From: Tribonema minus
Taxonomy: Eukaryota > Sar > Xanthophyceae > Tribonematales > Tribonemataceae
Assembly: GCA_017506865.1 (NCBI GenBank)
Contig: JAFCMP010000544.1
Coordinates: 186,001-250,000 of the forward strand
Direction: 5' to 3'
Length of the DNA: 64,000 bases
Made by a program: the position numbers and the translations under genes. Positions 1 through 64,000 of the stretch are shown piece by piece. The notes beneath the pieces are model-generated. The model did not search any database. It had not been told where the DNA came from and was given only the letters and a program-made list of their open reading frames with translations. Positions within the stretch are counted from its first letter, which is position 1, and each line of letters begins with the position of its first letter.

Positions 1-680
1 CAGCCATGATAATTGGTTGCGATCTTCATAGACGGGTGGGGCATTCAGGGCGACGTGTGCCCATGGCAGTGCAGTGACGTGAGCCGCACCTCCATGCATG
101 CGGTCAGCTGCCCCAGCCAGCACATACGGGGGCACAGCGCGACGCACACAGTGACTGCCCAAAAGCAGTGCCTCCAGCGCATCTTGAGACAGCACCATGT
201 CTCTATTGTCCGCAATGCGCCTAGGACGCCAGCGACTTCAAGGTGCCGGGGTATCGGCGGACACAGTCATCGACCCAGGGTGTCTGCACTTCAGCAGTGC
301 ATACCGCAACAAGGGAATAGTGCGAGACACAAGTGTGTGCGCACCCACGGCGAGCTCGTACCTGGCAGGCACAACAAATGCCTTAAGTGCGGTGGGGGAG
401 GACGCAAAGGTCAAGCACCACACCGGCACCTTGACGTCATCTTGGGCCTTAGTGCAATTCGTGCAGGAGTCGTACGGACGGCTGGGCAAGCAGACAAAAC
501 TTTTTCTCAAGGAGTTGGCAATGCACACAGCTCTCTGCTCAGGGGGGGGGAAGGCAGATGTGTTGCGCAAGGCCGGGCTAGCTAAGCTTCAGATCCTCAT
601 TGCGCTGATCATGTCACTGGCGCGGAAGCTGGCGGAGCGCATCATGGCGTACTCACGCGGAGCATGAATTCTGGACTGTG
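1..680 (+). mobile_element. 3' fragment of an R2-like (REL endonuclease) LINE
   Basis: This stretch reads, across frames, like the C-terminal part of a LINE with a restriction-like endonuclease. A degraded CCHC knuckle (C...HAVSC) is followed by a basic stretch ending QRILRQ, then a D-SV-P-A-SY type strand and the motif QESYGRLGKQTKLFL. The same order (CCHC, QRILRQ, FGSIGEKGRKLL) occurs in the longer LINE at 31-36 kb, which supports the call. A second copy of this family lies at 16.9-17.9 kb. The fragment is cut by the left edge of the window and is in more than one frame, so it is a dead copy. Its exact ends and clade are inferred, not seen. Confidence 0.6.
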
Positions 681-1368
681 TTGCAGTGCCGGTATCCAAG
701 TAAGGGCGCAGAGCAGACTAGACTGCTGCGTTGACGCAAACGTTTTTAATTGCACAGGCAACCCGGCCTCCCTGGGGCCTTCAAAAATACTATAGTACTA
801 CAAGTCCGCAAGTACTGAGAGGGCGCGCCTGCGACAACATTGAGTTGGTGGTGCTGCGACAACATTGAGTTGGTCCTTCTTTTATGAAGATGTTTATGTG
901 ATGCCGCCACTGCAAACGAGCATTCAGGTTCAAATCTATGCAGCACAGTTTTTACAAACAACAAGCAGGGACAGCAAAACAGAGTAAAGAAAGCTTGATT
1001 TACTGAAAGAAAAACACAACGATGCACTCCCATGTGGACTTCCTGCAATTGCTTCCCAGCGGCCAGCAAGAATTGTTGTTGCTGGCCGGCAAAGCACATA
1101 CAGCTGGCAGCCCCAACTGCTGCCGCTGACACCAATGCAGACTTGTGGCTTCAGTAAAAGAGTGCACAGGTGCTTAGCACTAATTCTCGCCTATGGCACG
1201 ACATGCACCTCTGCAACAACAAAGGGTTGAAAAGACTAACAAAGAAGCGAACAAGTATGGCCGCACTGCTCAACTCCCATGCTTTTTGTCGACCAGCTGC
1301 CCCCTCCCATTTGGTCCATTCTGGCACAACGGTACTTGAACGAAACTGCATTGCGGTTTGAGCACGTT

Positions 1369-1398
1369 GTACTTTTTATTAATTCTTGCTCAGGGTTG
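1369..1398 (-). mobile_element. LINE 3' tail remnant
   Basis: Thirty bases match, in reverse complement, the extreme 3' end of the LINE at 36360-36395 (GAGCGAGAATTAATAAGAAGTAC type end). Nothing else of the element is recognisable here. The rest of 681-1708 holds no gene that I can support. Confidence 0.45.
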
Positions 1399-1708
1399 TA
1401 CTCTTTTTTCCGGTATTCATGACGAGTGTGCCAACGCTGCCTTGAAATCAACACTCGCAAGGTTCCAGCTACTGAGGTTTTGAAAGAATTTTCAGGGCTG
1501 CTTGCCTCATGATAGCCAGCCAAGGCTATTGAAATATGTGCACGGCACTGCTGATCTCATGATAGGTTGCAAGCTACCTCACAGGTAGTTTCCACTGAAG
1601 TGACATACGTTGCGCAGACGACGTGCCAAATGCCGCTGGCTGCCAGTGACATCGCTCCTTGACACTTTTCTCTTCCGCTTGCGCACGTCATTTGCGTCTG
1701 TGCGACCA

Positions 1709-4700
1709 TCATCCATGCTTGGGGGCCACTTTCTCAGCGGCGCCCAGCGCCTCTCCAGCTGGTGTGGCCGTCGCCGCGGCACCCGCGGTCTGGATGTGTG
1801 AAGGGTACACAGACTGCAGGTCTGCCAGCGTCTTGAGGTTGTTTGACACGGCGTCAGCCTGCTTGCCCGCCGCTTGCACCGCCAGCTGATGACAGCAGCA
1901 GAGGGTAGATGATGTTCATTGTGTCGCAATTGAGTGAGACTTCGATCATGGAGGCGGTGATGCAATTCCAGTTTGCAAGAAGCATGGCAAACATAGGCTT
2001 TTTGAAGCAAGACGCACAAGGTCATCCATCCAGGCAAATTACATTCAAGTGATTGAGAGCAGCTCAGAGCACTGTTATTGTGTAGTCTGGCAAGCTGGAT
2101 GTGTGTGCGCTCTTCCGCAAAGTTGAATATGATTGCTGAGCAAGTTTTTAAGTGCTCACCTCTACCTGTTTATCAAGTGCAAACAAATCTGTTACGTGCC
2201 ACAGCAGTCAAGTGCAGGCTGCTGACATTCAACTGTGTTAACAGCGACGTAACTCTTCGCCTGAGCAGACAAAGACATCTGAAAGCATCAGCCGGCAACC
2301 CAGCCTGGCAGTGGAACAGCAGGGTGACAGACCGGAACGAACATGTTGCGTACACAACTAGCCTAGGAACTGCTGTATAAGTAGCAGACACCTTTGGAAC
2401 CTACAACCAGTCCTAAAAATTCAGCACAAGCTGCTATCAAGCATGGTATCCTACACGTGGCAGCACCATTCACGTCACATGCTAATACCCAAAGCATCAA
2501 CGATCGCAATTGCGTGTTACTAGCGAACTAGTGTATTTTGGCGTGGAGCGACACTCAGTACACCCAGTACATTTTGAATGTCTGCCATTCTTAAGCAATT
2601 GCCGCAACCCTTAAGGTATATGTAGCACACGTCTAGATGTTGCCGTCGTTCTTGCATGCCTGTCACGTGTGCGTTTCTGGCTCTGTTGGCACTCCTGTGC
2701 TGGCATTGAGTTCCGGTGGACAATAGCGCACCTCCCTCTGTGTCTTCGCTTGCTTTTTTTCACAACTGGATTGCAATGATTCCAGTAAAGCGTTGCTACC
2801 AAACAACTTTACACACCCGTCTAGCCTAGGCGGCCTCAAGAGGCGGCAGCCAGCCCATACATACGGCCCCTGCTAGTCTACTGCATAGCCAATGGGGGCT
2901 TATCCGACTGTAAATGTTGTTTTTCTCAAAAGGAATGTCAGCCAAGCAAGGGGGCAGTCAGCCAAGTAAAGGGGCAGTCAGCAAAGAAAAGGGGCAGTCA
3001 GCCAGACACACCTGTGCTGCATTTGAAGTGGCGGCAACTGTCGCTGTCGCGATCTGCTCTTGCGGCAGCGTCACAGGTGCTGGCAGAGCGGCTGGCGGTG
3101 GCAGTGGATTGCCCGGCTGTTGCTGTCAGGAGGGCAAACACAAGTACCGGTCCGGGTCATTTGTACTGCTATCTAGTATGTATCAAGTCAAGGATAGTAT
3201 AGGGCGTTGACCTCCAGGAGATGCTTCACTCTCGCAGTATCGTGATTGATCATTTCCAATTGAATGGCACACTCAGGCTGCAGTGACAGTGGCGGTGCGC
3301 GCCAAGAAGTGTATAACACGGCGTTGGCCGGAGCACCAGTAGAATGGTGCTGAATTTGCGGATTGACAAAACTTGAGCAGGCCACGCTCGCAGTATGCCG
3401 CAGTGCAGATGAAGTTGCAGGACCCGTCAGCTGCGTGCAGGACAGCGTACAGAATTCTGTCAGTTGCAAGCATGCGAAGCAGCTAGCTGAGTGTGCTTAC
3501 CTCAGGACTCTGCGCTGACAGTGGGGCACCGACTGTCAAAACGAGAGTGGGTTGTCTGGCCATTTAGCTCGCAATTGTCTGAGTCGAGTATGAGGTTGCA
3601 TGGGAGGTTTACAGAAACACATGCCAAACTTCTGGACAACAACCGCCCCTTCTCAGTGTTTCATGAAAGACAAAACCGCAGAAATTGCAACAACTTCTCA
3701 ACTACGTTTCGTTCCTGTTATGATGAACAGTTAAACCATGTGGAATACACGAGGAAATGATGAGCTGCATGTGCATGAAGAGTTGACCAGCTCAACACCA
3801 CATAGCTAAGTCATGGCCATGGCGTGTGTCTCTTTGTAGGCACATACCAACAGCACTGAGGGTCAACCAGTTTCCCATCAAAGCTTGTGATAACGTGGTC
3901 AACACCTGGCGTGAACGCTGAGAATCCAAGTTCTAGATAAAGTGTGCTTGCAGTTTCTCCTGCATATTGCACAATGGATGGTTCTGAGTCTCTTGACAGA
4001 ATCCAAGCAAGGTGGAGCAGCAGCAAAATGAACAGTTGAACTGCTGCATCGCAAACGATGGTAGGCCGTGCTTGAACATGAGACAAAAGAGCCACATCCT
4101 ATCAAATCCATTATGAGTGCTAGTCGCCCTATAGTAGATGGAAACTCACAGAGTTTTAAGGGCTAAGGAATTATTTGTACACATGGACTGTCATGATGGC
4201 CTGTGCACAGATGGCCGTCACTACCATGAAATAACCCTTACAAGTGGAGCAATATCAACCGGCATCACAGGCAGTCGCAGCCGTGAGGGACAAGGTTGAT
4301 AACATGGGGACCAGGGGAAACATACCTGACCCTTCAAGGAGGCCAGCGCCATAGCCGGTGGACACTCCGGTGCCCTCCTTAATGTCGATCTCTGTGGCAG
4401 CTGGCAGCTGCACCATCCTGGAGGCAGGCTTGGGGCGCTCTTCATCATAAAAAACCTGAGTAGCGCAATAAGTGAGGTCAAACAAGATGTCAGGTGTAAG
4501 GCTCAGGCGGCGTGAGGCTGCTTGTCTTCTTCAGTGACGGCCTTGATACATCAGGTATTTAGCATCGAGCACAGTTGTCTTGACGAGGCATTAAGTGCAG
4601 CTTCCTCATGCTCAGTCACACCCTATGCCACGCGAACGGCTTTATGCGTTAGCTGATAGTGAGTTAACCAACACGTTGACGTTCTACAACCGCATAACGA

Positions 4701-5099
4701 CACCAAGACGTGCCCTGCAGTGCGCCATGGCCCCACTCGATGACCAGCAGCTTCCTTCGCAGATCAATCCATTTCTGCATGCAAGCATGCAGCAGTCCAG
4801 TGCAATTTTGTAGACGCTGGCACTCTTGACAGTATTGCGCAGACTAATAGTTTTTGTGACCTAGCTAGCATGGCATTGAGCCCAAGAGCATGTGTGGCAG
4901 CATACGCTTTCTCACGTTTGTGTAAGCCTTGTACTGCTCGGCCTCCCACGTCGCCAGGGGGGCCTCATGGGGAAGCAGTACCAGTACTTGCCCAGGCGGC
5001 CGACCAGTACTTGCCCAGGCGGCCGACAGGGGTGGGGTCAATCACAGTGAGGAGCGGGTAGATGTCTCGCTCGAGGCTGTCCTTCATGTCTTTTTCAAA
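1709..5099 (-). CDS. Unrecognised multi-exon protein, 3' part
   Basis: Several minus-strand exons join cleanly, although I do not recognise the protein. The last exon (1885-1709) encodes 58 residues (LAVQAAGKQADAVSNN... to VAPKHG) and a stop. The exon before it (3116-3012, 35 codons) is phase 0 at both ends and ends ATSNAAQ, giving a helical Ala-rich C-terminus. A further exon (4455-4326) has VFYDEERPKPASRMVQLP and ends at a GTATGT donor. An upstream exon from 5099 starts FEKDMKDSLERDIYPLL and reaches EQYKAYTN at a GTGAGA donor. At least one exon between 4326 and 3116 is missing from this reading. The 5099 exon contains a 23-bp tandem duplication that changes frame, so the gene may be damaged. 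The true start lies upstream, perhaps beyond 5.1 kb. No family is claimed. Confidence 0.45.
4981..5026. repeat. 23-bp perfect tandem duplication in an exon
   Basis: Two identical 23-base units lie head to tail (4981-5003 and 5004-5026) within the exon that encodes VIDPTPVGRLGKYW on the minus strand. Twenty-three is not a multiple of three, so the second unit shifts the reading frame and leads quickly to a stop. Confidence 0.9.
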
Positions 5100-6146
5100 C
5101 TTTGCAGCGTGCTAGTTGCTAGGTGGTTCCCCGCTCACGTCAGTGGCTGGCGCTGTCTGCAACATCTTTGTGTGGAGGCAAATGACACGCGCCAGCAGGC
5201 TGCGCGGCGACGAGGGAGCAGCAGCACAGGAGGGAGGTGAGTGATGTAGCCTCTGCAGCAAAATGGGTTGTTATCAACGCCATTCGCAAGCGGACCACAT
5301 GGGCAGGTTACGCTGCAAAGGGGTGGCAACTAGTGTCACCTGCACAGCTTACCCCAGCCTACTGGCGTTGTCGCTGCTCACAGGAGCCAGTGAGGCATGT
5401 GGCATGCCAGTAGGACACACTGGCCGTAACTGGAAGACCAAGATACCTTGCGTGATGTGAGGAACAGGGGTCGACACGATCTGTGGTCATGGAAGCTGAA
5501 GAAGTACCACAGCTACATCAACAGCTACAACAACAGTGTCCAAAGCTCCGAGGATTCAAGAGGTGTGTTCACCTGCAAGTGCATGCGTCGACGAAGTGAA
5601 CCTCAAAAGTCGCTCTCAAATGAGTAGGCTGACCTTAAGACGCATATTTCAGATACACACCCATATACTTTTGACATAATCAGCAGCAAGTTCAAGTTGT
5701 TGGCACACACCTGCAAAACCACTTCTTGAGGTATGTCTTTTTGGTGTCTGTCATTCATATTCTGGATCACGTGCAGTTCACACCAATTGGATCGCAGCAA
5801 ACAGGCGTTGCAGAACTATAGAGTGTGATTGGTATGTATGTATTGGCAGAGCGATCAAAAGCAGGGACTGACCTTGCACGCCATAAAGCCTTTTGCCGTG
5901 CACCCCACTGCGCAAAATCCATATACAATGCCGCTTCCTATAGCTGCTCCTGTCTGCTGCAGCACGCAAGTGAAGCAATGTCGGTTGCGACCGGGATGTG
6001 GGCTCTCTGCCCAAACCGTGAGCATTCAGCTGCGCTTCCAGTACCTAGCGATGAACGATGGTGCACACTGTGCCGAGCGGCACAGTGTTGTGCATCACCG
6101 TACTAGACATGCAAAAGGCATAGCGGCGGACGCAATGATTATATAC

Positions 6147-6300
6147 CTGCAGTCCCGGCACCACGATGGCGTAGAACTCCGCGATCATCGCCACCAGCAA
6201 GCCCCATGTCAGCACCTGCAGCGGCTCCAATGGGTGACGCCAAGCACAGCCCACAGCAGACAAACACCAGCCCCATGACGCATTCAGCACAGATGACGGC
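6147..6300 (-). CDS. Possible exon of a membrane protein
   Basis: One minus-strand frame between an AAATCAG acceptor and a GTATAT donor encodes about 50 residues with two hydrophobic stretches (SWGWCLSAVGCAW and VLTWGLLVAMIAEFYAIVV). This is consistent with membrane helices. It could be an upstream exon of the gene at 1.7-5.1 kb or belong to a separate gene. The call rests only on splice-site fit and hydrophobicity. Confidence 0.25.
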
Positions 6301-7879
6301 CTGATTTGGTCGAGGCAGCAGCAGCAGCAAGCACCCACAACATGATGTTGACGATACACTGATGCAATCGCTTACCAGCTCTAACCCATTTTTCTCATCA
6401 TCCAGTTTATTCTTCTTCTCTTTTGGAGTACATTCTGTAGGCTGAGAGAGCCTGAATAAAAGACCTACGCAAACGTGGGTGTGCTGCTGCCTGCGAACAA
6501 GGGAGCACTGGAGTAGTTCGTGCAAGGCCAGGTGAGCACAACGCAGCAGCAGCGGCGGCCACCAATGTTATTTGTCTCCGCCTCTTTAGAAGCACGGTCC
6601 TGACCCACGCGGCGGCTTGGATCTACAACAAGATTGCACTGACCTCGGAGGGCGTACCGCACTTTTCCAACATCACTCCTGATGGCTCCAACATCACTCT
6701 CGATGCAGGGCCGTAAATGTGTGGCTTCATTGCATTGTGTGCTGCGTGAATGTTGCATGTGGGGAAATAATGTCAAAAACGTGTGGGAGCATGTTGATTG
6801 TGTAATTCACGCCACAGAGCAGACGCAGGAGCAGCAGCAGCCGCAAATCGTTGTACTGTGTAGCGCGTTTGTCGCACCTTGCAATTCTTCAGCAAGACAT
6901 CACATATAGCCCCACACCAGTAGTCCTCTCCATCGCCATTGTGCAGTCAGCAGCAGCCACATCTGTTGCTCTCTTACTTTTCCTATCCCTCTTGCCTGAA
7001 AAGGAGTTTTTTTCCCTCTCGCGCAGGCGGCCGACATGGCGGCGCGCGAGAAGCTGACAGAGAAAGTGTTCGTGACTCAAGCATGAGCAGCGGCAGCAGC
7101 AGCAGCAGTGGTAAGTGCAGCAGCAAGCTCAGTTGGAAGCTGGTTCAAAACCTCATGACTATGTAAAGATCATGGCCAACCTCCCGGCCATATTTGTGTG
7201 ACCTGTGGTTGACGATGGTGAGAAGAAGCCCGTACGCTGTGTGAGAGATAACTGAGAGCCCATCATGCTTTTTGTGCGTTTACATGTACGATACCACTTG
7301 TCAGCGCCTGCAAGAAATTGCCCAGAGTCCTCACAGACTGTGAAGTTTGTATCCATACAACTGAGAGCGCAACGTACTGCTGGTGCATATTCACATATAG
7401 CTGCGGCAGCCACGCTGCGTCGCAACTGTCTCTGCTGGAGACAGTGCCAAAGAAGATGCTGTGTAGGCCTTACGTCCTCTGCAGGCCGTGCATGCTCTAA
7501 ACCCGTGTGGCCACCCCTTTAGAGTAGTCCAAGCTTGTCAATTTCTTCATTTCTTTGAAAGTGCAAGGTACATACTGTATGACATGCGCTGAGCCAACAC
7601 ATGTCCATAGTATGAGTACCCTTGATTAAGCTTTACGTGACCGTATGCCGCGTTCAAAGTGAGCTCTGGGATTTGTGGCGACCTGACAAAACTGAAAATA
7701 ATCTTGTGCGCTTGTATCCAAGAAACACTTATGACACTGCTGTGAGTGGAGTACAGACTTGGGGGACCGGACGATTGATATGCGTATCTCTTGGTTTTCA
7801 TCTGCACTAGTGCACGATTTTCGTCTGATCTTCCGCCATCCACAGGTTATAGTCTTTCATTGCTGCATGTATAGCGTTG

Positions 7880-8062
7880 GTGCACATCGTATACATATAT
7901 ATGAAAACGAATCAAAAGATCGTAGAGCTCTAGGTGACAAGGGATGGGTAGCCGCAAGTGCCTTCCACCAATAACCGTGGTCGCCGCTACTGCAGCAATT
8001 GGCCACAAGTCAAACAGTACCACCGTATCCACCAGTCAAAAGACTTTGTGTGCAAGCTTTTA
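7880..8062 (-). repeat. Dispersed repeat, copy 1 (about 170 bp)
   Basis: The reverse complement closely matches 61667-61838 and, over about 70 bp, 45520-45592. The shared part keeps an open frame with LFDLWPIAAVAATTV and GGRHLR followed by CHLELYDLL. The copies lie in unrelated contexts, so this is an interspersed element of unknown type. No terminal repeats were seen. Confidence 0.65.
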
Positions 8063-8345
8063 GCGTTCGAGGCATGGGTGTTCAGTATTGGAATGGTCTC
8101 ACGTGTTCGGTAGGCCAGCTCCAGCCGGCAGCCCAACACAGAGGTTCAGCAGCTAGTGTAACTGTATGATGACGGTCGAAGTATAGCATATACATACGCG
8201 TCTAAGAGGAAAAGCTATACGTCCTATACATTGTGCAGTTTTCGGTGATAGCACTGACTACTCGTGTTTCATCACCGCTGCGCAGCCTCGCGGTGTCAAT
8301 TGGCACAGACTTTGGCGCATTTTTGGTCATGTGCTGGTGCCGAGA

Positions 8346-8560
8346 CTGCTGCTGCTGCTGCTGCTGCTGCCTCGTGCTTGTGCTTGGCTAGTATGCATGT
8401 ATCTGAGCACGAAGCAGATGGTAGCGCCATGGCATCAATGGCCATTGGTGCAGCAGCAGCAGCACAGCAGCAGCGTGCAGCAGCATCGCAGCAGCAGCAG
8501 CATCAGCAGCACGCTGCTGCTGCTTCTGGTGCGCGTGTGTCGATCAGCAGCAGCAGCAGG
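8346..8560. repeat. CTG/CAG microsatellite and CAG-rich stretch
   Basis: Eight uninterrupted CTG units lie at 8346-8369. They are followed at 8447-8560 by several short CAG runs that encode Ala/Gln/Ser tracts on the plus strand. It could be part of a low-complexity exon of the plus gene ending at 10684, but no splice structure was established. Confidence 0.7.
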
Positions 8561-9767
8561 CAGTGATGCACTTAAGGCGACAGCCATGGACTCAGTGCGA
8601 GGTCACTGCCACTGCTAGCCACACGCGCTCTGGACCACACCACACACACACCTCTTTATTCACACCGGGAACATGCCTGAGGTCCATTCTCGTGGAACAG
8701 TCTTTTGCACCGCATTGGGGATGTGATGTTCAGACGTAAACCTTTCCAATATACCAGGTTGAATGCAGGGCACCAGCTGATATTCGCATCTCACATCAGC
8801 CTATCAGCTGAATTTCTAACCATGTGTCACACAATCAGCCACCCAAGGCAACTAGACTATTGAGTAAACTATGGAGACAACGACATTAGATCACAAACCT
8901 CGCCCTTTTGCTGCTCTGTGTCCAGCGTGCTAATGAGGGCTATCACAGCTTCAATGACGACGAGCTGCATCGCATGCGAACAGGCTTGCTTGTATGCTGT
9001 TCAACCATGGCTGCTTCTCAGCCAGTGGTCAGCGACCAATATTATAGTATTCCAATGTTTGTACTCAATGCAGCGATTGATGATCAACTTATCAAGCAGT
9101 GGCAATACCAGTTCAGAACTGGCAGTTCTGCATTCCGTACACCATTGCCATCAAACGCGAAAAGGAAAATTTTGGAACGGAGTGCATCTCCATGTTAGGC
9201 CTAATCAATATACGTTGCTGCATGAAAATTAACATACATTGGGATTGCAGCGCCTGTAAGAAACTACCCAGAGTCTTCACAAGCTGTGAAGTTTGCATTC
9301 ATATATCGGGATTGTATCATACGTTATACACAGTAGAATTTTCATACTATACGCCAGCGCACAACCCCATGCATATTGTATGACGCCCTATGTGTATTTT
9401 TGTCCGCTACTCGCTGCAGTATTTGCCCCCTTCGCCGCTTCTGCCTAAATTTTCATGCCACATCGTTCTTGAGCGGCACTTGCATGGTAGGCTTGCCTGA
9501 TTGATGACTGACGAATACTCGCAAACGAGCCAGAATGTTGTGCCGCCGTGGCTGTTTTTATGCCATGTATGCTATGACACTTGTCTGCACAACAAGCTGC
9601 CAGCTTTGCTGTGCAGACCAGTTGCTCATGAGCTTCAGACGTGGCGGGCACGTTCCCGCTTGTGGTTCGCACAGCGCAGTGCATTAGGTGCGGTCAGTTT
9701 CTTCATTTGATTGCTGCGCAACACAGTGCTGGTAACACCATCGTTATCACCCATGCTTGTTTTGCAG

Positions 9768-10684
9768 TCAAAGACCTGCTCAACCAGGAGCACTTCAAGT
9801 CCATCAGAGGAGCCTTTGAGGAGTGGAGCGAGGAGGAATTGGCTGCAGTCAACACGTCCCAATTCGCCGACATCTTCAAGAAGAATCAGCGGCAAATCGC
9901 CATCGCGCACAAATTTCAGAAAGCCGTACAGGCCCACCTCAAGCCAGGTGCGCACAATGTCAATGTACATGTTTGAACTTTATTGAAAAATGCCTTACAC
10001 CCTGTGCATCTGCTCGACAATGTGACCATATGTCACCGTTAATCTCAGCAATGTGACAGCAATGCAGAAGCATCATCTGGCACCAAGCCGTGACCGTGCA
10101 CAGCAACGTCAGAGTTCCATTTCTTGGTCAACCGTTCCTACACAGTAGTGATGGCGCTGCAGTGTGCTTGGTGTGTGGACGTGCACATTGCACTCATGTA
10201 CAGGTTGGCGTCTACGAGGCTCGGTGTTACCTGCGTCATCTGGTGTCCGCTGCTACGTCTGCTTCACGAGCCTTGTTCGACAGACGTGCCTTGGTACTTT
10301 GTGAGGATGATTGACGAGCGACTCACATGTTCCTCTATAATAATTTGCATGCCTTTTTGTTGTTGGAAGGCTTCAACGGTAAATCTGATGAGCACACCTG
10401 ACGCACTGCAGTGCTCGACAATGCGCTTTGCAGAGCCGAAATCAATTCTGCTGCACAAGTATGCCCTGGACAGTGACAACCCGGCAGCAGAAGACTCATC
10501 TGTCAAACAGGTGCTGGTCATGGATGCAGCTGACCTCACTCGGCTCTTCAGCGGACTTGGCGCTTACGGCCTGTCCAAAAAGGATGATCCAGAGCACGCA
10601 ATCCGCAGCTTTGACGCGCTGGAACCTGGCGCCGAGTACTGGCCAACCTTTGCCAAGAGCAGCAGGCTGAGCTCCGCTGGCTGA
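9768..10684 (+). CDS. Unrecognised protein, last two exons
   Basis: Two exons join in frame. The first is 9768-9947 (180 bp, TTTTGCAG acceptor, GTGCGC donor). The second is 10434-10684 (TTTGCAG acceptor), which ends in TGA. The encoded C-terminal 140 or so residues are hydrophilic and charged: VKDLLNQEHFKSIRGAFEEW, FADIFKKNQRQIAIAHKF, then KSILLHKYALDSDN and a tail with GAEYWPTFAKSS. I do not recognise the family. Possible upstream exons on the same strand lie near 7023-7080 (AREKLTEKVF after a strong pyrimidine-rich acceptor) and 8930-8992 (NEGYHSFNDDELHRMRT), but they were not joined. The opposite strand is also open here and is treated as a shadow because these plus exons share a phase. 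Confidence 0.42.
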
Positions 10685-10739
10685 GCACGATCACCGGGCT
10701 TGCGATTCCTTGTATGCTCTTGGGGGGACCGGCGCTGCT

Positions 10740-10810
10740 GGAGAGGGCTAGCAGCTGCCGCACCTGCGCCTGTGCAATGCGGCAATAGGCGCTGACGTCG
10801 CCATCAGGGG
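10740..10810. repeat. Duplicated segment, paired with 14757-14826
   Basis: About 70 bases resemble 14757-14826, and the last 40 are nearly identical. On the minus strand both encode PDGDVSAYCRIA. One copy lies beside the tandem cluster at 10.9-11.8 kb, the other just upstream of the broken peptidase gene, so the two loci share ancestry. Confidence 0.6.
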
Positions 10811-10912
10811 CCGCAACTGCGTACCAGTTGTCAATCACCACGCTTGTGAGCGCGCTGTAGCGTGCGGGAGGTGCGGCGGCGCGAGAAGGCAACGCGCTGC
10901 GCGAGATTGTAG

Positions 10913-11775
10913 CTGCCCTGCGAGCTCTGCTCGGCGAGTGCGTGTAGCAGCGCTTGGGTGTCGCGTGACATAGCGCCGAAGCGGGAGGTGCGCCGGCGCC
11001 AGAAGACAAGCACTGCGCAGGAGTGCCACACGGTAGTTGCCCTGCAGCAGCGTCTGGGTGTTGCGCGACATAGCGCCAAAGTTGTCAAAGGCTGCGGCAA
11101 AATTGGGTATGTGTAGTGGGGTCCAGGGCGTGCACAGAGATTCAAGGACGGGCCTGATCGGAAAATGCAACAGAATTCGGCTATAAATGTAGACTGCTTA
11201 CGAGCTTGTGCCTTGTGCCGTGCGGTGGCGACATGCACGTGATCGCAAGTGTGTGCCAATCAATGCCGTCTCTTTTGTCCGGTTTTGCTCTTGAGTAGCA
11301 TACACGACTCCTTGGAGGTCAATAATGGCAGATCTCATTATGATGGCTGCGTGAAGATGATAGGCGCCTTGCTTGCCGGAACCAACAAGCAGAGCATGCG
11401 GGAGGCACGCGGGAGGCACAAGACTAGCACCCTGGTCCATCCAGCTTCCTTGGGCAGTGTGCGCTCTTTATCACAAGCGCACACACACACTTGCATTTCA
11501 TGAATAATTGCAGTGAAAAGCGACACACCGCGTGCGCTGCAGTCAAAGCTGGCGGACAACTGTTGCGACCTTGAAGGTGCGGCAGCATTGCCCAGTAGAC
11601 GGCGTTGCGGAACGGCGCGCAGACTCCTGAACCCCGCGGCGCAGGAGTGTAGTTGCCCTGCACCAGCGCCTGGGCGTCGCGTGACATAGCGCCGAAGTCA
11701 TCAAAGGCTGCGGCACATTGGGTATGTGTAAGGAGGTCCAAGGCCCTGTTGTGAATGGGGCACGTGCACAGAGCT
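10913..11775 (-). repeat. Cluster of three diverged repeats with a shared peptide
   Basis: Three segments (about 10913-10985, 11037-11145 and 11650-11775) share a core. On the minus strand it encodes FGAMSRDTQALL or close variants (DNFGAMSRNTQTLLQGNY, DDFGAMSRDAQALVQGNY). The second and third copies also share flanking sequence around AAAFD. Copies sit in different frames relative to each other and contain stops outside the core. The cluster may be exon duplications of a lost gene or a small element family. No known domain was recognised. Confidence 0.5.
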
Positions 11776-12133
11776 TAGGTCGCCGGCGGGACTGATCGCG
11801 AGGGATCCCTCCGTCGAAAAAGTGCTGCCACATACGCTGAGCGGTAAGTAGATGCTGACTACTCATGCATCATGGCAGACGCAGGCGATGCTGAGGCGAT
11901 CTCATTATAGCGGGGTTGTCATGACTTAAAGCCCGACTGCGGAGTTGGACTCCTGCCCAAGGCAGGGGGTGGCTCCTGGTTGCCCAAAAGGTCCCCTGTC
12001 GTTCAACAAATGCTCCTTGGCCATGAATGTTTGAAGTATAAGCAGTGGGGTGCTGGCAACCTCGAGGGTACATTCCAGACCAGGCCCCACTACACATACA
12101 TATGCTACACCACTTACCATGCTACCGCAACAT

Positions 12134-12149
12134 CCCCCCCCCCCCCCCC
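12134..12149. repeat. Poly-C run of 16
   Basis: Sixteen consecutive C lie just downstream of the Fanzor-like coding end. The exact length may be unreliable in assembly. Confidence 0.8.
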
Positions 12150-12300
12150 TGTTGCTACTAATAGGCACGCACCCCTGTCACAAGTGCCGCTGGCACCATT
12201 GACAGTCAGCACCGGCAACTGCCTGCACTACCTCGTGGGTAACCCAGCACTGCCACCGCCCCCGCCATCACTGGCACCCCCCCACCCCCCCTCCGCTTGT

Positions 12301-13447
12301 CTACTTGTCCCCATTACCCTCAGGCCCCATCCAAGGGTATCCCGGGATGATGTCCTCCACGCCGCAGACCGCGCACACGCCACGCATGCCCATGTTGGTG
12401 GCGCCGCTGCGGTCGCAGTTGAAGACCACCAACCCCTGATTCCCGTCGAGTGCGGCTGCCTGAATAAGGCAGGCGCGGTGCAGCAGGGTGGAGTTGCACA
12501 CACGATTCGTGTGGCCGTGCTGCTCGCCGCCTGGCTGAGTGCGCTGGCCACACCCCGGGCAGCAGACGGTGGTGAAAGCCTCCGGCGCCATGATGATGAC
12601 TGTACGGCACGCCAGCTGCCACACCACCGCCTTGGTCGGAATGGGAGGACGGCCGCGCGCCGCCACCTGTGCGGCGACACCGAAGAACACAACGCGCCGT
12701 CCCGCCCGGCGGTTGGTCCGCCACTTGCGGTGCTTCTGTTTCCGCTGCCGTCTGGGTCTCCATTCGGGCGGCATCCTCCGCCGTCGCATCGGCGCAATCA
12801 CCTCCGCCACCCTGGCGACCGCCCTCTGCTGCGCGCTGAAACGGACGAACCATTGAACGCTGCACGCAGGGTGCAGCAGCTCATCGTACATGCCGTCCTC
12901 GTGCTCAGCGAAGGTGGTGCAGTAGACGGTGAGGACCTACACCAGGGCAGAGCAATGCAGCAGACATGTGAATGTGATGCACAGGGTCAGTGCTGAGCAC
13001 AATGCACTCATTCGATCGTCAAGCAAATCTGTACGGAGGACGTCATGTTTGTGCATGCTGACTCCTGCTGCAGGCCACACGCAGAAAGACAGCCTGACGC
13101 TACACGCGCAGGAGACACTGAGGCTGGAGCAGGTGCCCTTGCGAGTTTTGCACTCAGTCTAGGCTGCTCCTTGCCCCGGGCCAGCTCACCTCAATGTCGC
13201 AGAAGCGCGTGTGCTGCCCCGCCAGCGCCATGCACGCATCTCTGTACTCGTCGTTGGCGGTGCAGCGGGCAGCCTCTTTTCTCCTCGTTGAGGATGGACA
13301 GCGCCCACGTGCGGTACAACTCGCCGGACACCTCGAATGCCTCCACACGCCGACCCGGCGGGTCGAGCACAAAGTCTGCCGCACTCTCGCGTCGCCAGTG
13401 CTTGCTTGCCCAGGGCAACAGCTCCGCTGACTGCAAGCACCTGCCCT
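12301..13447 (-). CDS. Fanzor-like RNA-guided nuclease, C-terminal part, frame broken
   Basis: Two minus-strand exons resemble the RuvC half of eukaryotic Fanzor (TnpB/OrfB kin) proteins. Exon A starts at a TTTTCGCAG acceptor (13447). It has a RuvC-I-like FVLDPPGRRVEAFEV with the Asp codon at 13364-13362, then YRDACMALAGQHTRF before a GTGAGC donor near 13190. Exon B, from about 12945 down, has RRVVFFGVAAQ, the RuvC-II-like APEAFTTVCCPGCG (Glu kept, first Cys pair of a zinc ribbon), and the RuvC-III-like CDRSGATNMGMRG, then a stop at 12301. All three acidic positions therefore appear present. The second Cys pair of the ribbon is hard to place. Exon A needs one frame change near an A run (about 13278), so the copy is damaged or the base call is wrong. 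N-terminal exons were not found. The family call is by motif order only. Confidence 0.55.
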
Positions 13448-13845
13448 GCGAAAACAAGGACAAGTATCGAGGATGAGACTGCAACATGCTCTTGCTTCTT
13501 AATCAATAGTATAACTCGTTTGAAAATTAGCAAGGATGTTGCAGCTACCTGATCACCATCACCAACGTCCGATGTTGAGTTGGCAATTCAAGTCGTTCGT
13601 CCCAGGGTTGAATGTCGTTCATGCACCGAACCACAAAGGTATTGCTGACAAAAGATGCACATCAATGAATATGCAGGTGCATCGGAACGACATGGCTGAC
13701 ACCGACATCAGCCAAGTGGCGCTTCACTTGATTGGAATTCCTTTACAGCAACATCTTTGAAGTGCGAGCCAGGGAATAGCTTAATTGCATGTCCTGAATA
13801 CGTAGTACCTGCTTACCTCTCCCACCTGACAGGCCTCCTTATACA

Positions 13846-14611
13846 TCAGCACGGGATGGTGACTGATGAGCCGGCGATAGCAGGCAGAGGGGGGACGGGC
13901 GGCTCCTGAGCGTCACAGTGAGTCAAGAAAAGGTCCACAGCATGGGCACCCAGAAACCGTACCCGGTCGGCGGTGAAATCACAGACGATGCCCAGGATGT
14001 AGCCATCACCGTGGATGACCACGTTTCCAGATAAGTCAGCGCCGACAGACGTTTCTGTCTCCAGATAAGTTAGCGCCGACAGACGTTTCTGTCTCAATGG
14101 TGGAGCCTCGCACAGCATGCTCTGTGACCTGCCCATACGTGTAGCTGCGCCGCCCAGATGCGTAACCCAGGACACACACTCTGGTGCCAACAGAGGGCGA
14201 GCACGCGGGCGACGAGGGGCGTAGCTTGAAGCGACGGTGAGCCTGGAAGACAGCAATGCCAAGTCCAGTCCTCGAAAACACGTGGGTCTTGAGCAGCTGC
14301 AGCTCCAAGTACTGGTCCACAGTACTGCCGTCGACTTTTTCGAAGCTCAAGTGGGCGTCGTAGTCTTCAGTCTCACTGCCCACGACATTTTTCGCTGTCA
14401 CGACGTAAGGCCGGCGATCTGGGCTCGGGAGCGCGAGTCCGCTGATGCTCCTGCCATCTGACCTCCTCCTCACCTCAACAACCAGTGGTTTTGCGCGACG
14501 CAGCACATGATCGATGTCGGTGCGTGAGTAAGTAGCTGTGGCGGTTGGCGAGGCAGGCACAGCTTCACACTCTTGTTCGGCCCTTGCAGCCGCAGAACAG
14601 CTAATCCCCAT
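13846..14611 (-). pseudogene. Trypsin-like (S1/HtrA-fold) peptidase gene, broken
   Basis: The ATG at 14611 starts a chain with the strand order of a chymotrypsin-fold peptidase: PLVVEVRRRS, SGLALPSP, YVVTAKNVV (where the catalytic His of TAxHVV is expected but Asn is read), LELQLLKTHVF, LGIAVFQ (Asp position not acidic), GTRVCVLGYASG, then GADLSGNVVIHGDGYILGIV, which fits the SG of the catalytic Ser loop and the strand after it. Two of three triad residues therefore seem lost, and it may have been a pseudo-protease before it broke. A 34-bp tandem duplication (14027-14094) lies exactly at the Ser-loop codons and shifts the frame. A second frame change is likely near 13880, since another frame continues into YRRLISHHPVLMYKEACQ and a GTAAGC donor. 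Family assignment is moderate. Confidence 0.5.
14027..14094. repeat. 34-bp tandem duplication in the peptidase Ser loop
   Basis: Units 14027-14060 and 14061-14094 differ at one base. On the minus strand each encodes ETETSVGA(N/D)LSG. Thirty-four is one more than a multiple of three, so the duplication itself breaks the frame. The single mismatch suggests a recent event. Confidence 0.9.
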
Positions 14612-14756
14612 ACTGTTGAGGAGTTGTGAACTCGCTCTCGCGCTCCGGTAGGTTCAGATTAAAGTTCAGAAAGTGAAGTTGTTGTCTTATGGCTTTGAGG
14701 TTCACGATACAACCAGCTTTGCGATAACTATATCTACGTAGGTGGCAGGGTTCGGC

Positions 14757-14826
14757 GCTGACCGGCGAGGGCTGCGGCACCTGCATCAGTGCGATGCGGC
14801 AGTAGGCGCTGACGTCGCCATCAGGG
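14757..14826. repeat. Duplicated segment, paired with 10740-10810
   Basis: This encodes SPDGDVSAYCRIA on the minus strand, as the partner segment does. It lies about 150 bp upstream of the peptidase start, so it may be part of an upstream exon of that gene. Confidence 0.55.
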
Positions 14827-14829
14827 CTA

Positions 14830-16919
14830 CCTCGAGGCAAGTGGCCCATAGCGGCTGGCGCCTCCGCCGCAGTGCTTGTCACTAGCAGACATACTACCAC
14901 ACCCTTTGCTTACTGCTCTGGCATATGGCAGCATGTGCTGATGCTTTGGCACGCAGGTCTCATCACTGTGGGCTCCAGTGGGTACGCTGCTGCAACTTGG
15001 ATATATGCTGCCAAATGGCAAATCAATAAAACGTACAACATCAGCTGCTTCGAACTGATTGGCAGGCAAGTACTGTTTTAAAAAGGCACCACCAGATAAA
15101 CTTCATGACTGGCACGGAGATAGAATAAGATTTGCGCCACCACGGTGATCAGCGTTTACATCACAGTGACATTGTGCAACTGGTAATTTCTGGCTGAAAT
15201 AACCTCTGATGCTTACACCGCTCAAATTGACCAACAGTCACAGTTTTCAAAACTCCTCTGTTTCTACTGCATGTGGTTCTACACGAGGAGCTCGCGTACA
15301 GCAGGAATGCATCATTCCGCCAAGCGAGGCCACTAATCAACTTCAATGCGCCATAACTGAAGGTCCACTGGCAGACAGGAGACTATGGTGTCAGGGACAT
15401 CATCACGTGAGTATATATGTTGATTAATAATAAATTCACGTGCTCCTAGCCGGTGTTACAGGCAACGCCAGCATTCGCTGCCGCTGCGGTGTCATCAGTG
15501 CAAAGTGTTTGCTCTACACTATAGTAGGCAGACCGTGGTGCACTGAAAACATGTTGACACTTCTCTTAGTGCGGTTCGCTGCGTGCGTGGTGACTGGCTG
15601 CCAGGTGCAGCCTCAGCCACTCGACATGTGTGCGCAAGCTTATCTCATGGTACAACATCAAAGTATTGCCAAACAGCGCTTTGTATTATATTTCGTACAT
15701 TTCAGGCTTTGGAGGGGGCTTTGAACGAGGGTAGTGATGTTCCAAAACATCATTTGCCCCTTTTTAGCAGTGGCTTGTAGGTTACATGTGGCACAGTGAG
15801 CAAAGCAGGTTTCTTTGTACAGTAAACATTTGGGAATATTTTGAAGCATTTGCTACTTGCATGCAAAGAGGTAGAGGCGGTCACCCTGTTTTTTTACTAA
15901 ATTCAAGCCTGCAGAGCTCAGGCTTTTTTGTGGCACGCAAGTACAGGCGTGGCGGTGCACAATCAGCATCGGCGGATGCATAGGATTTATTTACTACAAT
16001 GCAGCACTGCCAGATATTCTTTGCAAGTGCTCAAGGCTTTCCCAGAGATTTCATGAACACGCTTGCACACACTTGATGACTATGTCGCCAAGAGGTCGAA
16101 AGCTGTCAAAAACTGTCAAAATCTGGTTACGTGCGTGTGCTATGGTGGCACATAAGCTATAATGACTCACTGAAGGTACTGGGGAGCAACTCGTGAGGTG
16201 CAGCAGCGATTTGTAAACCTTCCATTGCATAGATGTGTGTGGCGCTGCAAACGCGCATGGCGTGCGCTCTCACAGCCATGGTGTGAACCGTTGATTCACA
16301 CGCAGTAGCTTTGGCAGATTTTGAGGGCTTCATTTCGTATATACTGATGTAGAGCTCTTGATGACTTTGTGATCTAGAGCTATGTATGCTGAGGCCCATC
16401 CCTGATGCATTCCAATTGTCAATTGATCACCTGCCACTGACACTGACTCAGGTGGCAAATTCACTCAGGACTCTCACTTCGGAGCAACAGCTCTGATGTT
16501 GGAGCAGGCAAGTAATGTACGGTTGAGGTTACGCGGCCTCAAAGCATGCAGCTTCTACCTCAGCACATGTACGGTGCTGCAGGGAGGAGGGGTGCCTTTG
16601 ACCTAAACTGAAGCCAGGAGCTCTCGCACAGTAACCTAGGCGGCTCTAATGCTGCTCCGGTTCACTTCGACTGCCACCCCTCTGAACCCAGCTGCAATGC
16701 GTTCAGTGGGCACGGCCAGTGGAGCACGCTACACAACTACCTACTGGTGGCTGCCACAGACAGCGCACATGAAGTGGCACGCCGTATGCACTTCCAGCAT
16801 GGTGTGGGGCGTTCGCCTAACAGCATGAGTCTCTCAAATTCAGGTGCAGCGTGGCTTCGTCTGCTAGCAGCAATGGCCTTCGGTAGTACCACTAGTAGGC
16901 AAACGTAGGGAACCGTTAG
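14830..16919. other. No supported gene
   Basis: I find no exon series, RNA gene or repeat that I can support here. A plus-strand frame at about 16649-16908 stays open for over 80 codons (FSGHGQWSTLHNYLL) directly upstream of the LINE fossil and may be a more decayed part of it. Confidence 0.4.
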
Positions 16920-17900
16920 TCACCTGCTGCCCGACCGGCAACTTTGCTGTCCAGCAAGTTTGCGCAGCTACTCCAGAAGGCACTATCAGCACCAGCAGCG
17001 CTACATCCCCCTCAAACAACCCGTTGTGACAACGCAGCTAAGGCGGCCGCAAAAATGGCTTCAAGTTGAATGCTGACTGGACATATGCTTACTCCAGGCA
17101 ACAAACAGCGTGCGCTGCCCTTTCAGGCAAGCGGTGGGATGTTGGCCTGGCCGCCGCGCGATTGGAGGCACGTGAAGCACCGCGACCGACTGCATCTGTC
17201 AGTGACCCGCGCGACACCAGCCGCCGCCGCCAGCAGGCCAGCGCAGGGGGCATGCTAGTGGCACAGCTGTGCACTGCCAGTCAGCGGGCGCCCCGGGCCA
17301 TGGCGTGGATGAGTGTGCCGCTCATCGGCAGTGACCGCTTGCTGACGAGTGCCACGGCATCGCGTCCAGCGTGGCAGCCGCCACGGTGACCCTGGTTTGC
17401 CATCTTCATAGACAGGTGGGCATACAGGGCAAGGTGTGCCCATGACGGTGCAGTGACATGAGCCCTGAGCCACCTCGGAGTCCACGCGCGCGATCAGCTG
17501 CCCAGCCAGCACATACGGGGGCACAACTTGACACACACTGCATAAAAGCGGTGCGTTCAGCGCATCTTAAGCACACTGCCTAGAACTTCAAGCGGTTTGT
17601 CGAGCGCAAGCAGACAAAGCTTCTTGTCAAGGATTTGGCAATGCGCTCAGCATTGTGCTTAGGCGGGGGAAGGCAGGTGTGTTGCACAAGGCCGCGCTTG
17701 CTATGCGGCAGATCCTCACAGAGCTGAGTATTATAGTATGTCGTTGGCGCGGGAGCTGGCGGAGCGCATCATGGCGTACACACATGGAGCGCAGATGCTG
17801 CGCTGTGTGGCAACGCCCGTGTCCAAGCTCAGATGCTTTTGGGAACCAACGCAAACTAGACTGCCGCACAAGAGTAAACCCTAGGATGCGGAGCCTCTCT
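16920..17900 (+). mobile_element. Second copy of the R2-like LINE 3' fragment
   Basis: The segment 17398-17890 is homologous to 20-680, with indels. The shared stretches cover the CCHC region, the 'cagccagcacatacggggg' block and the final GGERIMAY-like end. Upstream of it, 17240-17390 has a frame with TASQRAPRAMAWMSVPL, which fits the thumb-side segment that precedes the CCHC in REL-type LINEs, and 16940-17010 is similar in character. The copy is shorter than the one at the left edge, with internal deletions, and has no long open frame. Confidence 0.55.
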
Positions 17901-18362
17901 TGGGGCCTTCATGAATAAAAGTCCACAAGTGCTCATGACTGTCTGGGTTGAGACACAAAGTAATTTTTTGAGCTCATCATCAATTGCCTCCGTACTGTTG
18001 CGCGCGTCATCAGCGCGCCTGCATGTGCACTTTCATTACCTAACTGACGCCGACACAGCAGTCTTACAACTCAACGATGTCAAAACAAGCAATGATGTAT
18101 TTGCTGTCCTTTGCAAAAAAGCCTGAGTGTCGCACCAAATTTTGCAGTAAAAAAACAAAGCTTGTGACGAGCGCTGCCATACGCTGCGGTATACTAGTGC
18201 GGTCAACAGGGTGACATCATTTGCAGCAGCTGCACAGAATTTGCATCGTTGGGCGCAGGAGCACCATCGGCATTTGAACGGTAGAAAGCGGTAGGCAAAT
18301 GTTCCAGCACAAACGTGGCATCTCGCACTTCACTGCAATGTTCAACTTCCTCAAGCCTTAGG

Positions 18363-21300
18363 CTAGCTAATTGTGGCTTTCACTGAGCTGGAAACCTGGT
18401 CCATCTCTGCCTCAGTGCAGCCGCTGGTGTGCCGGTGATGGTGGTGCTCCTGTGTCACGCCTTCCGTACCTTTAGGGACCACTGCTGCTGTGAACCCTGC
18501 AAACGTCTGAAAGACGGCTGCAGCAATCATTGCCACACTGAGAACTATCAGCACAATACCAACAATAGCCTGCGACTGGGGTTCTTTCGCAATGTCAAGC
18601 TTCTGCAGCAGCGCAGACATGGTAGACAGGTACAGGATGAGTGCGCCTGTGATGTACTGCCAGTATGTGCGCCTGTCCCTGTGCGGGCGCACCATCAGAT
18701 ATGCCATGAGGGAGGCAAACGCCATCAGCATGCCCACCACAGCCTGGCTGACTGTCCCGGGCAAGATGAATGCCACAAAGCCTGGCAGAGGTGCAGAATG
18801 GGTGGGATGCATACAACACGCATATGAGTTTGGTTGGACTGTTGGAGAGCGATGCATAATGACTGCGCGCTATGGTGCGCGCCAGCTGCTACTGATAGGC
18901 TAGGGGGACTCAGTGCCCTCACATTGTCAGCGTACCAATAAGCAGCATTCACAGGTGGATGTGTGATGTCTAGGGATGTGAAAGTTTGTACATATAGACG
19001 GCGGCATATACAATTTTTTTTAGTTTTCTGTATCATGATGTTTCAACATGCTGCCATCTACGTTTCCTGCCTGTGCCTCGATCTCAGGCAGCCGTTGCCA
19101 TCTTGCACACCCGGTGCGGGGTCCCGTTCCAAATGAGTCACGAAAGTGAGCGAGCAATTGACCTGACAATGCACAGTGGTGTGGCAGGCTGGCTGTACAC
19201 AAACATTCAAAAGATGCGCTGAAAAGGCTGAAGGACCATGGGAAGTCGCCCAAAGCAGAGCAGCTGTATGCGGCGGACGAAGACCTGCGTGCATGGTACG
19301 CTGTCTTGATATAATCATTACAGCCAGCGCGAAGTCAAAATTGGAGTTATATAGTAAGAACCTTCTAGATTTCATGGACAGATGACTTCGAGTGCCATGC
19401 CATTGCTTTCACTTGAATGATGTCCAACAAATGTTCACATACCAAGCACAGTTGTTCTGTGCAAATCAGTTGACGTTGACACCTACGTTCAAGTCCGCGT
19501 GGGTGGGCACATGCAGTGGTGACACTACTGTATGCCATGCCTGCCTGTGATGCTGTGATGCCGCCGGCGCGCTGTATAAATGGCTGCAGAGCGTGCATTT
19601 GTTCATGTCAGGTATGCAAGCTCAGCCTGGCGGCCTGCGATGTTGTGCTAGTATCAACGCCATGATTCTGGGAGTGACAGCATGCGCAGCGGAATGTACC
19701 TAAGCATGCACCGCCTCATACACACCGCCATGTACAGATATATGTCAGCTTACAAGCATATACGTCAAATTGAATACATCAAACGAATGTGCGGCATATA
19801 CGGTCAGCATACTATATTTATTCAAGTAAACGTTTTGTTGGCACCCTAGTGATGTCATTACCTACTAACTGAATGCGCACCTGTGATAAGCAGCCGGCGC
19901 ACGCACTCCGCTATCTCCCACCAAGGCGTCTCCTCTGTGTACTGCTCCCAGAGGAAGCCGGATGCTTCCACAAGGCGTGACCGGGGGGCAAGGCTGGCAA
20001 CCCTCACAATTTTGGAGTTGCCTTTGTTGCTGAAACCCTTTGTGCGGTTGCTAACGGTGGATGAAGCTGACAACTGGGATACGGCATCATCCTGCACAGC
20101 TGCTGCAGCTGCCGCATTGGCGCTGCACTTCATCTTCAACTTGCTTTTGCGCCAAAGCAACACCGAGTAGAGTGCGGTGATCCCTTTTGAAGACGCCACA
20201 AGGGAACAGACACATTGTACAGGGCAGCGCACAAGATGTAGAAGTATGAGCGATCAGGTCATCATGCGGCTTCAGCCTATGTGACGTGAGTGCCTACATG
20301 CATCAACTTTAAAGCAATAAGGGTCACGAGTGCAGTACAGGCGGTTTTCAAACTCATGCGTCTGTTGACCAAGTACTACAGAGTGATGACTTCAATCGTG
20401 TTTTGCAAAATACCAGCCCGGCGCAAATGTGGTCGTGATTGACACTACGTCAGTGCATGAACGGCTTCATCTGCAATCGATCTTACCTATAGGGTACACA
20501 AACAGCATGACTGCTGCATACACCGCGTACGCCCAGTACTCAGAAGTATAACACTGAACCGAGTAGTCAGCACGCAGGTAGCTCGCGCCCAGCTACTCAA
20601 GTTCCTCACACACAAAGGTCAGGAAGACGACACTGCTGACGACGCCAAAGACGAGGAAGGTGAAGGCCAGAAATGCCGTCCAGTGCCGCCGCAGAGCTTC
20701 CTGATGCATAAGGTAGGCCGCCTCGAAACCATCGCTGCGCTGCAGCTGCTGCGCACGCCAGCACGCCAGCAACCACGACGCGCCCAGCAGGACTACGACC
20801 GCTAGGGGCGCTAGCGTCATGGCGAGCAGCTTCTGATAGAAGTTCAACTCGGCGACACACCCCAGCACCAGAGTCAAGTCGGAGGCAAAAGAAATATAGG
20901 CGATCATCGTTGCGTAAACCTGAGGGTAAGCGAGCCCAGTGACTTCCATAAAACCCCACAGCAGCTGAAACACCACTATAGGCAGGCGCAGATAGTGCCC
21001 TGTGACGCGAAGCTGCCTGCGGCACAAGCACCAGGAGGGGATGTGATGACGGCAGAGTGACTGCTGCACGCCCTTCCCGCACTTCACGTTGTAGGTTGGC
21101 CACAGGTAAACCACCATCATGGTCACGCCCCCGACAAGCACCAGGCACACGAAAATGATTGCAGCCACCGTTAGGCTACCATTGGTGCACTGGTTGCACT
21201 TGTACTTCCCGCTGCTGACGTACCGCGTTGGAGTCGCACACGGCGCAGTCTGCAAACATGCAGTGGTGCAAACGAAAGCAAGGCTTAGCATGACCGCAAG

Positions 21301-24300
21301 GCTTTTGCTGAGGAAAAGGGGACCTATATCCTGATGTGCCAGGTAGCAGCGGCAGGCCTGCTGCTTGACTGGCAGTGACGTCAGTCCGAGAGTGCTGGCC
21401 TGATGTATGCTCTGCAATCAAATCTGCCAGAAACACCATCACATTGCATCACATAGCAGAACAGTGCTACAATGTGCAAGCTTGTGCGCCACGTGGAAGC
21501 TGTATACAGGGGCAAGCACACACTGTACCAAAGCCAGTGCCTCAGTGGGCAAACGGCCACTCACATGGACCTATGTAGCCTGGGTGACAGTACTGATCTG
21601 GTGAGTCCTTCACCAGAATTCGTCCACCCGCACAAGCCTCTTCGTGCCAGCATTTGCGCACCACATCCCTCGTCATGTTCCCTCGCCAATAGCCATGCCG
21701 TAGCGTAACCGTCTCCAAGGTCGTGGCAGACTGGGTGCAGTTCAGGCCTGGCTGCTCCGAGCACATGGTGCACGTTTTCTTGTCAGCCGTGTACCAGCCT
21801 AGACCGCAGCTGATGTACGAAGGATAGGCAGTGGCCAGGATTGCTTCCACATCGCGTGCACTGGAAGCTGCGGCTCTGCTGGTGGTGTTACTGCCAGTGG
21901 TACGCATGTCGTCGACGTCAGCGCATGTGTTGCCAGTGTAAAGCCAAGCCTGATGAACACCGGCGACACAGTGTCTTTGCGGTCAGCTCACCAACACGGC
22001 TCATTGCAAGAACCCTGCTGATTGCAGGCGTATGCAGCAGTGGTCTGTCTCTGCTGGTGACAACAGGCATATGGCATATTTCAGCAGATGCAGCCTTCAT
22101 GTCTGTCAAGAATTCCTGACCATCACGCACAATGAATGCAAATTGCCGACGCGGACTCATGCTTGATTGAATCCAGACTTAAAACCACTACCATTTCGTT
22201 ACAGTGATCCTTAAGAACGTCCGATTATCTATCATACAGGAATGCTTCGAAGTATGTGCAACAATGTCACACTGGCACGGTGGTGTAGTCCTCCACACAG
22301 GCAGCAGGTAGTACCACCTCACCTCCTTTGACCCGTAACCATCTTCAAAGCAGCTGCTTGCAACGTCACTGGCATATTTGTGATGTGCTAGTCCTGCGGC
22401 AACTGCAACAGCCACATCACAAGGCAGAAAGGACGCAATGCAGGTTGACATGAGGTATTTGTCCAATGGCAATCATTCATGATATAGAACGTCTGCTCAT
22501 GCAGAGTGTGACACAATCATTTGATCATGACTGCACGGGCCTCTGTGTCATACGCTTCGCGAGCAACCCATCGTTAGTAAGTTCAAAACGGACGCAATTG
22601 GTATTATGCTTTCCTGGCTTTTTGTTGAAGTCTACAACACTTACGACCAAGAGTAATGCTGTATGCAAGTCACATGCGTGCAGCACGATGTCGCAATTGC
22701 AGCAAATCTGCAGCAGTAATGACCATAGCACTGCAGCAGCTGTGCCTTGTGAGTACGAATGTGCTCAATATGTGCTTCAACAATGATGGCAAACTATCTG
22801 TGCCCGCTCTCAAGACAGTTGCCAACCGGTGTTCTTACCTGACAGAATTGTATAGACGTTGTTGGAAGTTACTGTACTCTGTTGCTTGCTATGTCTCCAT
22901 GACGCCGTCACATACATCAAAACAGCGGGGAAACGCCCCCCCCCCCCGCACTGTGATCGGGTGCTGGCAAATTGATGTTGGTGATCAGGATGGCAAACTG
23001 ATGTTGGTGTCCAATGAATCACACGACACGACGTAACATGACTCCTTATCTTCATGCCACACTTACTGTAGTACAGCACGATGACAGCGCCGTGCACAAA
23101 CTCAATGTCTACGTTAAATGTATTTCGCGCCACAATAGCATCAAGTGGGCACTGGCCATGCTTAAGACAAGAAGGACATGTCCTGGCAAAGTGGATGCTC
23201 AAATTGCATGCGAATGGGCAAGTAGCGATATTAGGCGTTGCAGGGCCACGCAATGCACTTCAGTAAACTGGATACTCCTTCTCATTCAAGTTCGATGCAA
23301 AAGTGCGACACGATACCTCGTAAATATGCTAGTGTGCACAGTGACTCACCGTCCTTATCAATGCGAATGGTCGACAATAGAGCACCACCATGACCCGCGG
23401 TATTGTTTGTGAAGCTGAGCTTGTGCAGCTTGACGGTGGCCACTTCTCCTATCAGCAGAAGCCCGCCCCCTCTTCGAATGCGCTGTTTTGGGAGAAGTGC
23501 GAGGTTGAAAGGGAGACGGATGCTGTGCCGGCAGCTGCTGTCGCCACAGCAACTGCGCCGCCGCCACTAGCTGAGCAGCGTGTGAAGGTGCAGTTTTCCA
23601 ATGTGACATTGAAGTCAGCGATGTAATCTGACTCATCGTTGTAGTTGGTGGTGTACACTGCGCCGCCTAGGTGTGATGCCACGTTGTCCGTGAAGATGCA
23701 ATCCGTGCACGATACTCTATCAAGCCTTGGTGTGGCGTGATAACATCAGTTGACGAAGAGGCTGGTACGCAAATGCAGCACCGCGCAGAGCACGTCCACC
23801 GCTGAAGCTGCAGCCCTTCGCCTTCAAGCCCACACTTGTGAGTTTACCACCGCCGCTGCCTCTGCTGCTGGTTACGCAGTTATTGAAAGACGTCTCCACA
23901 ACTTTCAAAGTGTGTTTGGCACTCGATTCTGCTTGATAAGGATCCTTTGGGGCTTGATACACTTTTGCCAGCGCACCACCGCGTGACCGGGCGGCGCAGT
24001 TGGTAAACACGCACTGTGCGATGTCCATGCCAACAGTATCAACAGCAGCGGCTGCACCGCCATCATGATCTGCCACGCAGTTGGTGAAGTTGACGTGCCT
24101 CAACCTCACAGCTCCCTCGCTGTAAACGCACCCTCCATCGCCACTGCCGGTGTCCAAAACCGATCCGTTAAATAGCGCATGTCCGATTGCAGCTGAGCTG
24201 TCGGCAAAGCTGGTGCGATTCACGCTGAGGTCATATCGGGCCCAGGCAGACCCCCCTGAGCCTGTGGCAGTGTTGTTTGTAAAGATGCACCCAGCAATAT

Positions 24301-27052
24301 GGATACTGCCCTCAGAATGGATGGCTCCACCGCGAGCTCCAGCCGCAGCTTCTTCAAATTTCTGGCTGCTTTCATTTGCGATGGCTGCAGCAAAACGACC
24401 GGTATGATTGAGCGGAATAAAAAAAACTTCAAGCATGCCGAGCACGATACAGACGAACGCAGTCAAGGCAGCTTCGATTAGTCACTGGCATGGCGTAAAG
24501 TCTAAAGTGCAGACTGCAAGTATGTGTACTATTACTACCGTGACCAGGCACAATGTCATCCTCTGCTCCTTGCACACGGGGGGACTCTGGATCCAAGTGA
24601 CACTTTGCCTGCATTAAATGACATTTGTCAGTTGGGCTGACTGACAGTGTTCGCAACTGCCAGATGTCAATGGCCAAAATTTCTAACATTAGAGCATCTC
24701 CAGCGGTGCCTTCTTCCTGGCCGACCAACACCGGATCATTATGATAGGAGTCAAAAGGCTAGCCACTTGTTGAGGTGTCAAGTTAGATCTCGCTGGCCGA
24801 GTACCTCCATTATCGCAGCAATCGAGCATGGCTACTTGCAGGCCCGTTTGCAGCAGCTAGTTTGCACGCGTGCAGGCGCCATGCAGCTGCTCTGAGCCCA
24901 CGCCTTGCAGTGCAGCGCCCGCGCCATGAATTCTATGAACATCACATTGCGTAAAAAACAGGTGCCAAGCACCATCATGGTGCCAGCGACCGCAGCGGCT
25001 GCCAATGCGCGCGAGCGATGTGTGCTGCGATAATACTGGTGTTACGCTGCTGTGTGATATGCATGGCTGTGATAAGCTGTGCGCGTTTAACCTAGGTTGG
25101 ATTGTATTTTGTTGTGCAATGCGTGGCGCTGATACAAAAACGGGGCATCATTGCGCTGGCATACTATACCGCTGCGTCCCATTCATATCCTATAGTCCCC
25201 AGGGCCTCCTGTCTTGCGACTTCAAGGTCAGTTGGTCGGCAAGATTGGGAGTGGGCTTGGCATCACCTCTATAGTCGCCTAGGTCTGAATTAAACATTGC
25301 TGCTATAGCATATATATATAGCCGTGGCGGGGGGCGATGCCGCTGATAGCGACTCTTGAGTTTCAAGCATCCGATGAGTCAGCCACATAAGAATGGCGCC
25401 GTTGGAGACGCATTGGAGACGCTCATACACTCACTTGTCTGTGTGTACACTCACAGCCGTATCATATGACCGAGCAACATGTGTGCTGCAATGCAAATGG
25501 ACCAGGTGCATCAAGTGCATGCATCATGATGCAGCTGCCAGCAGGCTTTCCGAAAGTCAGCGCTGTTGCTCACCTGCATTGTTGACGAATGATGAGTACT
25601 TGGCAATCACGGAAGACGCTAAGATGGCACCGCCATCGCTGTTTGCTGCCATTGTGTAATGGTCCCGCCATGCGTGCATAAGCAGGTGCATACAAGCAGC
25701 AGCTGCTGTCAGTGCATAGCGCGATAGTACACTGGAGCTGCCAATGGCTGCTGTGCATACTAGTAGTTGCTATGTTGATGTCCGTGAGCTCACAACGAGA
25801 TGGTGGTTTTGCTGCGTATTACTAATACAACTTGAAGTACAAGGCTTGTGCAGCTGATGTGCGTGAGCCCACCTCATGAGCAAGAATGTGATTTTATTGA
25901 TGGGCAAGCGACAACACATGCTGCATGAACGGCATGAAGTGAGTTTTCTAAGTGCATGTACTACGGTGCACAGATTCCTGCAGACTGAGTCCTGACACGA
26001 CTTCTGTGGCCATCCACAATCGGCTTTTACTCACTCTCAGGGTCAATGACGCAGTCACCACTAGTAATGATGGTGTGAAATTCAAGTTGCTGTCGTGGGC
26101 TGGTGACCGCACAATCATTATGATAGGCTAAAGTCAGATTACGAAACGCAGGCCACTTACCACTATTGCCTACGAAGGAGCAGCCGTACACCTCCACATT
26201 TCCAGGGCTGACAGAGACGTCATCACTGCTTGAACTGTCATTCTCAGGGTGTACCGCACCGCCAATTGCGCCACCCTTGCAGCTTGCCCACTGACTTATA
26301 AAGTGTTGAGTGCGAGTGCTGACACCTGCGCAATCGCCTATTGCTGGGTACAAAAAATCCCAGATATCGTCACTCCAATAGGCCTCTGATGAAGAAGGGG
26401 GCCGGTAGGGGAGCGCGCACAGGGCCAGCGCATGTAGAATCCGCAGCCCTTGCAGTATCAGCCTAGAGCGGTCGCCGTCAAGTTGAAACAGCTGCACCCG
26501 GCATTGCGCGTCAAGAGTAGATTGCAGCATTCCTTTGGGTGGGCCCCAGGCCGTAGCTTTGGGCACGTCTGCATCCACATCGATCCCCAACATCTTCCAG
26601 GCACTGGTGGTGATGGTCAGCGTGGTGAAAGGTCCGACCATCAGATGTGATTGCACGCGCAGTGGCTTTTCCCCCCAGTCCGCAGTAGCCGTTATGGCAA
26701 CCTCCGCGGCTCCGCAGCTCTCTAGCACTGCGGCCAGCTCTACCCAGTCGGCTACGTTGCGAATACTGAAACCATGATCTGCAGCCGTCAGGCACCGCGG
26801 AGTAATGCTGTCGGCGCCTCCGAGTCTCCTGCTTGTCAATGACGTTCCGCCTTGGAGTCCATCATTGGTGCTGCTGCCAACGCTTTTGCTGTCAGCAGCT
26901 GCAGCCGCTGCAGCAGCACTAGTGCTACTGCAGCAGCTGTTGACGGTGGTTCCCAAGCGCACCAAGTCTTGCAGCACCAGGCTGAGCGCCACCACCAGCA
27001 GTAGCACATGCATTGCCGGCCGTGCTGCTGCGCGAGGCAGCAATTGAAACAT
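18363..27052 (-). pseudogene. Giant secreted/membrane protein with beta-helix (Pmp) repeats, Cys-rich part and membrane helices
   Basis: One gene reads from ATG 27052 down to 18363. Exon 1 (27052-26161) has a hydrophobic leader (MHVLLLVVALSLVLQ) and ends in SFVGNSG. Exon 2 (25645-25574, GGAILASS...FVNNA) and the exon from 24384 carry repeated GGA(I/V)...FTNN units of polymorphic-membrane-protein beta-helices. At 21907-21557 comes a Cys-rich part (GYWRGNMT, YCHPGYIGP). Helices follow at 21260-20490 with SYLRADYSVQC and YAVYAAVMLFVYPIG, then PWWEIAECVRRLLITG (near 19890) joins in phase to GFVAFILPGTVSQ (18781). This order is typical of a large algal family with a TRP-channel-like membrane part. 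Damage: a TAG at 20595-20593 just before the SYLRADY motif, a frame change in the G-rich run near 23468, another near 21230, and an unclear join near 23755. Neighbouring genes are clean, so decay is likely, though base errors are possible. Function is unknown; cell-surface sensing is only a guess. Confidence 0.65.
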
Positions 27053-28160
27053 GATGCTATTGGCAGGACAAGGTTACTAATAGTAGCTGACAGTCTGAGA
27101 CATCTTCTGCGTCCGGATCGTTTAGTTCATGTTCAACAAATTTTAGACACTCAGTGGCGCTGTCAGGCGTCAGCAGCAGCAGTGCTGCATGTATTTCTTG
27201 ACGTCTGAATAACTTAATTGAATTCAAAGACGGCATCGTGTGGAGAAAATGTAATTTACTAATAGCTGCTGCAGGTATGATAATCGGTAATACTATACTA
27301 TAGTAATATATTAGACTGTCAGTAACTAATAGTACAAAATCCCAGAGTCCTAGTCCAACTACTAGCGGATACTAGGTTAACTCAAAGCATGGGCTGCGCA
27401 GCTGGCAGGTAGTACTCGCATTGCAGTCACTGTGTCAGAACGCCGCATATTCAGCAAACTTACCGGGTTGAGATTCTGAAGTTGAAAGCTGCGGCTCGCC
27501 TGAATGTGAAGCGTCAAGCTGCTCTGATGGCAAGTTTAACTTGTTCACGCTCAGCTACACGACGTCCTATACATCTCTCAGATCTAGATGGGCAGGACCA
27601 TGCTATGCGTGCTCTGAGAGACTGAGAGAAGGCCGGAACACAATATGAGGGCTCACCTATGCAGTGCCAATATCTGTCTGTGCCAGTGTCTCTCGTGTGC
27701 CAGTGTCTGTCTCTCGAGTGAGAGCTGACGGAGACAAGAATTTTCTGGCGAAAGATGTCACAGTGGTTGACCTCTGGCAACGAGGGGACACTATCTAGTG
27801 CTGTTACTGTAGGGCTTTCCCTGGTTAAGTTCAACTTGTGGCTGTGGGTGGTGCATCAATTAGAGTTTGAATTGATGCCCAAACTGCATTGCTAGTAGCG
27901 GACTCCTCATGAGAGCTCAGCCGTAACAGTAACAGTTACTATTACTATAGTGCACATGTGCATATGACATTGTGCTCATGATGCAGCTTGTATCATCAAG
28001 CTTGCAGTCGCAGATGCACCCGCCAGTCTGGTCGCGCCATGTAGATCTGCGCATGCAAGTCTTGGACTCGCATGTACTGAGATCAAAACTGTCTTTTGAT
28101 TGCCAAGTTTTCTCAACGAGCTTTCTTGATCATGCACGGGTTACTGTGGTGTATAAGGCT
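27053..28160. other. Upstream of the beta-helix gene; nothing supported
   Basis: This region is AT-richer than its surroundings near 27240-27340, with short repeats of tatagta type. It would hold the promoter of the minus gene. I see no exon or element that I can support. Confidence 0.4.
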
Positions 28161-28161
28161 T

Positions 28162-28547
28162 CAAGTTCTAGGTACTTTCTATTAATTCTCGCTCAGGGGC
28201 GCGAAAAAGCCCAGATGACGGTCTAACTTGATGCTGCTGTACGGAATCTACATGTCGTCTGACTTCTGAAAGTGTCTCAACGACAACCACTCAAACGCCG
28301 CCGCCGCCAAATGACATCTCGGGATCCTCCCCTACGTCCTCCTCCATGTGCCCCCCCCCCCTGCCAGTGGATTCTGCCGTGTGTGTCATGACACGGCCAG
28401 AGTACGCCATGTGGAGCGCTGCCGACAGAGCCGAGCGTAGGCGCGCCAGGGCGATGCCCTTAAGAGCTTTAGGGCGCGCTCCTCCGGGCACTGACATCCT
28501 GCTGGCATACTCCGTTGCCACAGCCGGCTCCAGCAGCTTCCGCCCCT
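28162..28547 (-). mobile_element. 5'-truncated LINE tail, copy A
   Basis: The reverse complement matches 36021-36395, the last coding part and 3' UTR of the LINE at 30.8-36.4 kb: KLLEAVATEYAGRMSVPGG through the GGGGV end, then the GAATTAATA tail. Identity is high with few changes, so it is a recent 5'-truncated insertion, as LINEs often make. Confidence 0.85.
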
Positions 28548-28908
28548 GATCTATAGCTTTAGGTACTACTATAGTCGTATAACATGCGTGCGCTATGCCA
28601 TGTGCATTCTGACTCGACGGCATGCGCAGTCCGGCTGTGATATGAATGTTGACTTCACGCAGCCCGAACGTTAACTCAAGGTACTACTAGTAGAAACTGC
28701 GTACTACTAGGTCCACTGCTAGTGGCACCTTTGTGTCTCAGGCACGACTCGGAGCCTCAGGGCGCCCGCTGACTGTCATCACGGTGTGGAGGAGCTGTGT
28801 GTCTCATGGGCGGACTAAGAATAGTGATCATCACCACTTGCTGATATGCCCCCCCTCCCCTTGCGCTGCTGCGGCCAATGCCAGTGGTGTAACAGGTCGG
28901 GTACTTCG

Positions 28909-29058
28909 TATTAATTCTCGCTCAGGGCGCGAAAAAGCCCAGATGATTGGCATCTAGCTGTAAGGAATCTACATGTCGTATGACAGTCTGAATGTGTCGC
29001 AACAACAACCACTCAAACGCCGCCGCCGCCAAATGGCATCTCGGGGTCCTCCCCTACG
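28909..29058 (-). mobile_element. 5'-truncated LINE tail, copy B
   Basis: About 150 bases match, in reverse complement, 36230-36393 of the LINE. It covers only the last codons and the 3' UTR. It differs from copy A by small indels in the UTR, so it is a separate insertion. Confidence 0.8.
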
Positions 29059-29703
29059 TCGGGTACTTTCATTATATTCCACTTGTGGCTGTGGAAATGC
29101 CAGGTTGGGTACTACCTTCAACATAATTTTATGAGGAGCTGGAGGACGTGGTGGAGGGCGAGGTCGTTGAGTGTCCCCTGTTCCGGGGCCATGGGGCAGC
29201 TGCAGCACCGTGACACGTGCACAAGGAGCTAGGGGCGGAGCCGGCTACAATGGCGGACGGTACCCCCGCGGTCGCACAGGAGCGGCCGCTGCACGCCCTG
29301 AACCATGAAGTCCTGCAGGTGACTGCCCATGGGGTCCGACACGTGTCGCACGGTGGACCCGGGCCAGGCGCTGGTGCGGTCACTGCGCTGGGCCAGTGCT
29401 CGAGGCACGAGAATGCCGCGGGCTGATCTAATAATAAACATAGACTCCGTCAGTGCCAGTGCCACGTGACTGTAGCAGCGCTCATCAATGTGATGTGTGC
29501 ATTCATGTCCATGCTGCTGCCTGTGAGAAGCCTTTGGGCTCTCATGATGAATGGCGCATGTCACACCAGGGCCTGTCATTCACTCATCTGGTGCTCATGA
29601 ATGACCGTAGCTTAAAGCCAGGCTGATGATCAGTTGTGAGCCTCTGTGCATGCAGAGCTCTGACAGTGGGAGAAGGCACTAACGCGGACAGCACTTTACT
29701 TAT

Positions 29704-30823
29704 TATGATCTTGTATTTATAGCAGCCCCAAGGTGGGCTTGATGCGTTGGATAAGATTGCAAAAAACTAAAATCGGACGGGCCCTTAGAGCCCTGCGTTG
29801 CAGGCTTGTAATAGACTCATGGGGGGCAGACACAGCGGCACCCAGTCTGAGCCACACCTATCGTAGCCGATGTCTCCATCTCTTGAGCGAAAACGCCGGA
29901 GGACCGCGGTTATGCCTCTAGTATACATTTGGGCCAGAGGCGCCCGGTCCTCGATTCCTTGCCTAAGCACGCCGCTGACGTGCCTGGCCGAGGTTCTCTT
30001 TCTTGCGAGTTCAAGCAAACGATCTACAGTGTGCCCTGATGCTATCCGTATCCCCATGTTCCAATATCCCCTGCTGCTGCCCAAAGCCGTATCCTCACCA
30101 CACGCGACTCCGCAGCTCCTGCTCACAGCCAGCATCTCCCATCCCCTTGCTGCCTGATGCACCCTCGCCACCATCAGCGCCACCGCGAGCGCTGCCGCAC
30201 CTCTCGGTGCTGACGAGCAGAGTTGTTTACTCTATTGCGACTCCTCCTAGTAGTAATAAGTACATGCGAGAATTAATAAAAAGTACTTATGATCTTGTAT
30301 TTATAGCAGCCCCAAGGTGGGCTTGATGCGTTGGATAAGAATGCAAAAAACTAAAATCGGACGGGCCCTTAGAGCCCTGCGTTGCAGGCTTGTACTAGAC
30401 TCATGGGGGGCAGACACAGCGGCACCCAGTCTGAGCCACACCTATCGTAGCCGATGTCTCCATCTCTTGAGCGAAAACGCCGGAGGACCGCGGTTATGCC
30501 TCTAGTATACATTTGGGCCAGAGGCGCCCGGTCCTCGATTCCTTGCCTAAGCACGCCGCTGACGTGCCTGGCCGAGGTTCTCTTTCTTGCGTGTTCAAGC
30601 AAACGATCTACAGTGTGCCCTGATGCTATCCGTATCCCCATGTTCCAATATCCCCTGCTGCTGCCCAAAGCCGTATCCTCACCACACGCGACTCCGCAGC
30701 TCCTGCTCACAGCCAGCATCTCCCATCCCCTTGCTGCCTGATGCACCCTCGCCACCATCAGCGCCACCGCGAGTGCTGCCGCACCTCTCGGTGCTAACGA
30801 GCAGTATAAAAAGTACATGCGAC
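29704..30823 (+). repeat. Two tandem 584-bp units ahead of the LINE
   Basis: The segments 29704-30220 and 30288-30804 are almost identical, with an offset of 584 bp. At the junction (30267-30287) is a LINE-type 3' end (GAGAATTAATAAAAAGTACT). The second unit leads directly into a TATA-like box and the first reading frame of the LINE. Both units keep an open minus-strand frame with few changes (ESGYWNMGIR-like Arg-rich text), which I take as a side effect of high identity. The layout fits 5' promoter monomers of a LINE, or two insertions head to tail. Confidence 0.75.
30805..30813 (+). promoter_or_regulatory. TATA-like box upstream of the LINE
   Basis: TATAAAAAG lies about 85 bp before the first in-frame ATG (30895) of the LINE, at the end of the second 584-bp unit. 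The first unit has diverged at this place. Confidence 0.35.
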
Positions 30824-33800
30824 ATACACATAGAGGTACTTAAACTGTACACACTGGTAGCTGTAGCATGTAGCACCATGGCGTGGCAGAGATCATGAGA
30901 AGAATACCATGGCGGCGGGCGGCTCGTAAGGCAGCACCTCCTGCCGACACTGAATCAGCGCAGAAATGCAAGGAACCCGATCTAGCGTGTGTACAAGCGC
31001 AGGACATTAGCACCAGTGCTGCAGATGGCAGTGGCGCTTGTCAACAGGACAATGGCACGAGTGGCAGCAGCAAAGTAGCTGGAGACGGACGCGCAGCGCA
31101 CAAACGCAAGAGGGTACAGAATGACGGTTGGTCAATTTCCGATGAAACAGGCGAAGGGGAGCACACGGGCGGCAAAGCGCAGTCAAACGCTCTAGAACAG
31201 GTCAGAACAGTTTGGAACAGCAACGTCTGATGCTAGACGACGAGGCTGGAGGTGGAGGCAGTGCGGACCCGGAGTACAAGTGCAACTTATGCGAGCTCGT
31301 GGTGAGGAAGGGCATGTCGCTGCTCTCGTTACAGCAGAGTTTAAACGCCCACCTCGTGGCGGAGCACCAGCGCGGACACCACAATGGGACAGCAACAACG
31401 TTCCTGGAGCGCCCCGACCTTAGCACCTTGCACTTGCAAACCACCTACACCAAGTGTGCCTTGTGCAAAAGCCTCTTTCATGCAAACAAGACATCCAGGG
31501 TGGACATCAGCAATCCCAGCGCGGGCAAGTGCTGTCGCAACTGCAGGCCTATCACTTCGCCCGCTGCAATGGCGTCAACATTGTCAACACAGCATCAGCA
31601 GTGCCGCTAGCACCTGATGCATCGACGGCAACAGCTACCATGTCGCTACCACAGTAGCAACCGGCGTGCACACCCATCAGCAACCCCTACGCAAAGGGGC
31701 CAGCGCACGAACAGCAGGCACCTGCTGCTCAGGCTGGTGGCAGCAGCTCCTCCGGCAGCTCAACGAGGCCGGAACGCGGGGGCAGCAGTGCTGCTCGGCG
31801 GGGAGGTCGGGGTCGCAGTGGAGGGCGCGGACGTGGCAATGGAGGACGCGTTCGCAGCGGCAGCAATGATGCAGACATCAGCAGTAGCAGAGCGACTAGC
31901 GGCGGCAGACCCGGAGGCGGCAGCAGCAGCGGTGCCGGCGGCGGCAGCAGCAGCGGTGGCGGCGGCGGCAGTACAGCCGGTACTAAAGACAGCGGCGCTG
32001 GCAACGTCCGCAGCAGCGATGCCGACAGCCGCAGCGGCGGTGCTAGCAACAGCGGCAGTGGCGGGCGAAATGAAAACGGCCGCGGTGGCCGTGGCATCGG
32101 CCGCAGCAGCGGCAGCGGTGGAAGAGGCGGTGGTCGTGGCGGCCGCGGCTGCGGCGGAGGGGGCCCCCGAGCGGCAGGTGCAGCGACAGCAGCAGCAGCG
32201 CCTGCAGGTGCAGCAGGTGGGGCATGTGGGCTTTTTGCGTGGACCATCTCAACCCCCGCAGTCGCAGCAGTGCTTGACAGTATCAGCCTAGAGGAGCTGT
32301 GCAAGCTGCAGTTCGCGACAACTAGAAGCCTTGCAAGACCACGCAATCGCCGCTATGTGGGAGCTGCACTGGAGAACGCAGCAACACATCTGTTGGCACA
32401 CACAATGACGATGTTTGTCAATGCGGCACGCGAGCCAGATTCCGCAGGGCGGGTGCAGCGACTGCAAAGAGCCACAGTTCTACACCACCTCATGCCATCA
32501 CTCATCACCTCCACCGATGGCGCACCTGGCATCCCTCGCTCCGACAGAATCAGAATGTTGGCACGCGGTGAGCTCGACCGGTTGGTGCCAGCGCTCCTCG
32601 CACACGCGCGTGCGCACCGGCGCTGGCGCGCGCGCCAGCAAACGGAGGCAGCGATCAACGCCTATGTCCTACAGTGCATGGGCACATGGGGGGGGCTGCA
32701 GCAGGCAGCGCGATTCCTTCAGCTCAAAACGGTGGCGGTACCTGATGACGACTGCTTTGCCGCCATGCAATCCAAACACCCCCCCGCTGCGCCAGGGAAC
32801 AACTACATGAGCTATCCAGCATGGTCAATCAGCTTGTGGCAAAAGCAGCCGATATGCCAGCAGAACTCATCCTATTACAGGGGGAGGGCATCGAGCCAGA
32901 GACGGTTGCCAAGCTCATCCAGCGAGCAAGCCCCTACAGTGGAGCAGGCCCATCGGGGCTGCGCTACAGTCACCTGCAGGATGCACTACGCACAAGCTCG
33001 GGACGGCATGAGTTTGCTGCCGTCCTCACACGGTGGCTTCAGACAGTTATGCGGGAGGCGACGCGGCTCCCGGATGCCTTCTGGCAGTTACATGACGCGG
33101 GGCGCCTGACACCACTTGCAGAACAGCAGGAAGATGGTACAGCTAAACAGCGGCCCATCGTTTGCGGCGAGGTGCTGCAGCGACTATGCACTTCGGTGTA
33201 TGTGGCAGACCGCAAAGACTTTTGGGCGGAGCTCCTTGAACCAGATGGGCAGTATGGGGTAGCTGTCTCAGCAGGAGCGGAGAAAGCGGCCATGGCCGGC
33301 AAACTCGCGTATGAGCTTGGTCGCTGGCAGTTCATGCTGGACCTCAAGAATGCCTTCAACATGGTGTTCGTCCTGCCATGGCGGCAGCGGAATGGGTAGC
33401 AGCACAGCTGCCAGACTTCCTCGACTACTTCATCGGCACATACGTATGCACTCGGCCATGCCTGCTGTTCCAGCATGTCGACGGCTCCACGCGCGTCATC
33501 ATGTCTCAGCGCGGGTTTAAGCAGGGGGACCCCGCGGCACCAATGCTCTTCTGCGGCGCCATTGCTCAGTGCTTGAAACGGTTCAATGAGGCGGCGGCCG
33601 CGCAGCGCGCGCGCAGGCGGATGGGCGCCTACATGGACGACGCCAACGTCCGAACAGGTGCCTGCACGCTGACTCAGGATGACATACAGGCAGTGACACA
33701 GCCCAAACAACACTGTGCGGAGGTGGGGCTGGAGCTAGACCTCACCAAGTCACGCGCGCTGCCTGGCAGGGGGCATGTGGTGACGGACCACGAGCGGCAA

Positions 33801-36395
33801 CTGCTGCAGCAGCTGGGCGTTCAGCTAGTGGGAGATACGGACGAAAATCAGAACCGCGGAGCTGTGTTGCTGGGGGTGCCGGTGGGCCACAGCAGCTTTG
33901 TGGAGGCATGGCTGCGCAGGGAAGCGGGTGACGGCGGGGCAGGGGCTCGATTCGCAGAGCGATGCGCGCGCCTGACATCTCCCCGGGCTATGTTCAGGTT
34001 ACTGCGCTACTGCGTGGTGCCTCGCATGACGTACTGCCTGCGCACCATTCCTACTACACAGACAGCGCCAGCCGCCAAGGAGTGGGATCGGGTCACGCAG
34101 TGGGTGCTCGAACACTCAATGGGCCTGCAGCCACCAGGCCAGACCTGGCGCCAGTTTGAGCAAAGTGGTGCCCGCTTCCATCTGGCAGCGAACGGCCCCG
34201 CCCTACAACAAGCGCGACTCCCAACACGGCATGGCGGCCTTGGCATTACCAGCGCCTGCGACATCGCTGATGCTGAGTATGTGGCGGGCACGCTGCAAGC
34301 GCTGCAACCAGCACTCTCTGGATGGGCGGGGGTGCTGCAGCAGGCAACTCCTCAAGCCGCAGACAACGCTGCTGAGGATGCGGCAACACAAGCGGCGCCG
34401 GCTGCAGCGGCAGTAGCACCAGCACCAGCAGCACCAGCAGCCGCGACTGTTATACTGGCAGCGGCAGCGGCGGTTGCCAGCCTGCAGCGGAGGCGCGACC
34501 GCTCCGCCGGCAGCGGCACCTGCATCAGCGGCAGGCCGCGCTCATGGCGCAGCCATTCCAGCGACACATGGCGCAGCTACCGCTGGATCAGGGGCCGCCG
34601 CGGCAGCACAGGCGGCACCAGCGGCAGCAGCGGCAGCGCACGGCGCAACTACTCCGGCGGCAGCAGCAGCGGCGGCCGCAGCAGCTGCTCCAGCATCAGA
34701 GGCAGCAGCAGCGGCAGCACATGTTGCACCTCAAGCGGCATCGGCGGCATCACTAGCTGCAGCATCACAGCAGCTGCTGCGGGCATAGGCAACACAGCTG
34801 CTCCAGGCCCTACCAGCCTGAGGGCTGCTGCAGCACCTGCAACAGGAGCAGCGGCAGCAGGCGGCGCCGCGACCGTGTCGGCTGCGACAGCGGCGATGGC
34901 GGTGGCAGCGGCCAATGCGGCAGGCGCTGCACCAGCACCTGCGGCAGCAGCGACACCAGCAGCAGCAACAGCAGGCGGCGCAGCTGCTCCAGCGCGCGCA
35001 GCCGCAGCGGCAGCCATCAATGCAGGCGCTGCGCGCTCCACACCAGCAATGCTACAAGGCGCAGCAGCAGCAGAGGTGGCGCGCCTGCCCCTCATGCGGA
35101 CGATCGCCACAGCTGCCGCATCCCTGCGTGCAGCAACACGCGACAAGCTGGAACATATGCTGCCACCAGCGCTCATGCAGCAGCAGCAGCAGCCACATAT
35201 GCAGCAGCCGCCGCCGCGGCCGCCAGCAGGTGGTGGCACCGGTGCGGACGCTGCTCACGGTGTACTTGACGTCAGTGCTCTGCAGTTGCAGTGTTGCCTG
35301 AGGCGCCTCAATCAGAGTGCGCTTGCAGATGCCGTCGCTACCGAGATTGCAGATACAGTGGAGGCGGACCTACAACAGCTGCCGCAGGGCACGCAACGCA
35401 CGCAAGCACTTGCTCGATTCCGGTCGCAGCGCCACATGCACTCGATCGGCATGGCATTCCTCAACGAGCCCATGTACTCCACAACGGCTTCGTTCGATGG
35501 CCTATCCTGGCAGCTGGCCGTCAAACGCGCCATCGGAGTAGAGGAGCACACGGCAGGCTGCAAGCTGTGCAGGAAGTAGCCGGGCGGCACCCTGCATGCA
35601 CGGCTGTGTCAAGCGCCACGCGTCAAGGCGCACGACACCATCGTACACAATACCGTCAAGAGGGCCACGCAGCGCATCCTGCGGCAATACCTCAAAACGG
35701 GACTGGTGGACGAGGACTACACGCCGTTTCTGGGATCCGCCGGGCCGCCGGGGAGTCGCAGGATGGACATCATGCTGCCTGCCGACGCCTTCCCGGTGAC
35801 CGGCTACGACGACCCGACACGTCACCTACTGCTCAAGGTGGGCGTCACCTGCTTCGAGGCACAGGTGGCGTCACGGGCGGCGAAGACTGCAGCAGACCCC
35901 GAGCGCTGCTGCCGCGACCAAGAGGCCGCCAAATTATCCCACTATTCTGGTCATTATGACTAGAATTGCTACAAACTTGCCACTTTGGCAGTCGGGTCTT
36001 TCGGCAGCATCGGGGAGAAGGGGCGGAAGCTGCTGGAGGCTGTGGCGACGGAGTATGCCGGCAGGATGTCAGTGCCCGGAGGAGCGCGCCCTAAAGCTCT
36101 TAAGGGCATCGCCCTGGCGCGCTTACGCTCGGCACTGTCGGCAGCGCTCCTCATGGCGTACTCTGGCCGTGTTATGACACACATGGCAGAATCCAGGGGG
36201 GGGGGGCACATGGAGGAGGACGTAGGGGAGGATCCCGAGATGCCATTTGGCGGCGGCGGCGTTTGAGTGGTTGTCGTTGAGACACTTTCAGAAGTCACAC
36301 GACATGTAGATTCCGCACAGCAGCATCAAGAGCATCAAGTTGGACCATCATCTGGGCTTTTTCGCGCCCTGAGCGAGAATTAATAAGAAGTACTA
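30824..36395 (+). mobile_element. Long R2-like LINE with REL endonuclease, broken
   Basis: In order it encodes: a basic N-terminus with KRKR (30895-31230); a C2H2-type finger CNLCELVV...HLVAEH and a second CALCKSLFH (31280-31480); an Arg/Gly-rich RGG stretch (31736-32190, RRGGRGRSGGRGRG); reverse transcriptase with PSGLRYSHLQ, RPIVCGEVLQRL, MLDLKNAFN, GFKQGDPAAPMLF and the catalytic-box-like AYMDDANV (32900-33660); a 230-residue Ala-rich insert (34380-35080); a CCHC knuckle CKLC...HARLC (35560-35610); a restriction-like endonuclease with SRRMDIML and GVTCFEA (35740-35900); and the FGSIGEKGRKLL helix to a stop at 36266. The 3' UTR ends GAATTAATAAGAAGTAC. Frame changes near 31200, 31500, 32810 and 33390, and stops at 31655, 35579 and about 35963, make it non-functional. 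This fits REL-type LINEs such as R2/NeSL; the clade was not fixed. Confidence 0.85.
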
Positions 36396-36410
36396 GCAGT
36401 AAATGGTGAC

Positions 36411-36528
36411 ACTGTACTTGATGTCAGTGCTCTGCAGTTGCAGTGTAGCTTGAGGCGCCTTAACCAGAGTGCGCGTGCAGATGTCGTCGCTACCGAGCTT
36501 GCAGATGAAGTGGAGGCGGATCTGCAAT
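36411..36528 (+). mobile_element. Internal LINE fragment directly after the LINE 3' end
   Basis: About 118 bases match 35264-35378 (VLDVSALQLQC region), with about a dozen changes. It starts within 20 bases of the LINE 3' end. It is either a second insertion that used the first as a target or a rearranged piece. Confidence 0.8.
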
Positions 36529-36809
36529 AGAGACACCATTATGATACATGAAAAGCTGACCCCAAAGTGAGGAGCAGGCCAACGACATTCAATTTGCCTG
36601 TGCGCCGCTGAGCATTGTCTTGGCAGTGTTACTTTATTTCACAAGGTCACGGTGGCCAGATTCATCTTTGAACCCGAATGGCATTCATCAACAAGTATCA
36701 CACACAGAGGAAAGCACTGGGGCCTGACGCACATGTATGTGTTGTGTTGTATAGCTAATAGTATGTGGATGTCACAGCATAGTGTCGTGTGTGGCGCTCA
36801 GTGACACGT

Positions 36810-39800
36810 CTATCGCGAGAAGTCCCCATCAAACCCTATAAAGCCACTGAGCATGAACAGCCGATGGTACGACTTCTTCTCCAGCTTGCTGCACCAGTTC
36901 CAGCAGCTCGTGAGGCGGCCATCAATGCAGCTGCCCGCATCGTTGTTGTTGTCAGCGCCGCTGCCATCAAACGCATGCCTAAAGAAGTCCGCTAGGATGC
37001 GCTGCTGAGCGCGATCGGGGCCCTTGAAAATACGGTTGACGTACTCGAGGGCCCGCCCGTCAGCTGTTGCGGCGTTCTTGAGGCCCTCGAGATAGTCTAT
37101 CACGGCTACAATGGGGGCGAGTATGCGTGGCACTTGGGCATATTTGTCAATGAAGACCAGCGCGTTTGGCACACAGAAGTCCCCCAGGTGCACCACCTGC
37201 GATCCCCGCCAGTGTGCAACGGTTGTTTGCCACTGCGGCTTCGGTAACTTGCCGTGTGCTCCATTGCGGTCTACTGTGGGTGCCGCCGCTGCAGTGCCAT
37301 TGAAAGCTGGACTCAGAACTGGTCGCTTCGGAACTTGCTCAGGTGACAGGCTGTCTGGCACAGCATGGTACCCTCTGAAGGTGCCCAGCACAGGGTACTT
37401 GCTGCCACTGACTCTTCTGATGCATTGCTGCATGAGGGTGCCTACGCGCTCGGCGCCCTGCATGGACAAACAGAATCAAGGTCAATACGAGTTAGAAGTG
37501 CCAAAATTGATGCACCCGTCTAATTGAGCCACAAGCGTGTAAATGACTGATGTCGGACGGCACAGACCCAGCAAGTGTTCCGCATTGCGCATGAGTTTAT
37601 GCGACTTTATAAACTTATGCAGCAATGCATTTTTTGTGTCCAGCCCATGACCAGTGTGCAGCAGCCGAACAAAGAGAGGTCCTGACGCAAACTTACAAAG
37701 CATTTGTTTGTAATCCCGAGCGCCTCAATGGATTTGCACGTGAACTATTGGGCTGCAGTTGCTGCGCCCATGTCTACCTACACACATACATGCAGTGTGC
37801 ATGTCGACAGCACACAACAGGGTCAATGCTTGGCCGCACTTTGTGAAGCCACTCTCTTGGCCTGAATGCGCATAGGCCACCACCTGCACCACGTGCAGCG
37901 CAGCCCTCTGGTGTGCTGACAGACCACAGCCATTGCCACTGGACCCATATAAGGACATCTCATCTCACTTTGCCTGCGTCGCAAGCTGCAGCAGCTCAGA
38001 GTGGCTCGCACGAGTAGCTGTTGTGCGAGAAAAAGTCCAGAATGAATAGTTCCGAGCCCTCTGAACAGCATAGTAATTGCAGCTCCGCAATGCTTTCAGG
38101 ATGAAACGGGCACGGCTGTACGTCAACTCGCGTAGATGTCATGTGGATTGTCAGGGGATGGTATTCGAGCGGTCGTTGAATGGGCGCTAGAAAGTGAGAA
38201 CAAAGACGTACCTGCACACGGTGCAGCCCCTGCCCAGTGTTGCGCAGGCTAGGAGCGCTGCCCTTGAGCATGTCCGCCTCTGCGGCTGACCAGAAGTCCA
38301 GCATGTGCTCTATGATCTGCATACACAAAGAGAAACAGGCGCACGTGTGTCAGCTGCCTACTTCATCATATGCGGGTATCATGGCATGCAGCAACAAGCA
38401 GCATACACAGCCATGTCACCAGCTGAGCTGAACTTGTCTGCCCCATTTCTTTTCAGAGATGGCAGCGCGATTGGTAGGAAAGTAGGCCACTCACGATTGA
38501 GGTACTTGTGCTCGGTAGGCCACGCACACGCAATGCAGGTCTCAGCCATAATTGAAGATATGCCGGTAACTTCTGGTGCAGCAAATGAACTCTTTCTGGA
38601 CCAGCAAACGGCCCCGTTCAAAAAGGCATCTATGAACAGGTTGACACAAACCACCAGCATTGCATGAACAGGTTGACGACACACACCACCAGCAATGCTC
38701 CTACGCCCAGCCAGGGCAGCCGGCATGACCAGTAAAATCACTTGTACAATTACTGGTTGAACAAAGTCGCGGTATGCGGAACCATGAGTACATTGGCTCT
38801 ACGCGTCGTCTCCCATGCTCTGCTCTGGAGCAGACATCACCAGACAAATTGCACCAACAGTGCATGCCCCCCTACATCATCACTGTGTACTAGCCATTAG
38901 CTACACATGCGGTGAACAAATTCGGCCGTTCATCCGTACCTGCAGCCAGAGACACAGCGACTGCAGGACATAGTGCCACTGGTCCACATGGGAATGTGAC
39001 AGGCGCGAGCCTCCTATCAAGTGTTTGATGGTCAGAGTGCTGAAGAAGTCCCCTTGAGGCAAAGGAGCGCCCTTCTGGAACACAAAGGCGGGATCAAAGC
39101 GCTCTTGTAGCAGCTGCATGGTGCAAGCAAGGAGATCATTAGGCGTCAGCTCATGTGAACACAGAATTTACTGAGTTTGCTACATGCGCAGTGTTGGATC
39201 ATAACCTGATCGGAATGATTGCTGAGTGATGCTTGGCTTGACTAATGAATGAGGTTCTCCACGGCTGGCAGACAGTGCGCCCAGTCTGCCTCTGCGATAA
39301 CAGTGAAGGATTCACCACACTGCTAAGCCCGAGCACACGTGCAGCATGGCTCTTTCGCATGCACCTGATGCTGGCATCATCAGTACGTTTTCAGCACTCA
39401 ATTACCTCGCCAATGCAGAAATAGGACCGGTGAGTGCCCAAGCATGATCGACTTATGCTTCACAGTATACGAAGCATGCTTTTGCTATGCAGCCTGGCAA
39501 CAAATCAGTGTCAATGGTAATAAGCTGGTATAGCAAAGGCAAAAATCGTCTGCACGCAGGATGGCACAGCACGAACACCTTACAGTGACCAATACAAATG
39601 TCAAGGTACTCACTGTTGCCCTGAGCTGAACGCTCCATCATTTGATTGACATTCATCACACCAAACATGTTTCGACACTCAAACAGCGTGCTTTGTGCCT
39701 TTGAGGGCTGCACGGAGCCTGCCAACATCAGATCAGCTGGCGTAGGACGATCGATTATCATGAGCCAAATACGCTGACAAATTGCAGCAGTCATGACAGG

Positions 39801-42800
39801 CTCATCTCATACATACGAGAAGCCTGGCATTAATTACTCTTGTGCAACAGTTGTAATCCTTCCCAATCAGCATAGAAGTATGACACAAGCTCACACAAGC
39901 TTGGCGTGGTTGTATACCTGTATCATTCGCATCACAGGGCGAGCATTGAGCATGCAGTAGGCGTCAGCGTCGCCAATGCTATCCAGGAGGCTCTCCACTG
40001 TCTCAACGCTCAGCGGGCGGTCTGGGTGCTGCACAGTGTGGCTGTGCTCGTGCGGGTGGTGGTGGTGGTTGTGGTGATGACCTGCAAGCAAACAACGCAA
40101 ACCTCAGTGTCTCCATATCACAAGTATTGTATTCACCACAGCAGCTCGAATTGTGGTCATTTCTTCACTGAGGCGATTTCGTGTCATCAAAGTATGGTGG
40201 TCCTAAGCGCCAGGCGACTTGAATTCAAAAAGAGGTGGTGGACTGCGAGAATTGCACTGCACCATGTGCTGCAAAACAACTGGCACTACTGCAGGCTTGC
40301 ACAAGATGAGTCAGGCAGCAACTGAGGTAGGTCTATGGCCTATGGTGTGGAGACTTGCAGTGTGATCCCGTGCAAACCTCTGCCACACACAGCATGTCAT
40401 GATGTCAGGCTTCTGCTTCTTGATATCACCAAAATGCTGCTTATGATTAATATTTTATGAACTCAAGTACACAATAATGCTGCTATGCTCTGATTGGGCA
40501 GTACACGCACTGTGGCACATTGCGTCAACTGTATGCGCAGGTCATCATGACTCAGCGCTTTCTTCAGTATTCTCAGCACGCACCATCAGCAACTGCAACC
40601 AGCATATCTACACAAGCTGGTGCGCGGTGATCATGACTGCTAGGATACCAGACGCAGTTTGAGCACTACATAAGCTTGATGTCACCAGCAGCCCGTGACT
40701 TAGTTGACCGTTGCTCACCATTGCCTGCATGCCTTGCTACCTCCGTGCCCGCCTGATTGACGCCGACGCCACGCACTTGCGTGTGCCGAGCGATGACGCG
40801 CGCTCTGGCCTCAGCCTTCGCTCGCATCTCTCGTTCGAGAGTGTCACCACCATCGCTGTGCCAAGGCACAATGGTCTTGGAGGCACGCACCACATCCAGG
40901 TCTTGCAGCAGGGAGTGGTCGCCGTGACCTGCGAGCACCGTCGCCACGGTCTTCATGGGGCACCAGAGGGAACTGCTGATGCCCGCCACGGCGTAGCCTC
41001 GCTGCTGCTGGTGAGAAGCATCCTGTGTGTCCAACAATAAAGTGACAAGGAAGTGATGTGATGTGAACACAGTGCCACATGCGGCTGTGGCTTATCATCG
41101 ATGCGCAGTCCTCCGAAAGTTCAAGCAGCTAAATGCTGCAAATATGTGGCTGACCGCATGGGCACGTGCATCTTGGATGCCTGCTGAGCAGCCTGTAAAT
41201 ACACCTTTGATAGTGTGGCGGCGTGCACCAGATTATTTGGCCAGCAACACGCTTCTTGAGTGCAAGTTCCAGTTGACCCCAGGTCATCTGCGGCATTATG
41301 CATCAACTCACATAAACAAAAAATGGCAGCCAGCACTGTCATTCAATGCAGTTACATCACGAAGGCATGCACCTGCAGGTTTGCCACATCATTGTGCAAT
41401 CTGAACAAGTAGATTGCCCGCAGCGTCCAAGCGTTGAACATGCATATGCGTTCTGCCCAATGTGGCCATCCTACATACCGCTACCCAATACCTAACAACA
41501 GTCAGATATTGTAAAGCCCCACTTGACAATCAAATGCTGGACAGTGGTCATACATACCAAGCCACCACAACAAACATTGCAACTAACAGCCACTGCTGGC
41601 CCAAGTGCACTTGCCTGCAGCATTGCCAGCATCTTCCCGTACTCTGTCCGCATTTTGTCGGGATTCATGATCTGTAAAATGGACCGCAGTGAGATGGCAT
41701 TGGCACATCAACACATTGTTGCATGTCTGATTTGGCACAGATCACTGATATCTGCAAAAAAAGGTGCTGGGACAACAATGGCCTTTCAAAGGCTTCTAAT
41801 TGTGAGACATGTATCATCAATGTAAGATGGAGCGTGCAGAGCTTGGGTGTGAGTTCGCATTTTGTTTCCTTTGACAAAGCTGATCATGTCAGAATCAATA
41901 GCCAGTAAGCTCACCAGCGGGCAGCACCTGGTTTTCTGCACTGTGGTTTGCAACAATTTCAGTCCAAGAAATGCATGGCATGATGTTGACACGTATGCAT
42001 CTACACATGTTTGCACGATGAAAGCTGATGCTGACATTTGCCTTGCCCCACTTCAGTAAGCGCCTGCGCTGTTGTACATTGCACCATTGCGCACTGCATC
42101 ACAAGTACTCTGAAGCAAACTGATGACCGCAAACAGATATATGGCAGATATGTAAAGGCTTTGACAGAGCACTGACCATAAGCTACTGCTGTTGCCAGAC
42201 TGCTTTAAGCTCAACAAAGCGGCAACGAATGCAACAACGCGTAAATGTTCCATTTTTGCCTCTACTCAGAGGTACACAACACCGTACAGCCTTTAAATAA
42301 ACAGTAGTGAAGGCTGCCCAAAAGCCCATCGAAACACAAAGCAACCATACCACACACAGCGTGCTGCTCTTTACCTTGTATCTGCGGCCAGCCTCAAAAG
42401 CCTGCTGCAGAAACGTCCTCCTGTTTGCGCCAGCCGGCGCTCCTTTGCCATAGTGCGATGCAGCACCTGCTGAGCCGCCCCTCCCCATACAGCCATTGCT
42501 TCTGACAAGCTTTCCTCCGCCAGCACCATCGCCACTGCTGCTGCTCCCGCTGTTTGCAGCTATTGCTAAACCCTCCATGAGATGGCACATTTTGCTGAGC
42601 TCGCGGTTCGCCACCTCTGCCCTGCCGCCATATGACACCACGTCGACTTTCTCTGTGTACTGGCTCACTCCCAGCGACCCAAGCAGGACCTGGATGCAAC
42701 AGCACAGCAGTGACATTTGCGTTGAACTCATTATTAAGAAACAGCATCAGTTCATGATCAAATTGTCATTCAAAACGATCAAAAATTGGCATGTGTCACT

Positions 42801-43683
42801 ATGAGCCATGTCATTGGACAACCACAAGTGAGCATACCGGCGCATTTGCAAACTCTCAAGCCTTTACATCAGACGTGCGGCTTGACGCACCTGCAGTAGA
42901 GCTCGTTCACCCTCATTCAGTCGTACTGGAGTCACAGAAGTGCGCTTTTGCAGACGGGCCAGGTGCTTCCGCTCTGCATCAGTGCCCTCCATACAGACGC
43001 CAGTGGCGCTGCTGCCGGTTCCTGTTTCTGTGCTATACTCACGAACCCATGATTTGCCAACGGGACCAGTTGCAGGCTGTGGGGCAGCCGTCGGTGAAGC
43101 CAACACCCGGTGCTTTCTGCGCTGGAAGCCAGGAGGTAGGGCTGGGCCGATGAAGCCCTCATCCGAGGGCAAAGGTGGCGGTGGCGTGCTTCGTCCCTCG
43201 CCATTGTCAGCTGCCGCAAGTGGTTCAGGCTGCTCCAGCGGCCGCTTGACCCCCTTTTGCGCAACCTGCGACAAGCGAAAAGTAATTGTGTTCTTCATCA
43301 TCTTGAAGATACCAGAAGCCCCAAAACTAGGTTGAAGGTCTCTTGGTATTTTATGAGAGTGCAGGCGGTACAGCAGATGCTCTTGTCTCCAAAAAAGACA
43401 CCAAAGTCAAGTGAACTGTAACAGTTTACGGTGGATGGCTATGACGCAACTTAAAAGGCCTGGCTGTGTGCCTGCGGCGATCGCCCTTGCGATGAAGTGA
43501 TTGAAAGCAGAGTTTACAATACTCCTCGTCGCACTCCACGCACACCAGCACCGCAGCTGTGTCCTCGCACTCTGTGCAAAAGGATTGGGCACAACAGATT
43601 TCGAACTGAGGGTTGTTGTCGCCGCCAGTTTCAGTGTTGCCCTGAGGTGACCCAGGGCTGCCGCCTGATGAAAGGCGCTTCAT
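36810..43683 (-). CDS. B-box zinc finger plus DUF2009 (UPF0652-like) protein
   Basis: The first exon has ATG at 43683 and a B-box finger CTECEDTAAVLVCVECDEEY...LHRKGDRRRH. Following exons join in phase: 43265-42891, 42689-42375, 41671-41615, 41022-40719, 40081-39918, 39773-39579, 39113-38940, 38316-38212 and 37457-36810, together 779 codons including the stop. Landmarks are EYTEKVDVVSYGG, INMNPDKMRTEYGK-like text (IMNPDKMRTEYGK), a His-rich stretch, FGVMNVNQMMERSAQGN and the C-terminal NNNDAGSCIDGRLTS...GFIGFDGDF. These fit the eukaryotic DUF2009 family, some members of which I recall having a B-box; the cellular role is unknown. The junction from the B-box exon to 43265 does not resolve to a phase-0 GT donor. 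An alternative start exists at 43301 (MMKNTITFRL). The intron after 41615 begins with GC. Confidence 0.62.
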
Positions 43684-44379
43684 GTGAAGTCTCAATCCTC
43701 ATGCGGTGAAGCCCGGCACGCCCAACCTCAAAAGCTTTGCAATTCACTGAACTTCAACTTGAAGTTCTAGAATATATGCACTCAGCAGTACTCAGCATGA
43801 TGTGGCTACTGTAGCATTGAGCAGCACTTGGCCAAAACGCGTTCGACATGTCAGTTGGCACCATTGAGGCACACGCTGTGTGCGCCTGGACAGACTACGG
43901 TGATTGATGTATAGATGATCATCTCAGCCGAATAGGCACTTTTTTTTTTAACAAGAATACCAGAATACCAGCGAAGATGCACCATCAACAACAGTGCCCT
44001 GCATAGAACCACACAATCACACGAAATATGCCAGGGCAATGAATATGACTGCACAACCAAGACACAATGCTTTGCCAGCAGGGTCTACAGAACCACATCC
44101 ATGCAGTGATAGCAAGTGGAAGGTGACATGGCAAGGTTATACGGCAAGAACGATTGAAGTGCAGACTGACAATCGAGTGCATCAGACGTGTGCGGGAGCA
44201 AGTCTTCTCGTTCATTAGGCCATGTACAGGCTTGGTACAATGCTCTGCCTGATTGCTTGAGCAGGACGGCATGGCCACGGGGGGTAGGCCTGCCCAAGCG
44301 CGCCTTCAACAGCAAGGCCTTGTGAGCACGTATGACAGCACTGTACGCGCAGGTCGTGTGGCAAGGTTGCTGCTGCCAC

Positions 44380-47300
44380 TCAAGCCTCCAGACCGCCGCC
44401 GACCTTGACGCTCTTGAAGCGGGCTGCCGCCACCTGCAGTAGGACAAGCCACGAGGTACATGCACCATGTTTCAAAAAAGGGGAAGCCAAGAGCATCATT
44501 TGCCTTGGTGTTTCCATACTTGAGCAAACAGGTGATGCTAGGCTGTCTGTATGTGCACAGAGAGGGTTTTGCATGCTATATTGCAGCACAGCAAGTGCAG
44601 ATGCGACGCTGCGAATACTGTCAGCAGTGCACCTTCCGCATCGCACATTGTATGGTACCGGCAACTTGCCAACAGGCAGGCGTGTGGTGCAGGTGTGACC
44701 AGCCACGTGCAAAGGCTTACACGAAGCGGAATCCTCAAGCGCATATGGCAAGGTTTCTACATGAACGCGTGAATACTGAAGCAAAGGTGCGGGTTCGAGT
44801 CCTGCCAGTGACATTGCCCTTTACACATATGTCAGTGCCACCAAGGCAAAAGGTAAGCTAGAAGGAGTGGTGCAAGAGGGGACGGCGCCCTGTGCGCGAA
44901 CCGAGTCAAGGGTTGTCGCACACTACGTACATCACAGGGCAAATGCAACAGTCATGCCACAATGCGATTTGCAGCCAACTTAAAGGCGGCAGCGCTCTAA
45001 GGTTGTTGAACATTTTCGTTGCCCTGCCAGGCGGGGAGGGGCTGGGCAGGACCCTGACTTCTTCACCTTGTCCATGTGCATACATGTACAACAGCTTAGA
45101 ATTGGCGAGCTGTGACTGACCTGCTTGCGGCTGAGCTTGGGGGCCTCGGCCGCCTTGGGCACCTGTTGATGATATGACAACATGAGCAGCATTTTTGTCT
45201 TGTCGGAGCTCGTCATTTCTCATCAAGTCCCCACAGGGCAAAAGTTGTGCACCTGAAGTTGTGCGCCTACTCCAGAGTACACAAGTGAATCTCAGCTCCA
45301 ACCAGGGTAGCATGTCAGCTACTGCAGTCATGAAAATGACACCTACAGTCAACTTCTGACCTACAGTCAACTTCGCCCGGTGTACAGTCAAAGTCTCCCA
45401 ACAGATTGCGCAAGGAGTATAATTCCAAAGCATCATCAGCCGGTCAAAGCACGCTTTGCGCAAGGAGTACAACTCAAAGAATCAGCCGGCCAAAAGCACG
45501 CTTTCAACAAACATCGTTGTGATGAAAAACGAATCAAAGAGATCGTCGAGCTCCAGGTGACAAGGGATGGTTAGCCGCAAGTGCCCTCGTTGTGATACTA
45601 TCATATTCATGCCAATGCCAAGACATTTGCAGCATGGCTACCTAAAGCCTGTTGCACTGTAGCACCTGCACGCATTTAACTCCTGCATAAGCATGCACAA
45701 GCAAGGGGCCTTTTAACAGGTTATTGAAAGCACGTTGAAAGCAGAAGAGGATGGTTGCAAAGCTGACCTGGACGGCCTTCTCGGCGAGGATGAGCTCAAA
45801 GTGGCCAGGGGTGCTCATGTAGGCGTTGATGCGGCCGTGGGCTCGGTACTGCACACATTCAGAGCGAGCACGCAGGGCAGAATGAGTTAAGAATCATACC
45901 CGCCCTCAGTGAGACCTAGTTCTGCATTTGCGACCAATGGCATCATGCAAGATGGTGTAGCACTCATGCACAGCAGCCACACATGTGTGATATCCACTGG
46001 ACTAGCGGCAATGCAGTGCTGACCATGTGACAATGCAAAGTAGTCGAGTCAAATCAGGAGCGTGTTCATTCCTCAAGATGCACTCTTGTGTCACCGCTTG
46101 CTGTCACCACCGCCAACTAAACAGATGGTGTGATGTGCAATACTGCAAACCGGCACCAAAATGGTCTTCCAATGCAGCCGCGGTAGTTCTTCAGTCATGA
46201 CAAGGGCATTGCTGTGGGAACAACCGAGGTTCCCAGCACAGCACAGCGCAGCAGGCAGAAAGCATATACAACAGCAGATGCTCTTAATTCCTGCGATACA
46301 CATACTTGCCCTGGCTCTACGCTGCATCAACACCTGCTGACAGCCAAGCACTGGTCAGTTGCTGGTTGGCGAACCAGGAGTAGGTACAGTAGGTATACAA
46401 GGACAGGACTTACCGTGCGCCTGCGCTGCTGTGGTGCGTGGTTGGCCATGATGTGTGTGATGACAAGCTTGTCGACATCCAGCCCCTTGGTCTGCAATCA
46501 AGCAACGTAGGGCACGCAACGATGGGTAAAAACGGTGACGCGAAACAGAGGATATGTAGACATGAGGATAGACCCGTGCCCTGCTTCGCAGATGAGGGCG
46601 CAGTAAGTGTGACAAAAGAAATTGTAGCAACCAAGCCAAAAAAAGTACGGCTAGTGTGCACAATAAACCTTTTTATGGGCCTTTTGTTTGCTTGCACATT
46701 TGATGCGATGTAGTGAGTGCAAGCGATGTCATCGCCGCGGATAAGCAAAGAGCATCCTGCAGACGGCGTCAAGCAGACAGTACAGCTTCGGAAAGCTGGA
46801 CTCGCGCGCCTACATAATCTGCTAGCCATGCCGCTTTGCGTAGAGTGCAATCATGCCGTAATTGGCCTATACGCCATGCTGACGCTACGTTCGGGGCGTG
46901 AGCTTCGCATCATGTAATTATTGTGAGTGTGCCAAGCCACATGTGTTTGCTACTGAGAGCGTTCCATTGTCAACAAGGTACACAACACTGCTGGTGGGGC
47001 CATTGTCTAGATCAGCGTTGTGCATTGCATACACAGATAGCGGGCGGAACCACAACAAAGCCCTTGCGCTGCTACTGCAGCCAGAGCGGCATCCGGTCTG
47101 CTTTGCAGGCGAGTACAATAATGCACACAGTAGGAGCCAGCGCGTACGGAGGGCTTCAACTCTGCTGAGGATTTGCAATTCCTGCGCCAGTATGGCTACT
47201 GCACGTCTTGGATGCAGCTGCCCAGCATTTTTCAGAGCTTTGAGGTTGCACAAAGCTGGTGCCTCCTCTTTACCTCGGGTCTCTAGACGCTGTACGTCAA

Positions 47301-48971
47301 AACCTCGCTTTGAGTCATATATTATCGAAAACAAGCCTCCGAAGCTACAAATCTGGCAAAGACCCCTGATTGAACAACGTTTGCCAACGCCCTTCAAACT
47401 CAAAAGCGCAAAATGCGCCCAAAACACTAAGGCCTTGTGTCTGAATAGCAATTCTAACCTCAGAATGATATTGCCCAAGAAGATTGGTGAGCAGCGCAGA
47501 AGCTGCAACTGCATAAACAATTCCGTGAGTGTGCCTCAAGTGCAGCAGAGGAGTCCACACTTGAGAGACTTTGAACAGCAGGTACCGACCCAAGGATGAC
47601 GGCAGCTGACACGACCAATGTTATGACTGTGCAATCAGCCTCAACAACAATCACTGGCATCCTGCAAAAGTGCATGTTTTTCACCAATGCGTTCAAACTA
47701 CCAGAACTTCATTTCAACAATTGAAGTTTGGTTCCACTCACCACAGCGTTGGACTCAGCGTTCTTCACCAGGCCCAGCACCACCTTAGTCGCCTTCTGCG
47801 GCCAGCGGACCTTGTCGCCAGGGGCGTTGACAAGCTTGCCCTGGGCATGCCTGCCCACGCCACCAGTGAACTTAGTGAAGGTCACAGCGCGCTTGAACTT
47901 GAGCACATCCTCCAAGAAGCGCACCGCCTCCACGCAAGACTTGCCCCTGTTGAGATGCAGAAACAATGCACGGACGCCCATGGCTATGAAGCGGCTGGCA
48001 CAGGCTCTTGCGGTTGGAAAGTGGAGGTGGCTGGAACCGTGCCACAAGTCAGTCGCATGCAGACATGATGCAGCATACCCTGTGTGTTGCTGACCCGTCA
48101 GTTCAGACACAGCTAAGATGTTGTGACGCCTTACATCACAAGGCAGGTGCTGCAAGAATGGTTTCCCTGCATTCCTGGCAGGCACCACACCTGCTGGGTG
48201 AACTCTTGATTCCTGCTGACTGTCAAACAAAATGGACTTACGTACTGACGCAACCTAACAGAGTGCTTCTCGTGCGTATTGGCGCATTGAAAAGGAATCA
48301 TCATCAAGAGCCAAAGCAGTAAGACGTCCAGGCTGTGCCTGCAGCATCCCCTCCTCCGCCTGTCAGCTCACAGCCGCCTTTGGCAGTCCTCCAATTCCAT
48401 CGCTGCTCCCAGGCTCCAGCACTGCCAGTGTCCGCATCGCCAACCCAGCAGCCATGTGACCCGTTTCACGACAATCGCATGCCCCGCACAACCGCACCAT
48501 ACGCTGTACTGCGGTTGCAGGCTGCGCCCTATACCTGATGTTGTGGGCAACCTCGCGCAGGTGCTTGAAGTGGCAGCGCAGGTAAGCGCCGCGGGCCTTC
48601 GACGCTTTCGCCGGGTTCTCGGCTTCCTTCCTGCGAAATGCAAGCAGGGAGCAGCAGCAGCACACTCAGCTGCAGCACACTCCGCGAAAGCCGGATGCCG
48701 CAAAGGTGTGTGCTATGTTGGCAACATTGCATGCCAAGCACCGGTCTTGCAGCTCGTAGACTAGCCCTAGATTGCATTGATACACTCAAGCCTTCTCTAC
48801 GCGGAGATCAGCGCTTGTCTGCTCTTTGCTGCCGCTAGTGAAGTTGATCAGGCTGTGATCCCTAGCACCGCAAGCATCGCCAGACACATCAGATGACGCC
48901 AGCTTGCAGCGCATCCATCCAGGCCTTGTTATGCTACGCCAGCGCGAGCATACTCACGCGTAACGCGTCAT
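44380..48971 (-). CDS. RPL17: 60S ribosomal protein L17 (uL22)
   Basis: Seven exons give 189 residues with all phases consistent: 48971-48958 (14 bp, MTRYA), 48630-48535, 47946-47742, 46491-46414, 45848-45768, 45162-45121 and 44433-44380. The product begins MTRYAKEAENPAKASKARG and continues through HFKHLREVAHNIR, FLEDVLKFKRAVTFTKF, GGVGRHAQGK, RWPQKATKVVLGLVKNAESNA, KGLDVDKLVITHI, QQRRRTYRAHGRINAYMS and HFELILAEK to a basic tail. This matches plant and animal RPL17, a large-subunit protein lining the exit tunnel, at close to the usual length (about 176-184). The frames are clean. The very short first exon and long introns (1.25 kb for intron 3) are notable. Its 5' end faces the zinc-finger gene at 49376, 404 bp away. 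Confidence 0.93.
45520..45592 (-). repeat. Dispersed repeat, copy 3 (partial)
   Basis: The reverse complement retains GHLRLTIPCHLELDDL, matching the same part of the copies at 7.9 and 61.7 kb. It lies in RPL17 intron 5. Only about 70 bp remain. Confidence 0.55.
46740..47600. other. Open stretch inside RPL17 intron 3
   Basis: This part of the intron is open on both strands for 200 or more codons (plus 46898-47599, minus 47520-46918). Neither product is recognisable, and neither has splice or start context. It may be an inserted fragment of another gene or element, or chance. Confidence 0.3.
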
Positions 48972-49375
48972 GGCTCCCCGCCCCGCTGAAGACTATCACC
49001 ACAGCTTTACGGCCACCGACCGATTTTTGAGCACTGCCGTGAAGTGAAAAACCAACGTGTTGCACCTCGCTCTCCCTGTCTCAGCCACTTCGTCGCTACT
49101 GCCGTGAAGCTCGTTGCGTGCGTGGATTGTTGGTGTTCACCACTCGCAGCTATACCTGGCGGCGCTTTCCACAGGCAGCAGGTGAGGGTCGGACACCGCT
49201 GTTTGTCGGGGTTCATGACAAGCAGCCCTCTCAGCCGCAGCGTAATCTGCCCAAGACTGGCTGGCGGAGTCTATATATCACCACATTCATCTGCCAGGAG
49301 CTTGTTGCATCGGTCAACTTCATGCTGATTTTCATGGTCAAGCATCGCTTTGGTTTGTCCGGCAGACGAATCAAG
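48972..49375. promoter_or_regulatory. Divergent intergenic region RPL17 / zinc finger
   Basis: The start codons of RPL17 (minus) and the zinc-finger gene (plus) are 404 bp apart. The segment contains three copies of CTGCCGTGAAG (around 49033, 49096 and nearby variants), which could be shared control sites or chance. Confidence 0.35.
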
Positions 49376-50920
49376 ATGGGCGGCGGGAATGGACAGAAGT
49401 CTAAAGCGGCTAGGGAGAAGGCGGCAAAGAGGGATGCTAAGCCAAAAGGAAGCCAGCTGGCCATGAACTCAGCGGCTTGCAATATAGTCTGCCAGGTGGG
49501 TGGGTGCTGCGTTTGGTGATGATAGCCTGGGCCGTTTCCCCGGGAGTGCTTTGGGCCATGACTGCAAACTTAGTTTTGTTCATTTATCTGACGCAACGAT
49601 GAAAGTTATGGTTGAGGTCACTATGATGTCAAGACAAGTGCGAATGGGCATCTGGGGGTGGTGTCGCTACTGTACTGCACCCCATGCCTGGACTGCATAC
49701 AGGTGTATTTCTTGATCGCATTGCAGTCATAATATACAGGGGCCACAATGGGTCTGAGTCGTGGTGCATTGCCATGCGCACGTCCAGACTGCGCGTACAT
49801 GGCACTACCTAGTGAACACAGACGCTGCTGAGCATGGCTAGGCATCAGGGCCGCAGAGCAAATGAGAAGGACCAGCAACAGGGGGCAGGGGGTAGTGAAT
49901 GCTCCTTGCTCGTCCCACTTGCGATCAGCTTCACAACAATGTGTTAGAGCTCGTCGCCTTGGAAAGCACTTGCACTTTCCACTCAATGAGTTGCGCAGCA
50001 GACTGCTTAGCGGCAGTTTTGGCGGCAGCGTGTGCAGCAATGTCTGGACCCACCACCTTCACATACATTGTTGTCAGGATGGAATGGTCGATTGGGCTCT
50101 GATTTGGACGTGGCATGCTGCTGTATGGCTGTCTGTACGTGCTACTCAAGGGTGGCATGCGCACTGCTAACGTTGAACGTATGGCAACGTAGCTGGTGCG
50201 CAGTCAGGGCTGTTCATGACTGCACGTATAGTGCCAAAGAGCTTCCTAGTGTGCAGTGCTGCTGATGTGACCGCATCAGACAGCACTGTTCAAGGCAAAG
50301 CAGTAGATTTGTGCCTCGGCTGTCGTAGCCCTGTTGAGCAGCGCAGCGATGCTCAACGCAGTAGGACTTGACACCATACACGAGTGGTCAGCTTTGGCTC
50401 ACCACTAAGCAAGCTGCTTTGGTTTTGACCTGATTGCCTGTCATTCAAGTAACACGCATACCTTGACGTTCCTATTGTTGACCGCTCATTTTCTTCCGGC
50501 CGTGACTGACTTAACCTGTGCTGTCTTTCATGTCATGTGGCGGTCCGGTACCTTTGGCATACGCAGCAGCTCCATGTCAAGCTGCTCCTGACGCCATACA
50601 TGCCTGTCTTTGTGCTTGTATGTGATCACAACAATGCTTCTCTATATGACGCATTGTCACAACAATATGTACCATCAATGGTGGGGCTCATGTTCATGTG
50701 ACGGTCGCGGACAAATCTAGTCAGACATAGCCTCTGACTAGTTGCTATTCAGTCGGTATCGTTTTGAGGCGACCTAATCACATGCATTACGCGTTGGCGT
50801 TTGCAGGTGTGCCGGCAGACCTTCATGATGGTAGCAAACGAGACCACGCTCCGGGAACACGCCCTCAACAAACACCCCAAGTCGGCGCCCTCCGCCTGCT
50901 TCCCCGACAAGCTGACCTGA
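49376..50920 (+). CDS. Small C2H2-like zinc-finger protein (At2g23090 type)
   Basis: Two exons, 49376-49495 (40 codons) and 50807-50920, give 77 residues. The N-terminus MGGGNGQKSKAAREKAAKR is the 4F5-like Lys/Ala-rich leader. The second half has CQVCRQTFMMVANETTLREH then NKHPK and ACFPDKLT, with Cys and His spaced as a zinc finger. Length and motif order match the Arabidopsis At2g23090-like family (78 residues), which is widely conserved and without a firm role. The intron (49496-50806) has GT-AG ends and splits the finger right after CQ. Confidence 0.9.
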
Positions 50921-52024
50921 TGCGCCAGGCACGGCGGCGTGTGCAGTGGCTGAGACACCCTGTTCTTGGACATGCGTTGTGTTACTACAACACTGGTGCC
51001 GAGGTGGCTGCACTCGGAGGGCCTTTTGCATCATCAGCCTCCCAACTGCTGCACGCGAGCATGCCTATGCCTTCTCGTACATCCCCGTGGTCGCAGCGCC
51101 TGCTGCGTGTCTTCTTTTTTGGTGCTGTGTGCTGTACAGTTTGGTGGCGCAGGCTGGCCTTCACGTGATGGCTCAGTACATGGGTGTGGTGGCGACAAAG
51201 CAACAATAGCATACTTTTTCTGGTGCACCGAAGCAGCCATGCCAAATCAATGTTGTTTTGTTTGCTGTGCTGTACTACCCCAGATATACTGGTATTATTG
51301 TCTGTGAGCAATGTTGATTGCAAGGCAGGGGGTCGGGCACATTGTTGTTGCTGCGCTTGTTTCAAATTCATCTTTGTGTCCATGCGCCAGTTCATGCACA
51401 ATATTCATGCTCCCATGAATGACAAAAATATGTGTGCCTTCCATACCATACCGTGTGTGGTGTACATGCGCTTGCCGTCACCCATACCACATTGTCATCA
51501 TGTCAGTGGAAGGACATGCTGGTCAAACGCTTCACGCACAAACACGGGCCTGCATGACACTGCATACCATACACCATAATGCAGACACTAAGAGATCTCT
51601 GTTGCTACCTTCACGAAGCAATAGGTGGCAGCTATGGTGCTGCGGCAGCATCTTGAGTGCAGCATCAGTGTACCACAGCAGACAAAGTTGTAGCGGTCAA
51701 TCATTCTGCATACTGTGGTGTCATTGGTGTCATTGAATTGGTCAGGGTGGATTGCCCTTCACATTGCACGTATCTTGTACAGGTGCTTGGAGTTTGCTTG
51801 CCCGATGCAGGCATTGCGGTGCTGGCTGAAGCCTGTGATGCGCTGAACCTCAATTCAGGAGTGAGCGCCTGACACTCTTCAAGACTGAGTCAGCAATCGT
51901 TTGATGCAAGCATTCTGTGCTGTGCGCTGTGATCTGACCCTCTTGACCCTTAGCGCCCCGATTACATCTGGTGCATCCGTTGTGCCAACACTGTTCGGCA
52001 ATCGACGTGTTTGCAAGCCACGTC
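50921..52024. other. 3' flank, no gene supported
   Basis: This lies between the zinc-finger stop and the convergent end of the proteasome-like gene. Open frames exist on both strands, but none has splice phase, start or family support. Confidence 0.5.
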
Positions 52025-53656
52025 TCAACCATCCTCACCCAACAAGGATTGTGCTTGCTGTAGCAACTCCTCTCTCTCCTCTGCCGAGCACAGCCGCGGT
52101 GCAGCTGAACCGTGCTCCCATACAAGCACCTCAAGCGTGTCTGCAGTCAGTGGTTTCAATTTGACGCTGCTGTGAGCATGCTTGGCTGACCCCATTGCTG
52201 ACAGTGTCGCCTTGGTGATACAGCATACGCAGAGTCTGGCACACTCTTTCCAGTCCCCTTCCCAAGCGCCCACTTGCTGCCCTTGCGCTGCTTGCGACTC
52301 AAACCTGCATTACAACATGAGAGCACCAACAACAGCATCGACAAAGGTCAATACCGTGGATGACCGCACTAAATTTCATTGACTCTATTCTTGCAATATG
52401 ATGTGGTAAGTGCGCTCATTCACACCAAATTCCCAGCAGCATACATCATCTACTCCATGAGCTGAAGCGCTTGAACGTACCAACATGTAGGTCATGGGGC
52501 TGCTCTCTGTGCATAATCCATCAAGTACTGTGTGATTGCTACTCACTTCTTCTGCAGCCAGTTGCTGGCAGAGCCCATGCCCCTCCCTGCAGTCCCTGCC
52601 CACAAGTCAAAGCTCTGGCCCGTTGGGTCAATGCGTGTGAGCATTGGGCTCTCGCCCTCGCCACCCACGTACGCCAGAAAGCAGCTGCAGCCCAAAGGCC
52701 TGTGTTTGCCGCCCTGTGTCGGTGCCTGCGCCAGGTCTGCCGCATCCTTAGCCAGCAGCTTTCCCGGAATGACATATCCCATTGTCTGCAATCAACGTCA
52801 AATGCGATGGCACGAGTTTGTCAAGGAGGTGCAGAGCACAGGGCCAGCGCTTGGGACGTGCGTCTGAGCAGCTTTGCGCACAATTCAGAGCGTGAGTGAC
52901 AGCGCTGCATCTATGACCATGTCAGAGGCGGATTACTGGTGTAGATCTGATGCTGACCGACATGCACGATTTCCGCACACAGCATGAGTTGCGTGGGCTA
53001 GCCTCAACATTAGTGCTCGATAATTTGAGCAAGCCTAGTTTTCTGATACATTGGCAAACACACAAATGTCAACAACAACTCAGAACTTTGATGCTGCGCG
53101 CTCAGCAGCAGCTGCAGCATAACATCGTTGAAACATCAGTTAGTGGTGCACGAACTAGATTCGGTACTGTGTCCTCGAGGGGGGGTCTCACCTGCTTGAA
53201 TTTGAGGGCAAGGTGCCTGAGGAGCTCAGCCTGGTAAGTGACATCAGCGGCATAGCCACTGCCTCCCATCCATGAGCTCGCACTGATTTTGTGCAAGTTG
53301 GTGACAGTGGATGGCACACCACCCTCAGCAACTAGTTTTCGAGCAGCAATCACCACGCAGCTCCTGCCCTGCACCGCCGCGAGCGGTGCGCCATAATGCG
53401 ACACCGCATTCTGGGCATATTCTGCGTAGACATTTGCACACAAAATAGAGGGTGTAGATCCATGTATCATATGCAAGAACTGCAAGCATTGCTCTGGTTA
53501 TATCGTCCTCTCACCTATTTGGTGCAGCCGGCCTTGAGGGCTGAACGTACAGCCCTGGTCATATCCCTTGGCGTCCGTGCTGGACGCGGACGAGTGGAGG
53601 CAACAGCAGCTAAGAAATACCGTGGCAGCCACCAGCACCTGCAGCTTCGCCATCAT
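52025..53656 (-). CDS. Proteasome alpha-subunit-like protein with N-terminal signal peptide
   Basis: Four exons (53656-53515, 53421-53192, 52785-52547, 52304-52025) join in phase to 296 residues. Residues 1-26 look like a classical signal peptide: MMAK, then a hydrophobic LQVLVAATVFLSCCCL and a small-residue SSASS. From residue 31 the alpha-type N-terminal signature follows, GYDQGCTFSPQGRLHQIEYA, with EYA rebuilt exactly across intron 1. Further landmarks are VQGRSCVVIAARK, GYVIPGKLLAKDAADLAQ, TQGGKHRPLGCS, RIDPTGQSF, NWLQKK, and the C-terminal TADTLEVLVWEHG with an acidic helix. Alpha subunits form the outer rings of the 20S core and are not catalytic; they normally have no leader and about 240-260 residues. 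The body is diverged, and I could not assign it to one of alpha 1-7. All introns have GT-AG ends. It may be a paralogue sent to the secretory route. Confidence 0.82.
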
Positions 53657-53739
53657 GTTCAACCTGTCCTGAATAAATTACACCAAGTTCAACTGCCCGT
53701 TCCTCAGAGAAGAACTCTCCTCGCTCAAGCTACATAGCC
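53657..53739. promoter_or_regulatory. 83-bp bidirectional promoter region
   Basis: Only 83 bases separate the ATG of the proteasome-like gene (53656, minus) from the ATG of the GTPase gene (53740, plus). Promoters and 5' leaders must overlap here or extend into the opposite gene. No TATA box is obvious. Confidence 0.6.
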
Positions 53740-56700
53740 ATGACCGAGCTGGAGGGCCGGATATCGGAGCTGCATATCACCAATGGTGCGCAGGCTACAC
53801 CACAAATTATGACGCCAGGCGACGAAGGCAACAATCACACGACAAAGCAGGATATTTCTACTACGCTCCAATCATCGGCTCCTGCTGCTCAAGCACACGA
53901 CGATGCCCACTTAGGAGATAGGCAGCCGAGTGGGTCTGATGCTGCACCTGACTCCGTGCCGCACGATGACAAGGATCCGGTGGGGACAACATCAACACCG
54001 GGTGTTGAGGAGAGCGGCGCTGAGGGACGTAAGGAGGCGCTGGGAGTAGCAGCAGATGTGCGCATAGCGATGATCGGCAATGTTGACAGGTGAGAGTGCG
54101 TTCTCTTGGCTAAGTGTGCCTCTCGGACACCTTCACTTCCAGCAGAACTCACTGGTGAATTGTTGGCGATGTATTCCTCCGTACTGCACTCAGCTCAGTC
54201 GCGCCGGTTCCTGCGCTGCATTCTATTCCACAGCGGTAAATCAACGCTGATTGGAGTGCTCTGCAACCGCTGCACTGATGATGGCCGCGGATCAGCTCGC
54301 AGTCTGGTGCTGAAGCACCGACATGAGCAGGAGGTACGTTCCTTCCCAAGCATGATTTTGGCGTCTGAATGCTGTGAAGTATAGGATTCGTTCTATTTCA
54401 ATTGCGGCTGAGCTTTGCTGCTGGTCACATTGTATCATCCATATTCCTGCCATACACCACCCTGTACAGCTGGCATGAACACAGGGTCAATGTGTTCACT
54501 CGCCACCGAGCCAGCGATCAATTCATGTAGAAATCTGACCGAATATTTGAGGAGAACGTGCTTGTCTGAATGAAACGAAAGGTATGTGCTGCACTTATGC
54601 TGACGGTATATTCTGCCACTTCTGGCTGATAAGGCTGATAGGCCCACCACGTCAGCCAGCGTACTGCGATTGATGACATGCTGGTTGCCTGGTGCTCAGC
54701 TTGTAAACACAGCCAGTCCAATGGTACATTACTCCACGTTAAGGTCAACGCCCGCTCATACGTGAGCTTTGTGGGTTTGATAACCAGTCTTTAACGTTGG
54801 TGGTCTTTCTTGATGTTTTCGTGTCCATTTTGCTCACGGGCGCAGAACGGCAGGACAAGTGCCGTGACCACCGAGATTATGGGCTACACGGCCGAGGGTG
54901 ATCAGGTGAGCATTTCTTGATAAGCACAGCGATGACCATCTGCCATATCAATTTTGCAGGATGTGCTTCATCAGGACTGGAAACGGTCACTGTGGTCGTT
55001 TTGCACCATATGCAGCTGCCCAATCACCGGTGGCATGCTGCATTGTTGTTTTGGTGTACGGCATTATCTGATTGATCACGTGCGCCTGCTTCATGTGACA
55101 TCATGTCAGTGTCACTTGTAATGCGAGTCTGACATGAATTATACATGTTTACGATGACCAATGTGCACGTGGCGCTCACAACGTGAATCACACGTATTGT
55201 CATGACGCATGTCTTTGATGATCACTATGCAGGTGGTGCCCACGTCCAAGAAGAGCCACGTCGCTCGTTGGGCTGAGGTGGTACAGAATAGCGAAAGAAA
55301 CATCACGCTCATTGGTGAGTCACCTGCAGCTGCACATTGCCGCTCTGAATATGGCATGTGTATCACTTCGTCCAAACAGTGATTCAACAGGTGCAAGTAG
55401 TGCCGCTACGCACTGTCTCGCTGCAAGTTGCTGGAGATGTGTGATGAGAGTTCGACTTGGCAAGGTACACAATGTGCTCTTGGGCATTGTGCGCGTGTGC
55501 AGCTTGAACCTGAGACGAGGATGGCAGTCTATACTGTCGCGTGGATGCTGGCAGTGCCGTGTCTTGGAGATTTGGCGCTGCAGCCTCGCTACACGAGCAC
55601 CTACTGCACAGCACATACACATGTGGCACGCTCTGGTGCTTGCTAACCCGCTGCGCACTGGTGCTCATGTGCCGCTCCTCGACAGACCTCTGCGGCCACG
55701 AGCGATATCTCAAGACGACAGTGTTTGGCCTCACGGGCCTCATGCCCGACTACTGCATACTCGTAGTGGGAAGCAACATGGGTGTTCAGGTGATGACGAA
55801 GGAGCACATCAGCATAGCGTGCGCGCTGCGCATACCCCTGGCGGTGTGCGTGACCAAGGTGGACATCTGCCCTGTGCCCGTGCTCAAGCAGACGCGGCAG
55901 ACGCTGGCCAAGTACTTGCGGCAGAATCACAAGGTGAGGATGGTACGCTTTGGGGTTGAGTGCTCTTCTGGCATTTGCAATGGCTGCTGCGTCAATTCAC
56001 TGACGAGCCATTGCTCTGCATGTACTACTTCTTCTTTGCATAGCATGTGAGCATGCATCTGCCAATTGGGCTTTTAGAGCCTCACCGTATACCTCGGTGT
56101 TTTGGCTTGTGAGGCTTCTTTTACTCACAGTCGCCAATGCTTTCATTTTTGTGTTTGGTGCACAGATGCCGTACCCAGTGAAGGACGAGGCGCAAGTTGA
56201 GACAGCAGCCAGCAGCATTGCCAGCGACAGAATCACGCCAGTCTTTGCAGTGTCCAACGTCACAGGGCACGGTCTGGACCTATTACGGTAAGCCTTCTGA
56301 TCATCATTCTATTGTCTTGTGAGCACACTTGCTGTACACATGCTGATCCTGAAGTCAAAAATGCAGCGATTGCATTGCTTTGTGACCTGGGCAAGGTCTG
56401 GGATAGGGGCTGGCTGAGTTAGATATGGCGTGAGTGTTGATTGCACTCTGCTTGCTGGCCTATGCAATGAGTTGATCTGCGCCGTGGTGCTGCCTTTGTG
56501 CTCGTTGCAGACTGTTTGTATCCAAGCTCAGGCGACAGAAGATGGAGCTGAGTCAGGTACGCCTCTTGTGCTTTCAACTGTGACATTTTTCATCCACAAC
56601 TGCCATTTCCTGTCCTGCGTTAGCTGGAAGCATTTGCTCCTCAACAGATGCTTGACCGTGTCAGGCACATGCCATGTGCTCGTCGATCGACAATGCTGTC

Positions 56701-59037
56701 CCAGTGCCAGTATTTGTGTCAAACAGACACTGCTCACCACACTGCCGCGCTGACTTACAGAGACGTGTTCGCGTTTTGAATATTGCAGGCGCGTATGCGC
56801 GTACAGGATTATACTCGAGAGTTCAGCGCAAGTCAAGTCAAACCCAGACTCATTTGCATCGCCGCCATGTGTCTGTGCCTGGTGCCACAGGAGATAGCCC
56901 TGGACCCAGCGACAGTACCTGCAGTACACTTCCCCATAGATGGCGTGTATGAGGTCAAAGGCGTAGGTCTGGTCATTGGCGGCACCGTCATGCGCGGCAG
57001 CGTTACCGTCAACCAAAATTTGCAAGTGGGGCCCGACCGATCGGGACAGTATGTGCCGGTGTCGGTGCGCAGCATTGAGTGCAAGCGGCAGCCGGTGAAG
57101 GAGGTCAGTATCATCGGGTGCTTGAAAGTACATGAAGAAATGCTTGCGTTTGGGGCATGATGATCAATTTGCGCGCTGAGATGCACTGGTGATTCTCGGA
57201 CACTATCAATAAAGAGGCTTTATCAAGTGAAGTGTACTGACTATTTGCTGACATTGAGCAAAACTGAGGACATGTAAGCTTGCTGCGTAGACAAGCTCAC
57301 TGGTCTTATGTGAGGGCTGTTGCAGTCAGATAAACTAGAATGTGTACAAGAATGTGGCGCGACTGTTAGCATATTCTTTCAGAGAGCTACTAGTAGTACA
57401 CAACAGCTTGCGTATTCGTTTTTTGTGCACGGGAGCATGCAGCATGGCAGCAAAACTTGCGTCATGTGAGCCTCGGTGGCACACCTTTCTTTGTCAATTG
57501 CAGCTTCATACTTCAAGTACACTTTGACTTGTATGCTCTTTTCCTCAACTCGGCGGTGCACGTATGTATGTATGTCGTCTGCCATGCTCTAGGTGGGCCT
57601 GGGAGTGTCAGCAACACTGGCGGTCCGTGCCATCAGCAGGCGCCCCAACTTGAGACGGCAGCATTTCAGAAAGGGCATGCTCGCCATAGGCGCCAACGAC
57701 TTGCCACGATCCTGCTGGGTGAGTGCCAGCCTTGTCATTTTCGCGTGTCGTGGCATTCTTAAAAGTACTTGTATGGTAGGAAAACAGAGGTGGTTGGCTG
57801 GTTCGAATAATGGACTCCATGTATGTCAGGCTTGCGACACATCATTATCTCTTTTGTGTATCACAACATCTGTGAAAGGTTTGGGGGCTGTTGGCGCAGA
57901 TGTTGGTGAGTGTGCAACTGGTTCGCTTTGACATCTGGCATCAGCGTAGCTATTTCGCTATGGATGGCGCACATTTATAGACACAGGTTCTGCGTTCATA
58001 GTGCTGCATGATAATGCAGACTGACAAGTCCATCGCTTGCATGCTGCCGTATGCCGAAGTAATCTATGTAGCTGATAGAAGTACACATGCAATGAGAATG
58101 GATGCACCATTCCTTCATTACAAGTCACGACAGCTTGTCCCAGTACACATCAACTCACCGTTGTAATCGACTGTCGTTGCCAATCTGCAGGAGTTTCAAG
58201 CCGATGTGGTGGTCCTCCACCACCAGACAACAATAGGCGTTGGCTACCAGCCAGTCATACACTGCGGGGTTGTACGGTAAGTATCACGTACTTGTATTAA
58301 ATTCTCGCTTAGAGCGCGACAAAGCTCAAATGGTGGATGTCCAAACATTTGCTGCATCACGTACTTCAGCTACTTCAACAGAACATCAGTGTGCTGTGCT
58401 GCATAGTTCCTAGAAGCATGTCTTCTCGGAATACGAGAGAGGTATATGTCTTCTGTGCACTGCTGTAAGCCATGTAGCCAGCAGATGTTGTGCGCCCGCG
58501 CATCACATGACATTGGCTGTGTTGTGAGATATTCCTCACATTCTTGACGCACATTGCCTCTTGCGTGTCTCTGTCACCGTGCCACTGTGTATGCAGGCAA
58601 GCTGCAGCAATCACAAGCATCGACGGCACCACCACTGCCAACCTCAGGTATGTAAATCAGAGCTCCCACAGATGCAAATTGGCTGCCACCGCCATTATAT
58701 CACAATGAAGGCCACTCATTTGACGCGGAAATGTGCTTTTGGCTGTTAGCGTGCTCAGCACACACGATTGCTGCAATTCAGCTTCATTCTTCCACCGGCT
58801 ACGTCTGCGACCTGCACCACTGGTTGAAGTTGAAGCCTTTGATCAGCAAACTGTCACAGTTGAACTGACTTGTGCACAACTGCTCGCGCCCTGAACTGTC
58901 GCAGGACTGGGGCGACTGCATCCGTGGTGCTGAAGTTCCAGTACTACAGCGAGTACATGGAAATAGGGACCACATTCTTGTTCAGAGAGGGAAGGGCCAA
59001 GGGCATTGGCAAGGTTACAGGCACCACGCTCTTGTGA
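53740..59037 (+). CDS. GTPBP1/GTPBP2-type translational GTPase
   Basis: Twelve exons join in phase to 538 residues: 53740-54089, 54234-54333, 54846-54905, 55233-55314, 55686-55933, 56166-56287, 56511-56556, 56891-57103, 57593-57718, 58191-58276, 58597-58647 and 58905-59037. An acidic, low-complexity N-terminus precedes the GTPase domain: P-loop GNVDSGKST (113-121, split by intron 1), [13 protein letters not shown] (switch I), [11 protein letters not shown] (198-, DxxG), TKVDICP (254-, G4) and SNVTG near 310. EF-Tu-like domains follow: [46 protein letters not shown] and a C-terminal [14 protein letters not shown]. This is the GP-1 family near eEF1A, linked in animals to ribosome rescue and mRNA decay. 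Animal proteins are about 580-670 residues; the difference is mostly in the N-terminus. The gene diverges from the proteasome-like gene and converges with ycf23. Confidence 0.93.
58288..58333 (-). mobile_element. LINE 3' tail remnant in a GTPase intron
   Basis: The reverse complement resembles the last 45 bases of the LINE 3' UTR (GAGCTTTGTCGCGCTCT then GAATTTAATACAAGTAC), with several changes. It lies just 12 bp inside intron 10 of the GTPase gene, so it is an old insertion. Confidence 0.6.
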
Positions 59038-59853
59038 CAACTGCGCACGCATGCTGCAGCATAAGGTTGGAAAAAAGGGGTTCGAGATGCACACACATTT
59101 GTTCAGGCAGAGGGAGGTCAGGGGGCGTTGGCAACGTCACACGCACCATACTGTGGATGACTGCAGTAGGGGCACAGAGCGATGGCCTCAACAGGCCCAA
59201 GGTACAAAAAAGGCTGGCTGGCAAGCACACAGTGTGGAATTGCGCAAATGCATCTGCCAGGGCGCGTTGAGTTACGGGGGTACGTGGGTGAGCACATCAT
59301 GGCTACATAGCAGACAGTATATGCCTGCTGTCGGAGAACTGTCTAGAGCATGAAGCACAGCATCGGATATGCAGGAGCGTTGCGCTGCCTCTCAGGCAGC
59401 TGTGAGCTCTCTGCTCAGCACAAGACAAATATCTGCATCAACATCAACCAACAATGTTGTAGTGTCCATGTTTGCGCCTGCCAGTGTTGTGAATGCTCGC
59501 AATTCAAGAGCTGACATGTATGGCGCACATCATGATGATTATTTTTGCGCACATGTCTGATCATAAAAGCGCATCATCATCAGTGCGCACCCTTGGCTGT
59601 GCGCAGTAGCATATCATTTGAAGCATGACTTGCAGCGCACGAAAATACCAAGTACAGGCGTACTGCATACAAATGGGTGGGCAGCAACATTTACTGTGCA
59701 AGCAGACACCTTCAACACGCCATTGTAAAAAATGACTGTCACGTGTAGACTATTGCAGAGATCCAGGGCTTGAGCGAACACCCTGTCTTCTCTTGAACGA
59801 AACCTGCGATTCAAAGTGCAGCAGCGCTGCGCTCCCGTACGAACTTGTCTCTC

Positions 59854-62717
59854 CTATGCCATAGTGGAAGCCTTCTGCTCCACAGGCATGGTCGCTGGCG
59901 CAGGCAGGTCCATGGCAATGGCAAGCGCGCGTACAACGGCGATCATGGCCACCTGCAATGTGCACACCAATCAGCAGCCAAAGTGAGAACGGCACGCTCA
60001 CGCAAAGCCTGACACAATACACGCAGCAGTGCTGCCAATGTTGAACCATGTTGACGCCTGCACTGCAACCTCACACAATGCTGCAGCATAACGAGTATGC
60101 AAGCGGGCATCCGGCCAAGCCAGTTGACAATTGACACGTCAATATTGACAAACTAGCTTTCTGGGCAACATAAATGCAGGGAGACGCACCTGTGCGTTGA
60201 GCTTGTTAACGGCAGAGCCCACGCCCACCCCAGATGCCCCCGCAGCCAGGGCCATGCTGGCTGTCACCTGAGCGATGCCATGGCAGAAGACAAAGACACA
60301 TGTACATCAGCATGGATCTGTACTGCAGATGTTGACCTGGCACATGAGCACCTCAATGTCCCTGGTGCATCGGCTGTTGAGGAGAAGGAAGTGAGAAAGG
60401 TACACTTGGGGAATTAAAAGGAAGTTCTCACAAAATTGGTGAAAAAAGCACGCTTTTGATATGATACAGTGGTGCAGCTCAGATTTGACAAAACTGCACG
60501 TCATTAACATCGGGGACACGCCTGCTCGCATTGATTTTAATGATATTTGTCAACACAAATCACAGTGATCACAACTCCAAAGAAACACGCATCAGCGGAT
60601 GTTGCTCCAGTCGTACTGCCTACGTTGAAGGCGCTGCTAGTGGTGCCTGCTAGTAGTGCAGGTGACTGCACAAAATTGACATCAGAAGCATGCATGTTCA
60701 CGGCATGGCACTGACCTCACTGATGCCGGAGGAAGTCATGACAGGGATGTCCACAGCCCTGCAACAGTACAGCAGTTTGCCAATACAAGCAGGGTGAGTT
60801 TAAATATACCATTACATAGCACCACAAAAACACAACACACTGCTGACATGAGATCTGTGCTGGTGTGATGCCCATCTGTTGAACCACAATCAGTGCTTGA
60901 ATTTAAGTGCTCTTAGCATACATGTTTAGCCGGTAAATTGGCGTATTGTACACCATGCACCACGAAAAGTGATGCGCGCGAGGGCCTGTTTTTGTTGAAC
61001 ATGCTATGAGTCAGTGCTGTGCAACAGGCGCTTGAAATTGTGTTCTAAGCGCAATTTGTGTGTAGAGTCAATGCAATAGACCATAGTGCGAGTGACCAGC
61101 TACTCATGGTGTGCTCGCAACAAGGTTTGCACAAAAAATCAAACGCAACTTAGCCATCTGCAGCACGTTGTGATCAGCACCGTGGATGGCTGCGCCAGTG
61201 CACGAGGCCCATGAAGCTACTTGCACATCGCACACCAATGACTCTGCGCAGCGCTCACCTGGCGATAGCATACGTGGCAGCCAAGGCGGGGGCTGCCCGT
61301 TCAATCACGCCCTGGAGCCCGCCAGCAGAGGGGTCCAATGAGTACTTGCCTGCGCTCAACAAAACAGAACCGTTGACAGTCATCACACGCGTCAGCCAAA
61401 GCGCAACTTTGGAGTAAGCTGCGGTAAGCGTGCAGGGGAGCATGGCATCAGCGGGTGCCAACAAGTGGACATGCAGCAGTGTATCTGTTGGACAAACGGC
61501 ATGCGAATGAGCTCTTGCGCAACTTTCAAAGACCAGTGTTTGTTGCACATAGAATTGGCACCGTGTTGCAGGCACCTTGCATCGTAAGCTGCCGCTTAGC
61601 AGCATGCGCAGAGTCCACAACCTTGCCTATGGAACAATGTGTACTGCCATGCCTCAGCCGTCAAGAAAGCTTGCACACAGAAGTCTTTCGACACAGTGGA
61701 TGTGATGGCACTGTTTGACTCGTGGCCAATGACTGCAGCAACGGCGACCACGGTTGTTGGTGGAAGGCACTTGCGGCGAACCCCCCCTTGTCACCTACAG
61801 CTCTATGATCTTTTGATTCATTTTCATGTGTACATGGCAGCCCATCACTCACCCTCAGTCTGGATAACATCCACACCCAGCTCCTGCAGCGCCTGCACGC
61901 ATCAACACATCATGGTCAACAGCCAAACGTTAGGGTATTGTGCGGTGGGTAAGTGTAGTGGTTTTCAGCCGGTGATGGTTCATTGCAGAGATAGCGCAGG
62001 CTGCAGAAACACACAAAAGCAAGCTACACAATTCTCAACACCCCCACAGGGGCAGTTGTAATGAGTTGATGAGGAGGTCTTGTGAGGTCCTGCATTCAAT
62101 AATCCGTAGCAGCATGCATGCACAATGCTTTGTGTGTAACATGGCGTCACACGCAATGCTTTCTTTACAGGAGGTCGCATGAATTTGCACACGAGTAGCA
62201 TTGTTATGCTTGGACACAAGCACTTGCCTGAGCCAAAATTACTCATGTAGTGTCATGTATGAAAACAAGCACTTGTCTGAGTAAACATTACTCATGTAGC
62301 GGTGTCACGCATAAACACAAGCACTTGCCTGTGCCAAAGTGACCTGCTGGTCCATGTGCAGCTTGTGGGGAATGGTCACAGACAGAGGCGTCTTGGGCAG
62401 CAGGGCCCTGAATTGAATGCACATGGCAGCGCAAACACCAGTAGCAGTCAGTGAGTACACTCATGTGCTGTCAATAAAAACTATGCATGATCTGATGGGC
62501 GATGAACACCGAGACATGAAATCAAGACATAATGCCTGGCCTTGTTGGCAGTGCAGTTGCGGAGGAGCTGTAGGTGACAACGCAGCAGCAGCAGCAGCGA
62601 GCTGCATTCTGCTCTGGCATGCTCTGCAGACACACTCATGTGAGCACATGAGCAAGTGAGCATGTACCTGGTGGCCTTGGTCATGGTGATGACATCATCA
62701 GCAGTGAAGTCCATGCC
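59854..62717 (-). CDS. ycf23: Ycf23-like (DUF561) protein, partial 5' end
   Basis: Seven exons join in phase: 62717-62668, 62407-62329, 61892-61853, 61349-61259, 60758-60716, 60267-60190 and 59952-59854. They encode GMDFTADDVITMTKATR, RALLPKTPLSVTIPHKL, LGVDVIQTEGKYS, VIERAAPALAATYAIAR, VDIPVMTSSGIS, LAAGASGVGVGSAVNKL and a short tail. The order matches the C-terminal two-thirds of plastid ycf23, a TIM-barrel-like protein of unknown role. Here it is nuclear, since it is split by spliceosomal introns, and would need a transit peptide. The N-terminal exons (about 90 residues before GMDFTA) were not found up to position 64000 and probably lie beyond the right edge. The intron after 62329 starts GCAAGT, a good GC-AG intron. 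Confidence 0.85.
61667..61838 (+). repeat. Dispersed repeat, copy 2
   Basis: It is homologous over about 170 bases to the reverse complement of 7880-8062, starting AAGCTTGCACACA and covering LFDSWPMTAATATTVVGGRH. It lies in a ycf23 intron close to an exon end (61853). Confidence 0.65.
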
Positions 62718-64000
62718 CTGCAACAAATGAAACGCGAGGGTGTCCGCATTGTGTGTGAGCTAAGCATGCACCGCAGTGTCAGTGTACAGAGAGCAACACT
62801 GTGTTGCTGGGAGGGAGTGGCCTCTAGGTTTAGAGAACTACGTGCATCAGTCAGGACTATGAATCATCCCACTCCTACCAAGTGATGTGTAAATTTGCAT
62901 GGGTGTTCATGGCGACATCCGATGCTTAGTTCAACGCACAAGTCCCGAACTCGCAAGGCTCATGCGATGGCACGACATGCAACGTTTCTTCCCTCTCCCT
63001 GGTGTTTTGAAGCGAGGGCCATTCCATACCTCCGTTGCCGGACATGAAAGGTGGCGTGAATGACGAGCGAGCACTCCATGCAAGGAGAGCAGATTGATTT
63101 CATGATCATGGACAGCGTCAGAGGTTGTCGAGAACGCAGCTCATGCCACGACGCCACAACACGGGTGCTACTGACCTCAGCAACATGCCTATACGACAAC
63201 AGCTGCAATTGCAGTGCAACCCCGCACGCCCTCGAACCATAGGTCTCGCGTACAAACAAATATTTGGCCGTGCCATCTGGTTGCCGCTCTGTCCTCGTGC
63301 AATTGTTAGAATAAGCCATGTTCCCGCCGTTGCCCCCCAGATGCTCATGTGCGAGCCACATGGCCTCGTCAATATTTGACGCCACCGTCGTTTACTGATG
63401 ATATGAGTTTCCGCGCCGAACTTCTGTAGAAAGTGCATCTTATCATGATGTAATCAGCACTATGACGCCGGCACGAAATCTATACATTGTGCAAACAATG
63501 CCAAGCATGTGCAGCACATTGAACCAATCCGTGCGGCGACACGGTGGCTCCATGTTGTTTAGCATGAGCTATCCGTAGCGTTCTCTTTTCCTCACCTACG
63601 AGCAGTAGCGTAGCAGGCGGAGCGCGTGTCAGGAGCCTTGTCTGGTCCCCTAGCTTCGCCGCGCTAGAGGTGTAAACCTCTAGCTTCATCTACCCAGTTC
63701 TCAGTCCGTCTCGGATTGTGTCCGTCAGCAACGTTTCAAAACGAAAACGTATGTGGTACGTAATAGATTCGTTTTTCTCAACTTTAATGATTATACAGGG
63801 CACTGATAGTGCTCCCCTGCATAGGTGAACCATATATACTGATTCACATGATGCAACTTTCCGTTACATCCCACAACTTCAAGTTGAAGTTGAAGAAAAT
63901 GAGTCGTACGTACGGTCAGATCACCCCAGAGTGGGGGTGAAAAGTCCAATTTGCATTTGCAGGGAGGTTCCCCGTACGCACCATATCCACAGCTTTGAGC
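62718..64000. other. Right edge, no exon recognised; hairpin at 63663-63684
   Basis: Missing ycf23 exons would be expected here or beyond, but no matching text was found in any minus frame. A perfect 9-bp inverted repeat (GCTAGAGGT, loop GTAA, ACCTCTAGC) lies at 63663-63684. Confidence 0.5.

Follow-up and report, generated by a model that had tools for sequence, protein, structure and literature searches.

The periplastidial compartment of plastid-bearing heterokonts has been reported to contain only the 20S core subunits of the proteasome, which are encoded by the host and carried by signal peptides, and the proteasomes of three cryptophytes are encoded by their nucleomorphs (PMC5070193). 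According to that paper, no signal-bearing proteasome was found in Emiliania huxleyi, and heterokonts are said usually to possess two symbiont variants of Cdc48 in addition to the host one. A second paper describes the diatom 20S proteasomes of this compartment as lacking a cap and the heterokont one as 'degenerate', with two proteins of the heterokont periplastidial proteasome localised (PMC5756292). Leaders that direct proteins to the plastid are separated from periplastidial ones by the residue at +1 (Phe, Tyr, Trp or Leu), according to PMC12136025 and PMC11528492. Heterokonts differ among themselves in their import machinery, since Nannochloropsis is reported to lack major SELMA components (PMC6610115). 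From PMC7168155, PMC6610115 and PMC5462543, nothing further on this proteasome was obtained.

The locus described here lies in the window, by which we mean the whole stretch of 64,000 nucleotides that was analysed, and it encodes a 20S proteasome alpha subunit preceded by a predicted leader. Like the heterokont periplastidial 20S proteasome (PMC5070193, PMC5756292), the system consists of nucleus-encoded core copies that have predicted signal peptides and accompany the cytosolic ones, and its host is an alga whose plastid is of the red complex type; its transit-peptide-like part is very short, and its periplastidial location is putative. With the nucleomorph-encoded proteasome of cryptophytes (PMC5070193) it would share, if its location is read correctly, both the compartment and the status of an additional, symbiont proteasome, whereas the leader-bearing genes of the present genome, whose introns are often long, are taken as nuclear. 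The window protein resembles canonical PSMA6 (alpha-1) in its domains, its signature, its type clade and the first intron position of the organism's own copy, and differs from it in the leader, an identity of ~30% and a diverged C-terminus.

The gene occupies positions 53656-52025 of the minus strand, where four exons join in frame to give an open frame of 296 residues that ends in a TGA stop at 52025; all three introns have GT-AG borders. Its features are as follows.

53515..53656, minus strand: exon 1, leader and beginning of the alpha N-terminal signature
53579..53656, minus strand: leader, residues 1-26, signal-peptide-like by a von Heijne matrix
53405..53563, minus strand: Proteasome_A_N signature, residues 32-53, YDQGCTFSPQGRLHQIEYAQNA, E=3.1e-10, split by intron 1
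53422..53514, minus strand: intron 1, 93 bases, GTGAGA...ACGCAG, phase 1
53192..53421, minus strand: exon 2, alpha body, by joined frame and Pfam match
52786..53191, minus strand: intron 2, 406 bases
52547..52785, minus strand: exon 3, alpha body, by joined frame and Pfam match
52305..52546, minus strand: intron 3, 242 bases
52025..52304, minus strand: exon 4, C-terminal alpha region and TGA, less conserved and almost wholly beyond the Pfam match

Both Pfam domains of the 296-residue protein exceed their cut-offs (Proteasome, PF00227, E=2.7e-21; Proteasome_A_N, PF10584, E=3.1e-10), and the G+C content at third positions of the coding frame is 0.65 versus 0.48 in the introns. The nearest in-frame stop lies 8 codons upstream of the first ATG; after residues 1-2, the next Met is residue 99, beyond the signature, so that none separates the leader from the signature. 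Leaders were scored with a von Heijne matrix against a null set of 329 ATG-started open reading frames of the window. The window leader scores 6.89, with a predicted cut between MMAKLQVLVAATVFLSCCCLHSSASS and TDAKG (SASS/TDAKG) and thus Thr at +1. Its score and hydrophobicity are matched by 4 of the 329 frames including the leader itself, that is, by 3 of 328 others, some of which may be real genes. The canonical alphas A1-A6 of the same genome score from -3.2 to 2.4 (A7 is omitted), and the window gene, with its predicted leader, departs from canonical cytosolic alphas, in which no cleavable leader is expected before the signature. Clean exons, an intact alpha signature and a leader of about 26 residues placed in the same exon as the start of that signature had all been part of the original prediction, and they stand. 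The gene is a real 20S proteasome alpha subunit, and its leader is predicted from sequence to be secretory.

Elsewhere in the genome (G000:C445:1682235-1682446; L051, L054), exon 3 of this gene recurs together with the end of intron 2 as a disrupted copy at the DNA level, with 50-53% protein identity in two overlapping frames, one of which contains two stops; its intron part was judged by eye, and the copy is a pseudogene fragment. Elsewhere in the window, the plus-strand stretch 31658-35579 has a high G+C content, contains frames of low complexity and weakly matches a reverse transcriptase (PF00078, 28.5 bits, under the cut-off of 29.6); it is perhaps a retroelement remnant.

Comparison with solved structures placed the window protein closest to alpha type-6, the name borne by nine of the best ten matches (97-99 bits; the next match has 80.2), the tenth being an 'alpha type' without a number. 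A phylogeny with all seven alpha types was built from 20 rows, namely seven canonical alphas of the genome, six extra ones and seven human sequences. In this tree, the window gene falls in the type 6 clade with support of 100/100, and the six extra alphas are spread over the canonical type clades, no two of them in the same one (A4' 100/100, A7' 98/100, A3' 98/98, A2' 95/96, A5' 92/93). The types given by the best solved structures agree with the tree for all six, although a few of these best rows, including the top row of one search, lack a type number. Alpha 4' is typed as 4 by both approaches despite being slightly more similar to the organism's own type 5 (36.0% identity) than to its own type 4 (33.7%). 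The branch of the window gene, 2.37, is the longest among the six extra alphas. Judged by its sequence, the window gene is a type 6 alpha (PSMA6; alpha-1 in systematic naming).

A search of the genome (G000, 158 Mb) for the alpha signature gave 13 matches at E < 0.003 and two more, on C45 and C167, near E=0.6. Seven of the 13 loci are canonical, one per type (scores of 615-705 versus human), and six are diverged, representing types 2, 3, 4, 5 and 7 (scores of 275-369) and type 6, the window gene. Among the beta subunits, canonical types 1, 2, 3, 4, 6 and 7 were modelled, several of them partially (48.5-72% human identity over 107-210 residues), and for canonical type 5, matching exons were located at C201:873037-876683 (49-77%). 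Extra copies of beta types 2, 3, 4, 5 and 6 share 32-54% identity with human, the least diverged being beta-5' and beta-2' (53.5% each). The separation of canonical from extra beta type 6 is a judgement based on identity (49.5% versus 41.2%) and on the leader. The types of beta-4' and beta-6' were confirmed by solved structures, and those of beta-2' and beta-3' rest on human sequences, as does that of beta-5', since its structure search at E 1e-60, too strict a cut-off, returned no match. Overall, all 14 canonical types and 11 of 14 extra types (alpha 2-7, beta 2-6) were found, the extra loci numbering 13 if tandem copies of beta-2' are counted. On C223, beta-2'-like exons are matched three times for the N-terminus and three times for the C-terminus, so that beta-2' apparently exists in three tandem copies, of which one was modelled, partially; these beta-2'-like copies, at G000:C223:32962-65868, have long introns.

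Extra copies of PSMA1, beta-1 and beta-7 were not found in a genome search with the own canonical and human sequences, which returned only typed loci plus the canonical beta-5 locus through its beta-5 part. A relaxed Pfam search of the genome gave 66 matches, with a weak one at C73:159426 (E=1.88) as the sole new locus. On viral contigs, three stretches fit a pattern and none of them encodes a relative.

Leaders similar to that of the window gene precede most of the extra subunits. In frame with the body, they score 9.61 (alpha 3'), 3.48 (alpha 5') and 8.81 (alpha 7') besides the 6.89 of alpha 6', and 8.63, 11.63, 5.53 and 3.31 in beta 2', 3', 4' and 5', respectively; the leader of beta 6' (4.55) is joined across one GT-AG intron that was read by eye. 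Leaders were therefore found in 9 of 11 extra types, directly or over one intron. For the remaining two, alpha 4' (3.10) and alpha 2' (4.30), the leader exons are putative, with scores equalled by 27 and 20 of the 329 null frames, respectively, and the same scan also proposed such an exon for one canonical locus out of six. The customary threshold of the von Heijne score is 3.5; alpha 5', beta 5' and alpha 4' fall under it, and 24 of the 329 null frames pass it with a hydrophobicity of 1.8. Further proteins combining a leader with Proteasome_A_N, which the original prediction had suggested looking for, are alpha 3', 5' and 7', with alpha 2' and 4' as candidates. In six of the seven canonical alpha models, Met is at its normal place, those of A3 and A5 being reached through very short first exons picked by the aligner. 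At the predicted +1, Phe, Tyr, Trp and Leu are absent from all 11 extra leaders, and a light-harvesting leader of the same genome has Phe there. The predicted cut is separated from the alpha signature by 4-6 residues in alpha 3', 6' and 7' (five in the window gene), so these proteins have no clear transit-peptide-like part, and the leader, taken by itself, would be compatible with plain secretion.

Two leaders contain RGG stretches, ILLRLRGGD in the putative alpha-2' leader (L068) and LFRFRGGG in that of beta-5' (L003), which resemble the C-terminus of ubiquitin. Upstream of the beta-6 gene taken as canonical (L022, on G000:C35) lies an open frame whose first residues, MRLLLSGCIACARSG..., are mildly hydrophobic, with a 12-residue hydrophobicity of 1.72.

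Both catalytic types found in the extra set retain their catalytic residues: beta-5' starts as HG/TTT, has Thr1, Asp17 and Lys33, and keeps the aligned RDAYSGG motif, and beta-2', of which 92 residues were modelled, starts as TG/TTI with the same three residues. In both, Thr1 is preceded by Gly. The only beta-7 gene found (L016, on G000:C224) has an in-frame upstream ATG with a leader, MPKRHWPLYLSLALFLRLLLMIGLAPSRSHG..., that scores 8.38 and is equalled by 1 of 329 null frames; an internal Met (MDAPRQRTQSPIV...) lies downstream of it, near the usual start. This gene may possibly give two products, or may carry an untranslated leader by chance. A more speculative scheme, which we regard as improbable, is that this one gene, through a cytosolic and a leader-bearing form, feeds two proteasomes, the second being an active core that lacks a cap, has beta-2' and beta-5' sites and is docked by a second Cdc48.

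Among the 92 light-harvesting matches of the genome, a single gene was read. Its top five matches to solved structures are fucoxanthin proteins (177-193 bits; the next has 126), the top chains of which come from diatoms, and its leader, ...LLAAPAAA/FVPVTP, has the Ala-Phe cut of red complex plastids, the start exon of the gene being missing from the model. The organism therefore looks, from its genes, like a heterokont-type alga with a red complex plastid, the choice of heterokonts over another red-plastid group resting on the best matches of that single gene. A green algal host, which the original prediction had implied, is rejected on the light-harvesting type and leader. No match to RbcS was found in the genome, which supports this weakly because the assembly may lack the plastid genome.

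As to import machinery, there are two CDC48_N loci, one of which is diverged. Derlin matches lie on three contigs, with one contig matched twice. These loci, none with a demonstrated leader, would fit an ERAD-like import machine. The diverged Cdc48 N-domain exon (L079, G000:C215:14500-15350), adjoined by partly repeated copies, is a candidate symbiont-type Cdc48. The derlin gene at G000:C94:241674-279887 is doubled and inverted, its two copies lying ~36 kb apart with identical scores.

The extra alphas are about equally distant from the own canonical proteins (28-38% identity) and from human ones (27-39%), whereas the canonical alphas are 53-64% identical to human. In the alpha tree, canonical A2, A3 and A5 join their human counterparts in groups that leave out the extra copies (95/92, 97/94 and 95/90, respectively). 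That the canonical type 6 gene was duplicated recently is disfavoured by these identities and by the tree. Another question is whether the extra set arose by lineage-specific duplication and retargeting of host proteasome genes rather than from genes of the red algal symbiont; such an origin concerns the source of the genes and not their location, and is compatible with the explanation preferred below. The first introns of A6 and A6' have an identical alignment position and phase, which speaks for duplication, but exact sharing is limited to this one of six own canonical/extra pairs, four cross-type position matches between extra and canonical genes occur too, and the comparison is weak because A3' is intronless and because questionable, very short exons or unusual splice sites occur in the alpha 2', 5' and 7' models. 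Likewise, no starred branch bars A4', A6' and A7' from grouping with the own canonical gene. Against duplication stand the equal distances and the exclusion of the extra copies by canonical A2, A3 and A5 with human, an argument weakened by the long branches of these copies. We consider the host-duplication origin possible, though the less favoured one.

The window gene is probably the type 6 alpha of a second 20S core situated in the periplastidial compartment, the remnant cytoplasm around the plastid. The signal peptide would route the subunit via the ER, and the assembled core would digest proteins of the compartment, perhaps fed by the second Cdc48; the location, assembly, activity and Cdc48 supply of this core are what we infer. 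Since heterokont periplastidial 20S subunits with signal peptides are already reported, the extra set is most likely another case of a known kind. The main alternative, which seems unlikely, is a truly secretory proteasome located in the ER lumen, in the vacuole or outside the cell, for which the leaders would be plain signal peptides. It would account for alpha 3', 6' and 7' having a very short transit-peptide-like stretch, or none, behind the predicted cut, and the two CDC48_N loci are fewer than expected for a periplastidial system from PMC5070193, which slightly lowers the odds of the latter and slightly raises those of plain secretion. However, the host has a red complex plastid, heterokonts provide the precedent (PMC5070193, PMC5756292), and no lumenal 20S proteasome is named in the results of the literature searches.

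The original prediction of a lone secretory or vacuolar paralogue with a new, non-proteasomal role would suit the diverged body and long branch of the window gene, but its place in an extra set of 11 types that spans both rings and includes two types with catalytic residues makes this very improbable; nor is a new role needed, given the signal-peptide-bearing 20S subunits reported for the periplastidial compartment of plastid-bearing heterokonts (PMC5070193, PMC5756292). A mis-annotated leader on a cytosolic product, as would follow if an unseen upstream exon spliced in past it, is hardly credible given the lack of a Met between leader and signature, similar leaders in 9 of 11 extra types and a separate canonical type 6 gene, and with a full canonical alpha set in the genome the window gene is not a sole alpha with a mis-read start, a possibility that had been raised at the outset.

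We claim no priority for this inventory of extra 20S subunits in one genome. It provides a large share of the parts list (11 of 14 types) for a second, leader-bearing 20S core. With the catalytic residues preserved in both catalytic types found, it allows one to ask if the periplastidial proteasome termed 'degenerate' is in fact active as a particle, how it would function without a cap and how ERAD-like import would escape digestion. If the beta-7 scheme were true, the extra core would be completed by shared subunits, and one gene would serve two compartments.
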